This document shows positions 1 to 64,000 of a stretch of DNA of 64,000 nt, piece by piece. Under the pieces are notes generated by a model that saw only the letters and a list, made by a program, of their open reading frames with translations, was not told the DNA's origin and ran no database searches. The position numbers and the translations under genes were made by a program. The DNA comes from Clostridia bacterium. Lineage in GTDB: Bacteria > Bacillota > Clostridia > Lachnospirales > Lachnospiraceae. Numbering within the stretch: position 1 is the first letter of the stretch; the number at the start of each line of letters is the position of its first letter. The stretch is from the NCBI GenBank assembly GCA_910574835.1, contig CAJTDE010000017.1, forward strand, positions 1 to 64,000. The letters are read 5' to 3'.

Positions 1-96
1 ATGTCTTATATCGGTACCGCACACAAACAGGGTTACAATGCTTATGAAGCAATCAAAAATGCAATTTCAGGAAATCCAGATTTCATCTTTGGATAA
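1..96 (+). CDS. C-terminal tail of a gene cut by the window edge, possibly IS66-type transposase
   Basis: The frame is open from base 1 and ends at TAA 94-96, giving 31 residues that finish GNPDFIFG. The methionine at base 1 is probably internal. The tail (a YIGTA segment, then YEAIKNAI and NPDFIF) resembles from memory the extreme C-terminus of IS66-family transposases of Clostridia. With so little sequence this is only a suggestion. No inverted repeat end of an insertion sequence was confirmed in the following 165 bp. Confidence 0.35.
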   Translation: MSYIGTAHKQGYNAYEAIKNAISGNPDFIFG

Positions 97-134
97 TGGG
101 TGTCCTGAACAGTTACAATTTTTGTTATAATAAA

Positions 135-168
135 AATCTGCATGGGATTTTTTGATCTCATGCAGATT
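135..168 (-). terminator. Hairpin, probable terminator of the HPr-like gene
   Basis: The arms 135-144 and 159-168 are perfect complements (AATCTGCATG / CATGCAGATT) around a 14-nt loop. Read on the minus strand the stem is followed by a T-rich run, which suits the gene at 262-495; the plus-strand side has no strong T tract. Confidence 0.5.
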
Positions 169-261
169 GTGGTTCTTGTGAATGTACGGTTTGTATAGCT
201 TTTCCGGTTGATGGATGTGCTATACGATGTTTGAAATAATATGCTGTGTTCCGGTTTGGCC

Positions 262-495
262 TTATTCTACGATATAGGGCTGCAGGGTGTTCAGTACGGA
301 TTCGAGTTCTTCTTCCGCGTGAATGTTTAAATCGATGGGTTTGGATAGATCCAGACTAAAGATTCCCATGATGGATTTGGCGTCAATGACATAGCGTCCG
401 GAAACCAGATCAAAGTCTACGTCGAACCTTGTAATGTCGTTTACAAAGGACTTTACTTTTTCAATGGAGTTCAGGCATATTTTTACGGTTTTCAT
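262..495 (-). CDS. HPr-like (Crh-type) phosphocarrier protein lacking His15
   Basis: A 77-aa protein with the HPr fold signature around Ser46: KSIMG followed by a hydrophobic-SL stretch (residues about 41-50). In canonical HPr the segment near residue 15 reads GLHARPA, with the histidine phosphorylated by Enzyme I. Here that segment is NSIEKVK and has no histidine. It should therefore be unable to pass phosphate in the PTS but could still be phosphorylated on the serine, as is B. subtilis Crh, a CcpA co-effector. A regulatory role in carbon catabolite control is inferred. AGGAGG lies 7 nt before ATG 495, and a good promoter is at 529-557. Confidence 0.75.
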   Translation of the reverse strand: MKTVKICLNSIEKVKSFVNDITRFDVDFDLVSGRYVIDAKSIMGIFSLDLSKPIDLNIHAEEELESVLNTLQPYIVE

Positions 496-528
496 AGTAA
501 ATACCTCCTAAATTATCAGCTTATATTA

Positions 529-557
529 ATCTTAATACGAGGGTTGATAAAAGTCAA
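529..557 (-). promoter_or_regulatory. Sigma-A type promoter of the HPr-like gene
   Basis: On the minus strand TTGACT (552-557) and TAAGAT (529-534) are separated by exactly 17 bp. The -10 ends about 33 nt before the start codon of the HPr-like gene. Confidence 0.6.
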
Positions 558-645
558 TACAAACTGTGAAGTTGCTTGTTTACTCTATGGGCTGGCTGTT
601 GTTAGGCTGGTAATGAGATTTGTTTTTTGGAAAGGATGGGTGGAT

Positions 646-1950
646 ATGAAGAAGGTTGCTCTGCATAATCTGGGGTGCAAGGTCAATGCTTATGAGACGG
701 AGGCAATGCGACAGCTTTTGGAGCAGGCGGGTTATGAGATTGTTCCTTTTGATGCGGGGGCGGATATTTATATTATTAATACTTGTACGGTGACGAATAT
801 TGCGGATCGCAAGTCGAGACAGATGCTGCATCGGGCGAAGAAGCTGAACCCGGAGGCTTTGGTGGTGGCTGCAGGCTGCTATGTTCAGGCTGCGGGAGAA
901 AAAATTCAGGCGGATGATTCAATTGACCTGGTTATTGGCAATAATAAAAAGAAGGATCTGATTTCGATTTTGCAGATGTATGAGGAAGGGCGGCAGGCGG
1001 AGGCGCTGATTGATATTAATCATACAAAGGAGTATGAGGAGCTGTCTGTGACCGGGACGGCGGAGCATACAAGGGCTTATGTGAAGGTTCAGGACGGATG
1101 TAATCAGTTTTGCAGTTATTGTATTATTCCCTATGCCAGAGGGCGTGTGCGCAGCAGAAGAGCGGAGGAGGTTCTCGGGGAGGTTGAGAGGCTTTCGGCG
1201 AATGGCTATCAGGAGGTTGTGCTGACGGGGATTCATTTAAGCTCTTACGGTTCGGATCTTGAGGGGGAGGATTTGCTTTCTCTGATTCAAATGGTGAATC
1301 GGGTTCCGGGGATTCGGCGTATCCGCCTTGGTTCTTTGGAGCCGAGGATTGTTACGGAGGAATTTGCGGGGGCTTTGGCGCAGATGGAGAAGGTCTGCCC
1401 GCATTTTCATCTGTCCTTGCAGAGCGGCTGTGATACGGTGCTGAGACGGATGAACCGTCGTTATACTACGGAAGAATATGAAAAGGGATGTGTCATTCTG
1501 CGCCGGGCCTTTGATCATCCGGCTTTGACTACGGATGTGATTGTGGGCTTTCCGGGGGAGACAAAGGAGGAGTTTTTGGCTACCGAGGCGTTTTTGAAGC
1601 GGATTGAGTTTTTTGAGACGCATATTTTTAAATATTCCAGGCGGAAGGGGACGAAGGCGGATCGGATGGAGGGACAGCTGACGGAGGGTGTGAAGGCTGA
1701 GAGGAGCCGGATTCTTTTGAAGCTGAATGAGGAAAATGAAAGGCGTTATCTGGAGGGACAGCTGGGCCGTCAGGTGGAGATTCTGGTGGAGGAGCCGGTG
1801 GAGCTTGGGGGGATTCCTTATCAGACAGGGCATACAAGGGAATATTGTAAGGCTGTTTTGGACTCGAAACAGTGCTTGACGGGGCGGATTGTCCGTGCTG
1901 TGGCAGAAAAGCAGTTAGAAAATGGAATCCTCTTATGTAAACTTATCTGA
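646..1950 (+). CDS. mtaB: tRNA t6A37 methylthiotransferase MtaB
   Basis: A radical-SAM enzyme that adds a methylthio group to N6-threonylcarbamoyladenosine at tRNA position 37 (ms2t6A). The N-terminal MTTase domain shows NLGCKVNAYE, NTCTVTN and AGCYVQ, whose cysteines bind the auxiliary Fe-S cluster. The radical-SAM motif is CNQFCSYCIIP, followed by GRVRSR. A TRAM-like domain closes the protein. The total of 434 aa is normal for the family. The frame is open back to 544, but ATG 646 starts the conserved MKKVALHNLGCK and has an AAAGGATGGG ribosome site. A promoter-like gap separates it from ireB. Confidence 0.93.
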   Translation: MKKVALHNLGCKVNAYETEAMRQLLEQAGYEIVPFDAGADIYIINTCTVTNIADRKSRQMLHRAKKLNPEALVVAAGCYVQAAGEKIQADDSIDLVIGNNKKKDLISILQMYEEGRQAEALIDINHTKEYEELSVTGTAEHTRAYVKVQDGCNQFCSYCIIPYARGRVRSRRAEEVLGEVERLSANGYQEVVLTGIHLSSYGSDLEGEDLLSLIQMVNRVPGIRRIRLGSLEPRIVTEEFAGALAQMEKVCPHFHLSLQSGCDTVLRRMNRRYTTEEYEKGCVILRRAFDHPALTTDVIVGFPGETKEEFLATEAFLKRIEFFETHIFKYSRRKGTKADRMEGQLTEGVKAERSRILLKLNEENERRYLEGQLGRQVEILVEEPVELGGIPYQTGHTREYCKAVLDSKQCLTGRIVRAVAEKQLENGILLCKLI

Positions 1951-1957
1951 AAAGGTA

Positions 1958-1986
1958 TTGTATTTTTGTAAATTATAGAGTAGAAT
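1958..1986 (+). promoter_or_regulatory. Probable promoter of the ireB-ruvX operon
   Basis: TTGTAT (1958-1963) and TAGAAT (1981-1986) are spaced by 17 bp, just after the mtaB stop codon and 33 bp before the ireB start. Confidence 0.5.
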
Positions 1987-2018
1987 AGGTGGTAGTGGTG
2001 TCAGGAGCGTGAAAGAGA

Positions 2019-2282
2019 ATGGGTAGATTAGATAGCACACAAAATTTTAAAGTGTTGCCGGAGACGGAGAATCGGGTGGGAGATATTCTGCATCAGGTAT
2101 ACCAGGCTATGACCGAGAAGGGTTATAATCCGGTAAATCAGATTGTAGGGTATATTATGTCCGGAGATCCGACTTATATCACAAGCCACAACAATGCCCG
2201 CAGCCTGATTATGAAGGTTGAGCGTGACGAGCTGGTTGAGGAGCTTTTGAAGGTTTACATTAAGACAACGGTAAAGGAATAG
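2019..2282 (+). CDS. ireB: IreB family regulatory phosphoprotein
   Basis: This 87-aa protein matches the IreB/UPF0297 family across its whole length: a hydrophobic helix with [10 protein letters not shown], then [11 protein letters not shown] and the highly conserved [14 protein letters not shown]. In Enterococcus faecalis IreB is a substrate of the Ser/Thr kinase IreK and modulates cephalosporin tolerance. The start is ATG 2019 after GTGAAAGAGA. The next gene is ruvX, 13 bp downstream, an arrangement usual in Firmicutes. A role downstream of a PASTA kinase here is inferred; no kinase is in the window. Confidence 0.93.
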
Positions 2283-2295
2283 GCGAGGGATTTTT

Positions 2296-2748
2296 ATGAG
2301 AATCATGGGACTGGATTTTGGTTCAAAGACCGTGGGGGTAGCTGTGAGTGATCCCCTGGGCATTACGGCGCAGCCCATCGAGATTGTCAGAAGAAAATCG
2401 GAGAATAAGCTAAGACAGACCCTTGCCAGAATCGAAGAGCTGATTCGGGAATATCAGGTTACGCAGCTTGTGCTTGGATTACCCAAAAATATGAATAATA
2501 CCTTAGGAGAGCGGGCGGAGAAATCTCTGGAGTTTAAGGAAATGCTTGAGAGACGGACGGGCCTGCCTGTTGTGATGTGGGACGAGCGGCTGACCACGGT
2601 GGAAGCTAACCGTGCCCTGATGGAAGGTAACGTGAGAAGAGAAGAGAGAGGTAAGTACGTGGACGCCCTTGCGGCAGTCCTGATTCTTCAAGGTTATCTG
2701 GATCGTATTTGCGCACCGGGAACTGCTGAACCGGGAGATGAGGAGTAG
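2296..2748 (+). CDS. ruvX: Putative Holliday junction resolvase RuvX (YqgF)
   Basis: A 150-aa RNase H-fold protein. The N-terminus [16 protein letters not shown] carries the first catalytic aspartate, the middle has [10 protein letters not shown], and [10 protein letters not shown] supplies a second acidic motif. [15 protein letters not shown] near the end carries the last aspartate. The family is implicated in pre-16S rRNA 5'-end processing in E. coli and in junction cleavage. It sits between ireB and a DUF1292 gene, 3 bp from the latter, consistent with one transcript. Confidence 0.92.
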
Positions 2749-2751
2749 AGA

Positions 2752-3012
2752 ATGGAAAAAATTACATTCATCCAGGAGGATACGGGAGAGGAGACGGAAT
2801 TTTTTGTTCTGGAGGAAACAAGGCTGAATGGAACGGACTATATTTTGGTGGCGGATTCGGAAGAAGAGGATGCGCAGGCGCTGATTTTGAAGGATTTGTC
2901 ATCGGACGGGGACCAGGAAGCGGTTTATGAGATTGTAGAGGATGAGCGGGAGCTGGAAAGCGTACTGGGAATTTTTGAACAGCTTTTGGAGGATGTGGAC
3001 ATCACCCGTTGA
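2752..3012 (+). CDS. DUF1292 domain protein (YrzB-like)
   Basis: A small acidic protein of 86 aa with the DUF1292 pattern: an N-terminal beta region containing EETEFFVLEE, then a YILVADSEEE strand and a central acidic stretch. It is usually encoded directly after ruvX in Firmicutes, as here. The biochemical function is unknown. There is no signal peptide or membrane segment. Its own ribosome site GAGGAGTAGAG overlaps the ruvX stop. Confidence 0.85.
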   Translation: MEKITFIQEDTGEETEFFVLEETRLNGTDYILVADSEEEDAQALILKDLSSDGDQEAVYEIVEDERELESVLGIFEQLLEDVDITR

Positions 3013-3100
3013 ATAAGGGAAAATATGTTGCCGGCCGCAGAGTGAGCAGGGATAAAAAAGCAGCAGCCGAGGCCGGACTGCGGTGAGAAGAGAGCAGGTG

Positions 3101-3559
3101 ATGTCTGTGGCAATCGGAAGAGAGGATTTTAAAAAATTACTGAGGGAAAAGGGACTGAAGGTAACCAGGCAGCGCCTGGTGGTTCTTGAAGTACTGGCGG
3201 AAAACCCGCAGGAACATCTGACCACAGAAGAGATATACGAGAGAGTAAAGGCAGAGAACCCGGATATCGGGTTAGCTACTGTTTATAGAACGGTTCAGCT
3301 TTTGCTGGAACTGGAGCTGATTGACCGAATCAATCTGGATGACGGTTTTGCCCGCTATGAGATTGGAGACACACAGGAGTGTGAGCGCCACCGGCATCAT
3401 CATTTGATTTGCCTGCGGTGCGGCCGTGTGTCCGCATTTCAGAAGGACATGCTGGAAGCGCTGGAGACGGGGGTAGAGGCTGCGCTTGGCTTCCGGGTGA
3501 CGGATCATGAGGTGAAGCTTTACGGCATTTGCAGGGACTGTTCGGAAAAAGAAATATAA
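3101..3559 (+). CDS. Fur/PerR family metalloregulator
   Basis: A 153-aa Fur-family repressor. The winged helix includes GLKVTRQRLVVLEVL and the recognition region IGLATVYRTVQLL. The metal-binding half has a histidine-rich segment (ERHRHHHLICLRCG) and two CxxC pairs (CLRC and CRDC) that form the structural zinc site. ATG 3101 was preferred over GTG 3083 because GAGCAGGTG precedes it. Whether it senses iron, zinc or peroxide cannot be settled from sequence. It is followed by RNase J after a 57-bp gap. Confidence 0.88.
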   Translation: MSVAIGREDFKKLLREKGLKVTRQRLVVLEVLAENPQEHLTTEEIYERVKAENPDIGLATVYRTVQLLLELELIDRINLDDGFARYEIGDTQECERHRHHHLICLRCGRVSAFQKDMLEALETGVEAALGFRVTDHEVKLYGICRDCSEKEI

Positions 3560-3616
3560 TTTGCGACTTTACCCTTTAGTGCCGTCGCGCAGCGACTTAA
3601 AATAGGAGGTTTAAGA

Positions 3617-5281
3617 TTGAGAAATATTAACAATTCAAAATTGCGTATCATTCCCCTGGGCGGATTGGAGCAGATTGGAATGAATATTACTGCCTTTCAG
3701 TTTGAAGACAGTATTATTGTTGTGGACTGCGGCCTGTCCTTTCCGGAGGATGATATGCTGGGAATCGATTTGGTGATTCCCGATATCACATATTTAAAGG
3801 ACAACATTGAGAAGGTCAAGGGCTTTGTGATCACCCACGGACATGAGGATCACATCGGTGCTCTTCCCTATGTTTTGAAGGAAATCAATGTTCCCGTCTA
3901 TGCAACCAAGCTGACCATCGGTCTTATTGAGAACAAGCTTCGCGAGCACAATTTGCTCAATCAGACCAAGCGGAAGGTGATTCAGCATGGGCAGTCGATC
4001 AATCTGGGAGCATTTCGAATCGAGTTTATTAAGACAAATCACAGCATTGTGGATGCTTCCGCTCTGGCTATTTATTCCCCGGCGGGAATCATCGTTCATA
4101 CGGGAGACTTCAAGGTGGATTATACGCCGGTCTTTGGGGACGCCATTGATTTGCAGCGTTTCGGAGAGATTGGAAAGAAAGGCGTGCTGGCATTGATGTG
4201 CGACAGCACCAATGCGGAGCGCCCGGGCTTTACCATGTCGGAGCGCACGGTGGGAAGCGTGTTTGACAATATTATGTCGGATCACAAAAATTCCCGCATT
4301 ATCATTGCCACCTTTGCCTCCAATGTGGACCGGGTGCAGCAGATTATCAATTCTGCCTACAAGTACGGCCGTAAGGTTGTAGTGGAGGGGCGGAGTATGG
4401 TCAATGTAATCAAGACGGCGTCGGAGCTTGGATATCTGAGCGTTCCGGACAAGACGCTGATTGATATTGAGATGATGAAGAATTATCCGGACGACCAGGT
4501 GGTGCTGATCACCACGGGAAGCCAGGGGGAATCTATGGCGGCCCTGTCCCGGATTGCGGCCAATCTTCACAAAAAGGTGCAGATTAAGCCGGGGGATACG
4601 GTGATTTTCAGCTCCAAGGCCATTCCGGGCAATGAGAAAGCCGTGTCCAAGGTGATCAACGAGCTTTCCATGAAGGGAGCCGATGTGATTTTCCAGGATG
4701 CCCATGTGTCCGGCCATGCCTGTCAGGAGGAAATCAAGCTGATTTATTCCCTGGTGCATCCCAAGTATGCCATTCCCATCCACGGAGAGTACCGCCATCT
4801 GAAGGCTCAGGCGGATCTGGCCAAGAACCTGGGAATTGCCAAGGAGAACATTTTCATCCTTTCCTCCGGCGATGTGCTGGAGCTTGGCGAGAACAGCGCC
4901 AAGGTTGTGGATCATGTGCATACGGGCGCGATTCTGGTGGACGGCCTGGGTGTGGGAGATGTAGGAAATATCGTATTAAGGGATAGACAGCATCTTGCCG
5001 AGGATGGTATTATGATTGTAGTAATGACGCTGGAGAAGTACAGCAATCAGCTTCTGGCAGGACCGGACATTGTGTCCCGGGGCTTTGTCTATGTGAGAGA
5101 GTCCGAGGATTTGATGGGAGAAGCAAGGTCGGTTGTGGATGATGCGGTAAATGATTGTCTGGATCGCGGTGTTTCCGATTGGGGAAAATTAAAAAATGTG
5201 ATCAAAGATTCCCTGAGTGATTTTATCTGGAAAAGGACAAAACGAAATCCCATGATTCTTCCTATTATTATGGAAGTGTAG
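3617..5281 (+). CDS. rnj: Ribonuclease J
   Basis: A 554-aa metallo-beta-lactamase/beta-CASP ribonuclease with 5'-3' exonuclease and endonuclease activity, central to mRNA decay and rRNA maturation in Firmicutes. The zinc motif HGHEDHIG, the LMCDSTNAERPG segment and the C-terminal beta-CASP motif HVSGHACQEEIK are all present, followed by PIHGEYRHL. The length is normal. Translation starts at TTG 3617, placed 7 nt after a strong AGGAGG. No second paralogue lies in the window. Confidence 0.93.
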   Translation: MRNINNSKLRIIPLGGLEQIGMNITAFQFEDSIIVVDCGLSFPEDDMLGIDLVIPDITYLKDNIEKVKGFVITHGHEDHIGALPYVLKEINVPVYATKLTIGLIENKLREHNLLNQTKRKVIQHGQSINLGAFRIEFIKTNHSIVDASALAIYSPAGIIVHTGDFKVDYTPVFGDAIDLQRFGEIGKKGVLALMCDSTNAERPGFTMSERTVGSVFDNIMSDHKNSRIIIATFASNVDRVQQIINSAYKYGRKVVVEGRSMVNVIKTASELGYLSVPDKTLIDIEMMKNYPDDQVVLITTGSQGESMAALSRIAANLHKKVQIKPGDTVIFSSKAIPGNEKAVSKVINELSMKGADVIFQDAHVSGHACQEEIKLIYSLVHPKYAIPIHGEYRHLKAQADLAKNLGIAKENIFILSSGDVLELGENSAKVVDHVHTGAILVDGLGVGDVGNIVLRDRQHLAEDGIMIVVMTLEKYSNQLLAGPDIVSRGFVYVRESEDLMGEARSVVDDAVNDCLDRGVSDWGKLKNVIKDSLSDFIWKRTKRNPMILPIIMEV

Positions 5282-5307
5282 GGAACTTACCATGTAGGAG
5301 ACGGAAG

Positions 5308-5688
5308 ATGAATATTAAACGAGCAGCTTTAACAGTCTTATCAATTGCTTTAAAAATCGTGGTGATTGCAGTCGTGATACTGGGGATTGTCCGCCTGGGC
5401 GGCATGGCTTTTGACTACGGCCATTCCGTATTTCAGGAGGAGGCGGTGGACGCGGAGCCGGGAAGAAGCATTACGGTGACCATTGAGGACGGCACGGATA
5501 TTTCGGCAATTGCGAAGCTTCTGGAGGATAAGGGGCTGGTCAATGACTGGAAGCTGTTCTATATTCAGGTTAAGGTGTCCAAGTATGCAAAAAGGCTGGA
5601 GGCCGGGACCTATACGCTGACTACGGCGATGAAGCCGCGGGAAATGATGGCGGTCATGGCTGGGACAGATCCGGCTGAGGAAGAGTAA
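5308..5688 (+). CDS. Short MltG-like membrane protein
   Basis: A 126-aa protein with one N-terminal membrane helix (about residues 9-31) and an extracytoplasmic LysM-like segment (DISAIAKLLEDKGLVNDWKLF, then AGTYTLTTAM). This corresponds to the N-terminal substrate-binding part of endolytic transglycosylase MltG. The catalytic YceG domain with its glutamate is absent, so it is probably not a transglycosylase by itself. In B. subtilis the full-length homologue yrrL precedes yrrM-yrrN-yrrO, the same order as here. The stop codon abuts the next start codon, which indicates translational coupling. Confidence 0.8.
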   Translation: MNIKRAALTVLSIALKIVVIAVVILGIVRLGGMAFDYGHSVFQEEAVDAEPGRSITVTIEDGTDISAIAKLLEDKGLVNDWKLFYIQVKVSKYAKRLEAGTYTLTTAMKPREMMAVMAGTDPAEEE

Positions 5689-6330
5689 GTGATTGTTGAC
5701 GAGAGAATAACGGCCTATATCAATTCTCTGGATATGGGCAATACGGAGCTTTTAAATGAGATAGAAGAGGAAGCGAAAAGGGATTTTGTGCCGGTGATCC
5801 GCCGGGAGATGCAGAGCCTTTTAAAGACGCTTCTGGCAGTCAGACAGCCCAGGGCCATTCTGGAGGTAGGAACGGCCGTAGGCTTTTCTGCTCTTTTGAT
5901 GTGTGAGTATGCCCACCCGGAGGCGCACATTACGACGATTGAGAAGTATGAGAAGCGGATTCCCATAGCGAAGGAGAATTTTCGGAGAGCCGGGCGGGAG
6001 GAGCGCATTACGCTTTTGGAGGGGGATGCGTTGGAGCATCTTCGGCAGCTTTCCGGACCCTTTGACTTTATTTTTATGGATGCGGCCAAGGGGCAGTATA
6101 TTCATTTCCTTCCCGATGTGCTGCGGATTTTGGCGCAGGGGGGACTTTTGTTGTCGGATAATGTTCTGCAGGACGGAGATCTGATTGAATCCCGGTTTGC
6201 GGTGGAGCGCCGGAACCGGACCATTCACAGCAGGATGAGGGAATATTTGTATGAGCTGAAGCACAATCCGCAGTTGGTTACTTCGATTCTTCCCTTGGGG
6301 GATGGAGTGACTTTGAGTGTGAAGCAATGA
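5689..6330 (+). CDS. trmR: tRNA 5-hydroxyuridine methyltransferase TrmR (O-methyltransferase)
   Basis: A 213-aa SAM-dependent O-methyltransferase of the COMT-like family. Motif I is ILEVGTAVGFSALLM, the acidic motif II is ITTIEKYEKR, and the metal site is FIFMDAAKGQY followed by LLSDNVL. B. subtilis YrrM (TrmR) methylates 5-hydroxyuridine at tRNA U34 to 5-methoxyuridine, and its gene neighbours are the U32 proteins that make ho5U. The same pair occurs here with trhP 138 bp downstream, so the tRNA role is favoured on synteny. The start is GTG 5689 directly after the previous stop codon. Confidence 0.8.
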   Translation: MIVDERITAYINSLDMGNTELLNEIEEEAKRDFVPVIRREMQSLLKTLLAVRQPRAILEVGTAVGFSALLMCEYAHPEAHITTIEKYEKRIPIAKENFRRAGREERITLLEGDALEHLRQLSGPFDFIFMDAAKGQYIHFLPDVLRILAQGGLLLSDNVLQDGDLIESRFAVERRNRTIHSRMREYLYELKHNPQLVTSILPLGDGVTLSVKQ

Positions 6331-6468
6331 TATAACACAATGATATAAGACAGCAAGCTCCCGGCAGTACCGGAAGGATTTACGGACACCTGCATCTGTG
6401 GCGGGAAATCCTTTTAGAGGAAGGGCACCGGACGGGAGATTGCGGAACTGGAATAAAGGTGACAGGGG

Positions 6469-7710
6469 ATGAGAAAACCGGAATTGTTAATACCCGCCAG
6501 CAGCTTAGAGGTATTGAAGGTGGCGGTGATTTTTGGGGCGGATGCCGTTTATATCGGAGGGGAAGCCTTCGGTCTTCGGGCAAAGGCTAAGAATTTTTCT
6601 TTGGAGGAGATGAAGGAGGGCATTGCATTTGCCCACAAATACGGAGTGAAGGTCTATGTGACGGCTAATATTCTGGCGCATAACCGGGACCTTAAGGGGG
6701 TTCGGACATATTTTCAGGAGCTTAAGGAGGTGTGTCCGGATGCCCTGATTATTGCGGACCCCGGTGTATTCATGCTGGCAAAGGAGATTTGCCCGGAGAT
6801 TGAGCGTCATATCAGTACCCAGGCCAACAATACCAATTATCTGACCTACCGCTTCTGGAAGGAGCAGGGGGCGAAGCGTGTGGTATCGGCAAGGGAGCTT
6901 ACACTTTCGGAGCTTCGGGAGCTTCGGGCCAATATTCCGGAGGATTTGGAGATTGAGACCTTTATTCATGGGGCTATGTGCATTTCTTATTCCGGGCGGT
7001 GCCTTTTGAGTAATTATTTTACGGGGAGAGATGCGAATCAGGGGGCATGTACACATCCCTGCCGCTGGAAATATGCGGTGGTGGAGGAGACGCGGCCGGG
7101 AGAGTATTTTCCTGTTTATGAAAATGAGAGAGGGTCTTATATTTTTAACTCCAAGGATCTCTGTATGATTGAGCATATTCCAGAGCTTTTGGAGGCGGGG
7201 ATTGACAGCTTTAAGATAGAGGGGCGGATGAAGACAGCCCTTTATGTGGCTGCGGTAGCCCGGACTTATCGGAAGGCCATTGATGACTGCCTTAGATCAC
7301 AGGAGCTTTATCGGCAGAATATGGACTGGTATCGGGAGCAGATTGGCGGCTGTACTTATCGGGAGTTTACCACGGGATTTTTCTATGGGAAACCGGATGA
7401 GAACAGTCAGATTTATGGAAATAACACTTACATCAAGGGGTATACGTACCTGGGAATTGTGAATAAGCTTGACGGGCGCGGGTATTGCCGGATTGAGCAG
7501 CGCAATAAGTTCTCTGTGGGGGACGAGATTGAGATTATGAAGCCGGACGGGACCAATGTGCCTGTGAGGGTGGAGGAGCTTCTTGATGAAGAGGGAAGCC
7601 GGATGGAGAGTGCGCCCCATCCGAAGCAGAAGCTGTTTGTGCGGCTGAGCGGTGAGGCGGAGGTTTTTGATATTCTGCGGAAGCGGGAGGAAGCGCCGGG
7701 GGCGGAATAA
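6469..7710 (+). CDS. trhP: U32 family protein, probable tRNA U34 hydroxylation protein TrhP
   Basis: A 413-aa 'peptidase U32' protein. The N-terminal TIM-barrel-like region has PELLIPAS and GADAVYIGG; the central signature includes ETFIHGAMCISYSGRC and NQGACTHPCRW, whose cysteines are conserved in TrhP-type proteins; the tail resembles the U32 C-terminal beta domain. TrhP (YegQ in E. coli, YrrN/YrrO in B. subtilis) is needed for prephenate-dependent 5-hydroxyuridine at tRNA position 34. The neighbouring trmR supports this role. ATG 6469 follows AGGGG. Confidence 0.8.
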   Translation: MRKPELLIPASSLEVLKVAVIFGADAVYIGGEAFGLRAKAKNFSLEEMKEGIAFAHKYGVKVYVTANILAHNRDLKGVRTYFQELKEVCPDALIIADPGVFMLAKEICPEIERHISTQANNTNYLTYRFWKEQGAKRVVSARELTLSELRELRANIPEDLEIETFIHGAMCISYSGRCLLSNYFTGRDANQGACTHPCRWKYAVVEETRPGEYFPVYENERGSYIFNSKDLCMIEHIPELLEAGIDSFKIEGRMKTALYVAAVARTYRKAIDDCLRSQELYRQNMDWYREQIGGCTYREFTTGFFYGKPDENSQIYGNNTYIKGYTYLGIVNKLDGRGYCRIEQRNKFSVGDEIEIMKPDGTNVPVRVEELLDEEGSRMESAPHPKQKLFVRLSGEAEVFDILRKREEAPGAE

Positions 7711-7755
7711 AAAAAGAGGATCTGTGCATGGCCTATTATCTGAGATATTAGGTGG

Positions 7756-7816
7756 AAAGGCACTTCTTTGGGGGAGTTATCATAAGATAATATAAATCCG
7801 CCAAAGAGGTGCCTTT
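7756..7816 (+). promoter_or_regulatory. Hairpin that sequesters the sigK ribosome site
   Basis: The arms 7756-7771 and 7801-7816 pair over 16 bp with one G-U pair, around a 29-nt loop. The right arm contains the whole ribosome site (AAAGAGGTG, 7803-7811) and ends just before TTG 7817. A run of five T overlaps the start codon. Long transcripts from the trhP side would fold this stem, hiding the site and possibly terminating. Confidence 0.65.
7762..7789 (+). promoter_or_regulatory. Candidate mother-cell sigma promoter of sigK
   Basis: CATAAGATA at 7781-7789 fits the SigK -10 consensus CATAnnnTA (SigE is similar). An AC at 7762-7763 fits the short SigK -35 at a 17-bp spacing. The promoter lies in the hairpin's left arm and loop, so a transcript starting near 7796 would lack the left arm. 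Confidence 0.45.
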
Positions 7817-8434
7817 TTGAAAACTTTTCCCCAACCACTACCGGCCAAAGAGGAGCAATTTTATCTGCAGAAGCTGAAGGAGGGAGACCTTGAGGCACGC
7901 AATATCCTGGTGGAGCATAATCTGCGTCTGGTGGCCCATATTGTGAAGAAATATCAGGGAACCGAGGAGGACGTGGAGGATTTGATTTCCATTGGTACGA
8001 TTGGTCTGATTAAGGCTGTTACGACGTTTGACAGCGGAAAGGGACCGCGGCTCGCTACGTATGCGGCGCGCTGTGTGGAAAATGAGCTTTTGATGTTTTT
8101 CAGGGCCAGGAAAAAGACGGCCAGGGAGACTTCTTATTATGAACCGATTGGTACGGATAAGGAAGGAAATGAGATTCATCTGCTGGATATTATTGAGAGT
8201 AATGAACGGGATGCTTTTGCGCAGATTAGCTTGAAGGCGGACAGTAAGAAGCTGTATGAGCTTTTGGATCAGGTGCTGACGCCCAGGGAGCAGAAGGTTT
8301 TGATTATGAGGTACGGGCTTTATAATGGGAAGGAGTATACCCAGAGGGAGATTGCGGGGCAGCTTGGGATTTCCAGGTCTTATATTAGTAGGATTGAGAA
8401 GAATGCTTTGGGGAAGTTGAAGGAGTATTTTTAG
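7817..8434 (+). CDS. sigK: RNA polymerase sporulation sigma factor SigK
   Basis: A 205-aa sigma-70 family factor. Region 2 has LRLVAHIVKKY, DLISIGTIGLIKAV and RLATYAARCVENELLMFFR; region 4 has REIAGQLGISRSYISRIEKNALGKL. The combination matches SigK, which directs late mother-cell transcription for coat and cortex genes. The gene is intact, with no skin-type element splitting it, and there is no long pro-sequence, as in many Clostridia. The start is TTG 7817, chosen because AAAGAGGTG precedes it; this site is inside a hairpin. It shows the organism belongs to a spore-forming lineage. Confidence 0.9.
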   Translation: MKTFPQPLPAKEEQFYLQKLKEGDLEARNILVEHNLRLVAHIVKKYQGTEEDVEDLISIGTIGLIKAVTTFDSGKGPRLATYAARCVENELLMFFRARKKTARETSYYEPIGTDKEGNEIHLLDIIESNERDAFAQISLKADSKKLYELLDQVLTPREQKVLIMRYGLYNGKEYTQREIAGQLGISRSYISRIEKNALGKLKEYF

Positions 8435-8445
8435 GAGGGGTGGAC

Positions 8446-8663
8446 GGGACCGAGCCGAAACCAGGCCCGGGCTTTTCCATATCCCGTGTTCGGACGGTTC
8501 ACGTACACACTGTCTGCTCTTGTCGGACTTGCGGGGGTGGGTTTGACAGGCTTCGCCTGTTTGGACTTTTTTGACGCAGGTCCGCCAATATCAGACAGTG
8601 TGTGCGTGAACAGCCGGACACTGGGATACTGGAAAAGCCCGGGCCTGGTTTCGGATCGGTCCC
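8446..8663. repeat. 218-nt imperfect palindrome between sigK and ybaK
   Basis: Arms of about 72 nt (8446-8517 and about 8592-8663) are near-identical inverted copies with only a few mismatches and two short gaps. Pairing continues inward (GTCGGACTTGCG against its inverted copy) to a central hairpin ACAGGCTTCGCCTGT near 8550. It lies between two genes that converge. It could be a bidirectional terminator, but the length suggests a palindromic mobile or repeated element. A 64-codon frame inside it is probably incidental. Confidence 0.8.
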
Positions 8664-8720
8664 TGTCTTTGGGGGCGTAGGGGTGGGGGTGGGTCTTTTT
8701 GGAATAGTGGGAAATTGTCT

Positions 8721-9239
8721 TTATGGGGTGTTTCGTAAGGGCGATGGATATGGAATGGGGGGGTAGGTGATGTCGTTTAGGGTGAAGTTTAGGGCTTTTT
8801 TTAGGTCGGGTAGGGTGAGTTCTACCTGGTAGCCTATTTTGCCGGCGCTGAATAGGATGGTTTGGAAGGTGAGGGCGGTGGTGTCGATGGTGGTTTGGAA
8901 TTGCTTTTTCATGCCGATGGGGGAGCAGCCGCCGTGGATGTAGCCGGTTAGGGGGAGGAGATCTTTGGATTTGAGCATGGTGATGCTTTTTTCGTTGACG
9001 GAGCTGGCGGCTTTTTTGAGGTCTAGTTCTTTGGTGACGGGGACTAGGAATACGTAGTTGGTTTTTGAGCTTCCGGAGGTTACCAGGGTTTTGAATACTT
9101 GGTTGGGGTTTTGGTTTAGGATGGCGGCAACTTCCAGGCCGCTGATGACGCCGGTGTTGGCGTAGGAGTGGCTTTTGTAGGGGATTTTCTTTTGGTCTAA
9201 GATTCGCATGACGTTTGTTTTTTCTTGGGATTTTTTCAT
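8721..9239 (-). CDS. ybaK: Cys-tRNA(Pro)/Cys-tRNA(Cys) deacylase YbaK
   Basis: A YbaK/EbsC editing protein of about 172 aa that hydrolyses cysteine mischarged on tRNA-Pro. Visible family features are the N-terminal RILDQKKIPYKSHSY, then QVFKTLVT, NYVFLVPV and the GCSPIGMKKQ loop that shapes the active site. A TTG start is possible at 9269, but ATG 9239 begins the conserved part and has AAAGGA upstream. The gene converges on sigK across the palindrome. The 536 bp between this start and the next gene hold no convincing gene apart from the promoter at 9718. Confidence 0.88.
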   Translation of the reverse strand: MKKSQEKTNVMRILDQKKIPYKSHSYANTGVISGLEVAAILNQNPNQVFKTLVTSGSSKTNYVFLVPVTKELDLKKAASSVNEKSITMLKSKDLLPLTGYIHGGCSPIGMKKQFQTTIDTTALTFQTILFSAGKIGYQVELTLPDLKKALNFTLNDITYPPIPYPSPLRNTP

Positions 9240-9717
9240 GGGTTTTATTATTCCTTTCGCTTTTTTCAAGATATGTATAAATCGTGAAAGAAAAATTTGC
9301 GTTTTCTTTTGGCTGGGATGAAATTGTGTTGTTGGTTTTTCCAGGAGCGTGTGCTTGCATTGGGAGAATGGGGGTGATTTTATTATAGTCGGAGTGGATG
9401 ATTAGTGTCTACTGGTATTTGGAAAGTTTTTTGTTTTTTGATATATGTTTGAAAGAGTGATGATTGTATGATGAGAAACCTGAAAAGGCAAATGCATGAA
9501 CGATTTGTAAACAAATCACTTTTGTGAATATTTATAAACATGTTATTTCTTATTGTCCCAGTTCGTTTAATTGTTGCTGGTGAAATACGTGTATAAATAT
9601 ACATTTTCAATGATTTTATACATTTTCCCAGTAATAGGATATTTGGTCTACGATAGTTGTATCAGTAGAATATTGTCAATATATTTTTCATTCATTCTTA
9701 AGATTGATATATGTACG

Positions 9718-9746
9718 TTGAAATATACAATAAAATAATGTATGAT
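9718..9746 (+). promoter_or_regulatory. Promoter of the 9776 lipoprotein gene
   Basis: TTGAAA (9718-9723) and TATGAT (9741-9746) are spaced 17 bp, 30 bp before the start codon. The surrounding 9270-9717 is AT-rich and holds no other supportable feature. Confidence 0.6.
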
Positions 9747-9775
9747 ATAAAATGTATTTTTTGAGGAGGATAACC

Positions 9776-10099
9776 ATGAAAAAGAAGTTATATTACATTA
9801 TTTGTTTATGTAGTCTTGTTTCGATTATGTTATGCGCATGTAACAATTCCGTAGACAGCATTACCGAAACGGTAACATTTCAAGCAACAGTAATTGAAGT
9901 CACAGGTAATTCAATTTTAGTAGAACCGATAGAGGGTTCTTCGGAACTTAGTTCATCAGATCAGTTCAGTATACCAAACAAAGACGGGCTAGAATTGCAA
10001 ACGGGAAATATTATTGAAATTGAATATAACGGAGATATTTTAGAATCCTATCCTGCACAGTTGGGAGAAGTATATAACATTACTATTGTGAAAAGCTAA
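9776..10099 (+). CDS. Small secreted lipoprotein, DUF3221-like
   Basis: A 107-aa protein with a lipoprotein signal: KKK, a hydrophobic stretch, then the lipobox LCAC (cysteine near residue 22). The mature part is a small beta-rich domain (QATVIEVTGNSILVEPIE, then GNIIEIEYNG), reminiscent of DUF3221/OB-like domains of Firmicutes lipoproteins. It is presumably anchored on the outer face of the membrane. The function is unknown. GAGGAGGATAACC precedes ATG 9776. It opens the AT-rich island. Confidence 0.7.
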   Translation: MKKKLYYIICLCSLVSIMLCACNNSVDSITETVTFQATVIEVTGNSILVEPIEGSSELSSSDQFSIPNKDGLELQTGNIIEIEYNGDILESYPAQLGEVYNITIVKS

Positions 10100-10183
10100 T
10101 CATGTATAATTTAGGTTATGCTTTGAATTTTATAAATGCAAAAAGTATTCTTGATTTTAACAGAATGAATATTGGGAGAAAAT

Positions 10184-11029
10184 ATGAAAACGAATTTCAA
10201 ACATACATTTAGTTTTAATGCTTTCCAAATAAAAATGATTGCGTTAATTACAATGACTTTAGACCACATTAGCAGCTATCAAACAATCACTCAAAATCGG
10301 ACAATTAACGATGGATTGGGAATCATTGGTAGAATTGCTGCACCACTGTTTCTATTTATGGTAGTAGAGGGTGTGCGTCATACACGAAACAAAACTAAGT
10401 ATCTTCTTCGATTGTATATGGCTGGCACTGTGATTGAGATAGTAAATCGAATAATAGAAGGAGCCACAGAAGGACCTTCAATTGGCAATACATTACCAAT
10501 GTTCTTCTATACAGCGTTGTTTATCATTTGCATAGAACATATTGTAAATAATCCTAAAAATCTGAAAGTTGTTTGTACTGCAATATGTGGATTGATTATT
10601 CCATTTTTATTTTATGCACTCAACATTATTTTGCCAAGATACGGATATAGTACGGCGTGGGGAATCATATCCATATTTTTCCCATCTCCTATGAATGTAG
10701 ATTATTCCATCCTGTTTGTTCTAATGGGAATTGCGTGGTATTTTATCAATAATAGACTAATAAATTGTGCTATATTTGCGGCATTATCACTTGTTTGTAC
10801 GATAATACCAGTTTCTTTCATCACGACAGGTTGTCCTGTTATGTTAACGCCAGCAGTCTGTAGTATATTTGATCTGTTTGTGGATACACAATGGTGTATG
10901 TGTTTGGCAATCCCGTTTATGCTCCTCTACAATGGAGAAAAAGGTCATAGCCTTAAATATTTATTTTACATTTATTACCCTGTTCACGTATATCTTCTCT
11001 TTTTCATCCTGCATATAAGAGATTTTTGA
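10184..11029 (+). CDS. TraX family integral membrane protein
   Basis: A 281-aa polytopic membrane protein with about seven to eight hydrophobic segments. The N-terminal NAFQIKMIALITMTLDHI and IIGRIAAPLFLFMVVEGVRHTRNK are the hallmark of the TraX family. F-plasmid TraX acetylates pilin, but chromosomal Gram-positive homologues are uncharacterised acyltransferase-like proteins. ATG 10184 follows GGGAGAAAAT. The base composition is much richer in AT than the flanking core genes. A hairpin terminator lies at 11161. Confidence 0.82.
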   Translation: MKTNFKHTFSFNAFQIKMIALITMTLDHISSYQTITQNRTINDGLGIIGRIAAPLFLFMVVEGVRHTRNKTKYLLRLYMAGTVIEIVNRIIEGATEGPSIGNTLPMFFYTALFIICIEHIVNNPKNLKVVCTAICGLIIPFLFYALNIILPRYGYSTAWGIISIFFPSPMNVDYSILFVLMGIAWYFINNRLINCAIFAALSLVCTIIPVSFITTGCPVMLTPAVCSIFDLFVDTQWCMCLAIPFMLLYNGEKGHSLKYLFYIYYPVHVYLLFFILHIRDF

Positions 11030-11160
11030 TAATTTGTGAAAAAGATTGCAAACATTTTTTACTGCTTTCATGCTTTGCTTAATAGCTGAATGTTCACATA
11101 AAACGATAGTATCAATTAACTTGCCAAGAAAAACAGTATACAATCAATTGATGTAATTAT

Positions 11161-11191
11161 AGGCGATGGCTCAAAACCATCGTCTATTTTT
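11161..11191 (+). terminator. Intrinsic terminator downstream of traX-like gene
   Basis: GGCGATGG (11162-11169) pairs with CCATCGTC (11177-11184, one G-U), followed by TATTTTTA. The remaining 11192-11414 has no gene I can support. Confidence 0.65.
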
Positions 11192-11414
11192 ATGCCCTTT
11201 ATCACGTACTCAAAATCTAGAGATTCCAGCCCATATTTTATACCCAATACACAATATGATTAAAATTAAATATGGTTCGGAGACAAAAAGGGGCTATACG
11301 TTACAAATGAGTTGTATACGTGCCAGTTACTACACCCATCTAATGCCTGTATACATTCAAATATTAAAAAGTACAACAGGATAACTGTGAGTACTTTTTA
11401 AGGAAATCGAACTA

Positions 11415-11744
11415 ATGCTCGATAAAACAGATGGCTTTATGCCAAAAAATTGTATGTCAGGATATGACTTTGAACTATGGGTGCAAGGGATACTGACCGC
11501 ATTAAAATTTGACGCAAAGCGGACAAAGGGAAATGACAATGGTGTTGACATTATTGCGACACTGGGAGAAAGGGGAAGTCACTTAAAATATTACATACAA
11601 TGTAAATTCCATAACAGACCAGTTGGAAAGACACCTGTACAAGAAGTATATACAGGATGTAATTATTTTGGAAATGATGGGTATCCGGTAGTAATAACAA
11701 ATAACCGTATGTCAAGCGAGACAAGAGCATATGCAATGAGTTAA
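11415..11744 (+). pseudogene. Truncated Mrr-like restriction endonuclease domain
   Basis: A 109-aa frame with a PD-(D/E)XK nuclease core: GYDFELWVQGIL, then NDNGVDIIA, then YYIQCKFH and PVQEVYTG. The catalytic D of GVDII and the Q-x-K pair of IQCKF are retained. The frame stops just after ETRAYAMS, where relatives normally continue with a final strand and helix, so the C-terminus is missing. No obvious ribosome site precedes ATG 11415. It is probably a remnant of a larger restriction-type protein. It lies 280 bp left of the inverted repeat. Confidence 0.6.
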
Positions 11745-12025
11745 GGGATGCCCTTTATTTTGGGCTTTAATGGGAGTGAAATATTCATTTTCCGTATAAA
11801 TATAAGCTGTGTGGGGCAGAGATAGTCAGTAGCAACAAATAAACGAATTGGGAGTTCTTATTTTTATAATTATTTGTTTCGGAGTTATTTCATTAAAACA
11901 CTTAATATGGTATTTATAGAATATTCTCAGTTTATTTACTTATGAGTTTGGTGTGGTCATAAAATCATAAAATTTCAGTTTGGAAATTGATGATTTTTAA
12001 TAGAATATATGGTATATTAATGATA

Positions 12026-12061
12026 GATAATTAAATATTATCCATTGGAACTATCGATAAA
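12026..12061 (+). repeat. Left 36-bp inverted repeat of the putative DNA inversion
   Basis: Exactly 36 bp here recur in inverted orientation at 15547-15582. Inside is a recombinase-like core: arm ATTATCCAT (12037-12045), 7-bp spacer TGGAACT, arm ATCGATAAA (12053-12061); the two arms match as an inverted repeat at 7 of 9 positions. The repeat also contains TTGGAA, which could act as a -35 for gene A with a TAAATA 17 bp on. The 417 bp between 11745 and 12161 hold no gene. An extended -10 (TGGTATATT, 12010-12018) lies just outside the repeat. Confidence 0.9.
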
Positions 12062-12161
12062 GGTACATAAATACTCAAATATTGGCTGTTAAAAACGAAA
12101 AAAATAGTTTAGATTATCAGATTCTAAATAAAAATCTGTTAATTATTTTTACTGAGGCAAA

Positions 12162-14474
12162 ATGAGAAATATTAATTCTATTCCAACACTTCTTATATTA
12201 AAAAATATATTGCAAACATTAAACGATAGTAATTCAAGATTTATAAGTATAAGTTATTCGCATACCTTTCATAGCAATATTATTAATGAAATTCAACATC
12301 TGGATCTACAATATAAAACTGTAGATTTTTTAACTATGGTAAATCCGGGTTCTGATTCAAAGCCCTCAAATAACAATATTATAAAAACCATTTTCATAAA
12401 AATTTTTCAATTTTTAACCGAATTAAATCCTGCTGTAGCTCTCGTTGATTTTTTTTCAGGTATGGCTCTAGAGGTCGCCGGATACTATTTAAAGAAATCA
12501 GATATTACAGAGTTAAAAAAATGTTTGGGGATAAAAAGAAAACCTCAAAAATATAAAAAGCTTAAGCAAATTATAATAGTAAAAGAATTATCTGAACTCA
12601 CCGAAGAAAATATTAAGTATTTAAACTTTTTGGGCTCTTTAATTAAAAAAGGTCATTTACCTAAAACTGCTTTGTTGCTATTTTGCGATAAAAATTTTGA
12701 TTCGGGTTGGGATTTTGCGAATTCAGATCACTATGAATTAACATTTACTGCTGACGATTATCGGGAATATACCGGAGAGCAATTAAATAATATACACCTT
12801 TTGGGGATTATAGAAGATCTTGATTTAGAATATATTAATACATTACAAGAACTTTTGAAATCAAACCATCAACTTAATTCAGCAAAACATATTATTAAAC
12901 TTTTAATTGAAAAAAATGGTTACGATACAGAAGCTCTTTCTAATTTCCTTATAATTTGTAGCTATTTATTTGACGAATTTAAGTTGTTTGATATAGAAGA
13001 ATTAGACAAAAAAATAGAGACAGACTATAAAAACATGCTTCCAGCTTCATTAGAATCAAAAATCTTAAGGATTCCCAAGCTGCATACATATTCTTTTACA
13101 GAAAAAAAATTTAAAGAATATTTTTTAAACATGTCCTCCATTAGCATTAGTCATGAAGATGCTGTTTATATAATGAACTATTTGGAAAAAGAATACCCAG
13201 ATAGATATGCTGATTTAGCATTAGCATCAAAATTTATGCCTTTAGAAAACTCCCGGAAACTTTCATATTTTATTATCGCCTTTTATCATCAAAAAACACA
13301 GTCTATACGTTATAGTGACATTATTGTAGATTTTTTATCTCAATTTCCTTTAGGAAAAGAAATTATACAACTAAATATAGCTAGGGGTAATATTTCTGAA
13401 TATTCTGTAGATGAAATGTTGTATGAAGTTAAAAAGGGAATTGAGTTGATGAATAGTGATGCTATTCTTACTCCAGAAGCAAAGCTTTGCGCTCTGAATT
13501 ATATCTCTGATGTTGCTTATGAAATTATAAATGAATATGAAATATTATATAGCATATTTGATAGTTACCTACAATTGTTTCAAGAATTGCACATCTTCTC
13601 TGATCCTCAGGAGAAATTTGTCGACTATGTGTTAGATGCAATTATTTTTTCAACAAGTATGGAAAGGTATTCTGTACAAAAAAAGGTAGATAAGCTAGTT
13701 TATTGGGTAGAAGAAAGAAAATTTAAAAATATAGAAAACAAAATAAAATTTTATCGTTTGGGAAATCTTCTATATTCCCTTGATAGGGAAAAAGCATTGG
13801 AATTTACACATATTGCATATGATATAAGTTCAGATAATACTATTTTGCAAGAAAAGGCTCGTCTTAACTACAGTGTCAGCTTAATGGGTGCAGGCCAGTT
13901 TAAAAAGGCTTATGATATTTTAATTCAAAGTAAAAATTATTTTTCTGATTATAAAATTGCATTCGCAAATAACCTTATTATTGCTGGATTTCTGTGTGGG
14001 AATTATTCTTCTGAAAAGGCCGTAAGCAGATTTAAAGAATTGAAAGATATTGTTGATACATCAATAACCAGCGATCATTGCATTGTTATAAATAACTATA
14101 TTAGTGCCCTTATAGTTAATGAGTCTCTAAATCAAACAGCATGGATAAAGCAAATGGTCCAGCAAATTACAGCGCATCAAGATAATTATCATACCTTTTT
14201 TGCGTTGCATAATCTTTTGATTTTATATTATTTTAATCAAGATTTTGAAAATTTTAAAACCATACTACACCAGATACAAGTGCCATATCTGTTAAGACAT
14301 AATAGGCCTTTAGTAGAAGATAAACTTAAATTTCTCGAACAGCATTTCGATAATCATTATACATATAATGAGTTAGAAAGAAATTTAACTAGTTTAAAAA
14401 ATAATAACCAGTATGGAAATGAAATGTTTATCTCACCTGTTATCTGGGGGACGATGGAGCGTTGGTTTAAATAA
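12162..14474 (+). CDS. Uncharacterised STAND-like protein without P-loop, helical-repeat C-terminus (gene A)
   Basis: I do not recognise this 770-aa protein as a named family. The first 210 residues have the layout of a STAND/AAA-type NTPase. A strand-turn-helix at about 26-40 lies where a P-loop would be, but reads SISYSHTFHSNI and lacks GxxxxGK[ST]. A Walker-B-like strand IIIVKELSE (137-145) has no DD/DE pair. KTALLLFCD (168-176) and YELTFTADDYREY (191-203) resemble the later sensor region. The remaining 550 residues are helical, TPR-like. It may be a dead-NTPase sensor or scaffold. No membrane segment is clear. It is strongly AT-rich. The ribosome site ACTGAGGCAAA is weak. Confidence 0.6.
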   Translation: MRNINSIPTLLILKNILQTLNDSNSRFISISYSHTFHSNIINEIQHLDLQYKTVDFLTMVNPGSDSKPSNNNIIKTIFIKIFQFLTELNPAVALVDFFSGMALEVAGYYLKKSDITELKKCLGIKRKPQKYKKLKQIIIVKELSELTEENIKYLNFLGSLIKKGHLPKTALLLFCDKNFDSGWDFANSDHYELTFTADDYREYTGEQLNNIHLLGIIEDLDLEYINTLQELLKSNHQLNSAKHIIKLLIEKNGYDTEALSNFLIICSYLFDEFKLFDIEELDKKIETDYKNMLPASLESKILRIPKLHTYSFTEKKFKEYFLNMSSISISHEDAVYIMNYLEKEYPDRYADLALASKFMPLENSRKLSYFIIAFYHQKTQSIRYSDIIVDFLSQFPLGKEIIQLNIARGNISEYSVDEMLYEVKKGIELMNSDAILTPEAKLCALNYISDVAYEIINEYEILYSIFDSYLQLFQELHIFSDPQEKFVDYVLDAIIFSTSMERYSVQKKVDKLVYWVEERKFKNIENKIKFYRLGNLLYSLDREKALEFTHIAYDISSDNTILQEKARLNYSVSLMGAGQFKKAYDILIQSKNYFSDYKIAFANNLIIAGFLCGNYSSEKAVSRFKELKDIVDTSITSDHCIVINNYISALIVNESLNQTAWIKQMVQQITAHQDNYHTFFALHNLLILYYFNQDFENFKTILHQIQVPYLLRHNRPLVEDKLKFLEQHFDNHYTYNELERNLTSLKNNNQYGNEMFISPVIWGTMERWFK

Positions 14475-15509
14475 TCCATAATTTATTAAAGCAGCATAAG
14501 TAAGAAGTGCATAAACACACCATGATTCTGATGATAAATAATGGCAATATAGCTGGTTTACGCCATTAGCTTCAGAAACTGTAGGATTAGCACCGATATC
14601 TTCTACATAAGGGACATTATCTCGAATTCGAAAGTCGATTCGTGACATAGCTGTTAAATTTAGTTGTTTTGAAACAGAAACACTAATTTGAATCAATTGC
14701 TCTTTAATAGGTCCGGAATACTCGCAATAACCATATGTTTCTAGTGCTATCATGTCATAATCAATGTAATTGAGTCCTTTTGGAAAGTCTACCTGACTTA
14801 TTCCTGGACAGTAGTATAGATCTTTTATTTTCAATATGGGGACGGCAACTTCATCACCATTGATAAATTCTTGCACACAAAAAACGGGATATTTTTGATG
14901 ATATTGTTGCAATAATACTTGGATATCCTCTAATGAAAAGTCACTAAAATTGTGTACTTCCATTCCTATGCTAGATGATTCGTTATTTGGTTTTAACAGC
15001 CACTTTCCTTTTTGAATTATAGAAGGTATTGTTTGAAAAGAATCGGCTTTTTTGTACCAAAATGTTTTCGGAAAAGGAATTCCTTTTGAACTTAAAAGCT
15101 CATGCATAATATCCTTGGAACGACCTAAAGTGCAACTCATAAAATCAGCACCTATATTGATGAGCTGATAATATTCACATAATAATGGAATTAAACTTCG
15201 CCTTCCATTTCCTGTTAAGTCTTGTGCCATGCTATATACCATAACATATTTATGGATTGCTTTTAAAGATTTGATACTATTTATAAAAGATTCTTCTCCA
15301 TCAATAGAATAGACATGAACGGCTATTTTTTTAAAAGCAGAAATAATCATATGTAATTCCTCAGGGAATATACATTCTGTGGCATGAAAAGTGTCTTTCA
15401 TTGTTCTAGGTGAATTGTAAACAAATACGATACAATAATTATCACCCAATTTTTCTAAAGATTTAATTGTTTGAAATAAGATAATAATGTCATTAAAATC
15501 TCCGAACAT
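14433..15509 (-). CDS. ATP-grasp ligase, D-Ala-D-Ala-ligase-like, atypical metal site (gene B)
   Basis: A 358-aa ATP-grasp protein. KGKWLLKP (167-174) with SSSIGM (178-183) matches the ATP-binding lysine and glycine-rich loop. QEFINGDEVAVPIL is the central strand, and MSRIDFRI (288-295) carries the R-x-D pair. The family's ExN metal motif appears as VEDIGANP (302-309), so the asparagine is replaced by glycine, which is unusual. It likely joins a carboxylate to an amine with ATP; the substrate is unknown. The frame stays open outward across the inverted repeat to 15692, but ATG 15509 has AGGAGA upstream and is preferred. It overlaps gene A tail-to-tail by 42 bp. Confidence 0.8.
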   Translation of the reverse strand: MFGDFNDIIILFQTIKSLEKLGDNYCIVFVYNSPRTMKDTFHATECIFPEELHMIISAFKKIAVHVYSIDGEESFINSIKSLKAIHKYVMVYSMAQDLTGNGRRSLIPLLCEYYQLINIGADFMSCTLGRSKDIMHELLSSKGIPFPKTFWYKKADSFQTIPSIIQKGKWLLKPNNESSSIGMEVHNFSDFSLEDIQVLLQQYHQKYPVFCVQEFINGDEVAVPILKIKDLYYCPGISQVDFPKGLNYIDYDMIALETYGYCEYSGPIKEQLIQISVSVSKQLNLTAMSRIDFRIRDNVPYVEDIGANPTVSEANGVNQLYCHYLSSESWCVYALLTYAALINYGLFKPTLHRPPDNR

Positions 15510-15546
15510 TAATTTTCTCCTAAATATAGTATAGATTTTATATACT

Positions 15547-15582
15547 TTTATCGATAGTTCCAATGGATAATATTTAATTATC
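15547..15582 (-). repeat. Right 36-bp inverted repeat of the putative DNA inversion
   Basis: This is the perfect inverted copy of 12026-12061. It ends 37 bp before the start of gene B and has the same orientation relative to gene B as the left copy has to gene A. On the minus strand TTGGAA within it is followed after 17 bp by TAAAAT, a plausible promoter for gene B. Confidence 0.9.
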
Positions 15583-15757
15583 CTTGGAAGGAGTAGTGTA
15601 GGAACTTCAAATAGAGGAGAAGCATTTGCGCCCCGAATTACAAGGATCATTAGAGCCGGTTTCCGAATAGAGGGAAAAATATTTAAACACAATACATAAC
15701 AAAAATGATACAGCAGAGCATTAAAAATAAGAAGATTTTAAAATCTGACAAATGAAT

Positions 15758-15794
15758 AAAACAGCCTTGAAGAAAATTTTCCAAGACTGTTTTA
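15758..15794 (-). terminator. Terminator of the recombinase gene
   Basis: AAAACAG-C-CTTG (15758-15769) pairs with CAAG-A-CTGTTTT (15782-15793) around an A/T loop. T runs on both sides suit termination in either direction. It starts 4 bp after the recombinase stop and insulates it from the inverted repeat. Confidence 0.6.
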
Positions 15795-15797
15795 CTA

Positions 15798-16730
15798 TTA
15801 TATCCGAGTTAATATATTCATTCTTTTCCGAGGATGTTTTGATTCAAGAATCTCTTTTTGCTTTGACATAGCAACATGTGTATATATTTCCGTTACACTT
15901 ATAGAACTATGCCCCAACATAGTTTGAATATAACGAATATCAACATTTTCCTCTAGTAAGAGAGTAGCAAAAGAGTGACGGAACATATGTGGAGTAATAT
16001 GTTGTTCAATATTAGCAATGCAACAGTATTTGTTAATCATTTCTCTCACTGACTGGTCCGATAAACGGTTCCCAATATTATTTACAAAAAAATAGCCACA
16101 AGAAAGAATTTCCTCATTATATTCTGAACGGTATTTGTTTAATACATTGACAATATGTTCATCACATATATGAATCAGACGCTCTTTAGCCCCCTTTCCT
16201 TTAATTATAATAATATTATTTTTTAAATCAATATTTTGATATGGCATTGAACATAATTCAAATATCCTAATTCCTGTTGCAAAAAGCATTTCCATGACAA
16301 CGATATCTCGAAGTAAAATTCTTTTTTTTCCATTGTTTGGGGCATTGCAGTATTGCATATAAATTGTATTAAATAATATTTCAATGGTAGGTAATGGGAT
16401 TGTTTTTGGCAGTATAATTGGTTCGCGAAATTTTATATGCAATTTATTAAATGGATTTTTGTCAATTATTTCTTTATATTCAAGATAATGAAAAAAGGCT
16501 TTTAAAGATGCAATTTTTCGTTTAACTGTCTTTGGAGTGTACTGCTGATGAAGTTCTGTTAAGTATGCCTCTATGATATTGGCGGAAATTTCAGCAGCTT
16601 CAGTTGTAGAAACCCATTCAGAAAATTGCCGTAAGTCAATACGATATGCTTTTACTGTCTTTTCATCCAGACGTTTTTGGGCAATACAATATTCTAAATA
16701 GTTTTTAATGTGAATTTGTAAATTGCTCAT
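15798..16730 (-). CDS. Tyrosine recombinase, XerC/D-like, candidate invertase
   Basis: A 310-aa tyrosine recombinase with an N-terminal SAM-like core-binding domain (about 1-95) and a catalytic domain. All six catalytic residues are visible: R155 (ATGIRIFEL), K179 (KGKGAKER), H248 and R251 (HMFRHSFA), H274 (MLGHSS) and the nucleophile Y283 (EIYTH). The enzyme should therefore be active. It is read toward the inverted-repeat block and ends 215 bp from it, with no phage or ICE excision gene beside it. An invertase acting on the 36-bp repeats is the favoured role; a remnant integrase of the AT-rich island is the alternative. AGGAGA precedes ATG 16730. Confidence 0.88.
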   Translation of the reverse strand: MSNLQIHIKNYLEYCIAQKRLDEKTVKAYRIDLRQFSEWVSTTEAAEISANIIEAYLTELHQQYTPKTVKRKIASLKAFFHYLEYKEIIDKNPFNKLHIKFREPIILPKTIPLPTIEILFNTIYMQYCNAPNNGKKRILLRDIVVMEMLFATGIRIFELCSMPYQNIDLKNNIIIIKGKGAKERLIHICDEHIVNVLNKYRSEYNEEILSCGYFFVNNIGNRLSDQSVREMINKYCCIANIEQHITPHMFRHSFATLLLEENVDIRYIQTMLGHSSISVTEIYTHVAMSKQKEILESKHPRKRMNILTRI

Positions 16731-16915
16731 AGTGTAATCTCCTTTATGTATATTTTTGTATATCGTACATCGAATTTAGATTAGTTGCTATAAAATGATT
16801 TTTTAGAGTTATGCATCTTTTTACTGTAAGGATATAGAAATTAGAATGAACAGGCAATATGTTCTAAAATTTTAGGTTTTGGCTCCGGAGCAAGCGAAAA
16901 AAGATATTTCCTTTT

Positions 16916-16968
16916 AAATTCGCCCCCTCCTTATAGTTTTTACTTCACAAAGTTAGGAGGGTGAATTT
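16916..16968 (+). promoter_or_regulatory. Long hairpin upstream of the 17001 gene
   Basis: AAATTCGCCCCCTCCT (16916-16931) pairs with AGGAGGGTGAATTT (16955-16968) with wobbles and one bulge. The rest of 16731-17000 shows no gene. It may be the terminator of a lost gene, or a leader of the following gene. Confidence 0.45.
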
Positions 16969-17000
16969 GTTCTATGATTAGCTATTGACAAATCTGAAAA

Positions 17001-17453
17001 ATGTGGTATTCTACAACGATACAATTAGAAAGATTTCCTAAAATTCTAAAAACATATTTTATGGATGCATTTAAAACAGCATTACAGGAAACACGATATA
17101 CGTTTCCAAAGGATTCAACATCAGCTATTACAATAAAGGTAGTCGATAAAAACAAAAAGAAATTATGCCATAGCTGTGATTTTGCTATTATCTATTATGG
17201 AAAATGCGGTAAAAATGATGGCTATTACTATTTGAGGAATGACAAGAAGCGAAACACATATGAATTTGCTTTCCGGCCGTTAAATCCCGGAATAGATAAT
17301 AAAATGAAGGATATTCTTAAGGGGCAGGGATGGGATTCTATTGAAAAAGAATATCTAAAATTAAAAAATATCAATGAAAGAGGAAAGAAACATTCATATT
17401 CCATTTATATTGAAGCGGTAAACAACGTATTTAATCAAATGTTTTTGCAGTAA
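17001..17453 (+). CDS. Hypothetical protein, 150 aa
   Basis: No family is recognised. The protein is basic and rich in lysine and aromatic residues, with no signal peptide or membrane segment. A C-x-x-C (LCHSCDF, about 53-59) and a nearby KCGK hint at a small metal site. Codon use is AT-rich like the island to the left. No good ribosome site is seen before ATG 17001 (GACAAATCTGAAAA), so the start is uncertain. It is flanked by the recombinase promoter region and the deformylase-like gene. Confidence 0.5.
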   Translation: MWYSTTIQLERFPKILKTYFMDAFKTALQETRYTFPKDSTSAITIKVVDKNKKKLCHSCDFAIIYYGKCGKNDGYYYLRNDKKRNTYEFAFRPLNPGIDNKMKDILKGQGWDSIEKEYLKLKNINERGKKHSYSIYIEAVNNVFNQMFLQ

Positions 17454-17509
17454 ATAGGATTCCCTTTCCGAAATTTTCTCATACATTGCACGGAGGAGGA
17501 CAAGGAGTA

Positions 17510-17920
17510 ATGATAAAACCAATTGTAAAAGACGCCTTTTTTCTGGGACAAAAATCAGAACCGGCAGTTAAAGCCGATGTGCAGGTGGGAAGGGACTTGC
17601 AGGATACATTAAAAGCCCACCGCGAACGATGCGTTGGCATGGCCGCCAATATGATCGGTGTAAAGAAAAATATTATCATTGTAAATATAGGCATTATGGA
17701 TGTGGTAATGTTTAATCCGGTGATAATTTCAAAAAGCGGACTTTATGAAACAGAGGAAGGATGCCTGTCCCTTGACGGCGTTCGTAAAACAAACCGTTAC
17801 AGGGAAATTGAGATCGAGTATTTTGACTTTAACTGGAAAAGGCAGAGGATGAAGCTCAAAGATCGGCCGGCGCAGATCGCACAGCATGAGATGGACCATC
17901 TGTCCGGGAAAATCATATAA
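17510..17920 (+). CDS. Short peptide-deformylase-like protein with altered motif 1
   Basis: A 136-aa PDF-family protein. Motif 2 EGCLS (83-87) and motif 3 HEMDH (126-130) are intact and supply the metal-binding Cys and two His plus the catalytic Glu. Motif 1 normally reads GxGLAAPQ, where the glutamine stabilises the transition state; here it is VGMAANM (42-48), with Met in place of Gln. It is shorter than housekeeping PDF, with little C-terminal helix. Deformylation of nascent peptides may be weak, or the substrate different. ATG 17510 follows AAGGAGTA. The next gene is a small Cys-containing protein. Confidence 0.78.
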   Translation: MIKPIVKDAFFLGQKSEPAVKADVQVGRDLQDTLKAHRERCVGMAANMIGVKKNIIIVNIGIMDVVMFNPVIISKSGLYETEEGCLSLDGVRKTNRYREIEIEYFDFNWKRQRMKLKDRPAQIAQHEMDHLSGKII

Positions 17921-17990
17921 ATTACAGACCGGAATACTTCTGCATCCGGCTGCCGTAAGAAAAATTTTAATGTTTGAGGTGAGCAGGAAA

Positions 17991-18221
17991 ATGGGATATT
18001 TAATTTCAGAAACAACGAAAGAAGAGCGTGAGAAGATTGTTGCCGATTCTCTCGGCAATATTGATGCAAATTGTGACGGCTGTATGGCGGGCCTGGCTGA
18101 TATGTACCAAGATTACATAGACGGCAGGAAGGAGCTGCGTCAGATCAATATGGAATTTCATGCCAGGTATATCAGGGATGATGATTTACCTGACAAATGT
18201 GGATGCGGTTACCAAAACTGA
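17991..18221 (+). CDS. Small conserved cytoplasmic protein, 76 aa
   Basis: No named function. The sequence carries a C-x-x-C (ANCDGCMAG, near residue 27) and ends CGCGYQN, so metal binding is possible. Similar short proteins occur widely in Clostridia from memory. The frame is open upstream to 17886 but ATG 17991 has GAGCAGGA before it and starts the compact domain. It overlaps nothing and is followed after 14 bp by the macrodomain gene, suggesting one transcript from 17510 to 18760. Confidence 0.6.
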   Translation: MGYLISETTKEEREKIVADSLGNIDANCDGCMAGLADMYQDYIDGRKELRQINMEFHARYIRDDDLPDKCGCGYQN

Positions 18222-18235
18222 GGGAGGAAAATAGC

Positions 18236-18760
18236 ATGGAATATAAAATTCAAACAGTCCAAGGAGATATTACAAAAGTAGATGATCTGGAGGCAATTGT
18301 AAACGCCGCAAACAATAGTCTGCTTGGAGGCGGAGGAGTGGATGGAGCTATTCATCGTGCCGCAGGTCCGCAGCTCTTAGCTGAATGTAAGGCATTACAT
18401 GGCTGCAAGACCGGAGAAGCAAAGATTACTGGTGCCTATAACCTGCCATGCAAATATATCATTCATACGGTCGGACCAGTTTGGCATGGCGGAAATGACG
18501 GAGAGGATCTGCTGCTTGAAAACGCATATAGAAATTCTCTTCAAGTTGCGGTTGCTCATGGTATCCGAACAATTGCATTTCCATCTATTTCAACGGGAGT
18601 ATACGGCTATCCGGTAGAGCAGGCTGCAATTGTGGCAGTTAGAGCAATTCGGAAGTTCTGTGAAGAGAATGTCGGCAAGGTTGATATTGTGCGATTTGTT
18701 CTGTTTGATCCGAGGACTTATGCAGCTTATGAGTGTGCGGTTAAGGAAACAAAGGTATAA
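18236..18760 (+). CDS. Macrodomain protein, O-acetyl-ADP-ribose deacetylase type
   Basis: A 174-aa single macrodomain. VQGDIT, the NAANNSLLGGGGVDGAIHRAAG loop and the later PSISTGVYGYP phosphate loop are all present and match the YmdB/MacroD class, which removes acetyl from O-acetyl-ADP-ribose and can reverse ADP-ribosylation. ATG 18236 follows GAGGGAGGAAA. Cytoplasmic. The target in this organism is not evident. It ends the small operon with the deformylase-like gene. Confidence 0.9.
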   Translation: MEYKIQTVQGDITKVDDLEAIVNAANNSLLGGGGVDGAIHRAAGPQLLAECKALHGCKTGEAKITGAYNLPCKYIIHTVGPVWHGGNDGEDLLLENAYRNSLQVAVAHGIRTIAFPSISTGVYGYPVEQAAIVAVRAIRKFCEENVGKVDIVRFVLFDPRTYAAYECAVKETKV

Positions 18761-18904
18761 AAGCAATCAATATAGCTATTCAATCGGGATAGTGTTTTTG
18801 GTGAGATAATTATAATCTATCAATCTATGCTTCTTACCAAACTCATTATGGATAAATTATATCTGGAGACGATATTGAAATATTGTTGGAAAAAGGTGTA
18901 AACT

Positions 18905-19290
18905 GTCTGTGCCGGCTGCACGCCTGCGAAGCAAGTCGTAGCCTTACTACGCTGCCGCTTCGCAGACACACAGTTGACACATAGCAGACACAGATATCAA
19001 GCACACGTTTTACCGTTATTTATACCTTAACGGACGAAGTCCGCCCATCCCGAAGGGATATGCATTAGTGGGGTGTCCGCAGGGTATACAATGCCGTACC
19101 AACAACGTTACTGTGTACACGCCACTATTCCACGAAGCGTTTCCGCATATTTTGTGCGGAAATCCCGAGTTTTTCAGCGGGAAATCGCATCTTTTCGCGA
19201 TTTCTGTGCATCAGTTATCATAAGGGGAACCAAGCCTGCTTGGTGGATTCTTTGTGATCTTGTGGAGCGCGTCACTGGCCGCGAAATGAA
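18905..19290. other. Hairpin-rich non-coding stretch
   Basis: The gap 18761-19458 holds no convincing gene. It contains a row of short perfect hairpins: TGCGAAG...CTTCGCA (18926-18967), CGGACGAAGTCCG (19032), ATCCCGAAGGGAT (19048), TTTCCGCATATTTTGTGCGGAAA (19141; 7-bp stem), GAAATCGCATCTTTTCGCGATTTC (19181; stem) and ACCAAGCCTGCTTGGT (19228). An 80-codon frame at 19073-19315 crosses them and looks incidental. A structured RNA or mobile-element end is possible. Confidence 0.45.
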
Positions 19291-19458
19291 CAGTAACCCA
19301 ACAACAAAATTATAGATAAAATCATATAAAAAATCACTTGCACCATCTGTAAATATATGGTAATCTAATAACATCTGATAATTTCCAATCTCAATCCGAG
19401 ATTCACGATTTCCCAACAGATAAGAAAATCAAGCAAAAAAGGAGGAATGTTATTTTTC

Positions 19459-20643
19459 ATGTTCAGCAAAGTATATTCAGCGGCCCTGAACGGACTGGAC
19501 GCCTATATGGTCCGCGTAGAGGCCGATATCAGCGACGGTATGCCTCAGCTTCTTATGGTCGGCTACCTGTCCTCAGAAGTCCGGGAAGCAGGCGATCGGG
19601 TGCGGACGGCCCTTCGCAATACCGGCATCATTCTGCCCCCAAAGCGAATCACCGTAAATCTGGCTCCGGCCGCAATCCGAAAGGCCGGCTCGCGCTTTGA
19701 TCTTCCTGTTGCCGCAGCTATTCTGGCATCCTTAGAAAAGATCCCCGCAGACAGCCTGAAAAACATAATGCTCACAGGAGAATTGAGCCTGAGCGGGCAG
19801 GCGCTTCCGGTTTCGGGGATTCTGGCTTTGGTGGAAGCGGCCAGAGAGAACGGCATCCGCAGATGCATTGTGCCGGAACAAAATGCGGCGGAAGGCGCGG
19901 TTCTGGAAGGAATAGAAGTCATAGGCGTATCCGGCCTGGCACATCTTATGGAGATTTTGCGCTATCCGGCAGAAGCAGTTCCCGTGCAGGTAGACACGGA
20001 GCGTCTTTTAAAGGAACAATCCTGCACCCGGGAGGCTGATTTTTCAGAAGTAAACGGACAGGCCGTAGCAAAAAGAGCGGCAGAGGTCGCCGCTGCCGGT
20101 ATGCACAATCTTCTGATGATCGGCCCTCCCGGTGCCGGAAAGACTATGATTGCCAGGCGGATTGCCGGCATCCTGCCTTCCATTACCCTGGAGGAAGCTC
20201 TGGAAATGACAAAAATCTACAGTGTGGCCGGCCTGCTCCCGGATCACACCTCTTTGCTTCTCAACCGGCCCTTCCGCGCGCCCCACCATACGGTAACGGC
20301 GGAGGCTTTGGCAGGCGGCGGCCGGATTCCCTCCCCGGGGGAGATTTCCCTAAGCTCCGGCGGCGTTCTGTTTCTGGACGAGTTTCCCGAATTTAAACGA
20401 AGCGCTCTGGAGATTCTGCGCCAGCCTCTGGAGGAGCGCCGTGTCTGTATCTCCCGGACAGCAGGAACCTATATCTTCCCTGCAAAATGTATGCTGGTGG
20501 CGGCCATGAACATCGCAACAACGAAATTGATACAATGCGGAATTGCGGAAATGCCTGAAAACAAGGCATTTCACGGGTTCTGCAGTTTTGTTTTTTCGCT
20601 TTTTGAGCCTTTTTTCTGTCGAGGGAGCAGCTCCGTTTTCTGA
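19459..20643 (+). pseudogene. comM: comM/yifB (Mg-chelatase-like ATPase), 3' half missing
   Basis: The N-terminal ChlI-type domain ([32 protein letters not shown]) and the AAA+ core with Walker A GPPGAGKT and Walker B FLDEFPEF match YifB/ComM, the helicase that drives branch migration in natural transformation. Homology stops at VAAMN (20506-20511), where the family continues with PCPCG. The remaining 44 codons to 20643 are unrelated. The C-terminal half is not found up to 64000, so the gene is split by an insertion at about 20511. ATG 19459 is preferred (AGGAGGA 13 nt upstream). Confidence 0.85.
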
Positions 20644-20782
20644 TTTTGCACCACTTTTTAACGATAGCAGGAATCGTTAAAAGGTTTGAATGGGGTGGGG
20701 CAGAGCCTTGTATTGGGAGCGATAAAAAATATTTAACAGCGGCACAGGCGGCTATTCAGAAATAATGCCATAGGATTTTTGG

Positions 20783-21153
20783 TACTAACAGGCAAAAGTA
20801 TTGAAGAATGGCTTAAAATCAAGGGTTTTAAGGCTTGGTGGGGTTCATCACGGTGTGTGGTGGACCCCTATTTTTGTGTTTTTTGATGCCGCTGATAGGA
20901 TGGCGATTAGGGAAAATATCGTACTATCAGGCAAAAGTATACTATCACGCAAAAGTCAGGGGTTTCCGTGATAGTATAAAGCGGAAAGGTAAAAAGGGGT
21001 AGGATATTGTTGGTTTTTGCGGAAAAGGGTATCAGTTTGACGGAAAATGCTGTCGGAAAACGGGGTATATGATACAAACACGGAAACCGCTCGGAGTTTT
21101 CGTGTTTGTATATGAGTTTCCGTGATAGTATGGGGTTTTACCTGTTAGTATAC
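20783..21153. repeat. Iteron-like repeats, possible replication or maintenance origin
   Basis: Six copies of a motif close to TACTATCAGGCAAAAG occur: forward at 20783, 20922 and 20940, and reverse at about 20964, 21117 and 21139 (as TTTCCGTGATAGTA or TTTTACCTGTTAGTA). A further inverted repeat (ATACAAACACGGAAAC and its partner) spans 21072-21114. The gap 20644-21348 has no gene. The arrangement resembles initiator-binding iterons of integrative conjugative elements, but no initiator gene is present nearby. Confidence 0.55.
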
Positions 21154-21348
21154 AGAAAAATTGAAAAATGTTAGCAGGAGGGCAAGGACTGTCAATGGCT
21201 CTTTTTTGCTTTCCATTCCCGAAAAATAGTCGTTTCGTGACATTGGGTGAAAAACAGAAAATATTTATGGTATAATTCAGTGGATGCTTTTGCTTTAGCG
21301 GGAACGGTTTTCTGTCGAAGTAATAGGAAACGGAAAGGGGCATCGTCT

Positions 21349-21714
21349 ATGAAAATGAGGACAGAATATACCTGCCCTTTGGAACTGGTGCATGACATGA
21401 TCAAAGGGAAATGGAAACCGATCATCTTATGGCGGCTGCGTTTAGGGGCAACATCCCTGGCGAAGCTGGAGCGGGATATAGACGGCATTACACAGAAAAT
21501 GTTGTTGGAGCAGTTAAAGGAACTGATGGATTACGGATTTGTGGAAAAAAAGTCCTATGAGGGGTACCCGCTCCATGTGGAATATTCCTTAACGGATGGT
21601 ATGGGAAGGGAGATACTGGAGGCATTAAGGATCATGCAGCATATAGGGATTGATTATCTGAAAGCAAACGGCATGGGGCATATTCTGGAGGAAAAGGGAG
21701 TAGTTCCGGATTAG
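21349..21714 (+). CDS. HxlR family transcriptional regulator
   Basis: A 121-aa winged-helix protein with the HxlR signature: CPLELVHDMIKGKWKPIILWRL near the N-terminus with one conserved cysteine, then GITQKMLLEQLKEL (recognition helix) and PLHVEYSLTDGMGREI (wing). Such regulators sense electrophiles or redox through the cysteine and usually control a neighbouring gene, here the PEBP-family gene 82 bp downstream. ATG 21349 follows GAAAGGGG. The frame opens earlier (21247) but without a ribosome site. Confidence 0.88.
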   Translation: MKMRTEYTCPLELVHDMIKGKWKPIILWRLRLGATSLAKLERDIDGITQKMLLEQLKELMDYGFVEKKSYEGYPLHVEYSLTDGMGREILEALRIMQHIGIDYLKANGMGHILEEKGVVPD

Positions 21715-21796
21715 TACCCACGAAAAAGTGGGTAATTTACTGTCCGGAAACCGCCGCTTAAAATATCATCATAAATCGAATTGGAGGATATCAAAG

Positions 21797-22300
21797 ATGA
21801 ATGTTACAAGCAGCGGCATTATAAACGGAGTAATCCAGCCCCAATATGGCGGGCATGGGACGCAGTTCAATGAAAACGGCATCCCTACTTATTCTTTACC
21901 CTTTAAGGTGGAAGGTGCGCCGCAGGAAACGGTGTCGATTGCCATTGTTTTGGAGGACAAGGACGCATACCCGGTGACAGGGGGATTCGCATGGATACAC
22001 TGGCTGGCGGCAAATATTACCCGTTTTGAGATCAAAGAGAATGAGAGCCAGACGGCGGATGACTTTGTGCAGGGAAGGAATAGCTGGACGAGCATACAGG
22101 GCGGAGAGCAGTCCACGGAGCTTTCCTGTTATTACGGCGGGATGACGCCGCCCGATAAGCCGCACGTATATGAACTTCATGTGTATGCCTTGGATAAGAT
22201 GCTGGAGTTGGAAAAGGGATTTCTGCTGAATGAACTTCACCGGGAAATGGACGGGCATATCTTAGACCAGTTTACGCTGAAAGGGATATATGAAAATTAA
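21797..22300 (+). CDS. YbhB/YbcL family PEBP-like protein
   Basis: A 167-aa phosphatidylethanolamine-binding/Raf-kinase-inhibitor-like protein. IAIVLEDKDAYPVTGGFAWIHWL corresponds to the DPDAP...HW ligand-pocket motif, and YYGGMTPPDKPHVYELHVYAL to the GPxPPxGxHxY motif. Bacterial members are soluble and of unclear function. ATG 21797 follows TTGGAGGATATC. It is probably regulated by the adjacent HxlR protein. Transcription ends at the hairpin at 22330. Confidence 0.85.
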   Translation: MNVTSSGIINGVIQPQYGGHGTQFNENGIPTYSLPFKVEGAPQETVSIAIVLEDKDAYPVTGGFAWIHWLAANITRFEIKENESQTADDFVQGRNSWTSIQGGEQSTELSCYYGGMTPPDKPHVYELHVYALDKMLELEKGFLLNELHREMDGHILDQFTLKGIYEN

Positions 22301-22329
22301 ATAGCTGGCACATTAAGGGCGAGAGCGTA

Positions 22330-22368
22330 AAAATGAAAAGGGAGCAGTACTGGCTCCCTTTTCATTTT
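22330..22368. terminator. Bidirectional terminator between the PEBP gene and the sensor kinase
   Basis: A perfect 16-bp stem (22330-22345 with 22353-22368) around a 7-nt loop has A runs before it and T runs after it on both strands, serving two convergent genes. Confidence 0.85.
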
Positions 22369-22406
22369 GTACTTCTTATTTTTGGAGAATAGTAGTTCCA
22401 TGCCAT

Positions 22407-23717
22407 CTATTGCTGTTTTAAGGGAAGAAATATTTTGAAAGTGCATCCTCCTCCAGGCGTATCAAACAGTTTAATTTTTCCTTCCAGTTTATGGACTAAA
22501 TCATTTGCGATGCTAAGTCCGAGTCCAAAATGCTCCCTTTGGGTACGGGATTTGTCACTTTGATAGAAACGATCAAAGATAAATGGTTTCTCTTTTTCGC
22601 TGATTCCGATTCCATGATCTATGATGGTAAATATCAATTCATTTTTTCTTACAGATGCGTTTAATGAAATTTCAGATTCGGGCGGTGAGTATGAAACCGC
22701 ATTATCAAGAAAAATACTGATAATCTGGTCTAACCGGTCTGCATCGGAATAAAGCGGCGGACAGCATTCATCTGGTATATTAAGCTGTAATTGTATATCC
22801 TTTTTTCTACAGATACGTTCAAATTTTGTATATAGGTTTATCAATAACGTGTCAACATTGACCTCATCCATGTGGAAAGACCAGTTTCCGGCATCAATGG
22901 ATGAGAGCAGGAGCAGATCACGGATAAGCCGGGACATTCGTGATACCTCTGCATCAATCACCCGTACATGATCCGTAACAGTATCTGGAATATTCGGTAC
23001 AGATTCAATCATTTCAGCGGAGGAAAGGATCGCTGCCAATGGGGCTTTGCATTCATGGGAAACGGCAGCGATAAAGTCTTTCTGGCTCTGCATGGCTTTT
23101 TCGGTGGGTTTTACAGCCTTTCTGATCAGTATTTTGGAAAGGCAGATAATAGAAACGAGGACGCCGCACCATATACAGAAATAATATCCGGATTTCGGTT
23201 TTAACAATGTGGCAAAGCTGGATTTTTCTTTTATTGCGGTAACTGTATATATGCTGCCATAATCTGTGACAACCAGACAGTTTACACAATAATATTTTTT
23301 TCCGTTTAACGCTTCGATGGTATAAGCTCCGCTCTGCCTGCTGTAATAATAATCTTTCAAGCTGGATGGACTAAAGGTAAAATCGCCCTCCGTACCAAGC
23401 AATGTAGTTAAAAAGGTATCAATAATATCAGTGTTGTCTCCTAAATATTCACTTTGGTAAAGAGAACGCCCGGTATCAGAAGAAAGCTGAAAATACATAT
23501 CACGCCTTTCTTCATAAAGGTTTAAACATGTTTGATAATCAGATTCATGCTCTAATTGTAGGACAAGGGTGGTTGTCATCCTGTTAAAGTAAGCCAGTTC
23601 CGAATTCCTCTTTGCCTTTATATTTTCATGGACCATCAGGCAGAATACGATAGAAAAGATGAACATGAGGGAGCCAACCATCAAAAAATAAAGATTTCTT
23701 TTAAGGCTTTGTACCAT
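22407..23717 (-). CDS. Sensor histidine kinase of a two-component system
   Basis: A 436-aa membrane sensor with TM1 at about 8-29, an extracellular domain of about 140 residues, and TM2 near 175-197. The kinase core has the H-box SHECKAPLAAIL, N-box IFLDNAVSYSPP, G1 DHGIGIS, F-box IFDRFYQSDKS and G2 GLGLSIAND, all intact. The external signal is unknown. It overlaps the response regulator gene by 17 bp and lies divergent from a lipoprotein/ABC transporter operon that it probably controls. Confidence 0.92.
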   Translation of the reverse strand: MVQSLKRNLYFLMVGSLMFIFSIVFCLMVHENIKAKRNSELAYFNRMTTTLVLQLEHESDYQTCLNLYEERRDMYFQLSSDTGRSLYQSEYLGDNTDIIDTFLTTLLGTEGDFTFSPSSLKDYYYSRQSGAYTIEALNGKKYYCVNCLVVTDYGSIYTVTAIKEKSSFATLLKPKSGYYFCIWCGVLVSIICLSKILIRKAVKPTEKAMQSQKDFIAAVSHECKAPLAAILSSAEMIESVPNIPDTVTDHVRVIDAEVSRMSRLIRDLLLLSSIDAGNWSFHMDEVNVDTLLINLYTKFERICRKKDIQLQLNIPDECCPPLYSDADRLDQIISIFLDNAVSYSPPESEISLNASVRKNELIFTIIDHGIGISEKEKPFIFDRFYQSDKSRTQREHFGLGLSIANDLVHKLEGKIKLFDTPGGGCTFKIFLPLKQQ

Positions 23718-24396
23718 GCTTTACCTCCAATATAAATCCGGAGCCGTAGATAGAGGCCAGGACACATTCACTTCCGACAGTGCGGAGGCGTTTTCGTAAA
23801 AAATAGATGTAGTTATCCAGATTCTTTGATTCCACGTCTGCATCCGTTTCCCAAACCTTTTGTATAAGTTGCTCCCTCGTAAGCACGATCTCCGGCTTTT
23901 CAAGAAAGATACCCATTAAATGGAATTCTGTCGGTGTCAGTACCAAATGATTGTTTCTGCATTCAAGCTGTCTTTTTGAAATGTCAAGGGAAAGATCATG
24001 GTAAGTAAGACAGTTTTGCCTGGCCATAATAGCCGGCCTGCGGGTCAATGCCCTGATTCGTGCAGATAATTCGCTGATGTGAAAGGGTTTTGTAAGGTAA
24101 TCATCAGCACCATTGTCCAACCCTTCAATTTTATCCTGTAATTCGGACATCCCGGTAATGATAATAACGGGAATCTGTATTTTCTTATTCCGCATTGCTT
24201 TTATGATGGCAAGGCCGTCTATAACGGGGAGCATACGGTCAATAACAGCCAGGTCATAACTGTTTCCCTGGTCTAAGGCAAGTAGAAAACCTTCCTCTCC
24301 GTCATTGCAGGCATCCACGATATATCCCTCTTTTGTAAGCTGCTGTTTTATATTGCCACACAGGTATTTGTCATCTTCTAATAATAGAATTTTCAT
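23701..24396 (-). CDS. OmpR/PhoB family response regulator
   Basis: A 231-aa regulator. The receiver domain begins MKILLLEDDKYLC, with phospho-acceptor Asp in LAVIDRMLP and the conserved Lys in YLTKPFH. The C-terminal winged helix ends with DNYIYFLRKRLR and the wing near IYGSGFILE. ATG 24396 follows GGAGG. It should bind the direct and inverted TCCTAAAAATCT repeats in the divergent intergenic region and so control both itself and the transporter operon. Confidence 0.92.
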   Translation of the reverse strand: MKILLLEDDKYLCGNIKQQLTKEGYIVDACNDGEEGFLLALDQGNSYDLAVIDRMLPVIDGLAIIKAMRNKKIQIPVIIITGMSELQDKIEGLDNGADDYLTKPFHISELSARIRALTRRPAIMARQNCLTYHDLSLDISKRQLECRNNHLVLTPTEFHLMGIFLEKPEIVLTREQLIQKVWETDADVESKNLDNYIYFLRKRLRTVGSECVLASIYGSGFILEVKHGTKP

Positions 24397-24444
24397 AGCG
24401 GCCTCCAATCCGTCAGATTCCTATACTAAGTATAGCAAAACAAT

Positions 24445-24503
24445 TCCTAAAAATCTTCTAAAAAATACTTAATATTGGGTGATGAAATAGGAGATTTTTA
24501 GGA
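24445..24503. promoter_or_regulatory. 12-bp dyad operator between divergent operons
   Basis: TCCTAAAAATCT (24445-24456) is repeated as a perfect inverted copy at 24492-24503. A related TTCTAAAAAATA follows the first copy 11 bp on, one helical turn, as in OmpR-type tandem sites. A TATACT at 24432 (minus strand) could be the -10 of the regulator gene. Confidence 0.6.
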
Positions 24504-24585
24504 TGGCCGGATGTTATTCTTTGAATATGTTCAATGAAACATAGAACAGGCAAAAAGCCAAATAAAAAGAAAAGAGGTATGGAAG

Positions 24586-25185
24586 ATGAGAAAAAAGATG
24601 TTGAAAGCTGCAGGAGTTCTTTGTTTGTCCGTGGTTTTGTGTATGGGCATGGCGGGATGTGCAGGAAAAGAAAATGAGCAGCCGGAGCCGTCAGATGTGC
24701 ATATGACAAATGAGAGCGGCTATAACGAGGAAATTGCGGCGGATGGAAAAAACAGCAGCAATGAGGCAGAGGGCGGTCAGGAAGATATGAATAACACTGA
24801 TGCGAAAAACAGCGGCGAGATTGCAGATAATCACGAAGAAGGTGTATTTTATGACGGGGCAAATCTAAGCGGGCGAGTTGTTGATTTTTCAGATGCGGGA
24901 TGCACCATAACACCTCGGACACTGATCATAAATGAGGATGGCTCAATGGAGGGAGGTATTGCAGCTCCGGGATATGAATCGGAAGAAACGAACATTCATA
25001 TAACTTATGCGGATGATGTTATTTTTCAGGTTATATATTTCAGCATGGGATCGCAGACAGAAATTTCGAGAGAGGACACTGACAAAAACAGTATCAAGAA
25101 AGAAACGGATGTGAATATATTCGGCACCAGTCAGGATGATAAACAATGGATTGCTGACAAGGTTGTTATCATAAGGTGGCAGTAG
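24586..25185 (+). CDS. Lipoprotein of the ABC transporter operon
   Basis: A 199-aa secreted lipoprotein: signal peptide with MRKKMLK, a hydrophobic core and lipobox MAGC (cysteine about 25). A low-complexity acidic/Asn/Ser-rich linker of about 65 residues follows, then a compact domain ending in VVIIRWQ. No named family is recognised. It is the first gene of a co-directional set with two FtsX permeases and an ATPase, and is divergent from the two-component system. It may act as an extracellular sensor or substrate-binding accessory protein. Confidence 0.75.
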   Translation: MRKKMLKAAGVLCLSVVLCMGMAGCAGKENEQPEPSDVHMTNESGYNEEIAADGKNSSNEAEGGQEDMNNTDAKNSGEIADNHEEGVFYDGANLSGRVVDFSDAGCTITPRTLIINEDGSMEGGIAAPGYESEETNIHITYADDVIFQVIYFSMGSQTEISREDTDKNSIKKETDVNIFGTSQDDKQWIADKVVIIRWQ

Positions 25186-25194
25186 GAGGTCAGG

Positions 25195-26394
25195 ATGGGT
25201 TGTTTGGAAAGAGCGCTCTGCTATATCCGGAGAAAAAAGATGAAGTCTGTATTATTGCTGTTGCTGTTTCTGGTCATTAACAGCATGGTTTTAGGCACAT
25301 TGGGAATACGGAAAGTATCTTTAGGGCTGGCAGAAGAACTTCGGAAGAATGCAGAGAGCAAAATAATATTGGAGAGCATGGAGGCGGATCACCCTTTTGA
25401 AGAAACAGATATGCAGGCAATTGAAGAGGAACCCAATGTAAACTGGCTCAACCGGATATCGGAGATGCAGGTTGGTTCTACAACCTGTATCCCGGTTGCA
25501 GGCAGTGAAGGTTCTGAAAATACATTTACCGTTCACGGGTACGATGAACTGGAGAAAGACAGCCCATTTGCGGATAAAGTTTATCGGATTACAGAGGGGA
25601 ATTATCCACAGGGAAGTGAAGATATTGTAGTGAATCAGTTTCTGGCAGAAGATAATGGAATTCAGTTAGGCGATAAAATTGTGTTTGAAACGGTGGATGG
25701 AAGGGAGCAGGAAGCGGTCGTTGCCGGATTGTTCCTGTCGGGGATGGAACGGAGCCAGACCGAAAATGTGCGGACAGTGAACCGCATTGAAAACCAGATT
25801 TATGGAACGGCAGATTTTGTGAACAGGCTGTCCGGCAGGACTTGCTTTTTAAATGTGGCAGTGTATGTAAATGATCCTGAGCAGCTCACGGATACAAAGG
25901 AAGTGCTGGAAAGAATGTATCAGGACAGGGCTGCGATTGGGATAACAGATAATACATTCCAAAAATTAAAAATGATGATCGGACAGACAGGCAGAATTAC
26001 GTTTTTGATTTTCGCCCTGACGGTAACTTCCGGCAGTCTGATAACAGGACTTTTGCTTGCCATGTGGATGCGCAGCCGGAAAACGGAGATTGCTGTTCTG
26101 ATCAGTCTGGGTATAGCAAAAGGAAATATATTATCTCAAATGATTTTGGAAGAGATGATATTGTATTTTGTCGCATTCGTGGGAGCGGGAATTGCAACAA
26201 AGCTCTTATTACCACGGATTAGCAATAGTCTTGCCATCATGCAGGGGAACAGCATAGCATTGGAATTATCATTTAGCTGGCAGTCAGGAGTTTTATGTAT
26301 CGGACTGGCTGGTGTTGTAATATTGACTGGGATAGCTATTTTTCCATATATGAAAAAGCCTGTGAAAGAAACCTTGTCGGAAATGGAGGGATAA
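25195..26394 (+). CDS. FtsX-like ABC transporter permease
   Basis: A 399-aa MacB/FtsX-type permease. TM1 is near residues 17-37, a large extracellular MacB-like domain covers about 40-255, and three TM helices follow at about 270-290, 315-340 and 365-385. The cytoplasmic segment LISLGIAKGNILSQMILEE matches the FtsX signature. It begins 9 bp after the lipoprotein stop and is followed after 1 bp by a second permease, so the two likely form a heterodimer. Confidence 0.87.
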   Translation: MGCLERALCYIRRKKMKSVLLLLLFLVINSMVLGTLGIRKVSLGLAEELRKNAESKIILESMEADHPFEETDMQAIEEEPNVNWLNRISEMQVGSTTCIPVAGSEGSENTFTVHGYDELEKDSPFADKVYRITEGNYPQGSEDIVVNQFLAEDNGIQLGDKIVFETVDGREQEAVVAGLFLSGMERSQTENVRTVNRIENQIYGTADFVNRLSGRTCFLNVAVYVNDPEQLTDTKEVLERMYQDRAAIGITDNTFQKLKMMIGQTGRITFLIFALTVTSGSLITGLLLAMWMRSRKTEIAVLISLGIAKGNILSQMILEEMILYFVAFVGAGIATKLLLPRISNSLAIMQGNSIALELSFSWQSGVLCIGLAGVVILTGIAIFPYMKKPVKETLSEMEG

Positions 26395-26395
26395 C

Positions 26396-27835
26396 ATGAA
26401 CATCTTAGAGTTAAGTATACGCTGTCTGGTTCGGAAACGGGCAAAGACAATTCTTCTTTTAAGCATTGTTTTTGTAACAGCCTGCTTTATCTATGCCGGG
26501 TGGGCGTGCAAATCCGCAAATGTACAGACGCAGACGGAAGGTAAACAGGCGCTTGGGGCATCTTTCAGGATGGAAGAAAATGAAGCGGACAGGCATGACA
26601 GGACGGCAGAGGCAATAGAAAAATTAGGCGGGCAGAACGGGAGCGTGGATGGATCGCATATAGAGCAGCTTGAATCAGGGGATTGGATGATATGGCATGA
26701 TAACTCTTTTGAAACCCTGCAGATGGAGGATATTGAAACACTTGCAGGGCAGGAAGGGATTGCGGAATATAATGTCACCACGGCGAACATAGTGGTCAAT
26801 CCTGTAAATTTTGTACGGATTGAAGACCCGGATGTAGACCAGCATTCAGACCTGCTGGGTGTGTCATTGCGGGGAAATATGGAAATGCGGCTGGATTTCG
26901 ATGTGCAGAATGGGAATATAGAAGTAAATGAGGGACGTATGATCACAGCAGAGGATAAAGATGTATGCGTCATATCAAGGGAGCTGGCAGAATTAAATGG
27001 ATTGACGGTTGGGGATAAACTGGAATTTAATGACCGGAAAGAGTGTGAAACATCTAAGGTTTACAGTGCGGAGATCGTCGGGATTTATGATACAATCCAT
27101 AAAATCACACCCATCATGTACGGGGACAGCTACCGGAGTGAGAACATCATCATGACAGACCTGCGTTTCCCGGAAAAGCCGCAGGGATGCGAGGGAGATC
27201 CGCTATATCAATATGCGACATTCTGGGTAGAGAATGTAGATGAGTATGAAACGGTAAAGGAGAGGATCAGGAAAGCTGACATTGACTGGAAACGCTATGA
27301 TTTCCTTGACAATACCGGGATGAGCGATACGATGGCAGCGAATTTCGGAGATCTGGATGAAATGAGTACCATAATACTGATCTTAGTTGCCGTTTCGGGC
27401 GCAGTCATTATTTTTCTTGTATTCCTGTTCTGGCTGAAAGGCAGGGTGCATGAAATAGGTATATTTTTGGCAATCGGGAAAGGCAAGGCTGCCATTATAG
27501 CACAGATGATACTGGAAGGAATCCTGATAGGATGTGTTTCTTTTACGCTGGCAACTGTATGTGCACCTTCATTATCTAAAAGTGTTGCAGATTATCTGGT
27601 GGGTTATCAAGTTCAGCAACAGGAGGAACAGAGGGAAGCGGAAGAAGGCATGACAGGAGGTGCAGGAGTGGCAGAATATGAAACAAAGGTAATGGGTGTT
27701 AAAACTGAAGTGACAGGAAAAATAGTCCTGCTGTCTGCCTGTTCTGTATTGGGTGTGATTTTGGCTGCGGTTTCATCATCCTGCATATTTGTGGTAATAC
27801 AGAAACCAAAAGAAATTTTAAGCAAGATGGGCTAA
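26396..27835 (+). CDS. FtsX-like ABC transporter permease, second subunit
   Basis: A 479-aa permease with the same four-helix layout: TM near 18-36, a long extracellular domain, then helices about 325-345, 370-392 and 445-470. The FtsX motif FLAIGKGKAAIIAQMILEG is present. A Gln/Glu-rich extracellular insertion (around 402-425) is distinctive. It pairs with the upstream permease, and the ATPase gene follows 10 bp downstream. Confidence 0.87.
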   Translation: MNILELSIRCLVRKRAKTILLLSIVFVTACFIYAGWACKSANVQTQTEGKQALGASFRMEENEADRHDRTAEAIEKLGGQNGSVDGSHIEQLESGDWMIWHDNSFETLQMEDIETLAGQEGIAEYNVTTANIVVNPVNFVRIEDPDVDQHSDLLGVSLRGNMEMRLDFDVQNGNIEVNEGRMITAEDKDVCVISRELAELNGLTVGDKLEFNDRKECETSKVYSAEIVGIYDTIHKITPIMYGDSYRSENIIMTDLRFPEKPQGCEGDPLYQYATFWVENVDEYETVKERIRKADIDWKRYDFLDNTGMSDTMAANFGDLDEMSTIILILVAVSGAVIIFLVFLFWLKGRVHEIGIFLAIGKGKAAIIAQMILEGILIGCVSFTLATVCAPSLSKSVADYLVGYQVQQQEEQREAEEGMTGGAGVAEYETKVMGVKTEVTGKIVLLSACSVLGVILAAVSSSCIFVVIQKPKEILSKMG

Positions 27836-27845
27836 AGGAGGCTGT

Positions 27846-28493
27846 ATGTTAGAGTTAAAGGATGTTTCATATTATTATAAATCACAGAAAGATAAGACGA
27901 TTCTGAATCATGTAACTTACCAATTTAAGAAGGGTGTTATGTATGCCATTTTAGGTTCCAGCGGTTCAGGAAAAACAACGCTTTTATCTTTGCTGGCGGG
28001 GCTGGATGTGCCGGTTGAGGGGACTGTCTGCGTTGCAGGAGAGGATATTCTGCAAAGGGGATTAAATGCACATCGAAAGGATCATGTTTCACTGGTCTTT
28101 CAAAATTATAATCTGATCGACTATTTAACGCCGGTTGAAAATGTAAAGTTAGGTGGGAAAGCCGATGCGGAAGAATTGCTGGCGCAGATGGGCATTGATG
28201 AGGCGCAGCGGAAAAGAAATGTGATGCAGTTGTCCGGAGGCCAACAGCAGAGGGTAGCCATTGCAAGGGCATTGGCAAGCAAGGCGCCCATCCTGTTAGC
28301 GGATGAACCGACAGGAAATTTGGACGAGGATACTGCGAATGAGATTATATCTATTTTTCAGAAACTGGCTCATGAACAGGAAAAATGTGTGGTTGTAGTT
28401 ACTCACAGCAGGGAACTGGCAGAGCAGGCGGATATCGTCCTGCGGTTAAAGAAAGGGAAAATCGCAGACGACACAGACATCGGGGAAAATTAG
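27846..28493 (+). CDS. ABC transporter ATP-binding protein (MacB/LolD type)
   Basis: A 215-aa ATPase with Walker A GSSGSGKTT, Q-loop VFQNYNLID, signature LSGGQQQRVAIARAL, Walker B ILLADEPTGNLD and H-loop VVTHSRE. It is the motor for the two FtsX permeases. MacB-type systems expel peptides or act in mechanotransmission rather than import. Overlapping transcription with the C39-peptidase gene downstream (21 bp) suggests peptide handling. The ribosome site AAGGAGG precedes ATG 27846. Confidence 0.92.
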   Translation: MLELKDVSYYYKSQKDKTILNHVTYQFKKGVMYAILGSSGSGKTTLLSLLAGLDVPVEGTVCVAGEDILQRGLNAHRKDHVSLVFQNYNLIDYLTPVENVKLGGKADAEELLAQMGIDEAQRKRNVMQLSGGQQQRVAIARALASKAPILLADEPTGNLDEDTANEIISIFQKLAHEQEKCVVVVTHSRELAEQADIVLRLKKGKIADDTDIGEN

Positions 28494-28514
28494 ATACGAT
28501 TGTGAGGAACATGG

Positions 28515-29504
28515 ATGGTAGCAGGTGGCAGAAATGTCAGGATGAACAGGCAGCAGATGGAGAGCAGAAGAAAAAAACAACAGATAAGGTGGAAATCATT
28601 ATTAGTCAGAGTGGCGGTTTTGGTTGTGATTGTGTTCTGTATCAGAAATATCTATGCCCGTCTGGAAGAAATGCAGATGGAATTGGAGCGGCTGGAGATA
28701 CAGCAATATGGGAGGGTACAGACCAGCGCAGATGCGCAGCCACCAGATAAACTGAATGATGTAGATTATATTGGCAGCATTGATACATGGGAAGTTGGCA
28801 AGCCTATAGAACGCACGGAAGCGGAAGTCCTGCAGCGGCTGGGTGAGCTGGGGCAGGCAAGCTCCCTGATAGAAGGGATTTATCAAAATCATTCCCAGTA
28901 TCCGGGGGAGCTGCTTGCAGCGTTGGCAAATAATCCGGAAATGGCGGATTTTGTTTCCGGATATCCTGACCGGAACAGAGTGACAGGGGGAATTACTGCA
29001 TCCGAAAGAGAGCAGGAATTTCCACTGTTCCTCCAATGGGACAGGCGCTGGGGGTATGAGTCCTATGGGGGTAGCTGCATTGGGCTGGCAGGCTGCGGTC
29101 CAACGTGTTTGTCTATGGTATTGTTCTATCTGACCAGGGATGAAACACATACCCCGGACAGTATCGCCGCCTACAGTGCGGAAAATGGATATTATGTAGA
29201 GGGAACTGGTACATCATGGGCTTTGATGGAGGATGTACCAAAGCTGTATGGCATTAAAGTCTTATCCGTAAGCTCCACTGCAAATAATATGAGGGCAGTA
29301 CTTGATAATGGCGGAATTATCATATGTGCTATGGGGAAAGGGGATTTCACAATATCTGGTCATTATATTGTCGTATATGGGTATGATAATGAGGGATTTA
29401 TGATAATCGATCCTAACTGCGTAGCAAGGAGCGGCAGGAGATGGACATTCAGCGAGATTGAAAATCAGATTAAAAGTATATGGGTATATGACAAAGAGAA
29501 ATAG
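28515..29504 (+). CDS. Membrane-anchored C39-like cysteine peptidase
   Basis: A 329-aa protein with a basic N-terminus, one TM helix (about 28-46), a linker of about 120 residues, and a C39-like papain-fold domain from about 170. The catalytic cysteine is in GCGPTCLSMVLFYL, the histidine in SGHYIVVYGY and the aspartate in IIDPN. It should lie outside the membrane. C39 enzymes mature bacteriocin or signal peptides at double-glycine sites; the link to the ABC operon suggests a peptide-related role, which is inferred. ATG 28542 is an alternative start. Confidence 0.83.
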   Translation: MVAGGRNVRMNRQQMESRRKKQQIRWKSLLVRVAVLVVIVFCIRNIYARLEEMQMELERLEIQQYGRVQTSADAQPPDKLNDVDYIGSIDTWEVGKPIERTEAEVLQRLGELGQASSLIEGIYQNHSQYPGELLAALANNPEMADFVSGYPDRNRVTGGITASEREQEFPLFLQWDRRWGYESYGGSCIGLAGCGPTCLSMVLFYLTRDETHTPDSIAAYSAENGYYVEGTGTSWALMEDVPKLYGIKVLSVSSTANNMRAVLDNGGIIICAMGKGDFTISGHYIVVYGYDNEGFMIIDPNCVARSGRRWTFSEIENQIKSIWVYDKEK

Positions 29505-29530
29505 TAAGAAAGGAACCCTACAAAAGACAA

Positions 29531-29569
29531 ACCGCCGCACTATGGCCATCATCCGCCATATGCGGCGGT
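29531..29569 (+). terminator. Terminator after the C39 peptidase gene
   Basis: ACCGCCGCACTATGG (29531-29545) pairs with CCATATGCGGCGGT (29556-29569), followed by CTGCCTTTTCC. The rest of 29570-29807 is non-coding apart from the operator at 29727. Confidence 0.6.
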
Positions 29570-29726
29570 CTGCCTTTTCCGCAGGCAAGTCTGACAGCAG
29601 AAACCGCTTGGAAAGCGGGGGAATCAGAGTTAATATGCTTACACGGTAGTTTGCATTTGCGCCGCCTTGCGGGGGATATTGAGAGCGGCAGAGGGGATAT
29701 TAAGGATAAAAAGCGTCAATCCAGTT

Positions 29727-29755
29727 ACGCTGTCAAATCGTCTATTCACGCTGTC
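29727..29755 (+). promoter_or_regulatory. AgrA-like direct repeat operator
   Basis: ACGCTGTC occurs at 29727-29734 and again at 29748-29755. The 21-bp start-to-start spacing equals that of the paired repeats bound by LytTR regulators such as AgrA. It lies 52 bp before the LytTR regulator gene, so autoregulation is likely. Confidence 0.6.
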
Positions 29756-29807
29756 GGAGTTAAAAATATTCTTATTTTTCCGATACACGAAGTGAGGAAA
29801 GAAGGAG

Positions 29808-30512
29808 GTGGAGGCAATCAAAATAGCGGTCTGTGATGATGAAAAAAATATAAGGAGCTACATCTGTTCGCTGGTTCGGAAACAGGGAGTGGAGTGTGAG
29901 GTCACGGAATATGCCACGGCGGAGGATTATTTTTTAGCGGGGGCTGATCATGACCTGCTGTTTCTTGACATTGAGCTGAAAGGCCCGGATTCATCAATGG
30001 ATGGTATGGAAATGGCAAAACGGATCAGGGGCATGGAAGATATCAAACAGCCCATCATCATATTTGTCACGGGCTATGAAAAATATGTGTATGATGCCTT
30101 TGACGTGGGGGCGTTCCAGTACCTGCTGAAACCCATTGACGAAGGGCGGTTTGCCGAGATTTTTAGGAGGGCGGCGCAGCAGGCCGGGCAGGGGAAAAGG
30201 GTGCTGATGGTCCAGTATGGGAATACGGGAAAAACAATACCGTTAAGCGACATCTATTACATGGAAAGCCAGAACCATAAAATAGCCGTCCATATGAAGA
30301 ACGGGATTTTGGAATACTATGCAAAAATGAGTGATCTGGAAGAAGAACTGCAGGGGCAGTTCTGCCGTGTCCACAAAGGCTACCTGGTCAACCTGTCCTA
30401 TGTGGATGAATACAACAAAACAGAGGTAACGCTGACAAATGGGGAGAAGCTCCTGATCTCAAAATATAAGTATGAAGATTTTGTAAAAGCGTACCTGCGG
30501 TTTATGAAATAG
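29808..30512 (+). CDS. LytTR-domain response regulator (AgrA-like)
   Basis: A 234-aa regulator. The receiver has IAVCDDEKNIR, the phospho-acceptor in LLFLDIELKG and the lysine in YLLKPID. The LytTR DNA-binding domain starts near 140, with DIYYMESQNHKI, FCRVHKGYLVNLSYV and LLISKYKYEDF. The frame begins at GTG 29808, but this codon overlaps the GGAGG ribosome site, so the true start is unclear. It pairs with the kinase gene 11 bp downstream. Confidence 0.9.
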   Translation: MEAIKIAVCDDEKNIRSYICSLVRKQGVECEVTEYATAEDYFLAGADHDLLFLDIELKGPDSSMDGMEMAKRIRGMEDIKQPIIIFVTGYEKYVYDAFDVGAFQYLLKPIDEGRFAEIFRRAAQQAGQGKRVLMVQYGNTGKTIPLSDIYYMESQNHKIAVHMKNGILEYYAKMSDLEEELQGQFCRVHKGYLVNLSYVDEYNKTEVTLTNGEKLLISKYKYEDFVKAYLRFMK

Positions 30513-30523
30513 GAGGGCTGCCA

Positions 30524-31936
30524 TTGAGTGAGGCAAGTTTTACGCTGTTCCAAAATACAGCGGTAGGGATTGAAGTCATTCTGTATGCCTGCTGTCTGAC
30601 GGCATTTTTCTATCCGTATATGGCGGGGCGGAAAAGGGGGCATCCGGCAGACATCATAAAGATGTTGGCTGTGTTTGCATCCTATTCCATCATCTATTTT
30701 TTTAACATGGCAGTCAGTATGGGGGCGCTGGTCTGCATGGCTTCCGTAATAGTCCTGCTGACGCTGGCGGCAAAGTATTTAGGGGTGGAAAAGAAAACCG
30801 CACTGTTCATGGGGGTGGTGTTCTTCTGCATCAGAAACCTGAGTTCGCTGGCGGTGGCAAGCGTGAATTTCTACACGGGCAGGCATCTTGTGAAAGGGGA
30901 GGAAGGAGTAGAGCGGGTACTTCGGAATGCAGCCCTGAATTTCTGTCTGGTGGAACTGCTGCAGCTTGTGCTTTTTTCCGCACTGCTGTATATGGTGGCA
31001 CGCCAGATCAGGAAATGCAGGATGGAACTGCACATAAGGGAATTGTGCTATCTGCTGCTGACGCCCGTGACGGGCATCCTGTTTGTCAATATTTTATTCC
31101 GGATTCTGATCGTGACCACGGGGGAGCTGTCCATACAGCTTTATGAGCAGTACCCGGTGCTGATAGGGATCGTGCCTGTGGCCGCCGCACTGTTTTATGC
31201 CGGTATTCTGGTGACCATAATATCTTATCAGAAAATGGTGGGACTCCAGAAGGAAAAGGAAAGGTATTTTGTGGAACAGCAGCAGGTCCATGCAATACAG
31301 GAGCGGATGGCGGAGGTGGATCAGTTCTATGACGGCATCCGCCGGATGAAGCATGAGATGAAAAACCATCTGACCAATATCAAGGGGCTGCTTGAAAGCG
31401 GGGACTATGGCAGCATGGGGCAGTACATTTCCAGAATGGATGAGAGCATGGATGCCTTTGAATTTTCCATAAAGACAGGGAATGCCGTTACTGACGTGAT
31501 CGTGAACGACAGGCAGAAAGCAGCGGAAAAGCAGGGCATACGGTTCCGGTCAGAATTTACCTACCCGGAATCGGAAAGGTATGATGCCTATGACATCGGC
31601 ATCATTGTAAACAACCTGCTGCAGAACGCCCTGGAAGCCTGCGGGAAGATGCGGCAAGGCGACAGGTACATTTTCATTTCCAGCAGGCAGAAGAGAAAGT
31701 TCTTCCTGATCGAGGTCAGAAACCCGTTTGAAGGGGAGATCATCATGGATGCGGATACGAACCTCCCAATCTCCACAAAGGAAAAGGAGCCTTTCGGAAG
31801 GCAGGGTTCCATGCATGGGATCGGGCTTTCCAATGTAAAGAGGGAAGCGGAGAAATATATGGGGGATGTGGATATCAGGGTAAAGAAAAATGAGTTCAGT
31901 GTAACGGTGATGTTACAGGAAAGGAGACAGGTATGA
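30524..31936 (+). CDS. GHKL sensor histidine kinase (AgrC-like)
   Basis: A 470-aa kinase with six or so TM helices in the first 240 residues, a coiled linker, then a phospho-acceptor region MKHEMKNHLTNIKGLL and a GHKL ATPase domain with NNLLQNALEAC and GIGLSNVKREAEKY. AgrC-type kinases detect peptide signals; no AgrD-like precursor is visible nearby. TTG 30524 follows GGAGGGCTGCCA. The stop overlaps the next start by 4 bp (ATGA), so it is coupled to the gene at 31933. Confidence 0.88.
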   Translation: MSEASFTLFQNTAVGIEVILYACCLTAFFYPYMAGRKRGHPADIIKMLAVFASYSIIYFFNMAVSMGALVCMASVIVLLTLAAKYLGVEKKTALFMGVVFFCIRNLSSLAVASVNFYTGRHLVKGEEGVERVLRNAALNFCLVELLQLVLFSALLYMVARQIRKCRMELHIRELCYLLLTPVTGILFVNILFRILIVTTGELSIQLYEQYPVLIGIVPVAAALFYAGILVTIISYQKMVGLQKEKERYFVEQQQVHAIQERMAEVDQFYDGIRRMKHEMKNHLTNIKGLLESGDYGSMGQYISRMDESMDAFEFSIKTGNAVTDVIVNDRQKAAEKQGIRFRSEFTYPESERYDAYDIGIIVNNLLQNALEACGKMRQGDRYIFISSRQKRKFFLIEVRNPFEGEIIMDADTNLPISTKEKEPFGRQGSMHGIGLSNVKREAEKYMGDVDIRVKKNEFSVTVMLQERRQV

Positions 31937-32760
31937 GTATCAGTAATGTAAGCGGCGCAGGAGTAAACCCCTATGCCTACACAAACAGAAGCCAAAAGGC
32001 GGCAGGAACCGGGAATTTTGCGGAGGAGGTGCAGAAAGCCGCGGAAGGAAAGAATGCGGCGGAAAAATCCGGCTCATCAGCATGGGCGGGGGACATGGTA
32101 ATTAATTATCCGCCGAATTTAGCTAAAGTTTCAAATAGTTCAGTTGGTGGAAAATCCAAAGATGAAATGACGTTGGATGAGTATAAGCAATGGGTTATGA
32201 ATGAAATATCCCAAATGCCCGTTAGCGGGTGGGCTCGTTCTACATACTCATCGGGAGCAATTATAATTAAAGAAGAAGCTTTTGAAAGAATGAAAATTGA
32301 TCCAGAGTATGAGGAATATGTTTTGAATCGGGTACGTTCAGCATGTTCGGTTCAAGGTATAACCGGATGTTCAAACTATGTTGGTTATGATGTTATCGGG
32401 GCATCCCCGGAAGAATGCTACGGTTATGCGGGACCGGTGGGAGGCAGCGGCTCTAATTTTGCCGGAAATGAAAAATCATGGTGGGAAAAACGCCATGAGA
32501 GGATGGAAGAACTGATGGAGGAACAGGAGAAGGAGGCGGTCAAAAAAGCACAGGCAAGGAAGGCGGCGGCACAGGAGAACTACCTGAAAAGTCAGATGGC
32601 AAGCAGGCAGAGGTTACAGGCATTTCTTGCAGGGGGAATGCAAAGCGGTGACGATGCGGCGGCATTCCAGACCGCAGGAGTAAGCGCACTTGCGGCAACT
32701 GCCTATGAGGAAAACATAAGCACATTCAGCAAAAGCGTGGTTGGAAATCAGAAAATATAA
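31933..32760 (+). CDS. Uncharacterised protein coupled to the LytTR/GHKL system, 275 aa
   Basis: No function is known. The N-terminus is a flexible Ser/Asn/Ala/Gly-rich segment without a Sec signal. The middle has a conserved-looking globular part (EMTLDEYKQWVMNEISQMPVS..., about 75-150), and the C-terminal part is a Glu/Lys/Ala-rich helix, probably coiled coil (about 178-225). It belongs in style with the two following genes. AGGAAAGGAGACAGGT precedes ATG 31933. The central third is more AT-rich than its ends, which may show recombination between related genes. Confidence 0.65.
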   Translation: MSISNVSGAGVNPYAYTNRSQKAAGTGNFAEEVQKAAEGKNAAEKSGSSAWAGDMVINYPPNLAKVSNSSVGGKSKDEMTLDEYKQWVMNEISQMPVSGWARSTYSSGAIIIKEEAFERMKIDPEYEEYVLNRVRSACSVQGITGCSNYVGYDVIGASPEECYGYAGPVGGSGSNFAGNEKSWWEKRHERMEELMEEQEKEAVKKAQARKAAAQENYLKSQMASRQRLQAFLAGGMQSGDDAAAFQTAGVSALAATAYEENISTFSKSVVGNQKI

Positions 32761-32877
32761 GCATTCCGGGCATTTTGAAGTAAGGAAGATCATGCCCGGA
32801 CTTACCGCAAGGGGGCATAGGCGGCCCTGAATGACAGAGGGGCCGCAGGTAAGATTTTTTGAAGGAGGATGATTATT

Positions 32878-33501
32878 ATGGCAATTTCAGGAGTAACGGA
32901 TTACACGAACACATATGCAGCAGACAGGACAAATGGGAACAGCTCCCTCAATGGGGATTCGCAGGCTTATCTGAATAGTCTGAAAGAGAAATACCCGGAT
33001 GTGAACATAACGGTTGCGGATTTCAAGAACGGAAAACAGGAAGATGCCTATATGCTTGGGAGCAGGGGTTATAACAACATAGCGGTTTCCTCCAGTATTG
33101 TGGAGAAGATGGCGAAAGACCCGGCAGCGGCGGCGAAGTATGAGAAAGTTTTTGCAGAAATGTCTGGCAATTCGGAGCGGATTGAGAAGTTCGCAAGGGA
33201 GAACAATGATGAGATACTCAGTGCAGGAGCCCTTATTGACAAGAATGGGAAAGTGTCTTACTGGATGGTCGGCAGGAGCAAGGACACAATGGAGAACCCC
33301 GGTACGGTCTATAAGGAAAAGGTACAGAAACAGATAGCGGAAAAACGTGCGAAGAAGAAAGAGGAAGAAGCCTTAAAGGAGAAGAAGCTGGCAAAGGCTG
33401 AATCCGTGGAAAAACTGATGGAACAGATAAAGGCGGGAACAAGCCAGCCTGTGAAACTGCAGGAAGAAGGCAAAGGCGCACAGTTGGATTTGACCATATA
33501 G
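32878..33501 (+). CDS. DUF6033-like uncharacterised protein, 207 aa
   Basis: The sequence (N-terminal AISGVTDYTNTYA, then SLKEKYPDVNITVADF and GYNNIAVSSSIVEKMAKDP) fits from memory a Lachnospiraceae family listed as DUF6033; this needs a search to confirm. The C-terminus is a highly charged Lys/Glu helix (about 145-185). There is no signal peptide. GAAGGAGGATGATT precedes ATG 32878. Upstream lies a GC-rich hairpin GCGGCCC...GGGCCGC (32821-32846) that may attenuate transcription into it. It is third in the apparent operon starting with the LytTR regulator. Confidence 0.65.
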   Translation: MAISGVTDYTNTYAADRTNGNSSLNGDSQAYLNSLKEKYPDVNITVADFKNGKQEDAYMLGSRGYNNIAVSSSIVEKMAKDPAAAAKYEKVFAEMSGNSERIEKFARENNDEILSAGALIDKNGKVSYWMVGRSKDTMENPGTVYKEKVQKQIAEKRAKKKEEEALKEKKLAKAESVEKLMEQIKAGTSQPVKLQEEGKGAQLDLTI

Positions 33502-33517
33502 AAGGAGGAATTTTATC

Positions 33518-34087
33518 ATGCGTATAGGAAATAACAGTCAGGGAATCTGGCAGCTTTTATCAAGGATGAACGGCGGCAAAGGAAACACGAATATGCCTTT
33601 CGCCGGGGCAAGGCGTTCCAGTGCGGGCGGCAGGAATACGCTGGAAGACCAGCTTACCGGACATAGGAAAAATTCTTATGGCGTGGAAGGGATGTGCGTT
33701 ACCAACAATCCCAATGCGAGGAAGATCATCAAGGTATCTGATGAGATGAAGCAGCGTGTTTTTAACAGCGTGAAGGATGCGTATTATAAATACAATGGAA
33801 TGTCCGGTGACAATGAGGCAGAGTGGGAAGAAATGGCTCAGGCAAAAAACAATTATTATAAGACATTAAAGAAGGAAGACCGGGTAGCTGCGGCATGGAC
33901 TTTAGGGCAGTTGGAAATAAGTATTGGAAGAAAAGTAGCCAATGCCGTGAAAGAAAAGGTACCCGGCTGGACGCATGGCAAGCCGATTCCGTCTGATGTG
34001 CTGGATGAGATTTTTGCAGATGAGAGCATTACGTCAATGGTATCTGGGAAATCTGGCACGGTGGAAGGGTTGGATATACAGGTATAA
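33518..34087 (+). CDS. Uncharacterised protein, 189 aa, of the LytTR-linked operon
   Basis: No named family is recognised. The N-terminal 50 residues are Gly/Asn/Arg-rich and probably disordered; the rest is helical with VSDEMKQRVFNSVKDAYYKYN and AAAWTLGQLEISIGRKVANAV. No signal peptide. A GAAGGAGGAATTTTATC ribosome site and a 16-bp gap from the previous gene indicate co-expression. The N-terminal style resembles that of the two preceding proteins, which suggests a related set. Confidence 0.6.
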   Translation: MRIGNNSQGIWQLLSRMNGGKGNTNMPFAGARRSSAGGRNTLEDQLTGHRKNSYGVEGMCVTNNPNARKIIKVSDEMKQRVFNSVKDAYYKYNGMSGDNEAEWEEMAQAKNNYYKTLKKEDRVAAAWTLGQLEISIGRKVANAVKEKVPGWTHGKPIPSDVLDEIFADESITSMVSGKSGTVEGLDIQV

Positions 34088-34260
34088 TCTATACACCTTA
34101 TTCCGCAGAGGCGCATAATGCTTTGCCTCTACGGTCTGCCCGGAGGCGAGGGCGCGGCTCTGAATGGGAAAGCAGCGAAGGGAGGGGTGGCAGGGGAAGT
34201 TAGGCAGTATATTTATCCCCAGCGTTCTTGCAGATTAAGTGTTGTTTTGGAGGAACCTAA

Positions 34261-34797
34261 ATGAATATGCTTTATGAAAAATATAAAAATTTGAAGATAG
34301 ACGGTAGTTGGATTGGTTTAGAACTTGGAGGAGGAATGCCGTGTTTTTGCACACCTATTGGAGCTGAAATTATTGGTTGGGATAATGGCATACACTACTG
34401 CTTTATTGAAGGTTTTGGAGATATGGTTTTCTGCGTTAATCCAGAAACTTGTTGCGATTACTTTGTCTATCCCATTGCCCGTAATTTTTGCGATTTCTTA
34501 GGGCTGATACTCGCCACTGGTGGTACAAATACTCTGCAACAGATTATTTGGTGGGACAAGAAAATGTTTGATGATTTTGTTAATTGTCCAGAAGAACAGG
34601 AATATAAAGCTCGGCCCGAAGTAAAAAGCGTTTTGGATACAATTCGCAAAGGGATGGATGTAGCATTGATAGATACCCCGTTTGAGTATATCAAAGATTT
34701 GCAAAGCAAATTCCCTTGTGAGCAAATTTCATTTACAAATGAGTATTATGATATTTTAGGAATTGAGTGCCCTAATGGAATAGTGCCAGAAGATTGA
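34261..34797 (+). CDS. Hypothetical protein, possibly immunity-type, 178 aa
   Basis: An acidic, aromatic- and cysteine-rich cytoplasmic protein with no signal or TM segment. The central part (GIHYCFIEGFGDMVFCVNPETC, then IARNFCDFLGLILATGG) has the feel of SMI1/KNR4-type (SUKH) immunity proteins, but no diagnostic motif can be named, so this is tentative. It is more AT-rich than its neighbours, suggesting separate acquisition. TTGGAGGAACCTAA lies immediately before ATG 34261. Confidence 0.5.
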   Translation: MNMLYEKYKNLKIDGSWIGLELGGGMPCFCTPIGAEIIGWDNGIHYCFIEGFGDMVFCVNPETCCDYFVYPIARNFCDFLGLILATGGTNTLQQIIWWDKKMFDDFVNCPEEQEYKARPEVKSVLDTIRKGMDVALIDTPFEYIKDLQSKFPCEQISFTNEYYDILGIECPNGIVPED

Positions 34798-34912
34798 GAG
34801 AGTAACAAGATTTGGAATATATTTTCCAATAAGGTCACAGCCCGACAAGGCAGGTATCCCCTATGTTCCGACAGATTGGGGAATTAAAAACAGATTTTGG
34901 AAGAGGTATCAT

Positions 34913-35260
34913 ATGAAAAAGAACATTATTTTATGGATGGCGGCTTCGGCGGTAGTTATGCTGGCGTTTCCGTGGCTTGCGGTTACTTTCGTAAAAGGCG
35001 ATGCAGGAATGGCGGTATGCTTTCTTCTGTTTTTTGCAGTCAATCCATTATATTCCGTGCTAATCGGAGCATTTGCGGGAAAGGACATCCGGCATTTATG
35101 GAGCCTTCCGGTTATTTCGGCAGTGCTGTTCCTCATAGGTACATGGATATTCTTTGATATGGGGGAAACAGCATTTATCCTGTATGCGGCAGTTTATCTT
35201 GCCTTGGGGATAGCAGCCATGCTGATTTCCATACTTATCAGAAAGAAAACGCAGAAGTGA
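34913..35260 (+). CDS. Small integral membrane protein, 115 aa
   Basis: Four hydrophobic helices are predicted by eye (about 5-25, 31-52, 62-80 and 86-108), with a basic C-terminal tail KKTQK. No family is recognised. GAAGAGGTATC precedes ATG 34913. The preceding 115 bp show nothing but a weak hairpin. It lies between the immunity-like gene and a decayed gene. Confidence 0.55.
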   Translation: MKKNIILWMAASAVVMLAFPWLAVTFVKGDAGMAVCFLLFFAVNPLYSVLIGAFAGKDIRHLWSLPVISAVLFLIGTWIFFDMGETAFILYAAVYLALGIAAMLISILIRKKTQK

Positions 35261-35272
35261 GAGGCGATTGAA

Positions 35273-35763
35273 ATGAATATAACAGGAATAGCAAAAAGCC
35301 ATCATGCGGGCATCCCAAAGCCATCATCCAAGAAGGACTGGAAGCTGTCCGATTCCCTCCGGGAGAAGATAACAGGATGCGGCGCAGAACGTCTATATGG
35401 GGAATAAGTTCCTCGCCCTACGCAAAAGCGAGGTCGCCAAAGTCGCGCCGGACAGGGCGGCGCTGATGGAGAAGGTCAGTCAGGAAATGGCGGACATGAA
35501 AACGATACGGGAGGCTGACAGGCGGTTGCTGTGCCTCCTATTCGGGGAGCCGTATGAAGCAGAGTTCCAGTCCGGGGCCGTCCATGTGTATGACGGGAAT
35601 GGTGACGAGATACTGACCTATACCGCAGGCGTGGGCTGCGAAGGCGGAGACGCAGGTACACGGTGCTTTGAAGGCTGCCTACTATGATGCGTACTATGCA
35701 GCAAGGCAGGAGATAAATGCCGGGGCTGTGGAAATGCAGGGCGGCTTTGATGCGGGGGCGTAG
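35273..35763 (+). pseudogene. Frameshifted gene of the same style as the LytTR-linked proteins
   Basis: Three consecutive frames appear to be pieces of one gene. The first starts at ATG 35273 (MNITGIAKSHHAGIP) and stops at 35407. The second runs from about 35370 through 35687 (DAAQNVYMGNKFLALRKSE, later VYDGNGDEILTYTAGVG). The third ends at TAG 35763 with AAYYDAYYAARQEINAGAVE. Reading across two frameshifts (about 35365-35380 and 35630-35645) gives a continuous protein of about 160 aa. Sequence error is possible, but decay is more likely given the context. Confidence 0.6.
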
Positions 35764-35837
35764 TAGGAGCAGTGTGTCGTTTTCTCCAGTTTTTGTTAGA
35801 TTGGAGAATAGGAAGAAAATATGGAGAGGTGCTATAA

Positions 35838-36086
35838 ATGAAAAAGGTTGTGACTTGGGGATTAGTTTTATCATATATTGCTCTTTGCATTGCTATATGT
35901 GTCATGGGAATAAAAATATTTGATGGCAATTATGACATTGTGGCAGAAGGCTGCATAGCATTTATTTTTCTTTTGATTAGTTGCGGATGCAATATCTATA
36001 GGGCATTTAGCAATAGGTGTCCGCATTGTGGAAAAATACGATTGTCAAATGGCAAATACTGCGCTCATTGTGGGAAAGAGATTTGA
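35838..36086 (+). CDS. Small membrane protein with C-terminal zinc ribbon, 82 aa
   Basis: Two TM helices (about 7-26 and 36-54) precede a zinc-ribbon with CPHCG and CAHCG near the C-terminus, a common layout of small Firmicutes membrane proteins of unknown role. ATG 35838 follows GGAGAGGTGCTATAA. The gene is AT-rich relative to neighbours. Confidence 0.65.
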   Translation: MKKVVTWGLVLSYIALCIAICVMGIKIFDGNYDIVAEGCIAFIFLLISCGCNIYRAFSNRCPHCGKIRLSNGKYCAHCGKEI

Positions 36087-36341
36087 ATCCATCAAGTCAG
36101 CTATACTTACCCTGTTTCTATAGCATTAACTTCAAAATAAATCCTGAGATGCAAATTGGCAATACGGTACAGTGGGTAGAGGGAAGCACCACACGAAGAA
36201 AATTAACAATATACAAACGATAAAAGGGAACCGAGCAGAGCGTAGTTGTCATTTGTCTGGTTCCCTTGTTACATATTAGTACGGGGAGGCGGAAAATAAG
36301 GCCGGTCACTGGCCGGAGTGGAGTAAAGGAGGAGGCGGCAG

Positions 36342-36524
36342 ATGGAAGTGATCAGATGCCCCAACCCCAAATGCAGGAGGCGCATTTTGGATGATGAGGG
36401 AACAGAGACGGAGTGGACGGTCCTTGAGATCAAATGCCAGCACTGCGGAAAACTGGTAAGGCTGCACTTCGGCCCGGAAGGGATAGAGGCTGGCATATAT
36501 GAGAGGAAAAAACGGCGGAGGTGA
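36342..36524 (+). CDS. Com-like zinc ribbon protein, 60 aa
   Basis: Two cysteine pairs, CPNPKC and CQHC, spaced by about 25 residues, with basic residues after, match the layout of phage Mu Com-type translational regulators and their relatives. AAAGGAGGAGGCGGCAG precedes ATG 36342. A second copy lies 160 bp on. Function here is unknown; RNA binding is plausible. A GGCCGGTCACTGGCCGG hairpin at about 36300 lies just upstream. Confidence 0.6.
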   Translation: MEVIRCPNPKCRRRILDDEGTETEWTVLEIKCQHCGKLVRLHFGPEGIEAGIYERKKRRR

Positions 36525-36683
36525 TTCTGCTGTTTTTTTATGCAGAAGTGATTAAGACAGTGTTTTCCGGCCAATACTGATAACAGGCAATGGAAATTTT
36601 TGGAAGTTTCCACCGATGGGACATTTTATGCAGGATGCATAACATGGCTTTGTCATCCAAAACAGGCTGTGGAGGTATACGGT

Positions 36684-36836
36684 ATGTGTATGGTCAGATG
36701 TCCCGCTTGCAAAGGACGGATCTGCGATATTATTGCCACCGCGGGAGGGCGCGTAGTCTTAAAGGTGAGGTGCCCAGAATGCGGGAGGATAGTCAAATTG
36801 GAATGGCTACTACAGGTCACGGAGACAGGTAAATAG
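36684..36836 (+). CDS. Second Com-like zinc ribbon protein, 50 aa
   Basis: CPACKG and CPECGR are spaced like those of the preceding gene, and the intervening strand VVLKVRCPECGRIVKLE parallels its VLEIKCQHCGKLVRL, so the two are paralogues. GGAGGTATACGGT precedes ATG 36684; the frame opens earlier at 36600 without support. It ends just before the hairpin at 36883. Confidence 0.6.
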   Translation: MCMVRCPACKGRICDIIATAGGRVVLKVRCPECGRIVKLEWLLQVTETGK

Positions 36837-36882
36837 AACTTACTACCGAGCGAGTGGGACCATGGGACATCGAGTCACGAAA

Positions 36883-36928
36883 GGCCGGAGTGAAGCTAGA
36901 GACAATGAGCCTTAGCTTACTCCGGCCA
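36883..36928 (+). terminator. Strong terminator at the end of the cargo region
   Basis: GGCCGGAGTGAAGCTA (36883-36898) pairs with TAGCTTACTCCGGCC (36913-36927), with one bulge, followed by ATTTTTCCATTTT. It separates the cargo from the phage region. Confidence 0.75.
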
Positions 36929-37008
36929 TTTTTCCATTTTAAATCAATTTCATATCAAAAATAGAAGCGTTTCTGGCTTTACGAAGGCGTAAAGAAAGGA
37001 ACGCTTTT

Positions 37009-37380
37009 ATGTCTGAAAAAATCATCAGCATCAGGTCAGGAAACGAAAAATTCACAATGAGTGTTACAGAAGAGTCCTATGAGGCGTGGAAGGATAGTGC
37101 CTCGGAGGAAGCGGGCATGGCACGAGCAGGGAGCTGGCTCCCTGCACCCATGGCCGGATATCATATTTTTTCTGTATATACAGCAGCCTCAAGGAGGACT
37201 GCGGAATTTTTTTATTCGACACATTTCTATCTCTTTTCCCAACAGATTACAAAAGGATACAATGTTTTTATGACAGGCGCACCTGGAATTCTTCGGGTGC
37301 GCTTTTTTTGCGCTTTTGGCTGCAGGCATCAGCCGCCGTTCAGGGGCCGTGCGCCCCCTCCGGTCTTGAAAATTGTTTAA
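37009..37380 (+). pseudogene. Start of a degenerate small phage-type gene
   Basis: Only the first 45 or so codons (MSEKIISIRSGNEKFTMSVTEESYEAW) look like a real protein, with a good GAAAGGAACGC context before ATG 37009. After about 37125 the frame passes through a GCAGGGAGCTGGCTCCCTGC hairpin and a terminator, and the residues no longer look protein-like. I read it as a truncated gene at the left edge of the phage region. Its intact form may have been a sigma-like or regulatory protein, which is a guess. Confidence 0.4.
37277..37309 (+). terminator. Terminator within the left phage edge
   Basis: GCGCACC (37277-37283) pairs with GGTGCGC (37296-37302), followed by seven T. Confidence 0.75.
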
Positions 37381-37397
37381 CCAAATTTCAAGACTGG
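37360..37397 (+). promoter_or_regulatory. Hairpin leading into the ribosome site of the sigma-like gene
   Basis: CCGGTCTTGAAA (37360-37371) pairs with TTTCAAGACTGG (37386-37397, one G-U). The GGAGG of the next gene begins within the right arm, so folding could limit its translation. Confidence 0.5.
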
Positions 37398-37408
37398 AGG
37401 AAATCTGA

Positions 37409-37795
37409 ATGAAAATTAAATATGAATTTGCGGATGGGACTGTATCAGAGGTTGAGGTGGAGGAATCCATCGGTGCCGTCATCATTGAGGACAGGCGGCT
37501 GGAAGACAACCTTTCCCGCAAGGAACATTACCACTGTTATTCGCTGGATGCAGCTCAGTTCGAAGGTGCAGAGTATTCTGACGGGGAAACGCCGGAAACG
37601 AAGATGGAGCGTGAAATGGACACGGAGCGTATCGCCCAGGCATTGGACGGGCTGTCGGAAGTGCAGCGCAGGCGGATTCTGATGCTGGCGGGCGGTATGT
37701 CCGTCAACGAGATTGCGCGTAAGGAAGGCGTGCATCACAGCGTGGTCTCAGAAACGATATCTGCGGCCCGGAAAAAATTTAAAAAGTTTTTCTAA
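37409..37795 (+). CDS. Sigma-70 region 4-like phage regulator, 128 aa
   Basis: The C-terminal 60 residues form a sigma region-4-type helix-turn-helix: ERIAQALDGLSEVQRRRILMLAGGMSVNEIARKEGVHHSVVSETI. The N-terminal 60 residues are a small acidic domain (KIKYEFADGTVSEVEVEE) that precedes such HTHs in many Clostridia mobile elements. It lacks region 2, so it would work with a host or other phage factor. ACTGGAGGAAATCTG precedes ATG 37409. It opens the leftmost phage operon. Confidence 0.75.
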   Translation: MKIKYEFADGTVSEVEVEESIGAVIIEDRRLEDNLSRKEHYHCYSLDAAQFEGAEYSDGETPETKMEREMDTERIAQALDGLSEVQRRRILMLAGGMSVNEIARKEGVHHSVVSETISAARKKFKKFF

Positions 37796-37879
37796 AAACA
37801 CCCCGCCGAACACCCCTCAAAATCTCCGTATAGTGAAGGGCATGAAATCAGCCGCCCTTCGGAAATGGAGGAGATGGAA

Positions 37880-38098
37880 ATGGAACACACATTGAGGATC
37901 AGTGTTTCAAAGGAGCCGGCATCCGGCGGGATCGTGAGCTGCCGCCATATCTCCGTGAGGGAGCGTTTCTTACGCTTCCTCCTTGGGGAGAAGCGGAGGG
38001 TGGCCATCATCGTGCCGGGCGATTCTGTCCGGGAACTGGCAATCAGTGAAGTCATGGAAGGAGGAAACGTACATGGGAAAAGTGAAGTTACTGCTTGA
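37880..38098 (+). CDS. Hypothetical phage protein, 72 aa
   Basis: A short basic/hydrophobic protein (HTLRISVSKEPASGGIVSCRHISVRERFLRF, then RVAIIVPGDSV) of unknown function. GGAGGAGATGGAA precedes ATG 37880. It overlaps the following gene by 26 bp, which indicates translational coupling in the early operon. Confidence 0.55.
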   Translation: MEHTLRISVSKEPASGGIVSCRHISVRERFLRFLLGEKRRVAIIVPGDSVRELAISEVMEGGNVHGKSEVTA

Positions 38099-38441
38099 TG
38101 TCATAGGGGACCTGCGTTCCCTTGCCGACAACTTACAGGCTGTTGCGGATGCAGTGGCGGACAACGGTGCCGTGGAAGCAGGGAGGACAGATACAAAGGA
38201 GCCGGAAAAAGCGGGAAAGGCTGGGAAGGCGGCAAAGAAAGAGGAAAAGCCTGCGGCAAAGCAGGAGCCGGAGGAGAGGCCGCTGACGCTGGAGGAAGTC
38301 CGCGCAGTGCTGGCGGAGAAGTCCCGCTCCGGACACACGGAGGAAGTGCGGGAACTGCTGAATAAACACGGCGCGGATAAGCTGTCGGAGATCGACCCGG
38401 CGGAGTATGCGGCACTGCTGGCGGAAGCGGAGGTGCTGTGA
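38073..38441 (+). CDS. Hypothetical phage protein with Ala/Lys/Glu linker, 122 aa
   Basis: An N-terminal helix (KLLLDVIGDLRSLADNLQAVADAV) is followed by a Lys/Glu/Ala low-complexity linker (about 50-80) and a C-terminal helical domain (LTLEEVRAVLAEKSRSGHTEEVRELLNKHG). The C-terminal part resembles short domains often found next to DUF2800 genes in Clostridia phages. GGAAGGAGGAAACGTAC precedes ATG 38073. The stop overlaps the DUF2800 start by 4 bp. Confidence 0.6.
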   Translation: MGKVKLLLDVIGDLRSLADNLQAVADAVADNGAVEAGRTDTKEPEKAGKAGKAAKKEEKPAAKQEPEERPLTLEEVRAVLAEKSRSGHTEEVRELLNKHGADKLSEIDPAEYAALLAEAEVL

Positions 38442-39562
38442 TGGGAAGACACGCTTTATTGTCAGCATCCTCCAGCCACCGGTGGCTTGCCTGCCCGCCG
38501 TCTGCAAGGCTCTGTGAAAATTATGAGGATACGGGCAGCGAATACGCGCAGCAGGGCACCGATGCCCACAGCCTGTGCGAACACAAGCTGAAGCTGTCCC
38601 TTGGGATGGAAACCGAAGACCCGACAGAGGAGCTTTCCTTTTACGATGAGGAGATGGAGGAATGCGCCTGCGGGTATGCGGAGTATGTCCTCTCGCTGGT
38701 GGAGGAGGCCAAGAAAATCTGCAAAGACCCTGTGGTGCTGATCGAGCAGCGGCTGGACTTTTCCCGGTATGTGGAAGAGGGCTTCGGCACAGGTGACTGC
38801 GTCATCATCGCAGACGGGACGCTGTATATCATCGACTACAAGCACGGCAAGGGCGTGGAGGTTTCCGCAGAAGGAAACCCGCAGATGATGCTGTATGCCC
38901 TGGGCGCATTGGAGCTGTTTGACGGCATCTATGACATTGACGCCGTCCGCATGGCGATCTACCAGCCGCGCCGTGAGAATGTCAGCGTGTATGCCATGGC
39001 GAAGGATGACCTTCTCCAGTGGGCGGAAGGAGAGCTTTCCGAAAAGGCAAAGCTGGCCTATGCCGGGGAGGGTGAGTTCTGTGCGGGGGAACACTGCAAA
39101 TTCTGCAAGGCGAAGGCGGTCTGCAGGAAACGGGCGGAATACAACCTGGAGCTTGCGAAGTATGACTTCGAGATGCCCGCCACGCTGGAGGATGACGAGA
39201 TTGCGGCGATCCTTGTGAAAGCGGATGAGCTGGCGGCATGGGCGGCGGATGTGAAAGAGTTTGCATTGCAGCAGGCGTTAAGCGGTGTGAAGTATGCCGG
39301 GTTCAAGGTTGTGGCCGGAAGGTCCAACCGGAAGTACACGGATGAGGATGCCGTTGCGGATACCGTGAAGAAGGCGGGCTTTGACCCGTATGAGCCAAAA
39401 CTGCTCGGAATCACAGCCATGGAGAAACTGCTCGGCAAGAAGAAGTTTGCGGAGATTTTAAAGGGCCTTGTGGAGAAGCCGCAGGGCAAGCCTGCGTTAG
39501 TCCCGGAGAGCGACAAGCGGCCGGAGATGAACACGGCGCAGGAAGATTTCAAGGAAGATTAG
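38438..39562 (+). CDS. DUF2800 protein, PD-(D/E)XK nuclease with Fe-S-type cysteines
   Basis: A 374-aa phage protein. GTGDCVII then LYIIDYKHGKG gives the D...D-x-K pattern of RecB/Cas4-type nucleases, and CAGEHCKFCKAKAVC provides four cysteines likely to hold an Fe-S cluster, as in Cas4/AddB-like enzymes. The start MGRHALLSASSSHRWL is typical of DUF2800. It probably processes DNA ends in phage recombination, with the DUF2815 single-strand binding protein encoded 16 bp downstream. Confidence 0.85.
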   Translation: MMGRHALLSASSSHRWLACPPSARLCENYEDTGSEYAQQGTDAHSLCEHKLKLSLGMETEDPTEELSFYDEEMEECACGYAEYVLSLVEEAKKICKDPVVLIEQRLDFSRYVEEGFGTGDCVIIADGTLYIIDYKHGKGVEVSAEGNPQMMLYALGALELFDGIYDIDAVRMAIYQPRRENVSVYAMAKDDLLQWAEGELSEKAKLAYAGEGEFCAGEHCKFCKAKAVCRKRAEYNLELAKYDFEMPATLEDDEIAAILVKADELAAWAADVKEFALQQALSGVKYAGFKVVAGRSNRKYTDEDAVADTVKKAGFDPYEPKLLGITAMEKLLGKKKFAEILKGLVEKPQGKPALVPESDKRPEMNTAQEDFKED

Positions 39563-39578
39563 TCAGGAGGAAAATCAT

Positions 39579-40145
39579 ATGTCAAACACAGCCAATAATC
39601 CAACGAAAGTGATCACCGGCCCCAACACCCGGTGGAGCTACTGCAACGCATGGGAAGCGAAGGCAATTAACGGGGGAACGCCGAAGTTCTCCGTGTCGCT
39701 CATCATCCCGAAGTCGGATAAGAAGACCATTGCAAAGATTGAGGAAGCGATCAAGGCGGCGTATCGCGAGGGCGAGGCGAAGCTGAAGGGGAACGGCAGG
39801 AGCGTCCCTGCGCTTTCCGTACTGAAGACCCCGTTGCGTGACGGGGATGTGGAGCGCCCGGATGATGAGGCTTATGCGGATTCCTATTTCGTCAATGCCA
39901 ACAGCTCCACGGCTCCGGGAATCGTGGATGCGGACCGCCAGCCGATCCTTGACCATTCCGAGGTGTACAGCGGCGTGTACGGCAGGGCGAGCATCAATTT
40001 CTATGCTTTCAATTCCAACGGGAATAAGGGTATCGCCTGCGGGCTGAACAATTTACAGAAGATCCGTGACGGGGAGCCGCTGGGCGGCAGGTCCCGTGCG
40101 GAGGATGACTTTGCGGATGAGGACGAGGAGGATTTCCTGTCATAA
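39579..40145 (+). CDS. DUF2815 protein, phage single-stranded DNA-binding candidate
   Basis: A 188-aa protein matching DUF2815: KVITGPNTRWSYCNAWEAKAINGG, then FSVSLIIPKSDK, PLRDGD and VYSGVYGRASINFYAFN...GIACGLNNLQKIRDG. The acidic C-terminal tail (EDDFADEDEEDF) is typical of T7 gp2.5-like SSBs. It likely coats single-stranded DNA in phage replication together with the DUF2800 nuclease and polymerase. AGGAGGAAAATCAT precedes ATG 39579. Confidence 0.85.
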   Translation: MSNTANNPTKVITGPNTRWSYCNAWEAKAINGGTPKFSVSLIIPKSDKKTIAKIEEAIKAAYREGEAKLKGNGRSVPALSVLKTPLRDGDVERPDDEAYADSYFVNANSSTAPGIVDADRQPILDHSEVYSGVYGRASINFYAFNSNGNKGIACGLNNLQKIRDGEPLGGRSRAEDDFADEDEEDFLS

Positions 40146-40237
40146 CCAGATAGAGAAAAGCACAGCCGCCGGGTGGCGGGGAACGGGCGTCTGCCTTTTC
40201 CCTGCCGCCCTTAAGGCGGTGAAAGGAGCTGGTAGGA

Positions 40238-42166
40238 TTGAAGTCTATAGAAATTGACATTGAGACGTACAGCGATGTGGATTTGTCCAAATGTGGCGTT
40301 TACAGATATTCTTCCTCGCCTAATTTTGAGATTCTGCTGTTTGGGTATAGCGTGGATGGCGGGGAAGTGCGGGTGGTTGATTTATGCCAGGGAGAAAACA
40401 TCCCTGTGGAAATCCTGGCGGCGATCTCAGATGAGTCTGTCACCAAGTGGGCATTTAATGCCATGTTCGAGAGGGTGTGCCTGTCAAATTACCTTGGGGA
40501 ATGGCTGGAGCCGGAATCGTGGAAATGCTCCATGGTCTGGTCTGCCACGCTTGGCCTTCCGCTGTCTTTGGAAAATGTGGGCGCGGTGCTTGGGCTGGAA
40601 AAGCAGAAGCTGTCGGAAGGGAAAGACCTGATCCGGTATTTCTGTGTCCCCTGCAAGCCGACCAAGGCGAACGGCGGCCGGACACGGAACCTGCCGGAGC
40701 ATGACAGGGAGAAGTGGGGGCGGTTCAAAGCCTATAACCTGCGCGATGTGGAGGCAGAAATGCAGATACAGCAGAGGCTTTCAAAGTTCCCGGTTCCGGA
40801 TTTTGTGTGGGAGGAATACTGGCAGGACCAGGAGATCAACGACCGGGGCATCGGGGTGGATATGGAGATGGTCGCGCAGGCAATCGCCATGGATGGCCGT
40901 TCCAAGTCGGAGCTGTCAGCCGCCATGCAGAAACTGACGGAACTGGAGAACCCCAATTCCGTGCAGCAGATGAAGCAGTGGCTTTCGGAGAACGGGATGG
41001 AGACGGATTCCCTTGATAAAAAGGCGGTGGCGGAACTGTTAAAGACTGCGCCGGAGCCTTTGGGGGAGGCACTTGCCCTGCGGCAGCAGCTTGCAAAGTC
41101 CTCGGTGAAGAAATACCAGGCGATGGAGAATGCGGTGTGCGCGGACAGACGTGCGCACGGGATGTTCCAGTTTTACGGAGCTAACAGGACCGGCCGGTAT
41201 AGCGGCCGCATTATACAGTTGCAGAATCTGCCCCAGAACCATATCCCGGATCTGGCACAGGCGCGGGAACTTGTGAAAGCCGGGGATTACGATGCCCTTG
41301 CTATGCTCTATGAGGACATCCCGGATACGCTCTCACAGCTCATCCGCACGGCTTTCGTGCCGCAGGACGGAAGGAAGTTCATCGTGGCGGACTTTTCCGC
41401 AATCGAGGCGAGGGTGCTCGCATGGATCGCCGGGGAGCGGTGGCGGATTAAAGTGTTCGAAGGCGGCGGTGATATTTACTGCGCCTCGGCAAGCCAGATG
41501 TTCCATGTGCCGGTGGAAAAGCACGGCGTGAACGGGCATCTGCGTCAGAAAGGTAAAATAGCCGAATTAGCACTCGGCTATGGCGGATCAGTCGGGGCAT
41601 TGAAATCCATGGGCGCATTGGAGATGGGGATTGCGGAGGAAGAGCTGCAGCCGCTTGTGTCAGCATGGCGGGATTCCAACCCAAGCATTACGGAGTTCTG
41701 GTGGGCAGCAGACCGTGCCGTGAAGGAATGCATCAAAAAGAGAGTGCCAACGGAAACACACGGCATCCGCTTTGATTACCAGAGCGGGATGCTGTTCATC
41801 ACGCTTTTTTCCGGGCGGCGGCTTGCGTATGTGAAGCCGAGGATTGGCGAGAACCGGTTTGGCGGGGAGTCCGTCACTTACATGGGCGTGAGCGGCACGA
41901 AGAAATGGGAGAGGCTGGAAAGCTATGGCCCCAAGTTTGTGGAGAACATTGTGCAGGCGGTCAGCCGGGATATTCTCTGCTATGCCATGCGGACTTTACG
42001 GAACTGTGCAATCGTGGCTACGGTGCATGATGAGATCATAATTGAAGCGGACAGGAGGATGTCTCTTTCTGCCGTATGTGAACAGATGGGAAGGACGCCG
42101 CCCTGGGCGAAAGGGCTGCTGCTCCGGGCAGATGGCTATGAATGCGATTTTTACCAGAAGGATTAG
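40238..42166 (+). CDS. Phage family-A DNA polymerase with 3'-5' exonuclease
   Basis: A 642-aa PolA-type polymerase. The N-terminal exonuclease domain begins with the D-x-E motif IDIETYS and has the YNLRDVEAE acidic motif. The polymerase domain shows RTGRYSGRIIQLQNLP, motif A VADFSAIEARVLAWIAG, motif B RQKGKIAELALGYGGS and motif C VHDEIIIEA. It lacks a 5'-3' nuclease domain, as usual for phage enzymes. TTG 40238 follows AAGGAGCTGGTAGG. It replicates the phage genome with the VapE and helicase genes to its right. Confidence 0.92.
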   Translation: MKSIEIDIETYSDVDLSKCGVYRYSSSPNFEILLFGYSVDGGEVRVVDLCQGENIPVEILAAISDESVTKWAFNAMFERVCLSNYLGEWLEPESWKCSMVWSATLGLPLSLENVGAVLGLEKQKLSEGKDLIRYFCVPCKPTKANGGRTRNLPEHDREKWGRFKAYNLRDVEAEMQIQQRLSKFPVPDFVWEEYWQDQEINDRGIGVDMEMVAQAIAMDGRSKSELSAAMQKLTELENPNSVQQMKQWLSENGMETDSLDKKAVAELLKTAPEPLGEALALRQQLAKSSVKKYQAMENAVCADRRAHGMFQFYGANRTGRYSGRIIQLQNLPQNHIPDLAQARELVKAGDYDALAMLYEDIPDTLSQLIRTAFVPQDGRKFIVADFSAIEARVLAWIAGERWRIKVFEGGGDIYCASASQMFHVPVEKHGVNGHLRQKGKIAELALGYGGSVGALKSMGALEMGIAEEELQPLVSAWRDSNPSITEFWWAADRAVKECIKKRVPTETHGIRFDYQSGMLFITLFSGRRLAYVKPRIGENRFGGESVTYMGVSGTKKWERLESYGPKFVENIVQAVSRDILCYAMRTLRNCAIVATVHDEIIIEADRRMSLSAVCEQMGRTPPWAKGLLLRADGYECDFYQKD

Positions 42167-42177
42167 GCAGGGGGTGC

Positions 42178-42513
42178 ATGATGGAACGGCTGCGGATTGA
42201 ATACGGGATGGGATATATGGAGCTGAACATTGAGGCGTTCTTCCCCTGCAAGATGCCGGCGGCAAGGAAAGCCGCGAGGCTCATCAATTCATACTGCTCT
42301 GATGAAACGAGGGCGGAGCTGCTTTCGGAGCTGTGGGAGCTGGCAGACGGGTATGCGGCACTATGCAAAATGTACAAAGAAATAGAGGAGGCGCTTCCTG
42401 CGGATACCCCGGAGCGGAGGCGCTGGAGGGCGCAGTTCAACAAAACGGAAACCCTCCGCAGAAGGATGGCGGGGAATATCAGATTGATTTCAGGAGGGAT
42501 AAAAGATGACTGA
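42178..42513 (+). CDS. Hypothetical phage protein, 111 aa
   Basis: A helical, acidic protein (ARLINSYCSDETRAELLSELWELADGYAALCKMYKEIEEAL, then RRRWRAQFNKTETLRRRM) of unknown function. CAGGGGGTGC precedes ATG 42178; the next codon is also ATG. It overlaps the gene at 42506 by 8 bp. Confidence 0.55.
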   Translation: MMERLRIEYGMGYMELNIEAFFPCKMPAARKAARLINSYCSDETRAELLSELWELADGYAALCKMYKEIEEALPADTPERRRWRAQFNKTETLRRRMAGNIRLISGGIKDD

Positions 42514-42694
42514 TGTGATGCCGGAATGCAGGACACACGGCGACTGTTTCGCAAACAGGGGCGGCGTCTGCACCTGCTTAAAGGACAATGACTTTGGCGG
42601 GAGGGACTGCCCGTTTTACAAGCCTGCGGACACAGTCCGGGAAGGCCGGCGCAGGCAGAATGGAGGTATGGTTGATGGGAATCAGCAGATATAA
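42506..42694 (+). CDS. Small cysteine-rich phage protein, 62 aa
   Basis: Five cysteines (MPECRTHGDC, GVCTCLKD, GRDCPFY) suggest zinc or Fe-S binding. The function is unknown. TCAGGAGGGATAAAAG precedes ATG 42506. It overlaps the DUF4406 gene by 20 bp in another frame, giving a tight operon. Confidence 0.55.
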   Translation: MTDVMPECRTHGDCFANRGGVCTCLKDNDFGGRDCPFYKPADTVREGRRRQNGGMVDGNQQI

Positions 42695-43103
42695 CAGCGA
42701 GGGATACAGCGACCCGACGAGCCATGCGGCGTTATCGGGAATCCAGAAGGAGGAAAAGGCGGCGAAGCGGGCATACCGGCCGCTTGTCTATATATGCTCC
42801 CCGTTTGCCGGGGACAGGTCAGGGAACACGCAGAAGGCGAGGCGGTACAGCAGGTTTGCGGTGGAGAACGGCGTGATACCGCTCGCCCCGCACCTTTTGT
42901 TTCCGCAGTTCCTGGATGACGGGAAGCCTGCGGAGCGGGCAATCGGGATGTTCATGGGGCTGGTGCTTTTGGGGAAGTGTGAGCAGTTGTGGGTGTTCGG
43001 CGGCACCATATCCACGGGGATGGCGGCGGAGATTGAGAAAGCGGAAAAGCGGGGTATGCCAATCCGCTATTTCACAGAAAACTGCGAGGAGGTTGGAGGC
43101 TGA
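42675..43103 (+). CDS. DUF4406 / nucleoside 2-deoxyribosyltransferase-like protein
   Basis: A 142-aa protein with VYICSPFAGD near residue 40 and LVLLGKCEQLWVFGGTISTGMAAEIEKAEKRGMPI, the layout of the DUF4406/nucleoside 2-deoxyribosyltransferase-like Rossmannoid fold. Phage copies may modify nucleotides or nucleotide sugars; the actual substrate is unknown. GGAGGTATGGTTG precedes ATG 42675. It shares one base with the next start. Confidence 0.7.
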   Translation: MGISRYNSEGYSDPTSHAALSGIQKEEKAAKRAYRPLVYICSPFAGDRSGNTQKARRYSRFAVENGVIPLAPHLLFPQFLDDGKPAERAIGMFMGLVLLGKCEQLWVFGGTISTGMAAEIEKAEKRGMPIRYFTENCEEVGG

Positions 43104-43744
43104 TGGGGGAAATGAAAGCTATACAGACAGAATACAAGGGGTATTTATTCCGGTCCCGGCTGGAGGCAAGGTGGGCGGTGTTCTTTGATGCCTGCGGTGT
43201 GGATTGGGAATATGAGCCGGAAGGGTATGACCTTGGGAACGGGATTCATTACCTGCCGGATTTCCTGCTCAAAAGGGTGCAGCTTGGCGGCTATGGCTCC
43301 GGCAGTGAGTTTTCGGAAATACGCAGCCTTTATGTTGAAGTGAAGGGGCAGATGACGCAGGCAGATTCTGAAAAGATACTGGCATTCTATAAAGCCGGGC
43401 TTGCGGATGGGCTGCCTGCCATATCGGATACGCCTGTTTTAGTTCTGGGGGACATCCCGCCAGGGACAACGCTGGACAGGATGAGGTCATGGGTAGATGC
43501 GGAAAGCGGCAGGCCGTTTCCGTGGGGAGCGCGGGCGTTCCATTCCGGCACGGTTGACGGTATGGACTGCACGGCTTTCCCCTGCGTCAACCGTGAGGGA
43601 TATCTGGAGCTGTTCGGACAGGCGGAAGAATACAACCGGCGTTTCATAGACCGCAGGGCAACGGAGCGGGCATACCGCCTTGCAAGGCAGGCGCGGTTTG
43701 AACATGGGGAAACGCCAAAAGTAAGGAGGGCGCGCTATGCGTGA
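43103..43744 (+). CDS. PD-(D/E)XK-type nuclease-like phage protein, 213 aa
   Basis: The first 110 residues resemble a phage endonuclease fold: YKGYLFRSRLEARWAVFFDACGVDWEYEPEGY, then HYLPDFLL and LYVEVKGQ, which supply R, E, PD and E-x-K residues in order. The rest is a basic tail. A role in DNA processing is likely but not proven. AGGAGGTTGGAGGCTG precedes the start (43103, GATGG context). It overlaps the VapE gene by 8 bp. Confidence 0.65.
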   Translation: MGEMKAIQTEYKGYLFRSRLEARWAVFFDACGVDWEYEPEGYDLGNGIHYLPDFLLKRVQLGGYGSGSEFSEIRSLYVEVKGQMTQADSEKILAFYKAGLADGLPAISDTPVLVLGDIPPGTTLDRMRSWVDAESGRPFPWGARAFHSGTVDGMDCTAFPCVNREGYLELFGQAEEYNRRFIDRRATERAYRLARQARFEHGETPKVRRARYA

Positions 43745-46070
43745 GTTGAGTATTGCATATGGGAACAGCCGCAGCGCAAAGCAGTGGTCGAACAAGACCA
43801 TACGGTTTGGGGAATTGAAAGAACGCCTGAAAACGACAATCCGCACACCGGAATCAGCGGAGGAATATGCCCGTTTCCCGAAATCGAAAAAGGATGCGGC
43901 AAAAGACCATGGCGGCTTTGTTGCAGGAGTGTTAAAGGGCGGCAGGCGGAAGATCGACACGGTGGAGTCCCGTTCCATGGTGGCGCTGGACGGCGACCGC
44001 ATCGACCCGGAGTTCCTGGCGGGTTATGAAAAGGCCGTGCCGTATGCCTCCGTGCTTTACAGCACCCACAGCCATACGGCGGAAGAACCGAGGGTACGCC
44101 TTGTGTTCCCGCTGGCAAGGGACGTGTCCCCAGAAGAATATGTGGCGGTGGCGAGGTATCTTGCGCAGGGGCTTGGCATGGATTATTTTGACGAATGCTC
44201 CTACCAGCCTAACCAGCTCATGTACTGGCCGAGTACGCCTTCCAACGGTGAGTTCGTCTATAAAGAGGTGGGCGGTGCATGGCTTGACCCGGATGACGTC
44301 CTGTCGGCGCATCCGGAATGGCGGGACCCGACAAGGCTGCCCACATCCTCAAGGGAGAGCCGGGCAAATTCCATCAGCATACAGAAGGTGCAGGACCCGC
44401 TTGAAAAAGAGGGCGTGGTGGGATTGTTCAACAGGGTGTTCTTCCCTATAAGCCTTGCCATGGACGCTTTCCTGCAGGATGTATATGAGCCTACGGACAA
44501 GGAAGACCGCTACCACCTGACCGAGTCCAGCAGCATGGCGGGCGTGGAAATCAAGGAGGGCGGGAAATTCGCCTACAGCCACCATGCAAAAGACCCTGCC
44601 TATCTGAAACTCTGCAATGCCTTTGACCTTGTACGCATCCACAAATTCGGTGAACTTGATGACAAAGCATCCTTCAAGGCAATGTGCGATTTTGCGCTGA
44701 CGATTGACAGCGTGAAGGTAGAGGCCCTGGAGGAGCGGCGCAGGCAGGCCGGAGAGGAATTCGCAGACGGGGAGGACTGGAGGAAAAGCCTGGAGCTTGA
44801 CCGGAAAGGCGGCATAAAAGACACGCTGGATAACATTGTCCTGATCATCCAGAACGATGAGGAACTGAAGGGCATTGCCTTTAACTGCCACCGGGACGGG
44901 ATCGACGCAAGGGAGGGACTGCCATGGGAGCAGATCAAGGGCGGCTGGAGTGATTCTGATGCGGCGGCGCTCAAGGTGTACCTCTCCAGGAACTACGGCA
45001 TCTATTCCCCGACCAAGACGAAGGACGCCGTGGTGGCGGTGGCGGCGGAGCGGGCATACCATCCCATCCGGGATTATCTGGAGGGACTGCCGGAATGGGA
45101 CGGCATCCCCCGCGTGGACACCCTGCTGGTTGATTATTTCGGCGCCGCGGATAACAGCTACACAAGGGCGGTCAGCCGAAAGTCGATGGCGGCGGCCATC
45201 GCAAGGGTATACCGTCCAGGGACGAAGTTTGACAGCGTCCCGATCCTGAATGGCCCGCAGGGCATCGGGAAGTCCACCTTTTATGCGAAGCTCGCCGGGG
45301 AATGGTTCTCCGACAGCCTGACGCTTACGGACATGAAGGACAAATCCGGCCCGGAGAAGCTGCAGGGGTACTGGATACTGGAGCTGGGCGAGCTGGCGGG
45401 CATGAGGAAGGCGGACATCGAGACTGTGAAGTCCTTTATCAGCCGTGTGGACGACAAGTACCGCGCGTCCTATGGCGTCAATGTGGAGAGCCATCCGAGG
45501 CAGTGCGTCATTGTAGGCACCACGAATGCGGAGACGGGCTTCCTGCGCGACATCACGGGCAACCGCCGCTTCTGGCCGGTGCGCGTGTCCGGCAGCTCCA
45601 GGAAGAAGCCGTGGCAGCTCACGAAAGAGGATGTGGCGCAGATATGGGCGGAAACGCTCGTGCTGTACCAGAAAGGGGAGAAGCTCTACCTGGAAGGCCA
45701 GGATGCTGAGATCGCCGTGGCGGAACAGGCGGACGCCCTGGAAACGGATGAGCGCGAGGGGCTGGTGCGGGAGTACCTGGACACCCTGCTCCCGGAGAAG
45801 TGGGCGGAGATGTCCCTGTTCGAACGGCGGAGCTACCTCAGTGATTCCGACTTCGGCGTCAGCAGGAAAGACGGCACGGTACAGCGTATGTATGCCTGCA
45901 ACATGGAGATATGGTGCGAGTGCTTCGGCAGGGACGGCTCCTCCATGAAGCCTGCGGATTCCTACGCCATTGCCGCCATCATGCGCAAGATCGAGGGGTG
46001 GGAGAAAGCGGAGCGGACAACGTACCCGCTCTATGGACGGCAGCGGGGGTACAAGCGGAAGCTGTCCTGA
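43737..46070 (+). CDS. VapE-type primase-helicase, 777 aa
   Basis: The N-terminal half is an archaeo-eukaryotic-type primase-like domain (MVALDGDRID, YSTHSHTAEEPRVRLVFPL). The C-terminal half is a superfamily-3-like 'virulence-associated E' helicase: Walker A LNGPQGIGKSTFY, Walker B-like WILELGELAG, and IVGTTNAETGFLRDITGNRRFWPV. Such fusions start and drive replication in phages and satellites. It begins before the previous stop. No adjacent PICI hallmark is visible, and the nearby structural genes favour a full phage. Confidence 0.88.
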   Translation: MRELSIAYGNSRSAKQWSNKTIRFGELKERLKTTIRTPESAEEYARFPKSKKDAAKDHGGFVAGVLKGGRRKIDTVESRSMVALDGDRIDPEFLAGYEKAVPYASVLYSTHSHTAEEPRVRLVFPLARDVSPEEYVAVARYLAQGLGMDYFDECSYQPNQLMYWPSTPSNGEFVYKEVGGAWLDPDDVLSAHPEWRDPTRLPTSSRESRANSISIQKVQDPLEKEGVVGLFNRVFFPISLAMDAFLQDVYEPTDKEDRYHLTESSSMAGVEIKEGGKFAYSHHAKDPAYLKLCNAFDLVRIHKFGELDDKASFKAMCDFALTIDSVKVEALEERRRQAGEEFADGEDWRKSLELDRKGGIKDTLDNIVLIIQNDEELKGIAFNCHRDGIDAREGLPWEQIKGGWSDSDAAALKVYLSRNYGIYSPTKTKDAVVAVAAERAYHPIRDYLEGLPEWDGIPRVDTLLVDYFGAADNSYTRAVSRKSMAAAIARVYRPGTKFDSVPILNGPQGIGKSTFYAKLAGEWFSDSLTLTDMKDKSGPEKLQGYWILELGELAGMRKADIETVKSFISRVDDKYRASYGVNVESHPRQCVIVGTTNAETGFLRDITGNRRFWPVRVSGSSRKKPWQLTKEDVAQIWAETLVLYQKGEKLYLEGQDAEIAVAEQADALETDEREGLVREYLDTLLPEKWAEMSLFERRSYLSDSDFGVSRKDGTVQRMYACNMEIWCECFGRDGSSMKPADSYAIAAIMRKIEGWEKAERTTYPLYGRQRGYKRKLS

Positions 46071-46300
46071 ACACACCATGGCACAGGCGGCAGCCGTCCG
46101 AATAAGTGTCCTGCCGCCCGTCCTGTAAAGGGGCGGCGGTATATCAAGGAAAATAACAACATTGGGACAAGAGGACAAGACAAAACCTATTGAGAAAAAA
46201 TAAAAGAAAATATAGAAATGGGCGTGTGTATATGTGTATATACGCGCGTATAGAAAAAATCGGGCTGTTGTCCATCCTTTTGTCCAGAAAGGAATACGGA

Positions 46301-46588
46301 ATGCGGGAAAAACAGATTGAACAGAAGCTGGTGCAGGAATCCAGGAAAAGCGGCGGCATCTGCCCCAAGTTTACGTCTCCTGGCTTTGCCGGGATGCCGG
46401 ACAGACTGCTGCTCCTGCCGCATGGCAGGATGGCATTCGTGGAACTGAAAGCGCCGGGGCAGAAACCGAGGCCGCTCCAGGCGGCACGCCACAGGCTGCT
46501 GCGGGGACTTGGGTTCAGGGTATATGTACTGGATGACGAGGGGCAGATTGAAAAAATAATATCAGAGATTGGGGGTGATGCCTTATGA
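46301..46588 (+). CDS. VRR-NUC domain nuclease, 95 aa
   Basis: A stand-alone VRR-NUC protein: N-terminal EKQIEQKLVQESRKSGG, then GFAGMPDRLLLLPHGRMAFVELKAPG, with D and E-x-K catalytic residues, and LGFRVYVLDDEGQIEKII. Phage VRR-NUC enzymes resolve branched DNA. GAAAGGAATACGGA precedes ATG 46301. The preceding 230 bp after the VapE stop contain an A/T-rich stretch without a gene. The stop overlaps the next gene's start by 4 bp. Confidence 0.88.
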   Translation: MREKQIEQKLVQESRKSGGICPKFTSPGFAGMPDRLLLLPHGRMAFVELKAPGQKPRPLQAARHRLLRGLGFRVYVLDDEGQIEKIISEIGGDAL

Positions 46589-47956
46589 AGTTCGTACCAC
46601 ACAGCTATCAGAGTTTCGCAATCGAATATATCAAAAGCCATCCGATAGCGGCTGTCCTGTTGGATATGGGCTTGGGCTGAGGGCAAGACAGGGATAACGC
46701 TGACCGCACTCAACGACCTTTTGTTTGATAGCTTTGAAGTCCATAAGATTATCGTTATTGGCCCATTAAGGGTGTCAAGGCATACATGGCCTGCGGAAAT
46801 TGAAAAATGGGATCATCTGAAGGGACTGAAATACAGCGTGGCGGTCGGGACGGAAAGTGAAAGGCTGTCGGCACTCCAGAAACAGGCGGACATTTACGTC
46901 ATCAACCGGGAGAACGTGCAGTGGCTGATTTCTGAAAGCGGAATACCGTTTGACTTCGACATGGTGGTGATTGATGAGTTATCATCCTTCAAAAACCACC
47001 AGACGAAGCGGTTCAGGGCGCTGATGAAAGTCCGGCCGAAGGTAAAGCGCATCGTGGGGCTGACAGGGACGCCGAGCAGCAACGGCCTCATGGATTTATG
47101 GGCGGAGTTCCGGCTGCTGGACATGGGGGAGCGGCTTGGCAGGTTCATCGGGCAGTACCGCACTTCTTACTTCCGGCCGGATAAGCAGAACGGGCAGGTG
47201 GTATTTTCCTACAAGCCGCTGCCTGGGGCGGAGAAGCAGATATACGGCAAAATCTCCGACATCACCATTTCCATGAAGTCTGACGACCACCTGCAGATGC
47301 CGGAGCTGATAAATTCCAGATACACCGTGTATCTCTCCGAGAAGGAGGATTCGCATTATGCGGATTTGAAGAAAGACCTCGTCCTTCAGCTTCCGGACGG
47401 TGAGATCACAGCCGCCAATGCCGCATCCCTTTCCGGGAAGCTGTCGCAGATGGCGAACGGCGCAATCTACACGGATGCCGGGGAGACGGTCGCCATCCAT
47501 GAGCGGAAGCTGGACGCACTGGAGGACATCATCGAGGCGGCGAACGGAAAGCCGGTGCTTGTGGCTTACTGGTTCCGGCATGACCTGGAACGCATCACGG
47601 AACGGCTCCACAAGCTGAAAATACCATGTTCCAGGCTGGATACGGACGGCAGCATCCGGAAATGGAACGCCGGGGAAATCCCGGTGGCGCTGATCCACCC
47701 GGCATCCGCAGGACACGGCCTCAACCTCCAGGGCGGAGGGAACACGCTGGTGTGGTTCGGCCTTACCTGGTCACTGGAATTATACCAGCAGACGGTGGCG
47801 AGGCTGTGGCGGCAGGGGCAGCAATCAGAAACCGTGGTGGTGCAGCACATCATCACGAAAGGCACCATAGACGAGCGGATCATGAAAGCTCTTTCCGAAA
47901 AGGACACCACGCAGGCCGCACTGATCGATGCGGTGAAGGCAGATTTAGATTTATAA
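46585..47956 (+). pseudogene. SNF2/DEAD-like phage helicase interrupted in the Walker A motif
   Basis: ATG 46585 opens MKFVPHSYQSFAIEYIKSHP and runs to VLLDMGLG, then meets TGA at 46678-46680. In another frame the protein resumes with GKTGITLTALNDLL and continues to 47956 with DEAD-like VVIDELSSFKN, SAT-like GLTGTPSSNG and motif VI QTVARLWRQGQ. Between GLG and KT there is an excess of one base modulo three, best explained by a 7-nt insertion at about 46677-46684 (GGGC-TGA-GGGC). The 411-aa downstream part lacks a usable ATP site, so this copy is probably inactive unless reading is recoded or the base is an error. Confidence 0.85.
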
Positions 47957-48030
47957 GCCAATCCATGAAAATCAATGACAATCCATGCCAATCCGGGAGA
48001 AATAAAAATATTTAACAGGAGGCATCAGCT

Positions 48031-48480
48031 ATGGGAATCATATGGCAGTATTTAGACAAAAGGGGCGCGACCGCCAATGCACTGAGGGATTACGGGAGGA
48101 TGGAATTCATCATCAGCCACACGGACGATGAGATCAAGGCGGCATACCAGAAGATGGGAGGCATCAGCAGCCCGCGGCCTGACGGTATGCCACACACGCA
48201 CAATCCCCATGCGGCGGAGGACAGGATAGTCAAGGGCATTGAGGAGATCGATGTGCTGAAAGAGCGGTACCGGGAGGCGGTGGAATTCATGGCATGGTTT
48301 GGGCCGGCATGGGAGCAGCTTACAGAAGATGACCGTTACGTTCTGGAATGTTTCTACATGGGCGGGAACGGACCGGCAGTCAACGCCGTCTGCGAGCGTT
48401 TCCAGATTGAGAGGAATTCGGCATACCGCAGGAAGAACCGGGCGCTGTCAAAATTGTCCGTCATGCTGTACGGGAAATAA
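48031..48480 (+). CDS. ArpU/DUF1492-like phage late transcription regulator
   Basis: A 149-aa protein whose C-terminal 60 residues form a sigma region-4-like HTH (LTEDDRYVLECFYMGGNGPAVNAVCERFQIERNSAYRRKNRALSKL). ArpU-type proteins switch on phage late genes, and this gene sits exactly between the replication and packaging modules, with a promoter 20 bp downstream at 48500. AGGAGGCATCAGCT precedes ATG 48031. Confidence 0.78.
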   Translation: MGIIWQYLDKRGATANALRDYGRMEFIISHTDDEIKAAYQKMGGISSPRPDGMPHTHNPHAAEDRIVKGIEEIDVLKERYREAVEFMAWFGPAWEQLTEDDRYVLECFYMGGNGPAVNAVCERFQIERNSAYRRKNRALSKLSVMLYGK

Positions 48481-48499
48481 AAGTGTCCACTTTGCGGGC

Positions 48500-48528
48500 A
48501 TGACATTTGGTTTTGGACGTGGTATGCT
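48500..48528 (+). promoter_or_regulatory. Candidate phage late promoter
   Basis: ATGACA (48500-48505) and TATGCT (48523-48528) are spaced 17 bp and followed by a CGCAGGA...TCCTGCG hairpin (about 48559-48581). It lies right after the ArpU-like gene and before the packaging genes. Confidence 0.5.
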
Positions 48529-48616
48529 GATAGCATGAGAAAATGTCAAGAGGGACTTCGCAGGAGCAAAAGAATCCTGCGGGGGCTTTCTTTATGCCTA
48601 TAAGGAGGTGAGGCAG

Positions 48617-48976
48617 ATGCCAAGGAAACCGAAGAGGCCGTGTTCCTTCCCCGGATGCCCGAAGCTGACGGAAGGGAGGTTCTGTGAGGAGCATGAGCGG
48701 CAGGAGAACCGCCGCTACGAGAAGTACGACCGCGACCCGGCTGTACGCCGTAGGTATGGGAGGGCATGGAAGCGTATCCGTGACCGCTATGCAGCCAAGC
48801 ATCCGTTCTGTGAGGAGTGCCAGAAGAAAGGACTGCTGCGGCCGGTGGAGGAAGTACACCATAAGCTGCCATTGGCAGAGGGCGGGACGCATGACGAGGA
48901 GAACCTCGTGTCGCTGTGCCAGCCCTGCCATGCAAGGATTCATGCGGAGCGCGGCGACAGGTGGAATAAGCGTTAG
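48617..48976 (+). CDS. HNH endonuclease, packaging-associated
   Basis: A 119-aa HNH protein with zinc cysteines (CSFPGCPKL, CEECQKKG, CQPCH) and the nuclease core VEEVHHKLPLAEGGTHDEENLVSLCQPCHARIH. HNH proteins next to terminase genes assist genome cleavage during packaging of cos-type phages, and here the small terminase follows 220 bp on. AAGGAGGTGAGGCAG precedes ATG 48617. Confidence 0.9.
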   Translation: MPRKPKRPCSFPGCPKLTEGRFCEEHERQENRRYEKYDRDPAVRRRYGRAWKRIRDRYAAKHPFCEECQKKGLLRPVEEVHHKLPLAEGGTHDEENLVSLCQPCHARIHAERGDRWNKR

Positions 48977-49133
48977 GTCATTGTGTGCGGGTTCCCTGTG
49001 GACCCGCCAGGGCCCTATCAATCTCTACAGCCTGTGTGCCGGGGAACGGGCGTGGGGTCACACGCATAAAAACCGGAAATCAAACGGGGGATTAACCCCT
49101 CGGAGATTTCCGTAAAATAAAGGCTTTCAAGGT

Positions 49134-49165
49134 GCTGCGGCGTTTGATTTCCGCAGCATTTTTTC
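49134..49165 (+). terminator. Terminator between HNH and small terminase
   Basis: TGCTGCGG (49134-49141) pairs with CCGCAGCA (49152-49159), followed by six T. The gap 48977-49195 has no other feature; a cos site could lie here but cannot be recognised. Confidence 0.7.
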
Positions 49166-49195
49166 AAAGAAAATCAAAGAAACGGGGTGAAAACA

Positions 49196-49729
49196 GTGGC
49201 AAAAGACGGCAGCGGGCGGGGCGGCGCAAGGCCGGGGGCGGGACGCAAGCCCAAGGCACTCACGGAGAAGATTGCCGAAGGCCGGCCGGCGGAAGTCATG
49301 ATGGAGCCGGCCGAGCTGGAGGGCGTGGATGTGCCGCCCGTGAAGGACTTCCTGAAATCCCCGCAGAAAAGCGGGCGGGAGCTGGTGGCGGAGGAAGTCT
49401 ACAACGAAACGTATGCCTGGCTGAAAGCAAGGGGATGTGAAAAGCTGGTCACGGTGCAGATGGTGGAGCAGTACGCCATGAGCGTGTCCCGGTGGATTCA
49501 GTGCGAGGAGATTGTTTCGTCCACTGGATTTCTGGCGAAGCACCCGACTACAGGAGCCGCCATTGCCTCCCCTTATGTCACCATGAGCCAGTCCTACATG
49601 AAGCAGACCAATTACTGCTGGATGCAGATATACCAGATCGTGAAGGAGAACTGCTCGGTGGAGTTCCAGGGGAACACGCCGCAGGATGATGTGATGGAGC
49701 GGCTGCTCCGTGCAAGGAAAGGAGTGTAG
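49196..49729 (+). CDS. Phage terminase small subunit, P27 family
   Basis: A 177-aa protein. The Gly/Arg-rich N-terminus (GRGGARPGAGRKPK) and the central PPVKDFLKSPQKSGRELVAEEVYNETYAWL are typical of P27-type small terminases, which recognise phage DNA for packaging. The start is GTG 49196 after GGGGTGAAAACA (GTG 49187 is possible). The large subunit is unusually far away (57390), with methyltransferases and accessory genes between. Confidence 0.85.
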   Translation: MAKDGSGRGGARPGAGRKPKALTEKIAEGRPAEVMMEPAELEGVDVPPVKDFLKSPQKSGRELVAEEVYNETYAWLKARGCEKLVTVQMVEQYAMSVSRWIQCEEIVSSTGFLAKHPTTGAAIASPYVTMSQSYMKQTNYCWMQIYQIVKENCSVEFQGNTPQDDVMERLLRARKGV

Positions 49730-49735
49730 ATAAAA

Positions 49736-50992
49736 ATGGGTAAGACGACAACGGAGATGCAGCTTGTGCCGCTCTCAAAATTAGTGCCGTATGTGAATAA
49801 TGCGCGGACGCACTCGCCGGAGCAGCTTGCGAAGCTCCGCTCATCCCTGCGGGAGTTCGGCTTCATCAACCCGGTCATCATCGACCGGGATTTCAATGTC
49901 ATCGCAGGGCATGGCAGGATCGCAGCGGCGAAGGAGGAAGGGATTACAGAGGTTCCGTGTGTATTTGTGGACTATCTGACAGAGGCGCAGAAGAAAGCCT
50001 ACATCCTTGCGGACAACCGCATGGCTCTGGATGCCGGATGGGATGAGGAGCTGCTCCGCATTGAGATTGAAAGTTTGCAGGGTGCGGATTTTGATGTATC
50101 TTTGACAGGCTTCGGTGAGGATGAGATTGCAGACCTTTTCTCCGGGGACGGTGAAAAAGATGTGAAAGATGATGATTTCGACCTTTCCGCAGCGTTGGAG
50201 AAAGCGGCGTTCGTGGAAAAGGGAGATATCTGGACGGTGGGCAGGCACAGGCTGATGTGCGGTGACGCTACCAGTGCGGAGGACGTGGCGGCGCTCATGG
50301 ACGGGAAAAAGGCAAACCTTATCGTGACGGACCCGCCGTATAACGTCGCATTCAAGAGCGGAAGTGGGCTTTCCATCCAGAACGACAGCATGGAGAACGG
50401 GGAGTTTTACACTTTTCTGTACAATTCCTTCCAGAACATGGTGGAGCATCTGGAAAGCGGCGGTGCAGCTTATGTGTTCCATGCGGACACGGAGGGGCTT
50501 AATTTCAGGAAAGCCTTTGTGGATGCGGGGTTCCACCTTGCCGGGGTGTGCATATGGGTAAAGAATTCGCTGGTGCTTGGGCGCTCGGATTACCAGTGGC
50601 AGCATGAGCCTGTGCTGTACGGTTTCCTTAAGAACGGAAAACACCCGTGGTATTCCGACCGGAAGCAGACCACCATCTGGAACTACGACAAGCCGAAGCG
50701 GAATAAGAACCACCCGACATCGAAGCCGCTTGACCTGCTCGGATACCCAATCTGCAATTCCTCCCAGGAAAACGCCATCGTTCTGGACACTTTCGGAGGG
50801 AGCGGCTCCACGATGATGGCATGTGAGCAGACAAACCGTATCTGCCATATGATGGAGCTGGATGAAAAGTACGCATCCGTCATCCTGCGGAGGTATGTGG
50901 AGGATACCGGGGATTCGGAAAATGTGTATGTGGTGCGCGGTGGGGAAAAAATCCCATACTCCGCGCTGGTGAAGGAGGTGGAGATGGAATGA
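49736..50992 (+). CDS. ParB-domain/adenine or N4-cytosine DNA methyltransferase
   Basis: A 418-aa fusion. Residues 1-110 are a ParB/sulfiredoxin-like domain (LVPYVNNARTHSPEQLAKLRSSL, GFINPVIIDRDFNVIAGHGR). From about 170 comes a beta-class amino-methyltransferase with catalytic DPPYNV and SAM motif VLDTFGGSGSTMMA. Phage versions protect DNA from host restriction or mark it for packaging. The target sequence is unknown. It begins 7 bp after the small terminase and overlaps the C5-methyltransferase by 4 bp. Confidence 0.9.
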   Translation: MGKTTTEMQLVPLSKLVPYVNNARTHSPEQLAKLRSSLREFGFINPVIIDRDFNVIAGHGRIAAAKEEGITEVPCVFVDYLTEAQKKAYILADNRMALDAGWDEELLRIEIESLQGADFDVSLTGFGEDEIADLFSGDGEKDVKDDDFDLSAALEKAAFVEKGDIWTVGRHRLMCGDATSAEDVAALMDGKKANLIVTDPPYNVAFKSGSGLSIQNDSMENGEFYTFLYNSFQNMVEHLESGGAAYVFHADTEGLNFRKAFVDAGFHLAGVCIWVKNSLVLGRSDYQWQHEPVLYGFLKNGKHPWYSDRKQTTIWNYDKPKRNKNHPTSKPLDLLGYPICNSSQENAIVLDTFGGSGSTMMACEQTNRICHMMELDEKYASVILRRYVEDTGDSENVYVVRGGEKIPYSALVKEVEME

Positions 50993-53130
50993 ATGCAGAC
51001 GCTATATATATCCATAGTAGGGAGTCCAGCACTGGCGGCGGAGACACACCAAATCCGCAGTCTGCGGATGCCTGCCTGACCCTCGGCAGCCTGTTTGACG
51101 GCTCCGGGGGTTTTCCTTTGGGCGGGCTGCTTGCAGGCATCACCCCTCTATGGGCTTCGGAGATTGAGCCGTTCCCCATCCGTGTGACCACAAAGCGGCT
51201 GCCCTCCGTGAAGCACTTGGGCGATATTTCTGCGGTGGATGGCGCAGAGATTGCCCCGGTGGACATCATCACCTTCGGCTCGCCCTGCACGGATATGTCG
51301 GTGGCCGGCAAGCGGGCGGGGCTTGGCGGGCAGCAGTCCTGCCTGTTCTATCAGGCAATCAGAATCGTAAAGGAAATGAGGTGTGCAACAGATGGAAAAT
51401 ATCCAAGGTTTATCGTGTGGGAGAACGTCCCCGGAGCCTTCTCATCCAATAAAGGGGAAGACTTTAAGGCAGTCCTCGAAGCGGTCTGCTCCGTCAAAGA
51501 CGAAAGTATTTCTGTACCTGGACCTCCAAAGGGGAGGTGGGCGAATGCCGGAAGCATCGTGGCAGACGGCTTTTCCCTCGCATGGCGGGTGTTTGACTCC
51601 CAGTTTTGGGGAATCCCCCAACGAAGGAAACGCATCTACCTTGTCGCAGATTTTGCAGGCGGGAGTGCCGGAAAGGTATTATTTGAGTCCGAAGGCGTGT
51701 CTGGGTATTCTGCGGAGGGCTTCCGTGCGTGGCAAGGAACTGCCGGAGGTGCTGCGGATTGCATTGGAGCGGCAGGCGGCATCTGCCTGAACGACCAGGG
51801 CGGGCAGAGGATGGACGTGACGGATGACGTGACCTGCACCCTGCGGGCAGAGGCGCACCATCCCCCGTGCGTATTGGAATCGGCCGGTTTCTGCACGGAG
51901 CATTCCGCAAAGGCGCGTGGGATTGGGTATGAGGAGGAAACCTCGCCCACGCTCCGTGCAGGGACGGTCCCGGCTGCGGTGGCGCTCTATGAGAACCATT
52001 CACAGGATACGAGATATACGGGGCCTTTGGAAACGGCGCCTACGGTCAGCTCCACCTACGGCATGGGCGGCAATAACCAACCGTTCGTGGTGGAAACGCC
52101 AAAGACGCTGAAAATCCGCTCCGGCTGTGAGGGAGGCGGCAAAGGGGCGATCATACAGGATGACAAATCCGCAACTCTCTCCTGCAGCAATGACCAGACG
52201 GTGTTCGTGCCTTTCTGCAAGGGGTACCGCGCCCACTACAAAGGGGATGCGCCGACCTGGAAGGACGGGAAGGTGGCAAACACGCTGAACACCTTTGATG
52301 TCGGGGAGAGCCGCTGCAATGAGCTGGTGGTGCAGGCATACGGTATCTGCTCCAAGGACAGCAATGCCATGAAATCGGATAACCCGCACAGCGGATTTTA
52401 TGAGGCGGATACCTCCCGGACTCTGGACGGGAACGGCGGGAATCCCGGCTGCAACCAGGGCGGCATTGCCGTGGTGGCGGTGCAGGGCTCCATGATTGGC
52501 AGGAAGGATGAGAACGGGCCGCAGGGGAGTGGCGTGAATGAGGATGTGTCCTTTACGCTTGACGCCGTGGACAGACACGCTGTTGCATACCCGACCTACT
52601 GCACGAGCAAGAATTCTCATTTCACACGGGCAGAAAAGGAACTGGCGAACACGCTGGTGGCTACGGATTATAAGGACCCTCCCGTCATCAACGATGTGCA
52701 GACCGCATCCGGCAAGGAGGTGTTCGGCACACTCTCGGCAAGCATGGGCTCCAAGCAGTGGCTCGGCAACCAGGAGGCGTTCAGCGGGGATTACCATATC
52801 GTGGAGCCGGAGTATATTGTCCGCAGGCTGACGCCCACCGAGTGTGCGAGGCTGCAGGGCTTCCCGGACTGGTGGTGCGGCGGGCTTGGCACGGAGGAAC
52901 CTACCGAGGAAGATTTAGTGTTCTGGAGGGAGGTCTTTGAGACCCATCGGAAGATTGCAGGGACTTCCACGAAGCCCAAGACGGATAGGCAGATCATCAA
53001 GTGGCTGAAAGACCCTCATTCGGATAGTGCCGAGTATAAAATGTGGGGCAACGGCGTCGCACTGCCGAACGTATATTTCGTGCTTTCGGGGATCGTGTAC
53101 TATGCACAGTTCCCGGACTTTTTATTGTGA
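50989..53130 (+). CDS. Phage DNA cytosine-5 methyltransferase, 713 aa
   Basis: SAM motif LTLGSLFDGSGGFPLGG, catalytic PC motif GSPCTDMSVAG, ENV motif WENVPGAF and motif VIII QRRKRIYLV are intact. Motif X-like TPTECARLQGFPDWW lies near the C-terminus. About 350 residues between motif VIII and IX (from about 230 to 610) contain repeating SFTLDA/ADTSRTLDGN/SPTLRAGT-type units, the target-recognition region that makes it much longer than standard enzymes. It likely modifies phage DNA against restriction. ATGA overlap with the previous gene. Confidence 0.9.
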   Translation: MNADAIYIHSRESSTGGGDTPNPQSADACLTLGSLFDGSGGFPLGGLLAGITPLWASEIEPFPIRVTTKRLPSVKHLGDISAVDGAEIAPVDIITFGSPCTDMSVAGKRAGLGGQQSCLFYQAIRIVKEMRCATDGKYPRFIVWENVPGAFSSNKGEDFKAVLEAVCSVKDESISVPGPPKGRWANAGSIVADGFSLAWRVFDSQFWGIPQRRKRIYLVADFAGGSAGKVLFESEGVSGYSAEGFRAWQGTAGGAADCIGAAGGICLNDQGGQRMDVTDDVTCTLRAEAHHPPCVLESAGFCTEHSAKARGIGYEEETSPTLRAGTVPAAVALYENHSQDTRYTGPLETAPTVSSTYGMGGNNQPFVVETPKTLKIRSGCEGGGKGAIIQDDKSATLSCSNDQTVFVPFCKGYRAHYKGDAPTWKDGKVANTLNTFDVGESRCNELVVQAYGICSKDSNAMKSDNPHSGFYEADTSRTLDGNGGNPGCNQGGIAVVAVQGSMIGRKDENGPQGSGVNEDVSFTLDAVDRHAVAYPTYCTSKNSHFTRAEKELANTLVATDYKDPPVINDVQTASGKEVFGTLSASMGSKQWLGNQEAFSGDYHIVEPEYIVRRLTPTECARLQGFPDWWCGGLGTEEPTEEDLVFWREVFETHRKIAGTSTKPKTDRQIIKWLKDPHSDSAEYKMWGNGVALPNVYFVLSGIVYYAQFPDFLL

Positions 53131-53150
53131 CATTTTTTCTCACATACTGC

Positions 53151-53179
53151 TTGCTATTCCTGCCGTTCAGAGTGATTAA
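53151..53179 (+). promoter_or_regulatory. Accessory-cluster promoter element, copy 1
   Basis: TTGCTA (53151-53156), 17 bp, GATTAA (53174-53179), then GTAGTACCGAAAAACGAAGG. The pattern recurs at 54516 and 57007. Confidence 0.45.
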
Positions 53180-53212
53180 TGTAGTACCGAAAAACGAAGG
53201 AGGTACAAAAAA

Positions 53213-53968
53213 ATGAGGTTTGAATTCAACAGGACAGGGGCAGAGCGGAAGGCGCTGGTGCAGGCAATGGGGGAGATTTTAGAGGTAAAGCCGAAATACC
53301 TCGGAATGCCGACAGCGGCTTACCAGGTGGATTACTTCCACATCGACAAGACCGGCGCGGTGGAGTTTGACGACCGGGCGGACAGTGAGGAAATAGAGAA
53401 CCTGCTGGAGCGGCTTGCGGAAAGAGGGATTGTCGCAGTCCCGGCAGAAACGGCGCAGGAAGGCGGCACGGCAGAAGAAAGCGCGGATGCGGAAAACAAA
53501 GCGGAGGAGCCGGAAACGGAGGCACAGGGGGCAGATCTGGGGCTTACGGTGGCAATGCCGAGGGATTCCTTCACGGATGCCGCGCTGGAGAACCTGCGGA
53601 AGCTGGTGGATGCCAAAGGGAGCCTGATTAAAAAGGCGCTGGCGGTTGACAGCCTCCCGATTGAAACGGACGGGGAGAAGGTTTCCTTCCCATGGTTTGC
53701 GGAGGGGCAGGACAGCGAATCGGTGAAAGCCTACACCCATTTCATTGCCGCCATCTGCGACATGGCAAGGAACCAGAAGCGCATCACGGCGAAGGAAAAG
53801 CCTGCGGACAATGAAAAATACGCATTCCGGTGCTTCCTGCTCCGGCTCGGATTCATCGGGGCGGAATACAAGGGCGAGCGGAAAATCCTGCTGAAGAACC
53901 TCTCCGGCAGCTCGGCATTCAAAAACGGCGAAAGGAAGGAGGCGGTCAGCAGTGAACTTTCCGAATAG
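53213..53968 (+). CDS. Uncharacterised accessory protein sharing a C-terminal module with the amidoligase, 251 aa
   Basis: No named family for the whole. Residues 1-65 form a small domain (MRFEFNRTGAERKALVQAMGEI, YFHIDKTGAVEFDD). A Glu/Ala-rich linker follows (about 80-110), then a domain of about 115-190 (VAMPRDSFTDAALENLRKLVDAK, VSFPWF). The last 45 residues, with KYAFRCFLLRLGFIG and then LLKNLSG, closely match the C-terminus of the amidoligase at 54593, so the two proteins may bind the same partner. AAGGAGGTACAAAAAA precedes ATG 53213. Confidence 0.65.
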   Translation: MRFEFNRTGAERKALVQAMGEILEVKPKYLGMPTAAYQVDYFHIDKTGAVEFDDRADSEEIENLLERLAERGIVAVPAETAQEGGTAEESADAENKAEEPETEAQGADLGLTVAMPRDSFTDAALENLRKLVDAKGSLIKKALAVDSLPIETDGEKVSFPWFAEGQDSESVKAYTHFIAAICDMARNQKRITAKEKPADNEKYAFRCFLLRLGFIGAEYKGERKILLKNLSGSSAFKNGERKEAVSSELSE

Positions 53969-54182
53969 GGAGATTGTGGAGCGTGTCCGCAGGGAGTACC
54001 CTGCAGGCACACGGGTGGAGCTTGTACGGATGGACGATGTGCAGGCCCCGCCCATCGGGACGCGGGGAACAGTCGAAGGTGTGGATGACACGGCGAGCGT
54101 CATGGTCGCATGGGACAACGGCAGCAGCCTCCATGCAATTTACGGCGAGGATGTGGTGCGCAGGATAAAGGAGGATGAATAG
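53952..54182 (+). CDS. DUF4314 protein, 76 aa
   Basis: Matches DUF4314: YPAGTRVELVRMDD, PPIGTRGTVEGVDDTASVMVAWDNGSSL and YGEDVVRRI. It is a small beta-barrel-like domain common in accessory regions of gut Firmicutes mobile elements; its function is unknown. The start is GTG 53952, overlapping the preceding gene by 17 bp. Its stop abuts the next start. Confidence 0.85.
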   Translation: MNFPNREIVERVRREYPAGTRVELVRMDDVQAPPIGTRGTVEGVDDTASVMVAWDNGSSLHAIYGEDVVRRIKEDE

Positions 54183-54464
54183 ATGGAGCAGGACATTCTG
54201 AAACAGCTTTATTTTGGTGAGATCGTGCCGTGGGAGAACCGGAACGACAAGACGCCGGAGATGGCAGAGCTTGCGGAGCGCATCGACGGGGAGATTGAAC
54301 GCCTAAAAGGGCTGTTGGACAGTGAGGGGAAGGCACTGCTGGAGAAACTTCTGGACGATGCCTCCGACCTTGAGTGCAAGACCATCTGCGAAGGCTTTAA
54401 GGACGGATTCCGGCTTGGCGCACAGATCACGGCAGCCTCCATGGAGGGCCTGAAAAAGCCATAA
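54183..54464 (+). CDS. DUF6809-like small helical protein, 93 aa
   Basis: A two-helix acidic protein (LKQLYFGEIVPWENRN, then ELAERIDGEIERLKGLLD and CEGFKDGFRLGAQITAA), a layout I associate with DUF6809; confirmation needs a search. AAAGGAGGATGAATAG precedes ATG 54183. Often found next to DUF4314 in gut mobile elements. Confidence 0.65.
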   Translation: MEQDILKQLYFGEIVPWENRNDKTPEMAELAERIDGEIERLKGLLDSEGKALLEKLLDDASDLECKTICEGFKDGFRLGAQITAASMEGLKKP

Positions 54465-54515
54465 AATACACAAAAAACTGCGGAAAACATTGTGTAATAT
54501 ATGCCTCGAATTGAC

Positions 54516-54544
54516 TTGCTATTATCCCCTTTTAGAGCGAATAT
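54516..54544 (+). promoter_or_regulatory. Accessory-cluster promoter element, copy 2
   Basis: TTGCTA, 17 bp, GAATAT (54539-54544), then GTGTACTACCGAAAGGG and AAAACACA. The transcript start region can fold TGTGT with ACACA around CCGAAAGG, a GNRA-capped mini-stem. Nearly identical to copy 3 at 57007. Confidence 0.6.
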
Positions 54545-54592
54545 GTGTACTACCGAAAGGGAAAACACACAAAGAAAACGGAGGAAAACAGC

Positions 54593-55540
54593 ATGAACGC
54601 AAAGTTAGCAAGGCAGGTTGAGGAAATGAAAAAGCAGACCATCGGGGTTGAGGTGGAGATGAACAGCATCGCAAGGAGCAGGGCGGCGAAAATTGCAGCG
54701 GACTTCTTCGGAACAGGCAGGCATGAATACACGGCACGCAGGAACGGCTACGAAACCTACTCCGCATGGGACGCGCAGGGCAGGGAGTGGAAATTCCAGA
54801 AGGACGTGAGCATCGCGGGGCCTGACAGCGAAAAGTGCGAGCTGGTGACGCCCATCCTTACCTACGGGGACATGGAAACCCTGCAGGAGCTTATCCGGCA
54901 GCTACGGCACGCTGGAGCGAAGAGCGACGCGGGAAGGGGCTGCGGGGTACACATCCACATCGGGGCGAAAGGCCACACGCCGCAGAGCCTCAGAAACCTC
55001 GCCAACATCATGGCAGGCCATGAAAGCCTGATAGCGGATGCCTTAAACCTTGACCGCTGGAGGATGAACCGCTACTGCCGCACGGTTGACCCACGGTTTT
55101 TGGAGCAGGTCAACAGAAAGAAACCTTCCACGATGGCGGCCCTTGCGGACATCTGGTACACAAGCCACGGCGCAAGCTACGGCAGGGACCAGCACTACAA
55201 CGACAGCCGCTACCATATGCTCAATTACCACGCAACCTTCACCAAAGGCACGGTCGAGTTCCGGCTCTTCCAGTTCGACGAACCGGGCGACGGGCGCAGG
55301 GGCGGCCTCCACGCAGGGCAGCTTAAAAGCTACATCCAGCTCTGCCTCGCACTCAGCCAGATGGCGAAGGAAGTAAAGACGGCAAGCCCGAAGCCGCAGC
55401 AGAGCGAGAACCCGAAATACGCCATGCGGACATGGCTCCTCCGGCTCGGCTTCATCGGGGACGAATTCAAGACCGCAAGGGACATCCTCACAAGGAGGCT
55501 TGCAGGGGACGCATCCTTCCGAAACGGAAGGGCCGCTTGA
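54593..55540 (+). CDS. Amidoligase-family enzyme (COOH-NH2 ligase, glutamine-synthetase fold)
   Basis: A 315-aa protein of the predicted 'amidoligase enzyme' family. QTIGVEVEMNSI gives the first metal-binding E-x-E; CELVTPILTYGDM and GCGVHIHIGAKGHTPQSL supply further active-site residues; TVEFRLFQF is the late E-x-R motif. These ATP-dependent ligases form amide or gamma-glutamyl-type bonds and occur beside gamma-glutamylcyclotransferases, as here. Substrate unknown; peptide or cell-wall modification has been proposed for the family. The C-terminal 45 residues repeat the tail of the 53213 protein. GGAGGAAAACAGC precedes ATG 54593. Confidence 0.87.
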   Translation: MNAKLARQVEEMKKQTIGVEVEMNSIARSRAAKIAADFFGTGRHEYTARRNGYETYSAWDAQGREWKFQKDVSIAGPDSEKCELVTPILTYGDMETLQELIRQLRHAGAKSDAGRGCGVHIHIGAKGHTPQSLRNLANIMAGHESLIADALNLDRWRMNRYCRTVDPRFLEQVNRKKPSTMAALADIWYTSHGASYGRDQHYNDSRYHMLNYHATFTKGTVEFRLFQFDEPGDGRRGGLHAGQLKSYIQLCLALSQMAKEVKTASPKPQQSENPKYAMRTWLLRLGFIGDEFKTARDILTRRLAGDASFRNGRAA

Positions 55541-55656
55541 AGGGAACGCGGGAGGTAGCCTCCTGCCACCTTGCCTGCCGCGGAAACGGCAGTGGACCGC
55601 TCCGGCGGTCTTAAGGTGGTAGAAGGGTGCCCCCTTCGGAAAGGATGGATTTCAAG

Positions 55657-56350
55657 ATGGAAAAAAGATACTACATTGCTTACGGCTCAAACTTAAACAT
55701 CCGGCAGATGCGGATGCGCTGCCCCGGGGCGAGGATTATCGGCACTTCGGTGATTGAGGGCTACCCGTCTGCTGTTCAAGGGCAGCAGGACCGGCTCCTA
55801 CCTCACCATCGAGCCACAGGAGGGCGCAAGCGTCCCCGTGGCGGCATGGGCGGTGACGGAGGAGGATGAGGCGGCGCTTGACCGCTACGAGGGCTTCCCC
55901 CACTTTTACTACAAAAAGGAGATGGAGCTGCCCCTTAAAGGGATTAAGACCGGAAAGGTGCGGCTGCGGAAGGTTTTCGTCTACATCATGCATGAGGACC
56001 GCCCGCTTGGGGTTCCGAGCGGGTTCTATATGGAGACCTGCAGGCAGGGCTACCAGAGTTTCGGATTCGACGAGGCATTTCTGGAACGGGCGTATGCCGA
56101 CAGCAGGGAGAAATTTCCGGGCGGGTGGAAGACCGGGGACGCCTGCTTCATGGTGACCAACCGGAAGAACGGCTGCACGGGCAACTACACCGTGCTGGGA
56201 TTCGATGGGAAATATTTCTGGCTCCAGAACAGCAGGGGCAGCCGTTACCGCGCATCCGCAGGCCGGATGTTCCGCAGCAAGGTGGAGGCGCTTGCCCCAC
56301 GGCAGGAGAATATGGACTTAGGAGGAAACAGCGATGAAAGAAACAGATAA
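55657..56350 (+). pseudogene. Gamma-glutamylcyclotransferase (AIG2-like), one frameshift
   Basis: MEKRYYIAYGSNLNIRQM is the GGCT substrate motif (YGSNL). The frame breaks after IEGY at about 55766; RLLFKGSRTGSYLTIEP continues in another frame through ALDRYEGFPHFYYKKEMEL, which holds the catalytic glutamate region. Removing one C from the CCC run at about 55765-55768 restores a protein of about 230 aa. The C-terminal 90 residues (DACFMVTNRKNGCTGNYTVLGF) form an extra domain. It pairs with the amidoligase: one makes, the other opens gamma-glutamyl links. Could be a sequencing error or phase-variable run, although only three bases long. Confidence 0.78.
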
Positions 56351-56543
56351 TATTGCGAGGATTTCGGTCTGCCCACGATGCGGGCAGACCTACCACGGGA
56401 GGCCGGCAGTTTCGCGGGCGGACGGCAGAACGCCGCTCTGCCCGGACTGCGGCACCAGGGAGGCTCTGGAGAGCATCGGGGTGGACGGGAAGGAGCAGGA
56501 ACAGATTCTGGAAGCCATCCACAGGTGCTACGGCAGGGGATGA
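56334..56543 (+). CDS. Zinc-ribbon protein of the amidoligase cluster, 69 aa
   Basis: Two cysteine pairs, CPRCGQ and CPDCGT, separated by about 22 residues, followed by a helix (EALESIGVDGKEQEQILEAIHR). Probably a small zinc-binding regulator or adaptor. TTAGGAGGAAACAGCG precedes ATG 56334, inside the end of the cyclotransferase gene, so the two are coupled. Confidence 0.65.
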   Translation: MKETDNIARISVCPRCGQTYHGRPAVSRADGRTPLCPDCGTREALESIGVDGKEQEQILEAIHRCYGRG

Positions 56544-56572
56544 AAATTATAAAGGCAAAGGAGCGTACAGCT

Positions 56573-56953
56573 ATGGAAAAAAGGACAGAGGTCATCCAGG
56601 AGTGGATTGACGCAAGAAGGGAACGGGGCGAGGCTGCAACAAAATGTATGTTTTACATCACCGTCCCGAAAGACACCGACCTTTACAAGGATGAAACCAT
56701 CAAGAAAATCGAGGGCATCCTTGATAAGAACCATGTCAGCCACGGCCATGTGGATACGGTCTGCGGCGCATGGAACCTGAACCGGGACTGGATTGAGACG
56801 GGCGAGATCGACTGCATTGTGGAATTCTGCGGGGTGTACCCGGTCAATTGGGACATGGACGATGTGGCGGAGCTTGAACGGATGGAAACCGAAGGGGAGA
56901 TCATCGTCCTGGTTGACTGGATAGAGGACGGGAAACACATCCCTAACCATTGA
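56573..56953 (+). CDS. Hypothetical protein of the amidoligase cluster, 126 aa
   Basis: No family is recognised. A mixed alpha/beta protein (IQEWIDARRERGEAATKCMFYITVPKDT, GHVDTVCGAWNLNRDWIETGEI, IIVLVDWIEDGKHI) of acidic character, without signal or TM segment. ATG 56573 has AAAGGAGCGTACAGCT before it; ATG 56540 overlaps the previous stop and is an alternative start. The third promoter copy follows it. Confidence 0.55.
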   Translation: MEKRTEVIQEWIDARRERGEAATKCMFYITVPKDTDLYKDETIKKIEGILDKNHVSHGHVDTVCGAWNLNRDWIETGEIDCIVEFCGVYPVNWDMDDVAELERMETEGEIIVLVDWIEDGKHIPNH

Positions 56954-57006
56954 AAACTACACAATTTCTCCTGCAGATATTTGCACAGTATATGTTCAAA
57001 ATCCGC

Positions 57007-57035
57007 TTGCTATTATCCGCAGAAAGAGCGAATAT
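57007..57035 (+). promoter_or_regulatory. Accessory-cluster promoter element, copy 3
   Basis: TTGCTA (57007-57012), 17 bp, GAATAT (57030-57035), then the same GTGTACTACCGAAAGGG block as copy 2. It drives the small gene at 57080. Confidence 0.6.
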
Positions 57036-57079
57036 GTGTACTACCGAAAGGGAAAACACAGAAAGCGGAGGAGAAAGGC

Positions 57080-57274
57080 ATGACAAGATTTGAAAGGGAT
57101 TTGAGAGATGCACAGAAAGGAAACGGAATTGAGGTACTGACGAAACGGAAAGCGGAGCTTGACCGCCTTTGGAAAGAGGGGAAAGCCTGCAAAAACGGAT
57201 TCAGGAGGCAGTGCATAGCGCAGGAATACACGAGGCTTAAGGCCGAGTACGATAAGATTGACGCACTTTTCTGA
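57080..57274 (+). CDS. Small helical protein, 64 aa
   Basis: A short charged helical protein (RFERDLRDAQKGNGIEVLTKRKAELDRLWKEGK, CIAQEYTRLKAEYDKIDALF), possibly coiled coil. No family is recognised; such ORFs often follow this promoter type in gut mobile elements. GGAGGAGAAAGGC precedes ATG 57080. The 115 bp to the large terminase contain a weak AGAGC...GCTCT hairpin. Confidence 0.5.
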   Translation: MTRFERDLRDAQKGNGIEVLTKRKAELDRLWKEGKACKNGFRRQCIAQEYTRLKAEYDKIDALF

Positions 57275-57389
57275 AATTAAAACTGGACATTCCAAGAGCG
57301 GAGCCGCAAGGCTCTGTGTCTTGTACTGATAGATTACGGCTTGCTGCTGGCAGGCCATTTTTGATGCCGTCTTTGGGGAGGTGACCGGA

Positions 57390-58997
57390 ATGGCAATGCG
57401 GAAACTGAAAAAATATAAGCCGACAAAATTCAAAGCGAAGGACAGCCGCTATGACAAGGATGCCGCCGATTTTGCCGTGATGTTCATCGAGAGCCTCTGC
57501 CACACTAAGGGAACGTGGGCGGGGAAGCCCTTTGAACTGATCGACTGGCAGGAGCAGATCATCCGGGATATTTTCGGAACGCTGAAGCCCAATGGCTACC
57601 GCCAGTTCAACACGGCATACGTTGAGATTCCGAAGAAACAGGGAAAGTCGGAGCTTGCGGCGGCCGTGGCGCTGCTTTTGACCTGCGGGGACGGGGAGGA
57701 ACGCGCGGAAGTGTACGGGTGCGCCGCCGACCGGCAGCAGGCCACTATCGTTTTTGATGTGGCGGCGGATATGGTGCGGATGTGCCCTGCCCTTTCCAAG
57801 CGGGTGAAGATACTCGCATCGCAGAAACGGATCATCTACACGCCCACCAACTCCTTCTACCAGGTGCTTTCGGCGGAGGCGTATTCCAAGCACGGCTTCA
57901 ACATCCACGGCGTGGTGTTTGACGAGCTGCACACGCAGCCGAACCGGAAACTGTTCGATGTCATGACCAAGGGCTCCGGGGATGCCAGGATGCAGCCGCT
58001 GTATTTCCTCATCACCACGGCGGGGACGGATACCCATTCCATCTGCTACGAAACGCACCAGAAGGCAAAGGATATCTTAGAGGGGCGGAAGATTGACCCT
58101 ACATTTTACCCGGTGATCTACGGCGCGGATGAGGCGGACGACTGGACGGACCCGAAGGTGTGGAAGAAAGCGAACCCCTCTTTGAATATCACGGTGGGGA
58201 TTGACAAGGTGGAGGCCGCCTGCGAGTCGGCAAAGCAGAATCCGGGGGAGGAGAACAGTTTCCGGCAGCTCCGCTTAAACCAGTGGGTGAAACAGGCGGT
58301 GCGGTGGATGCCCATGGATAAATGGGACGCCTGCGCCTTCCCGGTTTCGGAGGATGGTCTGGAGGGGCGCGTCTGCTACGGCGGGCTGGACTTGTCCTCC
58401 ACCACGGACATCACGGCGTTCGTGCTGGTGTTCCCGCCGCTGGATGAGGAGGATAAATACTGTATCCTGCCGTACTTCTGGGTGCCGGAGGAAACGCTGG
58501 AGCTGCGTGTGCGGCGCGACCATGTACCTTACGATGTGTGGGAGCGGCAGGGGAAGCTGATGACCACGGAGGGGAACGTGGTGCATTACGGCTTTATCGA
58601 GAAATACATTGAACGGCTCGGTGAGCGGTTCAACATCCGGGAGATCGCCTTTGACCGGTGGGGCGCAGTACAGATGGTGCAGAACCTTGAGGGCATGGGC
58701 TTCACGGTGGTTCCGTTCGGGCAGGGCTTTAAGGATATGTCCCCGCCCACCAAGGAGCTGATGAAGCTGGTGCTGGAGCAGAGCATTGCCCACGGCGGGC
58801 ATCCGGTACTCCGGTGGATGATGGATAACATCTTCATCCGCACCGACCCTGCGGGGAACATCAAGGCGGACAAGGAGAAATCCACGGAGAAGATTGACGG
58901 TGCGGTGGCCACGATCATGGGGCTTGACCGTGCCATCCGCTGCGGGAATGATGCGGGGGCTTCCGTCTATGACAGCCGGGGGCTGCTTGTTTTTTGA
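57390..58997 (+). CDS. Phage terminase large subunit
   Basis: A 535-aa packaging motor. The ATPase domain has the Walker A variant IPKKQGKSELAAA and Walker B GVVFDELHTQ. The nuclease domain shows GGLDLSSTTDITAF, FDRWGAVQMV and KIDGAVATIMGLDRAI with acidic residues in the RNase-H order. HK97-like type. ATG 57390 follows GGGGAGGTGACCGGA. It is followed by a small gene, then portal and head genes in standard order. Confidence 0.93.
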   Translation: MAMRKLKKYKPTKFKAKDSRYDKDAADFAVMFIESLCHTKGTWAGKPFELIDWQEQIIRDIFGTLKPNGYRQFNTAYVEIPKKQGKSELAAAVALLLTCGDGEERAEVYGCAADRQQATIVFDVAADMVRMCPALSKRVKILASQKRIIYTPTNSFYQVLSAEAYSKHGFNIHGVVFDELHTQPNRKLFDVMTKGSGDARMQPLYFLITTAGTDTHSICYETHQKAKDILEGRKIDPTFYPVIYGADEADDWTDPKVWKKANPSLNITVGIDKVEAACESAKQNPGEENSFRQLRLNQWVKQAVRWMPMDKWDACAFPVSEDGLEGRVCYGGLDLSSTTDITAFVLVFPPLDEEDKYCILPYFWVPEETLELRVRRDHVPYDVWERQGKLMTTEGNVVHYGFIEKYIERLGERFNIREIAFDRWGAVQMVQNLEGMGFTVVPFGQGFKDMSPPTKELMKLVLEQSIAHGGHPVLRWMMDNIFIRTDPAGNIKADKEKSTEKIDGAVATIMGLDRAIRCGNDAGASVYDSRGLLVF

Positions 58998-59091
58998 TTT
59001 TTCACCAGTCTGTACACATTATCTTTGTCGGTTCCTTATATGGCTATTTTCCACATATTCCTTTATGCTGTCTGGCGAAGGAGGTGGAAAG

Positions 59092-59391
59092 ATGGATGAG
59101 AAGGATTTACTTGAGCTTATCATTTCGGAACGGATGGGGATGCACCATGACGCCTTTAAAAAGGAATATCCCCTTACGGAGGAGCAGGCGGCGGAAGCGG
59201 AAAAAGCAGACCAGGCACACGAGCTGCTGTTTGAGCAGTTAAGCGCGGAGCAGCGGGAAATGATGGAGCTGTGCGAGGATGTGGCAAATTCGGAAGCCAC
59301 GCGGGAAAACGAATACTACTACCGTGCAGGATTCCGGGACGGGGTGAGCCTTGACAGGCTGATAAAGCAGATCAGGGAAGATAATAAATAA
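59092..59391 (+). CDS. Small helical phage protein between terminase and portal, 99 aa
   Basis: An acidic, helical protein (LLELIISERMGMHHDAFKKEYPLTEEQAAEAEKADQAHELL, REMMELCEDVANSEATRENEYYYRAGFRDGVSLDRLI). A similar C-terminus occurs in many Firmicutes phage/ICE small proteins; the role is unknown. CGAAGGAGGTGGAAAG precedes ATG 59092. A terminator follows. Confidence 0.6.
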   Translation: MDEKDLLELIISERMGMHHDAFKKEYPLTEEQAAEAEKADQAHELLFEQLSAEQREMMELCEDVANSEATRENEYYYRAGFRDGVSLDRLIKQIREDNK

Positions 59392-59408
59392 AAAACACAT
59401 AACACGGG

Positions 59409-59446
59409 CAGCAGAAAGGCATCGCTTTGGCGGTGCCTTTCTGCTG
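59409..59446 (+). terminator. Hairpin before the portal gene
   Basis: CAGCAGAAAGGCA (59409-59421) pairs perfectly with TGCCTTTCTGCTG (59434-59446), followed by TCTGTCTTTT. It probably ends the upstream transcript; the portal gene would then need its own promoter or readthrough. Confidence 0.7.
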
Positions 59447-59475
59447 TCTGTCTTTTGGAAGGGAGCGTGGTTCCT

Positions 59476-60834
59476 ATGGGATTATTCAGTGGATTGTTCA
59501 GGGCGAGGGACGCACCACAGAACAGGACTTCCGGCAGCGCCTACAGCTTTTTCATGGGCGGCAGCACGAGCGGGAAACGTGTCAATGAGCGTTCTTCCAT
59601 GCAGATGACGGCAGTGTATTCCTGCGTCCGGATTCTGTCCGAGGCGGTGGCGGGGCTGCCGCTGCATATGTACCGCTATACGGATAACGGCGGGAAGGAG
59701 AAAGCGGCGGAACACCCGCTGTATTTTTTACTCCATGATGAGCCAAACCCGGAGATGACTTCCTTCGTGTTCCGGGAAACGCTGATGACGCACCTGCTCC
59801 TTTGGGGCAATGCCTACGCACAGATCATCCGCAACGGCAAGGGGGAGGTCTTGGGGCTGTACCCGCTGATGCCGGACCGGATGGGCGTGGAGCGTGACAG
59901 CAAAGGGCAGCTCTATTATGAATACACGGTGAGCATGGATGACGCGCCGACCGTGAAGGGCAGCACGGTCATCCTGCCGCCGTCGGAGGTGCTGCATATC
60001 CCCGGACTCGGCTTTGACGGTCTGGTTGGCTATTCCCCCATCGCCATGGCAAAGAACGCCATCGGCATGGCGATTGCCTGCGAGGAATACGGGGCGAAGT
60101 TCTTCGCCAACGGCGCACAGCCGAGTGGTGTGCTGGAGCATCCGGGGACGCTGAAAGACCCTTCAAGGGTAAGGGAGAGCTGGCAGTCCACCTTCGGCGG
60201 CAGCCACAACGCAAACAAGGTGGCAGTTTTAGAGGAGGGCATGAAGTATACGCCTATTTCCATTTCCCCGGAACAGGCGCAGTTTTTGGAAACGAGGAAA
60301 TTCCAGATCAATGAGATTGCGAGGATTTTCCGTGTGCCTCCGCACATGGTGGGCGATCTGGAAAAGAGCAGCTTCTCCAACATCGAGCAGCAGAGCCTTG
60401 AGTTCGTGAAATATACACTTGACCCATGGGTGTCAAGATGGGAGCAGTCCATGGCGCGGTCTTTGCTGACCCCAGAGGAAAAGAAGCAGTATTTCATGAA
60501 GTTCAATGTGGACGGCCTGCTCCGCGGGGATTACCAGAGCCGCATGAACGGGTACGCCGTGGGGCGGCAGAACGGGTGGATGTCCGCAAATGACATCCGG
60601 GAGCTGGAGAACCTTGACCGTATCCCGGAGGAATTGGGAGGTGATTTGTATTTGATAAACGGGAACATGACAAAATTGTCCGATGCCGGTCTGTTCGGCA
60701 AAAAGGACAGAGAGGAGGAATCCAATGAAAACGAAGAAGTTCTGGAAGTGGAGGAATCAGGCGGAGGCGGGGACGGCTCCGGAGGAGAGGACTCTGTTTC
60801 TGAACGGCACCATCGCAGAGGAAAGCTGGTTTGA
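59476..60834 (+). CDS. Phage portal protein, HK97 family
   Basis: A 452-aa portal. SMQMTAVYSCVRILSEAVAGLPLHMY near the N-terminus, EVLHIPGLGFDGLVGYSPI and the C-terminal QINEIARIFRVPPHMVGDLEKSSFSNIEQQ match HK97 gp3. The dodecamer forms the DNA entry vertex. ATG 59476 lies 11 nt after TGGAAGGGAGCG. A Glu/Gly-rich tail overlaps the protease gene by 110 bp. Confidence 0.93.
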   Translation: MGLFSGLFRARDAPQNRTSGSAYSFFMGGSTSGKRVNERSSMQMTAVYSCVRILSEAVAGLPLHMYRYTDNGGKEKAAEHPLYFLLHDEPNPEMTSFVFRETLMTHLLLWGNAYAQIIRNGKGEVLGLYPLMPDRMGVERDSKGQLYYEYTVSMDDAPTVKGSTVILPPSEVLHIPGLGFDGLVGYSPIAMAKNAIGMAIACEEYGAKFFANGAQPSGVLEHPGTLKDPSRVRESWQSTFGGSHNANKVAVLEEGMKYTPISISPEQAQFLETRKFQINEIARIFRVPPHMVGDLEKSSFSNIEQQSLEFVKYTLDPWVSRWEQSMARSLLTPEEKKQYFMKFNVDGLLRGDYQSRMNGYAVGRQNGWMSANDIRELENLDRIPEELGGDLYLINGNMTKLSDAGLFGKKDREEESNENEEVLEVEESGGGGDGSGGEDSVSERHHRRGKLV

Positions 60835-61558
60835 TGATGACGTCACGCCGCAGCTTTTCAAGGATGAGCTGAATGCCGGGAGCGGTGATATTACCGTGTG
60901 GATCAATTCGCCGGGCGGCGACTGCGTGGCGGCGGCACAGATTTACAATATGCTCTCCAACTACAAAGGCAAGGTAACCGTAAAGATTGATGGCATCGCT
61001 GCTTCGGCGGCATCCGTCATTGCCATGGCAGGCGACACCGTCCTGGTGTCCCCGGTATCCATGCTTATGATTCACAATCCCGCCACCATCGCCTGGGGCG
61101 ACCATGCCGAGATGCAGAAGGCCATTGATATGCTTGCCGAAGTGAAGGAGTCCATCATCAATGCTTATGTGTTAAAGACGGGGCTTTCCCGCCCGAAGCT
61201 GTCGCATCTGATGGATGCGGAAACGTGGATGGATGCAAATAAGGCAGTAGAGCTTGGCTTTGCGGATGAGATCATGGCGCGGGCAAAGGCGGAGCCGGAA
61301 AAGGAGCCGGAGGAGGGCGAAGGGGACAGTTCCGAAGAGGATGAGGAAGATGAAAAGAAATTCCCTCCGGCTTCAAGCTCCATGCTGTTTTCCCGCAGGG
61401 CGGCAAACAACGCCCTTTTGAATAAACTGGCCGCCAAATATGGCGGGGAAAAACCGAAAGCAGATATCCAGGCGCAGGCAGAAATCCCTGCGCCGGATGC
61501 AGAAACCGGCCGTTCCGTGGACGCACTCATGGAGCGGCTTAATTTATTGAAACGATAA
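60725..61558 (+). CDS. Phage head maturation protease, ClpP-like
   Basis: A 277-aa S14 ClpP-type prohead protease. The ITVWINSPGGDCVAAAQIYNML segment, catalytic Ser in IDGIAASAASVIAMAG, and His in SVSMLMIHNPATIAWG (residues about 105-125) are visible. An acidic C-terminal extension follows (EKEPEEGEGDSSEEDEEDE), possibly a scaffold part. GAGAGGAGGAATCCA precedes ATG 60725 inside the portal gene. It cleaves the capsid delta-domain before maturation. Confidence 0.92.
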   Translation: MKTKKFWKWRNQAEAGTAPEERTLFLNGTIAEESWFDDDVTPQLFKDELNAGSGDITVWINSPGGDCVAAAQIYNMLSNYKGKVTVKIDGIAASAASVIAMAGDTVLVSPVSMLMIHNPATIAWGDHAEMQKAIDMLAEVKESIINAYVLKTGLSRPKLSHLMDAETWMDANKAVELGFADEIMARAKAEPEKEPEEGEGDSSEEDEEDEKKFPPASSSMLFSRRAANNALLNKLAAKYGGEKPKADIQAQAEIPAPDAETGRSVDALMERLNLLKR

Positions 61559-61574
61559 GAAGGAGGATTTCATT

Positions 61575-62795
61575 ATGACGATTCTTGAACTGCGCGAGAA
61601 GCGCGCAAAAGCATGGGAGGCGGCAAAGGCATTCTTAGATTCCCACAGGAAGGAAAACGGAGTCCTTTCCGCAGAGGATGACGCCGCATACACGAAGATG
61701 GAGCAGGAGATCACAGACCTTGGGAAAGAGATCGCAAGGCTGGAGCGGCAGGAGGCCCTGGATGCGGAACTGAACCGCCCGGTGAACAGGCCCCTTACAG
61801 GGAAGCCGGGCGGCAGGGCAGATGCGGACGATGGGGAGGATAAGACCGGGCGCGCCTCCGACGATTACCGGAAGAACTTCTGGAACGCCATGCGCTCCAA
61901 GGCACCGATGCCCGCAGTCACCAATGCCCTGCAGGTCGGCACGGACTCCGAGGGCGGCTATCTGGTACCGGATGAATACGAGCGCACATTGGTGGAAGCA
62001 CTGGAGGAGGAGAACATCTTCCGGCAGATGGCGAAGGTCATCAAGACCTCCAGCGGGGACCGCAAGATTCCCGTGGTGGCTTCCAAGGGTACGGCGTCAT
62101 GGATTGACGAGGAGGGCGCATACCCGGAGAGCGACGATTCCTTCGGGCAGGTTTCCATCGGGGCTTACAAGCTGGGCACCATGATTAAGGTTTCCGAGGA
62201 GCTGTTAAACGACAGCGTGTTTGACCTGCAGTCCTATATCTCCCGCGAGTTTGCCCGCCGCATCGGGGCGAAGGAAGAGGAGGCGTTCTTCACGGGGGAC
62301 GGCAAGGGCAAGCCGTTAGGGGTGCTTGCGGCCACTGGCGGCGCGGAAACGGGCGTGACCGCGGCATCTGCCACGGCAGTGACGGCGGATGAGCTGATGG
62401 ATCTGTATTATTCGCTGAAATCCCCGTACCGCAAGAAATCCGTGTGGGTGCTGAACGACTCTACCATCAAGGCCATCCGCAAGCTGAAGGACAATAACGG
62501 GCAGTACCTGTGGCAGCCGTCCCTGACAGCCGGGGCTCCGGACATGATCTTAGGCCGCCCCATCAAGACTTCTGCATATATGCCGGCCATTGCCGCGGGA
62601 GCGAAGACCATCGCTTTCGGTGATTTCAGCTACTATTGGATTGCTGACAGGCAGGGGCGCAGCTTCAAGCGCCTGAATGAGCTGTTTGCAGCCACCGGGC
62701 AGGTGGGATTCCTCGCTTCACAGCGTGTGGACGGGAAGATGATCCTTGCGGAGGCAGTGAAGGTGCTGGTGCAGAAGGCCGCATCCGCAGGTTAA
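61575..62795 (+). CDS. Phage major capsid protein, HK97 family
   Basis: A 406-aa capsid precursor. The first 100 residues are a charged coiled-coil scaffold/delta domain (ILELREKRAKAWEAAKAFLDSH). The HK97 fold follows: TDSEGGYLVPDEYERTLVEALEEENIFRQMAKV, VSEELLNDSVFDLQSYI and FGDFSYYWIADRQGRSFKRL. Cleavage by the upstream protease near residue 100-120 is expected. AAGGAGGATTTCATT precedes ATG 61575. Confidence 0.95.
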   Translation: MTILELREKRAKAWEAAKAFLDSHRKENGVLSAEDDAAYTKMEQEITDLGKEIARLERQEALDAELNRPVNRPLTGKPGGRADADDGEDKTGRASDDYRKNFWNAMRSKAPMPAVTNALQVGTDSEGGYLVPDEYERTLVEALEEENIFRQMAKVIKTSSGDRKIPVVASKGTASWIDEEGAYPESDDSFGQVSIGAYKLGTMIKVSEELLNDSVFDLQSYISREFARRIGAKEEEAFFTGDGKGKPLGVLAATGGAETGVTAASATAVTADELMDLYYSLKSPYRKKSVWVLNDSTIKAIRKLKDNNGQYLWQPSLTAGAPDMILGRPIKTSAYMPAIAAGAKTIAFGDFSYYWIADRQGRSFKRLNELFAATGQVGFLASQRVDGKMILAEAVKVLVQKAASAG

Positions 62796-62815
62796 TGAAA
62801 GGGGGTGCTGCAGGC

Positions 62816-63091
62816 ATGGCGGTGACGCTGGAAGAAATGAAGAACTACCTCCGTGTGGATTATGACGATGATGATGCCCTGATTGAAAGCATGGTCAGGG
62901 CATCGGAAAAAATCTGCATGGATGTGGCGAGGATGGATGACACGCAGGAATTTTACGCAGTGGAAAATGCAGAGATAGCAGTACAGTATACGGCCGCCTA
63001 TCTGTATGAACACCGGGAGGATGCCGACCACCATGCCATGATGCTGACGCTCCGTGCGCTTCTTTCCGGCAGCCGGAAGGAGGCGTTCTGA
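62816..63091 (+). CDS. Phage head-tail connector protein, gp6-like
   Basis: A 91-aa protein with the N-terminal LEEMKNYLRVDYDDDDALIESMVRAS signature of HK97 gp6/YqbG-type connectors, which sit below the portal. AAAGGGGGTGCTGCAGGC precedes ATG 62816. Its last base is the first base of the head-closure start. Confidence 0.88.
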   Translation: MAVTLEEMKNYLRVDYDDDDALIESMVRASEKICMDVARMDDTQEFYAVENAEIAVQYTAAYLYEHREDADHHAMMLTLRALLSGSRKEAF

Positions 63092-63432
63092 TGGAGGTTT
63101 CCCTTTTGAATGTCCGCATCACCTTTCAGAAGAATGCCGTGGAGGTGGACAGCATCGGCAACCACAAAAACACATGGGCAGATTATTATTCCTGCCATGC
63201 TACAGTAAGCGGTGAGGCCGGGAAGCAGACCAGTGAGACAGATGTGGCCGGAACCGTGGCGGATGAATCGGAGGTTTCGTTTACTGTCCGCTGGTGCAGG
63301 AAAGCGTCCGCGGTTGATTCCACGGGGTACCGGGTGGTTTTTGGCGGGGAGCTGTACGACATCCTCGCCATCGACCACATGAATTATAAAAAGAAATGCA
63401 TTAAATTCAAGTGCAGGAAAGCGAGGCGGTGA
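63091..63432 (+). CDS. Phage head closure protein, gp7/SPP1 gp16-like
   Basis: A 113-aa beta-rich protein: VRITFQKNAVEVDSIGNHKNTWADYYSCHATVSGEAG, then VSFTVRWCRKASAVDSTGYRVVFGGELYDILAIDHMNYKKKCIKFKC, the classical pattern of head-closure proteins. Order after the connector supports this. The stop overlaps the region upstream of the next start. Confidence 0.88.
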   Translation: MEVSLLNVRITFQKNAVEVDSIGNHKNTWADYYSCHATVSGEAGKQTSETDVAGTVADESEVSFTVRWCRKASAVDSTGYRVVFGGELYDILAIDHMNYKKKCIKFKCRKARR

Positions 63433-63434
63433 GG

Positions 63435-63815
63435 ATGGCGAGCGGCGTATCTATTGACCGGATGGCGGAGGAGATCATGAAGGGGCTGACGGAATATGCG
63501 GACCTTGCCACGGAGGATGTGAAAAAGGCGGTGAAGAAAGCCGGGACAGCGGTACGCAGGGACATTGAAACCAACGCACCCAAGGACACCGGGAAGTATG
63601 CAAAGTCATGGGCGGTGAAGACCACGAAGGAAACATCCAATTCGCTGGAAGTGACGGTGCATTCCAGGAACCGCTACCAGCTTTCGCACCTTCTGGAACA
63701 CGGCCACGCCAAGCGGGGAGGCGGGCGCGTCCCGGCAAAGCCGCATATCGCGGCGGCGGAGCAGGCCGGCATAGAGCAGCTTGAAAAAGAGATACAGAAA
63801 GCATTGGAGGGATAA
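63435..63815 (+). CDS. HK97 gp10 family phage protein
   Basis: A 126-aa protein with AGTAVRRDIETNAPKDTGKYAKSWAVKTTKE and a C-terminal LSHLLEHGHAKRGGGRVPAKPHIAAAEQAG, the two HK97 gp10 hallmarks. It is a head-tail joining or neck component. The frame opens at 63411, but ATG 63435 with GAGGCGGTGAGG is preferred. Confidence 0.9.
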   Translation: MASGVSIDRMAEEIMKGLTEYADLATEDVKKAVKKAGTAVRRDIETNAPKDTGKYAKSWAVKTTKETSNSLEVTVHSRNRYQLSHLLEHGHAKRGGGRVPAKPHIAAAEQAGIEQLEKEIQKALEG

Positions 63816-63818
63816 ATT

Positions 63819-64000
63819 GTGAAAACATTACTGGCGCTTTTAAAGGAAACCGGCATCCCCTTCGCCTATGACCATTTTGCGGAGGGCGAATCGCCGGAGC
63901 CGCCGTTTGTCTGCTACCTCCTGCCGCAGAGCGACAATTTCGCCGCTGACGGCATGGTGTACTTCAAGGCAAGCGGCGTGAAGATAGAATTATACACCGA
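63819..64000 (+). CDS. Phage tail terminator-like protein, truncated by the window end
   Basis: Sixty codons from GTG 63819 (TGGAGGGATAAATT ribosome site) read MKTLLALLKETGIPFAYDHF, then PPFVCYLLPQSDNF and FKASGVKIELYT. The position after gp10 and the FVCYLL strand fit tail-terminator/tail-completion proteins. The rest lies outside the window. Confidence 0.75.
   Translation, partial: MKTLLALLKETGIPFAYDHFAEGESPEPPFVCYLLPQSDNFAADGMVYFKASGVKIELYT

Follow-up and report, generated by a model that had tools for sequence, protein, structure and literature searches.

Within the window, that is, the whole 64-kb stretch of DNA that was analyzed, two unrelated convergent genes lie between perfect inverted repeats with a tyrosine recombinase gene just outside, which raises the question of whether the enclosed cassette is inverted and whether its orientation decides which gene is expressed. 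Our results support, with good confidence, the view that this locus is a DNA-inversion gene selector. In the proposed mechanism, the recombinase would synapse the two inverted sites, swap strands in their central spacer and flip the cassette. A single promoter outside the cassette, at about 12010–12018, would fire across the left site into the facing gene, which would be the gene for a 770-aa protein at present and the ATP-grasp gene after a flip, and the gene facing away would be silent or fed by leakage. Recombination between sites would also permit replacement of entire cassettes.

Organization of the Locus

The locus contains the following features:

11415..11744, forward strand: short Mrr/inactive-REase-like open reading frame immediately outside the left site
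12010..12018, forward strand: candidate promoter with an extended -10, TGGTATATT, adjacent to the left site on its outer side and aimed into the cassette
12026..12061, forward strand: left recombination site, with the core GATAAT-TAAAT-ATTATC at 12026–12042 and an inner arm
12162..14474, forward strand: cassette gene A, 770 aa
14433..15509, reverse strand: cassette gene B, a 358-aa ATP-grasp ligase with a D-Ala-D-Ala ligase-like C-terminal domain
15547..15582, reverse strand: right recombination site, an inverted copy of the left site with its core at 15566–15582
15758..15794, no strand assigned: hairpin downstream of the recombinase gene, TAAAACAGCCTTG...CAAGACTGTTTTA, found by eye
15798..16730, reverse strand: XerC/XerD-like tyrosine recombinase, 310 aa

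The initial annotation had described a perfect 36-bp inverted repeat that encloses exactly two genes overlapping tail to tail at 14433–14474, and a recombinase with all catalytic residues 215 bp outside, all of which was borne out. The left and right sites match perfectly in inverted orientation over 36 bp, and the match lengthens to 46 bp with 2 mismatches, reaching 12071 on the left, and to 57 nt at 88%. The chance expectation for such a pair is ~1e-10 per 64 kb under a local composition model, and no other copy of a 25-base part of the repeat was found elsewhere in the 5.0-Mb assembly with up to 3 mismatches allowed. The open reading frame map placed only the two convergent genes in the 3.5 kb between the repeats. 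Alignment of the recombinase, which sits outside the right repeat, to the solved XerD (1a0p) identified R, K, H-x-x-R, H and Y, which we take to be the catalytic residues. Similar to invertons of the tyrosine-recombinase type, the window possesses inverted repeats with a recombination core and an intact tyrosine recombinase beside them. The ATP-grasp gene likely starts at ATG 15509, behind AGGAG and inside the repeat boundary; a longer mechanical open reading frame for this gene, from TTG 15692, extends outward across the right repeat. The open reading frame at 11415..11744 may be what is left of an earlier cassette.

The 770-aa protein was 29% identical to a 768-aa protein of locus L128 and 25% identical to a protein of genome G081, and the ATP-grasp ligase was 41% identical to the product of the partner gene at L128. 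A Pfam search with the 770-aa protein gave nothing above the cut-off (the best, RPN7, E 0.011, was below it), and NCBIfam and PADLOC searches gave no match. Its earlier description as STAND-like is not supported: an NTPase domain was not detected in profile searches, and the probability was 1% when its profile was compared with those of three ATPase relatives. A close-relative search of genome contigs found only the near-identical CAJTIM010000047 for the ATP-grasp ligase, and no relatives of the 770-aa protein or the recombinase were found in viral contigs.

Recombinases and Recombination Sites Across Loci

Of 397 genomes sampled from the window's family, a gut family, 49 (about 1 in 8) carried a member of the recombinase family; in a phylum-wide sample 1 of 398 genomes did, and this was the window's own. 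The recombinases of Aliarcobacter plasmids were only 44–47% identical to that of the window. The device, carrying varied gene pairs, recurs across the window's family and also on plasmids from a different phylum.

Recombinases of this family adjoin sites of the form GATAAT-N5-RTTATC. When sites were paired by their arms only, for which 27 of 65 loci were testable, the spacers matched in inverted orientation within 26 of the 27 loci and in 11 of 702 cases between loci. The one direct match (1/27) was at L036, which also matched in inverted orientation and has a duplicated stretch. The spacer identity seen in 30 of 31 elements follows in part from the way in which the sites were paired, and the arms-only test was used instead. 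Moreover, 33 of the 34 cassettes bounded by inverted sites contained convergent genes only. The sites and spacers behave like recombination sites.

The pairing criteria were relaxed so that loci with a motif cut by the arm were retained, and the set was extended by five loci that have their recombinase on the opposite side. L126, whose partner site was mis-assigned at a contig end, was left out of the convergence and promoter counts and kept among the 31 elements (62 sites). By the criteria used, no repeat pair was found at 34 of the 65 recombinase loci. Of these 34 loci, 18 lie no more than 330 bp from a contig end, one (L047) is the G007 copy with its interrupted gene, and the remaining 15 are neither. 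Counted over 63 loci, contigs stopped no farther than 330 bp from the recombinase in 18 cases, 15 of them on its downstream side and 3 on its upstream side (0.6 expected per side), an excess that branching assemblies would give.

Orientation of Homologous Cassettes

Homologous loci were found in both orientations, and this is the decisive evidence for inversion. The closed Aliarcobacter plasmids pM830MA and pACRY43158 share flanks in the same direction (99.9% over 988 bp and 99.8% over 2585 bp) and a 3458-bp cassette of 99.9% identity on the opposite strand, with the orientation breakpoints falling at a 17-bp repeat. Similarly, the cassettes of L036 and L109, from two genomes of the window's family, were on opposite strands when each was oriented by its own recombinase, with 81% identity over 4917 bp; cassette comparisons were made on both strands. 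L128, which carries the same pair of gene types as the window, has them reversed relative to the recombinase. In genome G002, one flank is joined to one end of a cassette on one contig and to its other end on a second contig, with a repeat of only 18 bp, and of the cases with shared contig ends this one alone serves as direct evidence. The estimated contamination of G002 is ~6%, and its two junctions could derive from two strains. Contig ends were also shared over more than the length of the core in G326 (127 bp), G012 (116 bp), G382 (75 bp), and G371 and G099 (55 bp each), and all of these could be long inverted repeats. A search for a cassette contig of G326 was negative, and the C1/C63 overlap of G012, which may be the repeat itself, was left out of the evidence.

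Cassette Contents

In many cassettes, one gene encodes an immune-like protein (TIR, SIR2, ATPase or TPR) and the other an enzyme acting on small molecules or sugars. The cassettes of L125 and L169 encode ThsA opposite a TIR protein. Their ThsA proteins had PADLOC matches of 1.1e-60 and 2.7e-97 and Pfam domains SIR2_2 and STALD, and their TIR proteins had ThsB matches of 2.4e-12 and 3.1e-7 (PADLOC) and the Pfam domain TIR_2. For the TIR protein, PDC-S66 outscored ThsB at both loci. Thoeris, as known, requires its two halves jointly and would fail if only one of the genes were ever expressed; thus, some overlap of their expression may exist. The window cassette is not Thoeris, and neither of its proteins had a PADLOC match to ThsA or ThsB.

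Promoters and Expression

The candidate promoter of the window lies on the far flank, opposite the side of the recombinase, and in the present orientation the gene for the 770-aa protein faces it. Across the 25 loci with the recombinase reading toward the cassette, promoter scores exceeded those of shuffled sequences on the far flank (p = 7.5e-5; recombinase-side flank, p = 0.81) when the -10 was limited to 60 bp from the site, a restriction chosen after a wider 160-bp scan, and the far flank outscored the near flank in 20 of 25 loci. The wider scan (160-bp flanks, 31 loci) gave scores above shuffles for both flanks (far, p = 0.001; near, p = 0.012), with no difference between them (p = 0.14). 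For the window, a simple scan detected 33 promoters against an expectation of 34.5, so that there was no excess. Thus, the outside promoter that had been proposed for this locus is backed by the raised far-flank scores over 25 loci, but not by the window copy alone, whose score was not significant (p = 0.28).

The hairpin at 15758..15794 is possibly a terminator between the recombinase gene and the cassette. The terminator scan did not flag it and flagged 15619–15634 instead, with no excess over shuffles (2 found, 1.7 expected). Judged from these sequence features, strict expression of one gene and not both, as the initial annotation had suggested, is likely, but not firm, since transcriptional read-through past the recombinase gene might supply the other one. 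In such a case the far-flank promoter would drive one gene and the read-through the other, and a flip would trade strong for weak expression with both proteins present. This explanation is plausible, although we lean against it. It would suit L038, L125 and L128, where the recombinase match stops a few bp from the site and leaves little room for a terminator, and also the splitting of the jointly needed Thoeris halves in L125 and L169. However, the near flank lacked a promoter excess within 60 bp (p = 0.81, although p = 0.012 in the wider scan), and in the window 215 bp, including the hairpin, separate the recombinase gene from the site.

Cassette Exchange

Unrelated cassettes were found between similar flanks at L037, L038 and L042, and one Aliarcobacter locus carries either an 823-aa protein with an ATP-grasp protein or a GNAT protein with a methyltransferase. 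Thus, cassettes are probably also exchanged. It could even be that exchange between replicons, in an integron-like use, is the main job of the system and inversion a by-product. This is unlikely, as the convergent arrangement of 33 of 34 cassettes, gene starts just inside the sites and a promoter outside fit inversion best, and the 27 distinct spacers among 31 elements would impede free swapping.

State of the Window Copy

The proposal that whole genes are inverted, and that alignment of related genomes would reveal the inverted form, holds for the family, in which homologous cassettes lie both ways, but the window cassette itself was oriented alike in G000 and G007, the two genomes in which it occurs. 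Both assemblies are continuous through both repeats, and no minority orientation was visible in them. As only one orientation was found, activity of the window copy is what we infer, and the window recombinase very probably flips its cassette. Given this single orientation and the interruption of the recombinase gene near its 3' end in G007, the window element might be a relic, formerly active and now fixed one way; perfect sites over 36 bp, open cassette reading frames and a complete recombinase in the window make this quite improbable. Finally, the idea that the repeats are transposon ends, or a chance or structural repeat with no tie to the recombinase, can be dismissed despite the AT-rich composition of the region (GC 0.29–0.30 versus 0.46–0.52), since nothing but the two described genes lies inside them, the same site core stands beside related recombinases at many loci, and the spacer matching, the plasmid inversion and the chance expectation of ~1e-10 make it very unlikely. 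The AT-rich composition suggests that the region was probably acquired.

Comparison With Known Systems

We advance tentatively the broader proposal that these loci are widespread modular invertible cassettes, in which the halves of an immune-like conflict module lie tail to tail, a dedicated recombinase lets one be strongly expressed per cell and cassettes are replaceable whole; just as tentatively, one half would be a signal or small-molecule enzyme and the other a sensor or effector. The switch probably prevents strong co-expression of the two conflict-module partners and splits the population, its purpose being the least certain part of our interpretation. If this proposal is true, populations would be split into two kinds of cells, and the arming of systems such as Thoeris would depend on flipping. 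It raises the question of why strong co-expression should be forbidden to genes that travel together. The site motif and the recombinase family are markers with which more phase-variable, defence-like gene pairs can be found.

The Mu G and P1 C segments (Gin/Cin) and the Moraxella pilin segment (Piv) flip alternative coding sequences against an outside promoter, but the alternatives there are related forms of a single protein, and the recombinases belong to another type. In contrast, the window encodes unrelated proteins and a XerC/D-like tyrosine recombinase. The invertons known best switch the orientation of promoters or of variants of a single gene; unlike them, the elements described here appear to select whole unrelated genes. 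Catalogued gut invertons share with these elements the inverted repeats, nearby invertases and heterogeneity of orientation, and 952 of the 1837 in the catalogue intersect coding sequence, as do about half of those in Firmicutes_A (PMC11892184). Convergent unrelated gene pairs, split defence systems and cassette exchange are not described in the excerpted text of that catalogue (PMC11892184). Among the titles and abstract openings searched, a scope with subscription papers and preprints mostly outside it, no description of such an arrangement was found.

The SIR2-STALD ThsA and the TIR protein with ThsB matches encoded by the L125 and L169 cassettes resemble Thoeris. Thoeris genes usually stand side by side in one direction, whereas those of L125 and L169 are convergent within inverted sites. 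Integrons have a tyrosine recombinase beside a site, interchangeable cassettes and an outside promoter, with the cassettes lying between directly repeated sites. Similar to integrons, the loci in this study possess a recombinase beside the site, swappable cassettes and an outside promoter. Different from integrons, however, their sites stand in inverted orientation at 26 of the 27 loci that could be tested, a two-sided cassette lies between two such sites, and inversion is the result that was observed.

Structure of the Element

A perfect 36-bp inverted repeat, expected by chance at a frequency of about 1e-10, encloses exactly two genes that overlap tail-to-tail, and a recombinase gene lies outside it:

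12026–12061 and 15547–15582: inverted repeat, 46 bp if two mismatches are allowed
12162–14474, + strand: cassette gene A, 770 aa
14433–15509, − strand: cassette gene B, 358 aa, ATP-grasp enzyme whose C-terminal domain is D-Ala-D-Ala-ligase-like
15798–16730: recombinase, 215 bp outside the repeat

The recombinase matched the XerC/XerD profiles, at scores below the curated cut-offs of those profiles, and its alignment to solved XerD showed conserved active-site positions. The repeat, the gene pair and the complete recombinase of the initial annotation were all confirmed. Its description of the 770-aa protein as STAND-like was not supported, as no domain of this protein was recognised in profile searches. 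A 25-base part of the repeat had no further copy in the rest of the assembly. The GC content of the element and recombinase was 0.29–0.30, compared with 0.46–0.52 around them, which suggests that both are acquired DNA. Just outside the left repeat, a short reading frame (11415–11744) resembles an Mrr or NACHT-associated inactive REase and is possibly the leftover of an earlier cassette.

The cassette of the window was present in 2 of 61 related genomes, with the same orientation in both. Genome G007 is near-identical, and its recombinase gene was broken close to the 3′ end by inserted DNA with an apparent 8-bp target duplication (L021, CAJTIM010000047.1, 1–160, and L047, 1–150, compared with window 15844–15851).

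Recombinase Family and Recombination Sites

Among 397 sampled genomes of the window's family, 49 had relatives of the recombinase (E ≤ 1e-85), the window's own genome being one of them; in a phylum-wide sample, 1 of 398 genomes did, again the window's own. The neighbourhoods of 64 relatives and the window gave 65 loci, in which site pairs were sought with an inverted-repeat finder, the site motif being obligatory. Complete pairs were identified in 31 loci (26 and 5 from two passes). In 18 of the other 34, the contig ended no more than 330 bp from the recombinase; L047 was interrupted by inserted DNA, and 15 were unexplained. After exclusion of one paired locus with a mis-assigned partner site (L126) and addition of four cassettes on contigs where no recombinase was found (L048, L049, L052, and L055), 34 cassettes were available. 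When reading frames of 120 aa or more were taken, longest first, 33 of them contained convergent genes only; the exception, L048, is split by an insertion that we take to be IS66-like. In a human-gut record (L167, MT838418.1, 759–2860), whose recombinase is 75% identical to that of the window, a gene for a PLP-dependent enzyme begins at a site.

The consensus of 62 sites was GATAAT-N5-RTTATC, with weaker flanking preferences. To avoid circularity, sites were paired by their arms only in 27 loci with one site beside the recombinase and another 0.8–9 kb off. The five spacer bases matched inverted in 26 of these loci, compared with 11 of 702 comparisons between different loci. The 31 elements had 27 kinds of spacer, and spacers agreed within each element, in line with the requirement of strand exchange. 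Two irregular loci were also observed. L042 has a 105-bp perfect inverted repeat (11879–11983 and 16753–16857) holding three sites with differing spacers, hinting at nested cassettes. In L036 (10224–11051), a direct site copy and another recombinase reading frame, which is partial, lie beside a single N, either a duplication or a scaffolding artefact.

Cassette Genes

Cargo types of clustered cassette proteins, from Pfam and PADLOC scans of representatives rather than every member; several ATPase and TPR matches are under Pfam cut-offs
6 cassettes: ATPase-domain proteins of about 1130 aa (N-terminus restriction-enzyme-like by eye) and glycosyltransferases
5 cassettes: 561-aa TPR-like protein and ATP-grasp
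3 cassettes: TIR-TPR proteins and ATP-grasp, two also with a lysine-aminomutase-like protein; TIR a separate gene in L096
3 cassettes: 340-aa protein and methyltransferase
2 cassettes: window's type
2 cassettes: nSTAND6-like, dehydrogenase-like (labelled by eye) and SHMT-related proteins
2 cassettes: Mrr-ATPase-like protein and carbamoyltransferase
2 cassettes: radical-SAM/ATP-grasp protein and pentapeptide protein

The 340-aa/methyltransferase pair matches genes of A. faecis pAFAEC annotated as GNAT and methyltransferase. In L125, ThsA (1.1e-60) lies opposite a TIR protein. L169, which comes from a metagenomic entry labelled as Bacteriophage sp. (MT835475.1), has a split Thoeris at 6548–8721, where the ThsA and TIR genes converge between inverted sites, adjoining a related recombinase. 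Large-protein types kept a single partner class (6/6, 5/5, and 3/3), and ATP-grasp and glycosyltransferase each partnered several types, which suggests that the two halves of a cassette are functionally linked. Expression and function of the cassette genes are what we infer.

Inversion and Exchange of Cassettes

A plasmid protein search identified four places with related recombinases in three Aliarcobacter records, 44–47% identical to that of the window (best place per record), and inverted repeats around convergent genes adjoin all four. The flanks of A. cryaerophilus pM830MA matched those of pACRY43158 with 99.9% (988 bp) and 99.8% (2585 bp) identity, and the 3458-bp cassette was 99.9% identical on the opposite strand, the switch occurring at a 17-bp repeat. 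The pairing in this cassette is of the window's kind: an ATP-grasp enzyme and an 823-aa protein that has no match in Pfam or PADLOC and, in pM830MA, falls into two reading frames of 368 and 464 aa.

In the window's family, the cassettes of L036 and L109 were 81% identical over 4917 bp, on opposite strands once oriented by their recombinases. Opposite orientations of the same gene types relative to the recombinase were also found for L042/L113, L133 versus L139 and L143, and window/L128 (identities of 41% for ATP-grasp and 29% for the other gene), and types L111/L115 and L114/L131 had a single orientation. The comparison of related genomes proposed in the initial annotation revealed both orientations for homologous cassettes and one for the window's own. 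In genome G002, contig C83 connects a flank with the beginning of cassette C77, whose other end runs into the same flank; the repeat there is only 18 bp. At 18 of 63 loci, a contig broke off 330 bp or less from the recombinase, downstream in 15 and upstream in 3 (0.6 expected per side). This fits how an assembler treats mixed orientations, although a long repeat could also be the cause.

L037 and L042 have a common recombinase-side flank (89% over 2969 bp, reaching about 30 bp from the site) and 90% identical far flanks, on the side away from the recombinase. L038 matches both in the far flank (90–98%) and the recombinase stretch (88–91%) and lacks the 1.6 kb separating recombinase and site in L037 and L042. 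Comparison on both strands revealed no DNA similarity among the three cassettes. Likewise, pAFAEC has a different cassette between flanks 90–98% identical to those of pM830MA, so cassettes are replaced as whole units.

Promoters Outside the Cassettes

If the recombinase flips the cassette, one outside promoter could read either gene. Within 60 bp outside the site, at 25 loci with the recombinase reading toward the cassette, sigma-A-like scores were above shuffles in the far flank (median 8.9 versus 5.0, p = 7.5e-5) but not in the near, recombinase-side flank (p = 0.81), and far exceeded near in 20 of 25, the 60-bp limit having been chosen after the result of a 160-bp scan was seen. In that scan of 31 loci, far and near did not differ (p = 0.14), both being above shuffles (p = 0.001 and 0.012, respectively). 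Scores were mixed in the five loci whose recombinase is on the opposite side. The candidate promoter previously placed at 12010–12018 is indeed on the far flank, but is itself weak (p = 0.28). The common outside DNA of the L037, L038, and L042 far flanks matches a promoter strongly (TTGAAA followed by TATAAT) and lies beside three unrelated cassettes.

Comparison With Known Systems

In Mu and Moraxella, entire genes are already known to be flipped relative to an outside promoter. For gut bacteria, a catalogue lists 952 of 1837 invertons as gene-intersecting (PMC11892184). As far as the literature searched shows, what is new is a tyrosine-recombinase family tied to convergent pairs of unrelated genes, including a split Thoeris, that are exchangeable between replicons.
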